From a bacterium (GTDB lineage: Bacteria > NPL-UPA2 > JAGMAN01): 15,179 nucleotides of DNA. Positions 1-15,179 of the stretch are shown one piece after another. The stretch lies in contig JAGMAN010000083.1 in the NCBI GenBank assembly GCA_023130215.1, positions 1-15,179 on the forward strand, given 5' to 3'. Positions within the stretch are counted from its first letter, which is position 1. Every line of letters starts with the position of its first letter. The notes beneath the pieces were generated by a model. The model had not been told where the DNA came from and ran no database searches. It worked only from the letters and a program-made list of their open reading frames with translations. The translations under genes were made by a program, and so were the position numbers.

Positions 1-45
1 GACATTATCATTAAGTTACAACAGGTTTTCAGCAGTAAAATTTTC

Positions 46-74
46 TTGACGAAGGAGTTAAGTTTCTGTAGTAT
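46..74 (+). promoter_or_regulatory. Candidate sigma-70 promoter for glyS
   Basis: TTGACG at 46-51 (5 of 6 to the -35 consensus) is followed after 17 bp by TAGTAT at 69-74 (4 of 6 to the -10 consensus). An overlapping TATAGT at 72-77 matches the -10 better but would need a 20-bp spacer. Transcription would begin near 81-83, about 30 bases before the preferred glyS ATG. Called by eye only. Confidence 0.45.
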
Positions 75-100
75 AGTGAAGAGCAAGGGAGTTAGTGAGC

Positions 101-112
101 AGGGGGAAGAGG
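101..112 (+). promoter_or_regulatory. Ribosome binding site deciding the glyS start
   Basis: The purine run AGGGGGAAGAGG ends directly before the ATG at 113; its AGGGGG core (101-106) leaves a 6-base spacer. An in-frame GTG at 95 has a GGGAG only 3 bases upstream and would add six residues with no family counterpart, so the ATG is preferred. Confidence 0.55.
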
Positions 113-1432
113 ATGGCCAAAGCTCAAGAGACCAACATTATGGATAAGATAGTTTCCTTATGCAAGAGGAGGGGGTACATCTTCCAGTCCAGCGAGATAT
201 ACGGCGGCCTGGGCTCCACCTGGGACTATGGTCCCCTGGGCGTGGAACTGAAGCGGAATCTCAAGGCCTGGTGGTGGAGGAACATGGTTTACGAGAGGGG
301 CGATATGGAGGGGCTGGATGCGGCCATACTCATGCATCCTAAGGCATGGGAGGCCTCTGGCCACACCAAGTCCTTTGCCGACCTTTTGGTTGAGTGCAAG
401 AGTTGTAATGGCAGGTTTCGCCAGGACCTTTTAAAAGGCGAGAGCTGCCCGGAATGTGGCGGGGAGCTATCCAGCCCCCGCAGATTCAACCTGATGTTCA
501 AGACCTTCTTAGGTTCAGTGGAGGAGGAGGCCTCCACCGTCTATCTTCGGCCGGAGACGGCCCAGGGAATCTTTGTAAACTTTGTCAACGTGCAAGGGGC
601 TATGCGTCGGAGACTCCCCTTTGGTATTGCCCAGATTGGCAAGGCCTTTCGTAACGAAATCACCACCGGTGGATTTACCTTCCGTTCGAGAGAGTTTGAG
701 CAGATGGAGATAGAGTTTTTCGTGGAACCGGAATCGGCCAAGCGCTGGTTTGACTATTGGACCGAGGAGCGCCTTAACTGGTACGTGGATTTAGGAATAA
801 GGAGGGATAACATTCGCCTCAGAGAGCACACCCAGGATGAATTAGCTCACTACGCCAGGCACTGTTTCGATATAGAATATAAGTTTCCCTCAGGATGGGC
901 CGAGCTTGAGGGAATAGCCAACAGAACAGACTTTGACCTGAAAAAACATTCAGAGTTTAGCGGGAAGCAGTTAAGTTACCACGACGAGGAGAAGAAAGAG
1001 TGGATAGTCCCTTATATCATAGAGCCCTCTGGAGGTGTGGACAGAGCGGCTCTGGCTTTTCTGGTGGATGCCTACCGCGAGGAGAAGGTCAGGGGCGAGA
1101 AGAGAGTGGTCTTAGGGCTGGATAGGCGCCTTGCCCCCATCAAGGCGGCGGTGCTGCCACTTCTGCGAAATCGTCCTGAGGTTGTCTCTATGGCTAAGAA
1201 GATCTGGGAGAACATGAGAGGACCATTTCGGGTAACCTATGATGACACGGCAAGCATTGGAAGGCTATACAGGAGACAGGATGAGGTAGGCACGCTACTG
1301 TGTATCACTGTAGATGTTCAGTCTCTTGATGATAAAAAGGTCACGGTGAGAGACAGGGATACCATGGAACAGGATAGAGTTCCTATCGAGAACCTGAAGC
1401 CATATTTAGCAGAGAAAATGGAAGTTAAATAG
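113..1432 (+). CDS. glyS: Glycyl-tRNA synthetase, single-chain (alpha-2) type
   Basis: Cytoplasmic class II aminoacyl-tRNA synthetase that charges tRNA-Gly with glycine using ATP. The protein is 439 residues, near the usual length of the homodimeric type. It is unlike the separate GlyQ/GlyS alpha-beta enzyme. The N-terminus carries the family signature KRRGYIFQSSEIYGG. Four cysteines in two CxxC pairs (about C95, C98, C112, C115) form the insertion expected to bind zinc. Class II motif 2 is visible as FRNEITTGGFTFRSREFEQ (from about residue 179) and motif 3 as EPSGGVDRAALAF (from about 304). The anticodon-binding domain occupies roughly residues 335-430. An in-frame GTG lies 18 bases upstream, but the ATG has the better Shine-Dalgarno spacing. 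The next gene, ppdK, follows after 18 bp, so the two are probably cotranscribed. The identification is secure; only the exact start is open. Confidence 0.96.
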   Translation: MAKAQETNIMDKIVSLCKRRGYIFQSSEIYGGLGSTWDYGPLGVELKRNLKAWWWRNMVYERGDMEGLDAAILMHPKAWEASGHTKSFADLLVECKSCNGRFRQDLLKGESCPECGGELSSPRRFNLMFKTFLGSVEEEASTVYLRPETAQGIFVNFVNVQGAMRRRLPFGIAQIGKAFRNEITTGGFTFRSREFEQMEIEFFVEPESAKRWFDYWTEERLNWYVDLGIRRDNIRLREHTQDELAHYARHCFDIEYKFPSGWAELEGIANRTDFDLKKHSEFSGKQLSYHDEEKKEWIVPYIIEPSGGVDRAALAFLVDAYREEKVRGEKRVVLGLDRRLAPIKAAVLPLLRNRPEVVSMAKKIWENMRGPFRVTYDDTASIGRLYRRQDEVGTLLCITVDVQSLDDKKVTVRDRDTMEQDRVPIENLKPYLAEKMEVK

Positions 1433-1438
1433 TTGATG

Positions 1439-1444
1439 AGGAGA
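1439..1444 (+). promoter_or_regulatory. Ribosome binding site deciding the ppdK start
   Basis: AGGAGA lies 6 bases before the ATG at 1451. Upstream in-frame starts at 1433 (TTG, abutting the glyS stop) and 1436 (ATG) have no comparable signal and would add five or six residues before the conserved N-terminus. Confidence 0.55.
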
Positions 1445-1450
1445 AAAGGT

Positions 1451-4162
1451 ATGGGAAAGTATATTTACTTCTTTGGAGGTGGCGAAGCAGAGGGAAATGC
1501 CGGGATGAAGAATGAACTGGGAGGTAAGGGAGCAAACTTAGCTGAGATGTCCAATTTAGGTATAGCGGTGCCTCCCGGATTTACCATTACTACCGAGGTC
1601 TGTGCCTGCTATATGAAATCTAACGGGAAATATCCTTCCGGGTTGAGAGAAGAGGTTAAGTCTGCCTTAGCCCGGGTTGAGAAGGTCACCGGCTCCAAAT
1701 TTGGCCATCCAGATAACCCTCTTCTCTTCTCCATCCGCAGTGGTGCCCGGCAGTCAATGCCCGGAATGATGGAGACGGTCTTGAATATCGGGCTTACCGA
1801 AAAGACCTTACCCGGCCTCATCCGTAAGAGCAGCAATGAGCGGTTCGTCTACGATGCCTACCGGCGCCTGATAACGATGTACTCCGATGTAGTCATGGAG
1901 AAAGCAACTGGAACGGAGCCGGCTGAAGGGGAGGGAATCCGGCAACAGCTTGAGCGGGAGATGGAGAAGATGAAGAGGCAACGGGGTGCCAAGGACGATA
2001 CCCAGCTTGATACTAACAACCTTAAAAGACTTTGCCAGATCTTCAAGGAGAAGGTGAAAGCTGTCCTGGGCAAAGAATTCCCCGACGATCCATTTGAACA
2101 GCTATGGGGAGGTATTGGAGCTGTATTCAAATCTTGGAATGGAAGAAGGGCTATATCTTATCGTCGAATCGAAAATATCCCGGCTGAGTGGGGAACAGCA
2201 GTCAATGTTCAGACTATGGTCTTCGGCAATATGGGAAGTGGTTCTGCCACTGGCGTGGCTTTCACCCGTAATCCAGCTACTGGTGAAAGACAGTTTTACG
2301 GTGAGTTCTTAGTTAACGCTCAGGGAGAAGATGTGGTAGCTGGAATCCGCACTCCTCAATCCTTAAATAGAGCTACTAAGACCAGGACCAGTGAGCACCT
2401 GCCATCCTTAGAAGAGATCATGCCTGACCTTTACCGGCAGCTTGATGACATCAGAGGAAAGTTAGAAGCCCATTATCGGGACATGCAGGACATCGAGTTC
2501 ACCATCCAGGAAGGAAAGCTATATATGCTTCAAACTCGGACAGGGAAACGTAATGGTGCAGCGGCTGTCAGAATGGCCGTGGATATGTGTGAAGAAGCTA
2601 ACATATCCAGGGAAGAGGCTCTTCTCAGAGTCCGACCAGAACAGTTGGACGAACTCCTCCACCCAATGATCAACCCAAAGGAGGAAGCAAGTGCGGTAAA
2701 GTTAGCTGAGGGACTTCCAGCCGGACCCGGTGGTGCTCAAGGACAGATTGTCTTTACGGCTGATGATGCAGAGTCCTGGACAGCGGAGGGGAAGAAAGTC
2801 ATCTTAGTGCGCAATGAGACCAGTCCGGAGGATGTCCATGGTATGCATGCGGCTCAGGCTATTCTCACTGCTACCGGAGGTATGACCAGCCATGCCGCCC
2901 TGGTAGCCAGGGGCTGGGGAAAATGTTGCATCGTCGGCTGTACCGACCTGAACATAGATGTGGCTAATCGTCAGCTCAAGGTTAACGGAGAAGTATTGAA
3001 AGAAGGCGACCGAATTAGTCTCAATGGCACGAGAGGCACGGTCTATAAGGGCAGTCTGCCCCTTCTGCCGGCTGACCCCCAGCGTAACCTCTATTATAAG
3101 GTCCTGATGCAGTGGGCTGATGAGGCCCGAACCCTCGGTGTTCGCACCAATGCGGATACTCCTTCCGATGCCAGGATGGCCAGGGACTTTGGGGCGGAGG
3201 GGATTGGATTATGCCGGACCGAACATATGTTCTTCGGCCCGGACCGAATCATGGCTATGCGGGAGATGATCCTCAGCGATACTGAGGAAGGACGCCGCCG
3301 GGCACTGGATAAACTCCTCCCTTATCAGAAGAAGGATTTCATAGGGATTTTTGAGGTTATGGAGGGGCTGCCGGTCACCATACGGACGCTGGACCCACCC
3401 CTGCATGAATTCCTTCCACGGGATGAGGTGAGCCAGAAGGAAATGGCTAAAGAGATGGGCATTTCACTGGACGCTATTAAGGTCAAGGTCAATGCCCTGC
3501 ACGAGATCAACCCCATGCTCGGACATAGAGGATGTCGACTGGGGGTGACCTATCCTGAGATCACCCGTATGCAGGCGAGAGCCATTATGGAAGCCGCCTG
3601 TGAACTAATAAAAAAGGGAGTTAGGGTCTATCCGGAGATCATGATACCCCTGATAGGCACCAGGGAGGAACTGTCCAACCAGAAGAAGATTGTGGTGGAA
3701 GTAGCTGAAGAAGTTATGAAGAAGTATGGGGTTCGAGTGAATTATTCAGTGGGAACGATGATTGAGATTCCCCGGGCATCTATCACTGCTAATGAGATTG
3801 CTGAGGTAGCTGAATTCTTCTCCTTCGGGACCAACGATCTTACCCAGATGACCTTTGGCTTCAGTCGGGACGATGCTGGAAAGTTCTTGCCGGATTATCT
3901 CGAAAATCGCATCCTGCCCCAGGATCCTTTCCAGACCATTGACGAGAGAGGTGTTGGCGAACTGGTGGCCCTGGGCATTAAGCGGGGCCGCTCCACCCGG
4001 CCCAAGCTTAAGGTGGGAATCTGTGGTGAGCATGGAGGGGACCCCCGTTCCATTGAATTCTGCCATCGGGTGGGAATGGACTATGTTAGTTGTTCCCCTT
4101 ACAGGGTTCCCATCGCCCGCTTAGCGGCTGCCCGGGGAAAGTTGTTGGAGAAGAGTGAATAA
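1451..4162 (+). CDS. ppdK: Pyruvate, phosphate dikinase
   Basis: Interconverts pyruvate + ATP + phosphate and PEP + AMP + diphosphate in the cytoplasm. In anaerobes it can act in glycolysis (PPi-linked ATP yield) or gluconeogenesis. The 903-residue protein is full length. The N-terminal ATP-grasp half includes KGANLAEM and SIRSGARQSMPGMMETV (R96 region), then GVAFTRNPATGERQFYGEF. The central swivelling domain carries GGMTSHAALVARGWGKCC with catalytic His481; Thr479 two residues before it is the position that PDRP regulators phosphorylate in other organisms. The C-terminal TIM-barrel PEP/pyruvate domain has GIGLCRTEH (584-592) and the catalytic Cys858 in GICGEHGGDP. No key residue is missing. 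It starts 18 bp after glyS and is probably in the same transcript. No PDRP-type regulator is visible in the window, so whether Thr479 is regulated here cannot be judged. Confidence 0.97.
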   Translation: MGKYIYFFGGGEAEGNAGMKNELGGKGANLAEMSNLGIAVPPGFTITTEVCACYMKSNGKYPSGLREEVKSALARVEKVTGSKFGHPDNPLLFSIRSGARQSMPGMMETVLNIGLTEKTLPGLIRKSSNERFVYDAYRRLITMYSDVVMEKATGTEPAEGEGIRQQLEREMEKMKRQRGAKDDTQLDTNNLKRLCQIFKEKVKAVLGKEFPDDPFEQLWGGIGAVFKSWNGRRAISYRRIENIPAEWGTAVNVQTMVFGNMGSGSATGVAFTRNPATGERQFYGEFLVNAQGEDVVAGIRTPQSLNRATKTRTSEHLPSLEEIMPDLYRQLDDIRGKLEAHYRDMQDIEFTIQEGKLYMLQTRTGKRNGAAAVRMAVDMCEEANISREEALLRVRPEQLDELLHPMINPKEEASAVKLAEGLPAGPGGAQGQIVFTADDAESWTAEGKKVILVRNETSPEDVHGMHAAQAILTATGGMTSHAALVARGWGKCCIVGCTDLNIDVANRQLKVNGEVLKEGDRISLNGTRGTVYKGSLPLLPADPQRNLYYKVLMQWADEARTLGVRTNADTPSDARMARDFGAEGIGLCRTEHMFFGPDRIMAMREMILSDTEEGRRRALDKLLPYQKKDFIGIFEVMEGLPVTIRTLDPPLHEFLPRDEVSQKEMAKEMGISLDAIKVKVNALHEINPMLGHRGCRLGVTYPEITRMQARAIMEAACELIKKGVRVYPEIMIPLIGTREELSNQKKIVVEVAEEVMKKYGVRVNYSVGTMIEIPRASITANEIAEVAEFFSFGTNDLTQMTFGFSRDDAGKFLPDYLENRILPQDPFQTIDERGVGELVALGIKRGRSTRPKLKVGICGEHGGDPRSIEFCHRVGMDYVSCSPYRVPIARLAAARGKLLEKSE

Positions 4163-4169
4163 AACTGAA

Positions 4170-4199
4170 TTGACTAAGGATAAAGAAGTGTGGTAAAAG
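4170..4199 (+). promoter_or_regulatory. Candidate promoter for the winged-helix/sigma/apt cluster
   Basis: In the 58-bp gap after ppdK, TTGACT (4170-4175) is followed by an 18-bp spacer and TAAAAG (4194-4199), a 4 of 6 match to the -10 box. A TG at 4191-4192 is placed as in extended -10 promoters. Initiation would fall near 4206, leaving a very short leader before the ATG at 4221. No terminator is seen between ppdK and this site, so read-through from ppdK is also possible. Confidence 0.35.
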
Positions 4200-4220
4200 A
4201 AACTCAACAGGAGCACAAAG

Positions 4221-4568
4221 ATGCCTGAGGATCCGGACGAGGAAGTAGAGAGATTTATAGATCAAAGAATCCGCTCTCTGCTGGAGATGGACCTTATCGT
4301 TTATTTTCATAATAACCCGGTGGTGGCAGAGAGTGCCAGGCAGGTTGCTTCTCGCTTAGGTAAAGATGTCAAAGAGGTGACCAGGGCTCTGCGTGAGTTT
4401 GAAGTTAGGGGACTGGTCCGCAACATGGCTACGGCAGGGGCTCCCATCTACGTCTATGCCGCTGGTGATAACCTTCGTCCCATTATCAATCGGTTCGTCC
4501 TGCTGGTCTCCTCCCGGAAAGGTAGATCGCTGGTTTACAGCAAGCTTGTCTCCAGGGGAAGGCTGTAG
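4221..4568 (+). CDS. Small winged-helix-like protein, function unknown
   Basis: I do not recognise this 115-residue protein as a named family. It is highly charged at the N-terminus (MPEDPDEEVERF). Residues about 20-80 look like a winged helix-turn-helix. A first helix (LLEMDLIVYFHNNP) precedes SARQVASRLG as helix 2, then a likely recognition helix DVKEVTRALREFEVRGLV, and a short strand PIYVYA as a possible wing. This resembles the MarR/ArsR/TrmB-type fold, which senses a ligand or binds DNA. The C-terminal 30 residues are basic. AGGAG (4209-4213) sits 7 bases before the ATG, a good start signal. It lies 19 bp upstream of the sigma factor and is probably cotranscribed with it, so a role in regulating transcription is a reasonable guess. 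It is not a primase: no zinc finger or Toprim motif is present. The coding call is strong, the function weak. Confidence 0.7.
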   Translation: MPEDPDEEVERFIDQRIRSLLEMDLIVYFHNNPVVAESARQVASRLGKDVKEVTRALREFEVRGLVRNMATAGAPIYVYAAGDNLRPIINRFVLLVSSRKGRSLVYSKLVSRGRL

Positions 4569-4587
4569 GGAAAAGGAGCTACCCGGG

Positions 4588-5457
4588 ATGGGAGATGAAG
4601 TCAAGACCACTGAAAACAAAGACGTCATTACATTATATTTGAAGGAGATAAGGGGTGTTTCTCTTCTCACTCCCGAGGAAGAATTGGAGCTGGCCAAGAA
4701 GGCAAGGAACAAAAAACGAGGCAAAGAAGCTCAGGAGGAGGCTCGGAAGAGATTGATACAGGCAAACCTGAGACTGGTGGTTAATATCGCCAAAAGGTAT
4801 CTTCGACTGGGATTACCACTGCCCGATTTGATAGAGGAGGGCAATTTAGGTTTAATGAAGGCATCTGAGAAATACGACTATCGCAAGGGTTACCGGTTCA
4901 GCACTTATGCTTCCTGGTGGATCAGGCAGTTCATTACTCGGGCCTTAGCTAATCAGGGAAAGATCATCCGTCTTCCCTTGCACATGTGCGAGACGATTAG
5001 TAGGTGGAGGAAGGTCAATCAGCAGTTAGCTCAAAAGTTGGGACGAAAGCCAGGGGTAGATGAGGTAGCCAGAGAGATGAAGCTCAGCCCTGGCCGGGTT
5101 AGGAAGATTGAGGAACTGGCCACCAGTCCAAGTTATCTCGATGCCACCCTGGATGAGGAGGGAGTGAGACGACTGATTGACCTCATGGGGGATGAGGATG
5201 CCATCTCCCCGGCTGACGAGGTAGCCGGCCTCATCGAACATGAGAGGATTATTTCTCTCTTGAATCATCTCCCCCGGAGAGAAGCAGAAGCATTGAAGTT
5301 ACGGTTCGGGTTGAGTAATGGAATTGCCCGCACCCTGGAGGAGACGGGGAAGGAATTAGGAGTTACCCGTGAGAGGGTGCGACAGATAGAGGTTTCAGCC
5401 AAGAAGAAGCTCAAGGCTCTGCTCCTGGAGGATGATAAGGAGTATTTGGAGAGGTGA
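4588..5457 (+). CDS. rpoD: RNA polymerase sigma-70 factor, RpoD/SigA-like
   Basis: Sigma subunit that directs RNA polymerase to promoters. The 289-residue protein has region 1.2 (DVITLYLKEIRGVSLLTPEE, about 12-31) and region 2 from about 56 to 135. Region 2 includes RLVVNIAKRYLRLGLPLPDLI and the -10 recognition helix WWIRQFITRALANQ. Q114 and T117 there match the -12-contacting Gln and Thr of primary sigmas. Region 4.2, LGVTRERVRQIE, keeps the -35-reading residues. Region 1.1 is absent and the region 3.2 linker (about 181-207) diverges from the usual form, so it could be a short primary sigma or a group 2 factor. AAAAGGAG (4571-4578) lies 9 bases before this ATG. The frame stays open upstream to 4393, but that would bury the start in the previous gene and add 65 residues lacking sigma features. 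The conserved recognition residues fit the consensus promoter at 7521-7549. Confidence 0.93.
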   Translation: MGDEVKTTENKDVITLYLKEIRGVSLLTPEEELELAKKARNKKRGKEAQEEARKRLIQANLRLVVNIAKRYLRLGLPLPDLIEEGNLGLMKASEKYDYRKGYRFSTYASWWIRQFITRALANQGKIIRLPLHMCETISRWRKVNQQLAQKLGRKPGVDEVAREMKLSPGRVRKIEELATSPSYLDATLDEEGVRRLIDLMGDEDAISPADEVAGLIEHERIISLLNHLPRREAEALKLRFGLSNGIARTLEETGKELGVTRERVRQIEVSAKKKLKALLLEDDKEYLER

Positions 5458-5969
5458 AAGACCTTAAGTCGAAGATCAGAGATGTTCCAGATTTCCCTCG
5501 GAAGGGAATAGTCTTTAAGGATATCACCACTCTGCTTAAGGACAGGGCTGCCTTCCGGGAAGCAATCGATAAACTAACGGAGCGATATCTGGAGAAGGAG
5601 GTAGATATAGTAGTTGGGGTGGAAGCCAGGGGATTTATAATCGCAGGTCCGCTTGCTTACAAATTAGGTGCCGGCATGGTTCCCATTCGAAAGAAGGGAA
5701 AACTCCCGACTGCCACCCTGCGAGCCTCATATCAGTTAGAATACGGCCAGGATGAACTGGAAATACACCAGGATGCTGTTAAGAAAGGAGACAGGGTGTT
5801 AATCGTTGACGACCTGTTAGCTACCGGGGGGACCAGTTTAGCGGCTGCCAAGCTGGTGAAGAGATTAAAGGGAGAGGTAGTTGAATTAGCCTTTCTTATA
5901 GAGTTGACTTTCTTGAAGGGCAGGGAAAAACTAAAAGGATACCCCGCATTCTCCTTAATCAAGTATTAG
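5454..5969 (+). CDS. apt: Adenine phosphoribosyltransferase
   Basis: Purine-salvage enzyme: adenine + PRPP gives AMP + diphosphate, in the cytoplasm. The 171-residue length is typical. The N-terminus has VPDFPRKGIVFKDITTLL, characteristic of Apt, then VGVEARGFI and the flexible-loop region KKGKLP. The PRPP-binding motif is VLIVDDLLATGGTS (about 115-128). The start is a GTG whose last two bases belong to the TGA stop of the sigma gene (a 4-bp GTGA overlap). GGAGAG lies immediately upstream, so translation is probably coupled to the sigma factor. The 3' end overlaps the converging gltA gene by 11 bp. Family and function are clear; the link to the sigma gene appears to be one of expression rather than shared pathway. 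Confidence 0.95.
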   Translation: MKDLKSKIRDVPDFPRKGIVFKDITTLLKDRAAFREAIDKLTERYLEKEVDIVVGVEARGFIIAGPLAYKLGAGMVPIRKKGKLPTATLRASYQLEYGQDELEIHQDAVKKGDRVLIVDDLLATGGTSLAAAKLVKRLKGEVVELAFLIELTFLKGREKLKGYPAFSLIKY

Positions 5970-7410
5970 TTATCATCTTATCTATGGCTCGGGCGGCTCT
6001 CTTCCCGGCTCCCATAGCAGAGATAACAGTAGCCGCTCCAGTGACGATATCCCCTCCAGCAAAGACTCCTTTAAGGGAAGCGGCTCCATCTTCATCGGCC
6101 TCAATATAGCCCCTTTTATTAAGCCTGAGGCCAGGCGTCCTCCGCAGTAATAAAGGATTGGCTCCCTGTCCAATGGCTATGACGGCTGTATCCATTTCCA
6201 TTCTAAATTCAGAACCCTTTATGGGAATGGGACGCTGACGACCGCTCTCATCCGGCTCTCCTAACCCCATCCGGATACATTCAATTTCCCTAACCCATCC
6301 ATCCTCGCCTAATATCCTGATGGGAACGGTCAACAACTTGAATTTTATCCCTTCCTCCCGAGCATGTTTAACCTCCTCTCGCCTGGCTGGCATCTCCTTC
6401 TCACTTCGCCGATAAACCACCGTTACTTCCTTTGCTCCCAGGCGAAGGGCACAGCGAGCACTATCCATAGCTACATTTCCACCTCCAACCACAGCTACTC
6501 TTTCCTTCACCTTAATGGGAGTATCGTATTCTGGAAATAGGTAAGCTTTCATCAGATTGATGCGGGTTAAGAACTCATTGGCCGAGTAAACACCATTCAG
6601 ATTCTCCCCGGGAATTCCCATGAAATGTGGCAACCCAGCTCCGGTGCCAACGAAGATAGCCTGGAATCCTTCCTGGAAAAGTTCCTCCATGCTTTTAGTG
6701 AGGCCAATGACCATGTTAACTCTAACATCAACTCCCAGGTTCTTGACCGCCTCAATTTCTCTATCCAGCACCTTCTTGGGCAGCCTGAACTCAGGAATTC
6801 CGTAGCGAAGAACTCCTCCTGGCTGGGAGAGAGATTCGAAGACGACCACAGGGTAACCCATCCGGCCTAAATCAGCGGCACAGGTCAATCCGGCCGGCCC
6901 TGAACCAATAACAGCGACCCTGGGTTGCTGTTTGTTATTGAATTCACCCCTCACCTTAATCTCATCACGGCGAGTCGCCTTTGGAGACCTCCCGCCTGAG
7001 GCAGAAGAGCACGGTGAGGGGATAACTTGTTGCTTGTGGCTCATTTCCCAGTCAGCCACAAATCTCTCTAATCTTCCAATGGCCACTGGCCCATCCTTCT
7101 TACTTAAGACGCATAGCTCCTCGCACTGTGTTTCCTGCGGGCAGACCCGTCCACAGACAGCCGGCAGGTTATTCTTCTCCTTGATGAGCGAGATAGCCCC
7201 GGCGAAATCGCCTTCCTTGATGAGCTTGATAAACCCGGGTATATCTATCTCTACTGGACAGCCCTTCAGGCATTCTGGTTTCGGACACTGAAGACACCTT
7301 GAAGCCTCAAGCTGTGCCTGTCTTTCGCTGTAACCCAAAGCCACTTCGTTGAAATTATGAATTCTCTCGCGTGCCGGCTGTTCGGGCATCTCCTGCCTTA
7401 ACTTTGACAC
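5959..7410 (-). CDS. gltA: GltA-type NADPH-dependent glutamate synthase / oxidoreductase, Fe-S flavoprotein
   Basis: A 483-residue protein of the glutamate synthase small-subunit family, closest in layout to the homotetrameric GltA type of anaerobes and archaea. The family also includes NfnB/SudA-like transhydrogenase subunits. Two N-terminal cysteine clusters bind [4Fe-4S]: C39, C42, C47, C51 and C86, C90, C96, C100. The FAD-binding GSGPAG follows at about 169-174, then GIPEFRLPK, an NADPH-binding GGGNVAMD (about 309-316) and a C-terminal FAD-contact segment GVFAGGDIVTGAATVI. No large GltB or NfnA partner is adjacent, so the physiological reaction is uncertain. The start is GTG with GAGGGGG five bases upstream; the next Met is residue 8. 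The linker between the Fe-S and FAD domains (residues 130-155) contains about 25 extra residues encoded by an inverted-repeat element. It is the only minus-strand gene and is transcribed away from the pilus operon. Confidence 0.9.
   Translation of the reverse strand: MSKLRQEMPEQPARERIHNFNEVALGYSERQAQLEASRCLQCPKPECLKGCPVEIDIPGFIKLIKEGDFAGAISLIKEKNNLPAVCGRVCPQETQCEELCVLSKKDGPVAIGRLERFVADWEMSHKQQVIPSPCSSASGGRSPKATRRDEIKVRGEFNNKQQPRVAVIGSGPAGLTCAADLGRMGYPVVVFESLSQPGGVLRYGIPEFRLPKKVLDREIEAVKNLGVDVRVNMVIGLTKSMEELFQEGFQAIFVGTGAGLPHFMGIPGENLNGVYSANEFLTRINLMKAYLFPEYDTPIKVKERVAVVGGGNVAMDSARCALRLGAKEVTVVYRRSEKEMPARREEVKHAREEGIKFKLLTVPIRILGEDGWVREIECIRMGLGEPDESGRQRPIPIKGSEFRMEMDTAVIAIGQGANPLLLRRTPGLRLNKRGYIEADEDGAASLKGVFAGGDIVTGAATVISAMGAGKRAARAIDKMITNT
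6947..7021. repeat. 75-bp inverted-repeat-bounded element inside gltA
   Basis: The perfect 9-bp inverted repeats CCCCTCACC (6947-6955) and GGTGAGGGG (7013-7021) bound a segment of exactly 75 bp. Inside are three smaller palindromes: GGCGAGTCGCC (6969-6979), GGAGACCTCC (6983-6992, stem of 4) and GCCTGAGGC (6994-7002). The length is 25 codons, so the gltA frame is kept. The encoded residues (rich in Ser, Gly, Arg, Lys) fall in the linker between the Fe-S and FAD domains, where this family normally has a short spacer. This looks like a miniature, protein-coding palindromic element. No clear target-site duplication is visible, and I cannot see other copies in the window. Confidence 0.55.
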
Positions 7411-7415
7411 TATGT

Positions 7416-7424
7416 CCCCCTCTT
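7416..7424 (-). promoter_or_regulatory. Ribosome binding site for the gltA GTG start
   Basis: Read on the minus strand, AAGAGGGGG is followed by a 5-base spacer and the GTG at 7410-7408. This supports the GTG start over the in-frame ATG at residue 8. Confidence 0.5.
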
Positions 7425-7458
7425 ACTTACCTTGTTTTTCCTATCTCGCTCACACGCT

Positions 7459-7488
7459 ATTATATCTTATTGCCCCAGATTGTAGCAA
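7459..7488 (-). promoter_or_regulatory. Candidate sigma-70 promoter for gltA
   Basis: On the minus strand, TTGCTA (7488-7483, 4 of 6 to the -35 consensus) is followed after 18 bp by a perfect TATAAT (7464-7459). Initiation would be near 7452, giving a leader of about 40 bases. It diverges from the plus-strand promoter, with 32 bp between the two -35 boxes. Confidence 0.55.
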
Positions 7489-7520
7489 GTTTTTTCCTTC
7501 AAGGTCTTTTCACAAAAATT

Positions 7521-7549
7521 TTGACAGATTGGCCATTCTGAGGTATAAT
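7521..7549 (+). promoter_or_regulatory. Perfect-consensus sigma-70 promoter for the pilus operon
   Basis: TTGACA (7521-7526), a 17-bp spacer and TATAAT (7544-7549) match the sigma-70 consensus at all 12 positions with ideal spacing. Initiation near 7556 leaves a leader of about 17 bases before the ATG at 7573. The leader holds AGGAGG (7559-7564) eight bases upstream of the start. The 11-bp odd palindrome CAAAATTTTG-like CAAAAATTTTG (7513-7523) overlaps the -35 box and could be an operator. Confidence 0.8.
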
Positions 7550-7572
7550 CAATCAAAAGGAGGAGAATCCTA

Positions 7573-8502
7573 ATGAAGAGAGTATCCCATAAATTGTCAT
7601 TGAACAGCCGTGGACTGCGTTGCCGGCTGATGTCAGCCTTTGCCCTGATGGCCGTTGTCCCCCTTCTCATCTTTGCCCAGCACATCTTCCCTTCCTTAGG
7701 GCCTACCAAGGAACCCAGTTTGTTGCTCTTAGCAGCCATTATCTTCTCTTTGCTCGGTCTTTCTCTCATGGTCAACATCCTTAAGCCAATCTCCAGATTA
7801 GCCTCTGGAGCCAGGGCTCTGGCCAATGGCACCCTCATCCCAAAATTTGAACTGAGAAGGGAGGATGAGATTGGTCAGTTGGGAGATGCTCTTAACAGCA
7901 TGCGGGAAGGGCTCCGCCAGAGCGTTAACGACCTGAAGGCTCACGAGGAGAAGACAGAAAAGTTTAATCGTGAGATAAGAGAACTCCTGGAGAGGATTGA
8001 AGCCCTCTCCATCACTGATGATCTCACCGGACTTTACAACAAGAAGTATCTTGAGGGTAGATTGGGTGAGGAGATACAGAGGGCGATTATGTATCAGCGA
8101 CCCTGCTCTTTGGCCATCTTCGCCATTGATCACTTTAAAAGCTATAATGATTCCTATGGGGAGAGGGCCGGCGATTTGGTTTTGCAGGAAGTTGCTGGTC
8201 TCATCCGAGCTCATAGCACCGATATAGATAAGGTGGCTCGTTCGGGAGGGGGGCGCTTTGGAGTAATTTTGCCGGAGAAAAATAAGAAGGAAGCCCTTCT
8301 CTTTGCTGAGGAGGTGAAAAGAGTGGTGGAGAGGCACCGCTTTCCCCACGAGAGGAGTCAACCCGGTGGCAGACTGACCATAAGTGCAGGTGTGGCCGCT
8401 AATCCCATTGACGGAGCGAAGGCCCAGGAGCTGCTGGAAAAAGCTGTCTCGGCTGGGAACCGGGCTAAGGAGGAGGGAGGAAATAGAGTATATGGGTACT
8501 AA
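7573..8502 (+). CDS. Membrane protein with HAMP-like region and degenerate GGDEF domain
   Basis: A 309-residue inner-membrane signalling protein. Two hydrophobic helices (about 19-37 and 49-70) flank a very short outside loop. A HAMP-like segment follows (KPISRLASGARAL to DEIGQLGDALNSM), then a coiled coil (about 115-145) and a GGDEF-type domain (about 146-309) introduced by DDLTGLYNKKYLE. The metal-binding IDHFKSYND (185-193) is kept, but the signature reads GGGRF (225-229) instead of GGDEF/GGEEF. The catalytic acidic pair is replaced by Gly and Arg, and the inhibitory-site RxxD is TDID here. Synthesis of c-di-GMP is therefore unlikely; a GTP- or protein-binding regulatory role is the inference. 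It is the first gene behind a perfect-consensus promoter and overlaps pilT by 11 bp, pointing to a role in pilus control. The start has an ideal AGGAGG. Confidence 0.88.
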   Translation: MKRVSHKLSLNSRGLRCRLMSAFALMAVVPLLIFAQHIFPSLGPTKEPSLLLLAAIIFSLLGLSLMVNILKPISRLASGARALANGTLIPKFELRREDEIGQLGDALNSMREGLRQSVNDLKAHEEKTEKFNREIRELLERIEALSITDDLTGLYNKKYLEGRLGEEIQRAIMYQRPCSLAIFAIDHFKSYNDSYGERAGDLVLQEVAGLIRAHSTDIDKVARSGGGRFGVILPEKNKKEALLFAEEVKRVVERHRFPHERSQPGGRLTISAGVAANPIDGAKAQELLEKAVSAGNRAKEEGGNRVYGY

Positions 8503-9562
8503 AATAGAAGAGCTTCTGCGATTGATGGTGGACAGGGGAGCATCGGACCTACATCTGACTGTAAGTAGCCCTCCTCAACTGCGCATAGATGAAAGATTGG
8601 TTGCCACCGAGTTTGACGTCCTTACCCCGCAGTCTTGTCAGGAACTTGTTTATAGCCTCCTTTCTGAAACCCAGAAGAGAAGATTTGAAAAGGAACTTGA
8701 GTTTGACATTTCTTTTGGCCTGGAAGATGTAGGTAGATTCCGAATGAATTTCTTTAAGCAGAGGGGATGGGTAGGAGCGGCCATACGGCTGATCCCTTTC
8801 CAGATCCCCGCTTTTGAAGAACTGGGTCTGCCCAAGGTGGCCGCTAAGCTGTCCTCTTTGCCCAAAGGCCTGGTGCTGGTAACCGGTCCCACCGGATGCG
8901 GTAAGTCAACTACGCTTGCTTCCATCATTGAAAGGATAAATGCCCAGCGTCCCTGTCATATAATTACGGTGGAGGACCCAATTGAGTATGTTCACCAGAA
9001 TAAGAAGTCCATAGTCAATCAGCGGGAGGTGGGCTCTGATACCCATTCCTTTGCCAATGCCCTGAAATATATCCTCCGTGAAGACCCGGATGTCATTTTA
9101 GTTGGAGAAATGCGGGACCTGGAGACAGTGGAGATGACCCTTCTGGCGGCTGAGACCGGACATTTAGTATTTGCGACGCTTCATACATCGGATGCTGTTC
9201 AAACGGCAAACCGGATCATTGATATGTTCCCGGCTCACCAGCAGAATCAGGTGAGGACACAACTTTCCTTTGTCATTCAGGCAGTCCTCAGCCAGCAGCT
9301 TATCCCTAAGCGGGAGGGGAAGGGAAGGGTGTTAGCGGCTGAGGTTATGATTGCCAGTCCAGCCATTCGAGCTTTAATCCGGGAGGAGAAAGCGCACCAG
9401 ATTTATTCAGTAATTCAGACTGGTAGTAGCCTGGGGATGCAGACCATGAATCAAGCTTTCTTTGAACTTTACCAGCGCAGACTAATAAGTTATGAGCAAG
9501 CTTTAGCCAGAACAACTGATCTGGATGATTTAGAAAGAATATTTAAACAAACCCGGCAATGA
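8492..9562 (+). CDS. pilT: Type IV pilus retraction ATPase PilT
   Basis: Cytoplasmic hexameric ATPase that powers pilus disassembly and twitching. The 356-residue length is typical for PilT. Motifs in order: GASDLHLTVSSPPQLRID at the N-terminus; Walker A GPTGCGKST (132-140); Asp box ITVEDPIEYVHQNKKSIVNQ; Walker B DVILVGEMRDLET (200-212); and His box TGHLVFATLHTSDAVQTANR. The retraction signature AIRALIREEKAHQI (about 291-304) corresponds to the PilT AIRNLIRE motif, followed by GSSLGMQTMNQ. The ATG at 8492 overlaps the GGDEF-like gene by 11 bp, with GGAGG ending 11 bases upstream. The frame is open further left to 8384, but those 36 residues lie inside the upstream gene and do not match the family. 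PilT preceding pilB and pilC is a common pilus gene order. Confidence 0.96.
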   Translation: MGTKIEELLRLMVDRGASDLHLTVSSPPQLRIDERLVATEFDVLTPQSCQELVYSLLSETQKRRFEKELEFDISFGLEDVGRFRMNFFKQRGWVGAAIRLIPFQIPAFEELGLPKVAAKLSSLPKGLVLVTGPTGCGKSTTLASIIERINAQRPCHIITVEDPIEYVHQNKKSIVNQREVGSDTHSFANALKYILREDPDVILVGEMRDLETVEMTLLAAETGHLVFATLHTSDAVQTANRIIDMFPAHQQNQVRTQLSFVIQAVLSQQLIPKREGKGRVLAAEVMIASPAIRALIREEKAHQIYSVIQTGSSLGMQTMNQAFFELYQRRLISYEQALARTTDLDDLERIFKQTRQ

Positions 9563-11271
9563 TTAAGTCGCTAAAGAAGCAACTGAAAGATATATTGATT
9601 GAAGGGAAGCTAACCACAGAGGAGGAACTTAATCAGGCTCTTCAGGTCCAGAAAGAAGAAGGGGGTCGGCTCAGCCAGATTCTCATTAGATTGGGCTATA
9701 TTGATGAAAAAGAGTTAGCTGCCTGCCTGGGCAAGGAGCTCAACATCCCACCCATAAACCTGGAGAAGTTCCGAATTGACCCTGAGATAGTAAAGATCGT
9801 TCCCGAACAGGTAGCCCGCCATTATCAGCTCATAGTGCTTTCCCGAATAGGTCCGACCCTTACTGTAGCTATGGTTGATCCCCTCAACATCTTCGCCATG
9901 GATGACATAAAAGCCCTCACTAACTATAAAATAGAGCCTGTCATCGGCACTGAGAAAGATATCAATGAGGCTATAAACCAGTGCTACGGCAGTGCCACTG
10001 GTGGTTTAGAGGATATTCTCAAGGATATAGAAGAGAAGGAAGTGGAGGTAATCAAGGTCGGAGGCGATGAGATAGACACTGGCCAAATTTTAAAGGCAGT
10101 GGATGAGACCCCGGTAGTTAAGGCGGTAAATCTGATTTTAGTAGAAGCGGTGAAGGAAAAAGCCAGCGATATATTGATAGAACCATGGCAGGAAAGAATG
10201 CGAGTCCGCTATCGGGTGGATGGAATACTCCATGAGTTCACCTCTCCTCCCAAATCTATGCATCAAGCGATGGTTTCCCGGATAAAGATTATGTCGGACC
10301 TGGATATTGCTGAAAGGCGCCTCCCCCAGGATGGGCGGTTTAAGGTAGAGGTAGAAGGAAGGGAAGTGGATTTCCGCATCTCTGTCCTACCATCCAGTTT
10401 TGGAGAGAAGGTAGCTATCCGGGTTTTAGATAAGAGCGCTATCAAGCTAAATGTAGAGGAGTTGGGATTTGAACTAAAATCGCTTAAGGACTTAAAAGAG
10501 TGTGCCAGGCAACCGCACGGCATGATTCTTGTCTGTGGACCTACCGGCTGTGGAAAAACGACCACTCTTTATTCCGTTCTCAAGTTCGTTGACCAGCCAG
10601 GACTGAATTTAGTTACCGTAGAGGACCCGATTGAGTACGAACTTAAAGGAATAAATCAGGTAACAATTAAGTCAGATATTGGATTAACATTCTCCAGTGC
10701 TCTCAGGTCCATCCTGCGCCAGGACCCGGATGTGATTATGGTAGGGGAGATGAGAGACTACGAGACAGTGGATGTGGCTGTAAAAGCGGCTCTCACAGGG
10801 CATCTTGTCCTTTCCAGCCTTCACACCACTACTGCCCCGGGAGCCATTGTGCGTTTGATTAACATGGGGATTGAGCCATTTCTTATTTCCTCTTCTATCC
10901 TTTTGGTAGCGGCCCAGAGATTGGTGCGTAAAATCTGCCCTAAGTGCAAAGAATCTTATCAGGCTTCTTCCCAGGTTTTAGAGCAGTTGAAACTAAAAGC
11001 CGAAGAGTTAACCCTCTATAGAGGAAAGGGATGTCCGCAGTGTAGCCAGACCGGCTACAGCGGCCGGGTTGGCATTATTGAGACCCTGGTCCTTGGGCCG
11101 GAGTTAAGGGAGATGGTTATGAGCGAAGCCTCCTCAGGGAAAATTAAGGCAGAGGCCAGAAGATTGGGGATGAGAACATTGAGGGAAAATGGAGTGGAGA
11201 AAGTCCTGGCTGGAGTGACCACGGTGGAGGAAGTGCTAAGAGTAACGGGAGAGGATGAGGAGCATGGTTAA
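9559..11271 (+). CDS. pilB: PilB/GspE-type assembly ATPase, first tandem paralogue (divergent)
   Basis: Hexameric ATPase of the type IV pilus/type II secretion family; 570 residues. The N-terminal domain has two 24-residue repeats (8-31 and 37-60) resembling the MshEN motif that binds c-di-GMP in MshE. The ATPase core has Walker A GPTGCGKTT (327-335), Asp box VTVEDPIEYELKG, Walker B DVIMVGEMRDYET (391-403) and a zinc-binding tetracysteine C460, C463, C492, C495. Two normally conserved spots differ: the SDIHIEP motif reads SDILIEP (His to Leu, residue 206) and the His box reads LHTTTAPGAI where LHTND is usual. The Walker A and B residues needed for ATP hydrolysis are intact. It begins with a 4-bp ATGA overlap with pilT and no clear Shine-Dalgarno, so translation is probably coupled. 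A very similar gene follows directly. Confidence 0.93.
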   Translation: MIKSLKKQLKDILIEGKLTTEEELNQALQVQKEEGGRLSQILIRLGYIDEKELAACLGKELNIPPINLEKFRIDPEIVKIVPEQVARHYQLIVLSRIGPTLTVAMVDPLNIFAMDDIKALTNYKIEPVIGTEKDINEAINQCYGSATGGLEDILKDIEEKEVEVIKVGGDEIDTGQILKAVDETPVVKAVNLILVEAVKEKASDILIEPWQERMRVRYRVDGILHEFTSPPKSMHQAMVSRIKIMSDLDIAERRLPQDGRFKVEVEGREVDFRISVLPSSFGEKVAIRVLDKSAIKLNVEELGFELKSLKDLKECARQPHGMILVCGPTGCGKTTTLYSVLKFVDQPGLNLVTVEDPIEYELKGINQVTIKSDIGLTFSSALRSILRQDPDVIMVGEMRDYETVDVAVKAALTGHLVLSSLHTTTAPGAIVRLINMGIEPFLISSSILLVAAQRLVRKICPKCKESYQASSQVLEQLKLKAEELTLYRGKGCPQCSQTGYSGRVGIIETLVLGPELREMVMSEASSGKIKAEARRLGMRTLRENGVEKVLAGVTTVEEVLRVTGEDEEHG

Positions 11272-12940
11272 GTCTCTGAGGAAACGCCTAAATGAGATCC
11301 TCATTGAAGGGGGCCTGATAACTGAGGCACAGCTTGAGCAAGCTCTAAAGATTCAGAGAAAGAAGGGGGGACGGTTAGGTCAGGTCCTGGCAGAAGAAGG
11401 CTATGTTAACGAAACCGATTTGGTGGCCTGTCTTGCTGCCGAACTGAGCATTCCTCCAATAAACCTGAGTAAGTATCAAATAGATGAGGAGATTGTTAAT
11501 CTCATTCCAGAACATGTGGCCCGGCACTATCAACTCCTCCCTCTATCTAAAATAGGCAAGACCCTCACTGTAGCTATGGCTGACCCCCTTAATGTTTTTG
11601 CTATGGACGATATCAAGATTCTCACTGGATACCGGATCGAGCCGATTATCTGCACAGAGAAAGATATAAAGGAGGCCATAGACCGATATTATGGCTCCAG
11701 GGAGAAGATGGGGGACATTTTGAAGGAAATTGGAGCTGAGGCTGTCCCTCCTTCAGGCGAAGAAGAGATGGACTCGCATGAACTTCTCAAAGAGACGGAA
11801 GAAGCCCCCGTAGTCAAGATAGTCAACTTCATTCTCTTGGAAGCTATGGGACAAAGGGCGAGCGATATCCACATTGAGCCACAGCGGGAATGCTTGAAGG
11901 TTCGTTATCGGGTAGATGGCCTGCTTCAGGAAATGGTATCTCCACCAAAGAAGATAGAAAAGGCAATACTGGCACGGCTCAAGATCATGTCTGGATTGGA
12001 TATTGCCGAAAAGCGAGTGCCCCAGGATGGACGCTTCAGAGCGAAGTTACGGGGGAAGGAAATAGACTATAGAGTCTCTTCTCTACCAATTTCTTTCGGG
12101 GAGAAGATAGTCCTTCGGGCATTAGACAAGAGCAGTCTGACAGTAGGACTTGATAAGTTAGGATTTGAAGAGGAACCATTGAGGGACTTTGAGCGGTGTA
12201 TAAATAAACCTTATGGCATGATCCTGGTCACCGGCCCCACCGGGAGCGGAAAATCAACCACCCTCTATTCAGTTCTCAGCCGGCTAAATACCTCAGAAAG
12301 AAATATCATTACCGTCGAGGACCCGGTTGAGTATCAGGTGGAAGGAATAACTCAAATTCAGGCCAATCCGGATATCGGATTAACTTTTGCCGCTGGACTG
12401 CGTTCACTGCTGAGGCAGAGTCCGGACATCATCATGATTGGAGAGATAAGGGATAGAGAAACTGCGGACATCGCTGTTAAGGCAGCTCTCACCGGGCAGT
12501 TGGTTCTGAGCACTCTCCATACTAATGACGCGGCTGGAGCAATAACCCGCCTGATTGACATGGGAGTGGAGCCTTTTCTTGTTTCCTCTTCCCTTATTGG
12601 GGCAGCGGCCCAGAGATTGGTCAGAAAGATCTGCCCCGAATGCAAGGAGCCATATAAACTACCTCCAGCCATTCAGGAGAAAATGAAGTTGGAAAATCCC
12701 ACCGTCTATCGGGGCAAAGGTTGTTCAAAATGTCGGCAGACAGGTTACCATGGTAGAGTGGCAGTCTTAGAGGTTTTAGTGATTAACGAAGAGATAAGGG
12801 ATATGATTGTGAAGAGAGCCTCATCAGATGAGATCAGGGAAAAGGGGCGCCGAGCAGGGATGAAGTTATTAAGGGACAGCGGAATGGAGAAGATGAAAGC
12901 AGGAATAACCTCTCTGGAAGAAGTACTGCGAGTGACTTAA
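11264..12940 (+). CDS. pilB: PilB/GspE-type assembly ATPase, second tandem paralogue (canonical)
   Basis: A 558-residue assembly ATPase, by eye more than half identical to the preceding protein along its whole length. The N-terminal MshEN-like repeats are at 8-31 and 37-60; here the key Arg-Leu pairs (RLN, RLGQ) are closer to the c-di-GMP-binding consensus. The core is canonical: ASDIHIEP (about 199-206), Walker A GPTGSGKST (324-332), Asp box ITVEDPVEYQVEG, Walker B DIIMIGEIRDRET, LHTNDAAGAITRL, and zinc cysteines C457, C460, C487, C490. The Gln in TGQLVLSTLHT replaces the usual His. The start at 11264 gives MVKSLRKRL, which aligns with MIKSLKKQL of the first paralogue; an ATG at 11255 would add three residues. 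It overlaps the first gene by 8 bp. Its canonical motifs make it the better candidate for the main extension motor. Confidence 0.94.
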   Translation: MVKSLRKRLNEILIEGGLITEAQLEQALKIQRKKGGRLGQVLAEEGYVNETDLVACLAAELSIPPINLSKYQIDEEIVNLIPEHVARHYQLLPLSKIGKTLTVAMADPLNVFAMDDIKILTGYRIEPIICTEKDIKEAIDRYYGSREKMGDILKEIGAEAVPPSGEEEMDSHELLKETEEAPVVKIVNFILLEAMGQRASDIHIEPQRECLKVRYRVDGLLQEMVSPPKKIEKAILARLKIMSGLDIAEKRVPQDGRFRAKLRGKEIDYRVSSLPISFGEKIVLRALDKSSLTVGLDKLGFEEEPLRDFERCINKPYGMILVTGPTGSGKSTTLYSVLSRLNTSERNIITVEDPVEYQVEGITQIQANPDIGLTFAAGLRSLLRQSPDIIMIGEIRDRETADIAVKAALTGQLVLSTLHTNDAAGAITRLIDMGVEPFLVSSSLIGAAAQRLVRKICPECKEPYKLPPAIQEKMKLENPTVYRGKGCSKCRQTGYHGRVAVLEVLVINEEIRDMIVKRASSDEIREKGRRAGMKLLRDSGMEKMKAGITSLEEVLRVT

Positions 12941-12941
12941 G

Positions 12942-14150
12942 ATGCCGCTTTATAGATACAAGGCTAAGGATTCAGATGGTCGCACTCTCTCGGGGACCTT
13001 AGAGGCGGAGAGCGAAAAGAGCCTGGTCAATCTTCTCAGGGAGAAGGGGCTGGTAATCGTTGGTCTGACTGAGGAGAAGCGTCGGACTAAGCTCGGGAAG
13101 GGGAGAAAAGGAAAGGTAAAAGCAGATGACCTGGTTATCTTCTCTCGACAGTTAGCAACGATGGTCAACGCCGGTCTGCCCCTTATGCAAAGTCTAAATG
13201 TGCTCAACGAGCAGATGGAAAGCAAGGCTTTTAAGGCCATAGGCAAAGAGATCGAGCAGGAGGTTGAGGGAGGAGCCAATTTCTCGGATGCTTTGGCTAA
13301 ACACCCACAGGTATTCTCCCGCCTCTTCGTAAATCTGGTCCGAGCAGGGGAAGCAAGCGGGATGCTTGACGAGATCCTGGATCGAGTGGCCAGCTATTTG
13401 GAGGCATCTACTGCCTTAAGGAGAAAGGTGAAGTCCGCCCTTATCTATCCAGCTATCATCACGGTGGTGGCCATTCTGGTAGTGTTCTTTATGGTAGTAG
13501 TAGTAGTCCCATCTTTTGAGGCAATCTTTTCTGATTTCGGCGGCCAGTTGCCCCTGCCCACCCAGATTTTGATTAACATCAGTAAGTTGGCACGAAAGTA
13601 CATTGTATTTATTTTGGCAGGAATGGGAGTAGCTATCTACTTCTTTCGTCGCTACCTGCGAACAGATGCTGGCCGGCTGAAGTGGGATAGACTTACTCTC
13701 AACCTACCTGTATTTGGGTCTCTCTTACGGAAAGTAGCCATTTCGAAATTTTCCCGAACTTTATCTACCTTGCTTAAGAGTGGGGTGCCTATCTTAGGGT
13801 CTTTAGAGATTGTTGGTAAAACAGCTGATAACAAGGTGGTGGAGCAAGCGCTGAATAGTGTGCGCTCAAGCATCAGGGAAGGAGAGAGTATCGCCGGGCC
13901 ATTGGGTGAGAGTGGTGTATTTCCACCTATGGTGGTGCGGATGATTTCGGTGGGGGAACAGACTGGAGCCTTAGAAGAGATGCTCGGGAAAATATCCGAT
14001 TTCTATGATGAGCAGGTGAGTGCGGCTGTCTCAGGCCTAACCTCTATGATCGAGCCCTTGATCATCGTCTTCCTGGGATTGGTCATTGGAGGCATCGTTT
14101 TAGCTATATTCCTTCCCATATTTAAGATGGGCGAGCTCATTCAGATGTAG
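12942..14150 (+). CDS. pilC: Type IV pilus inner-membrane platform protein PilC
   Basis: Polytopic GspF/PilC-family protein that sits in the inner membrane above the motor ATPases and hands pilin subunits to the growing fibre. At 402 residues it is the usual length. The N-terminus MPLYRYKAKDSDGRTLSGTL is typical. Two repeated GspF domains follow, each starting with a helix such as FSRQLATMVNAGLPLMQSL (67-85) and FSRTLSTLLKSGVPILGSLE (270-289). Membrane helices fall at about 168-190, 219-236 and 371-393. Only 1 bp separates it from the preceding ATPase stop codon and there is no obvious Shine-Dalgarno, suggesting translational coupling. Pilin, prepilin peptidase and PilMNOPQ genes are not in the window, so they must lie elsewhere or to the right. 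Confidence 0.95.
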   Translation: MPLYRYKAKDSDGRTLSGTLEAESEKSLVNLLREKGLVIVGLTEEKRRTKLGKGRKGKVKADDLVIFSRQLATMVNAGLPLMQSLNVLNEQMESKAFKAIGKEIEQEVEGGANFSDALAKHPQVFSRLFVNLVRAGEASGMLDEILDRVASYLEASTALRRKVKSALIYPAIITVVAILVVFFMVVVVVPSFEAIFSDFGGQLPLPTQILINISKLARKYIVFILAGMGVAIYFFRRYLRTDAGRLKWDRLTLNLPVFGSLLRKVAISKFSRTLSTLLKSGVPILGSLEIVGKTADNKVVEQALNSVRSSIREGESIAGPLGESGVFPPMVVRMISVGEQTGALEEMLGKISDFYDEQVSAAVSGLTSMIEPLIIVFLGLVIGGIVLAIFLPIFKMGELIQM

Positions 14151-14153
14151 AGG

Positions 14154-15179
14154 ATGCCTGTGAAGGATAAAGGGGTCGACAAACTATTTAAGGAGTTGAG
14201 GTGGCTTATAATCATAAGATTAGTCGTCCTGATAGTGATGCTGACCGTGGAGGCTATGGTCTGGCAAATGGCCAGAAGCCCATTCTATGTCCTGATTGCC
14301 ATTACTATCATCTTGACTATATTCTACCACCTCTGGCTGGAGCGAAGAAGATCTTTGAAGTTATTAGCTTACCTCCAGATCTTCCTTGATGTAGGGATAG
14401 TAACTGGCCTGGTCCATTATACTAATGCAGTAGAGAGCGTATACATTTTCCTGTATCCTCTAACCGTTATTTCAGCTGGCATCTTCATTGCTCCAGGAGC
14501 AAGTATAGCAGCTGCCTCCCTATGCGCCCTCTTCTACAGTGTCCTCCTGGGAGTCGAGTTCTACCAGGGGCCGAAGGAGAACGGCAGTTACCTCTTATAC
14601 CTGGCAAGCGTCCGACTGATTGTCTTTTATCTTGTGGCCCTCTTGAGCGGTTATTTAGCTGAGAGATTGGCCGGGACCGGAAGAGAGTTAACCAGGCTTC
14701 GCACTTTTACTGATGATATTTTGGAGAATGTGACCAGCGGAATAGTAGTTGTTGATCGGGAAGGTCACATCATTCAGGTCAATAGAGCGGTGGGGAGAAT
14801 AGTTGGTCAGAGCGGGGAGAAGCTCAGGGGTTCACTCTTATCGGAGGCGATGGGGGAGAAAGGCGCTGAATTTGAGTTTGCTAACATCGTGAAGATAAGT
14901 GGCGATGGACTGGCTCACGAGACCAGGATAAAGGGAGAGGGAGGAAGGGAAATCCCCATCGGTTTTACTGCCTCCTTATTAAAAGATGAGTGGGGAAAAA
15001 TAAGCGGAGCCATCATTATCTTTAATGACCTCACCAAGATAAAGTATATGGAGGAAGAGATCAGACAGCGAGATAGATTAGCGGCAGTGGGGGAGATAGC
15101 CTCTGGAATGGCTCAGGAAATAGGGCATCCCCTGCAGTCACTCACCAACTCAGTGAAGGTTTTACACGAAGGAGTGCTG
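14154..15179 (+). CDS. pilS: PilS-like sensor histidine kinase, 3' end cut by window; altered H-box
   Basis: The window ends inside this gene; 342 residues are visible. Six hydrophobic helices occupy about residues 17-170, as in PilS, followed by a PAS domain (about 184-295: ENVTSGIVVVDREGHIIQVN ... GAIIIFNDLT) and the start of the dimerisation domain (LAAVGEIASGMAQEIGHPLQ). PilS kinases commonly control pilin transcription through PilR. The phospho-acceptor position of the usual HE(I/L)xNPL box is Gln321 (codon CAG at 15114-15116). A histidine appears four residues later (His325) where Asn is usual. Phosphorylation at the normal site is therefore not possible unless this is a sequence error. 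The start lies 3 bp after pilC; a GTG at 14160 has a better-spaced AGAGG and is an alternative. The catalytic ATPase domain is beyond the edge, so kinase integrity cannot be judged. Confidence 0.85.
   Translation, partial: MPVKDKGVDKLFKELRWLIIIRLVVLIVMLTVEAMVWQMARSPFYVLIAITIILTIFYHLWLERRRSLKLLAYLQIFLDVGIVTGLVHYTNAVESVYIFLYPLTVISAGIFIAPGASIAAASLCALFYSVLLGVEFYQGPKENGSYLLYLASVRLIVFYLVALLSGYLAERLAGTGRELTRLRTFTDDILENVTSGIVVVDREGHIIQVNRAVGRIVGQSGEKLRGSLLSEAMGEKGAEFEFANIVKISGDGLAHETRIKGEGGREIPIGFTASLLKDEWGKISGAIIIFNDLTKIKYMEEEIRQRDRLAAVGEIASGMAQEIGHPLQSLTNSVKVLHEGVL

Follow-up and report, generated by a model that had tools for sequence, protein, structure and literature searches.

A predicted PilS–PilR fusion without HATPase and receiver domains, encoded between pilC and a pilin gene with a sigma-54 promoter

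The last gene of the window, the 15,179-nucleotide stretch of bacterial DNA analyzed here, is by its domain content a PilS–PilR fusion that has lost the HATPase and receiver domains, and it is not a histidine kinase. We consider it likely that the fused protein is a membrane-bound one-component sigma-54 activator of pilin that arose from a collapsed PilS–PilR pair, and the neighboring pilin gene is probably switched on without phosphate transfer. The architecture, the motor motifs, the single PilS sensor, RpoN, and the promoter in both species examined are established at the level of sequence. Features of the window are listed in Table 1.

Table 1. Pilus-related genes of the window and domains of the fused regulator
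Feature	Position	Strand	Basis
Fused PilS–PilR-type regulator, 5′ part, 342 codons	14154..15179	+	Open frame; continues at C120:1-1098
Six-transmembrane PilS-type sensor	14190..14672	+	Pfam PF25323 6TM_PilS, residues 13-173
PAS domain	14712..15029	+	Pfam PF00989, residues 187-292, E 2.9e-10
DHp helix 1 of the HisKA hairpin	15051..15179	+	20-kinase DHp alignment; HisKA in homologue; AlphaFold2 hairpin in homologue
pilC, upstream neighbor in the pilus operon	12942..14150	+	NCBIfam PilC/GspF models, Pfam T2SSF
pilB-type assembly ATPase, downstream copy of a tandem pair	11255..12940	+	Pfam T2SSE and MshEN
pilB-type assembly ATPase, upstream copy of a tandem pair	9559..11271	+	Pfam T2SSE and MshEN
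pilT-type retraction ATPase, actual start probably internal to this frame	8384..9562	+	NCBIfam TIGR01420, above cut-off

The window spans contig C119 in full, and this contig stops inside the fused gene. Another contig of the same genome, C120, opens in frame with KEQGQREPLTEAILEEVAKLNSIISRFLDRTRP, which corresponds to DHp helix 2 (beginning at C120:1), and then runs through AAA+ and HTH domains with 84% identity to an intact homologue. This homologue, a protein of 709 amino acids, is encoded on a single contig (JAUWHM010000052.1) of a genome from the same genus. Because C119 matches the homologue up to residue 336 and C120 matches it from about residue 337, in frame, we infer from homology that the two contigs join. 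The window protein is 64 to 84% identical to the homologue, depending on the part compared, and the fusion proteins of the two species are 74% identical.

In the homologue, the domains follow one another in the order 6TM_PilS, PAS, HisKA, Sigma54_activat, AAA+ lid, and Fis-type HTH (PF02954, HTH_8, at the C terminus). The 6TM_PilS domain (PF25323) scores above its cut-off of 27 bits in both proteins, the window gene reaching 44.7 bits. The HisKA match of the homologue is likewise above the cut-off and covers profile positions 3 to 65 of 66, meaning that the DHp is complete, and Sigma54_activat starts 11 residues past it. Sigma54_activat (PF00158) is found in both proteins (E 4e-70 and 6e-71), and the Walker A motif GESGTGKE and the GAFTGA motif are intact in the fused proteins. 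The first-pass annotation had called the gene a PilS-like kinase and looked to the downstream sequence for the boxes of its ATPase domain. In the sequence recovered from both genomes, HATPase_c is absent after the DHp and the AAA+ domain comes directly instead; there is no space for an ATPase domain between the DHp helices, and none occurs after them. No match to a receiver domain was found in the window protein or the homologue. An AlphaFold2 model of the DHp-to-HTH part of the homologue (mean pLDDT of 83) contains a two-helix hairpin of moderate confidence, a short linker of low confidence, and confident AAA+ and HTH domains.

The genomic surroundings are those of a pilus operon. On C120, the fused gene ends at position 1098 and is followed by several pilin-like ORFs and pilM, with the first pilin ORF at 1316 to 1699. 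A perfect −24/−12 sigma-54 promoter, TGGCACAAAACTTGCA, lies at C120:1241-1256, 60 bp before this pilin ORF, where the chance expectation is 0.00 per shuffle. The relative has a perfect sigma-54 promoter, TGGCACAGAATTTGCA, at the corresponding place, and a relaxed promoter pattern has just three to five matches per genome within the genus. A scan of the window itself returned only imperfect sites in a near-chance number; the site at 14477 fits the relaxed pattern but sits inside the fused gene. Two more perfect matches to the sigma-54 promoter are present elsewhere in the genome, at C43:438-453 and C73:7015-7030. RpoN is encoded on C23. A second, weaker match to Sigma54_DBD (C83:788-1234, 49.7 bits) perhaps represents an RpoN-like protein. 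The genome carries one 6TM_PilS domain in all, which is that of the fused gene.

Both species conserve an 18-bp element, TTTTTACATCYGCAAAAA, shortly past the stop codon of the fused gene. In the window genome it occupies C120:1107-1124, which places it about 117 bp before the promoter. The element forms a conserved near-palindrome, TTTTTACATCTGCAAAAA. It is a plausible candidate for an activator-binding site, as a spacing of about 117 bp is usual for an activator. In its mature form, the first pilin carries Glu5 and Pro22, but because these residues are common in type IV pilins, they weakly support a pilin–sensor contact in this system. The same two residues are reported to be important for the contact between PilA and PilS (PMC6528607).

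We propose that the six-transmembrane sensor would respond, within the membrane, to the amount of pilin or to some other signal. PilS senses the level of pilin (PMC6058289, PMC6528607), and by analogy pilin may be the signal of the fused protein as well. A conformational change would then travel through PAS and the coiled coil of the DHp directly to the AAA+ domain, which would form its ring without leaving its membrane tether and would open the sigma-54 promoter in front of the neighboring pilin gene. In this scheme, the DHp would act as a dimerization and signal-relay element, which would make its histidine dispensable; with the HATPase and receiver domains both missing, loss of the histidine need not matter. 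We slightly favor, over the other readings, a working collapse free of phosphorylation, wherein the DHp bundle relays the signal mechanically to the sigma-54 AAA+ domain and the histidine is free to drift.

The fused gene is kept by selection, as judged from a pairwise dN/dS of about 0.27 for the whole gene and 0.13 for the AAA+ domain, both estimated by a simple method from one pair of genomes, with dS saturated in the transmembrane part. The two DHp helices gave values of 0.33 and 0.43. Constraint on the DHp appears looser than that on the motor, which would be expected of a structural relay that is no longer the substrate of an enzyme. Note that positions 13400 to 14650 of the window (the second half of pilC and the transmembrane sensor) appear more diverged between the two genomes than pilB before them and the PAS-AAA-HTH part after them: 4-fold sites differ by roughly 40 to 90% per block, and amino acids are 28 to 80% identical. 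This pattern looks like exchange by recombination.

The feature that had first drawn attention to this gene is its H-box. The frame of the window gene is open to the contig end, and its translation includes RLAAVGEIASGMAQEIGHPLQSLTNSVKVLHEGVL. In an alignment of the fused proteins with 20 kinase DHp domains, the phospho-acceptor position holds Gln 321, encoded by CAG at 15114 to 15116 in the assembled contig, and the +4 position, usually Asn, holds His 325, encoded by CAT at 15126 to 15128. The first-pass annotation had reported both residues correctly. It was also right to dismiss a frame error, because the frame is open and the Pfam 6TM_PilS and PAS domains upstream of the H-box score above the cut-off. 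The H-box of the relative reads AHEIGHPL, with the acceptor codon CAC (His) one base apart from CAG and with His again at +4, such that the two genes share Gly at +3 and His at +4. Because the relative has His, the Gln is specific to the window genome. Its occurrence goes beyond chance, since the acceptor is His in 63 kinases with both an H-box and a G2 box from the fetched loci; the +4 residue in this set is N in 61, T in 2, and S in 1. One further regex match in this survey, without His at the acceptor position, is not an H-box.

By comparison of the two genes, loss of the acceptor histidine is not a fixed feature of the fusion, given that the relative keeps it, and the Gln of the window genome may represent either drift at a relaxed site or a base artifact. 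A comparison with close relatives, which the first-pass annotation had named as a check that might overturn its view, cuts both ways: the one close relative does carry the acceptor His, but it is itself not a kinase. An erroneous base call or assembly, with a true codon of CAC or CAT, is a possibility that we regard as real but doubtful. The codon was read from the assembled contig alone, lies 63 bases from the contig end, and is a single base off that of the relative; nevertheless, the rest of the region aligns cleanly, and a relaxed site needs no error. Such an error is compatible with the fusion and would leave that finding unchanged.

Several other readings of the gene were weighed. It was conceivable that a true PilS kinase with Gln persists here, as a scaffold, as a kinase using the shifted His, or as a phosphatase acting on a separate PilR, and the H-box helix and PAS domain are indeed well kept. 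However, no ATPase domain follows in either genome, and HisKA phosphatase activity needs T or N at +4, for example N375 in CrdS (PMC3510030), a residue that is replaced in both genomes. The kinase and phosphatase readings therefore fail. The genome also has no second 6TM_PilS domain. PilR itself is part of the fusion and lacks its receiver, which leaves the phosphatase-only partner of PilR suggested by the first-pass annotation without its counterpart. Its proposal of the shifted His as acceptor is unsupported because there is neither a catalytic domain in cis to phosphorylate this residue nor a receiver. Its notion of a non-catalytic sensor survives in part: the protein is non-catalytic, since HATPase_c is absent and AAA+ and HTH domains come directly after the DHp, but the Gln is not the reason. 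A true PilS kinase is thus hardly credible, being ruled out by the downstream sequence unless the C119–C120 join is wrong. The ATPase domain of a different kinase could in principle phosphorylate the DHp in trans, on the acceptor His in the relative and on the shifted His here, and this phosphorylation could gate the AAA+ domain. The relative keeps the acceptor His and the adjacent Glu, and the window genome encodes five HATPase_c proteins. These all lie outside C119 and C120, however, and with Gln as the acceptor in one of the two species and no receiver domain to accept a phosphate, we judge this arrangement quite improbable.

A decaying remnant would be the product of deletion-fused genes that is nonfunctional or purely interfering, as in the gonococcal protein Rsp. 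Rsp of Neisseria gonorrhoeae is a PilS/PilR fusion and was the sole case found in the literature on such fusions; it is described as a remnant (Carrick et al. 2000, via passages of PMC10269533 and PMC6528607). As given in those passages, one paper assigns it pilin repression and another no apparent role, and pilE in the gonococcus uses RpoD. Both this precedent and the loss of the acceptor His in one genome would fit decay. Against it stand the open frames in two species whose proteins have diverged to 74% identity, the constraint on the gene and above all on its AAA+ domain, the intact Walker A and GAFTGA motifs, and a conserved perfect promoter before the pilin gene in a genome that has RpoN. 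Unlike Rsp as it is described in these sources, our only basis for comparison, the fused protein retains its AAA+ motor motifs together with RpoN and a sigma-54 promoter for pilin. We therefore regard decay as unlikely.

Separate genes, with pilS (including its ATPase domain) directly followed by pilR (including its receiver), are found in two genomes of the same phylum and for most PilS matches elsewhere. In a tree of 36 AAA+ domains, the fused ones group with PilS-linked PilR (support 89/84, which is moderate) and apart from the NtrC-like paralogues of their own phylum, which argues with moderate strength for descent of the fused AAA+ domain from PilR. A single in-frame deletion running from the pilS ATPase domain to the pilR receiver domain would produce such a gene. 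Among 386 genomes sampled, the fusion is carried by two, the window genome and its same-genus relative, and a 105-amino-acid query spanning the junction gave no further match in that sample. The query also gave none in 195 genomes of another phylum or in two small phyla (1 and 4 genomes), and a GTDB contig scan matched the relative alone. Across the roughly 580 genomes sampled, no other fusion scored above the threshold, in searches that for most genomes evaluated 12 to 24 candidates and applied strict E-values, so that diverged fusions could be missed.

The fused protein shares with the PilS–PilR systems of Pseudomonas aeruginosa, Myxococcus, and commensal Neisseria (Nps–Npa) the six-transmembrane sensor, the HisKA-type DHp, the AAA+ domain, and the Fis HTH, as well as a location near pilC and a pilin gene and a sigma-54 pilin promoter. 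In contrast to these systems, it is one polypeptide in which the HATPase and receiver domains are missing; the acceptor His is gone from one species, and neither species has kept the +4 Asn. One-component bacterial enhancer-binding proteins with PAS or GAF sensors (PMC4641369) similarly combine a sensor with a sigma-54 activator and have no phosphotransfer domains, but the fused protein differs in having a six-transmembrane membrane sensor and a complete DHp hairpin before the motor. It also resembles the transmembrane transcription regulators, including the "hybrid TTRs" with HisKA or a receiver, in being membrane bound and in having two-component domains; unlike the hybrids, as outlined in the relevant passages of PMC10269533, it keeps only the DHp and is a sigma-54 activator.

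The fused protein separates, in a natural protein, the two jobs of a DHp, namely that of phosphate carrier and that of mechanical relay. If our proposal is true, a sensor drives a sigma-54 AAA+ motor from the membrane without phosphotransfer, and the gene offers a direct case of a two-component system turned into a one-component system with its place in the operon and its target promoter kept. An H-box that is read alone, without the domain downstream of it, can cause such fusions to be mislabeled as degenerate kinases.

Two minor observations concern neighboring sequences. The tandem pilB-type genes of the window, both of which carry MshEN, overlap by 17 bases. Finally, the end of the contig from the relative (positions 1 to 190) looks chimeric, as the pilin frame past "GGFTL" turns un-pilin-like with 63 to 68% GC, and this leaves the fusion gene untouched.
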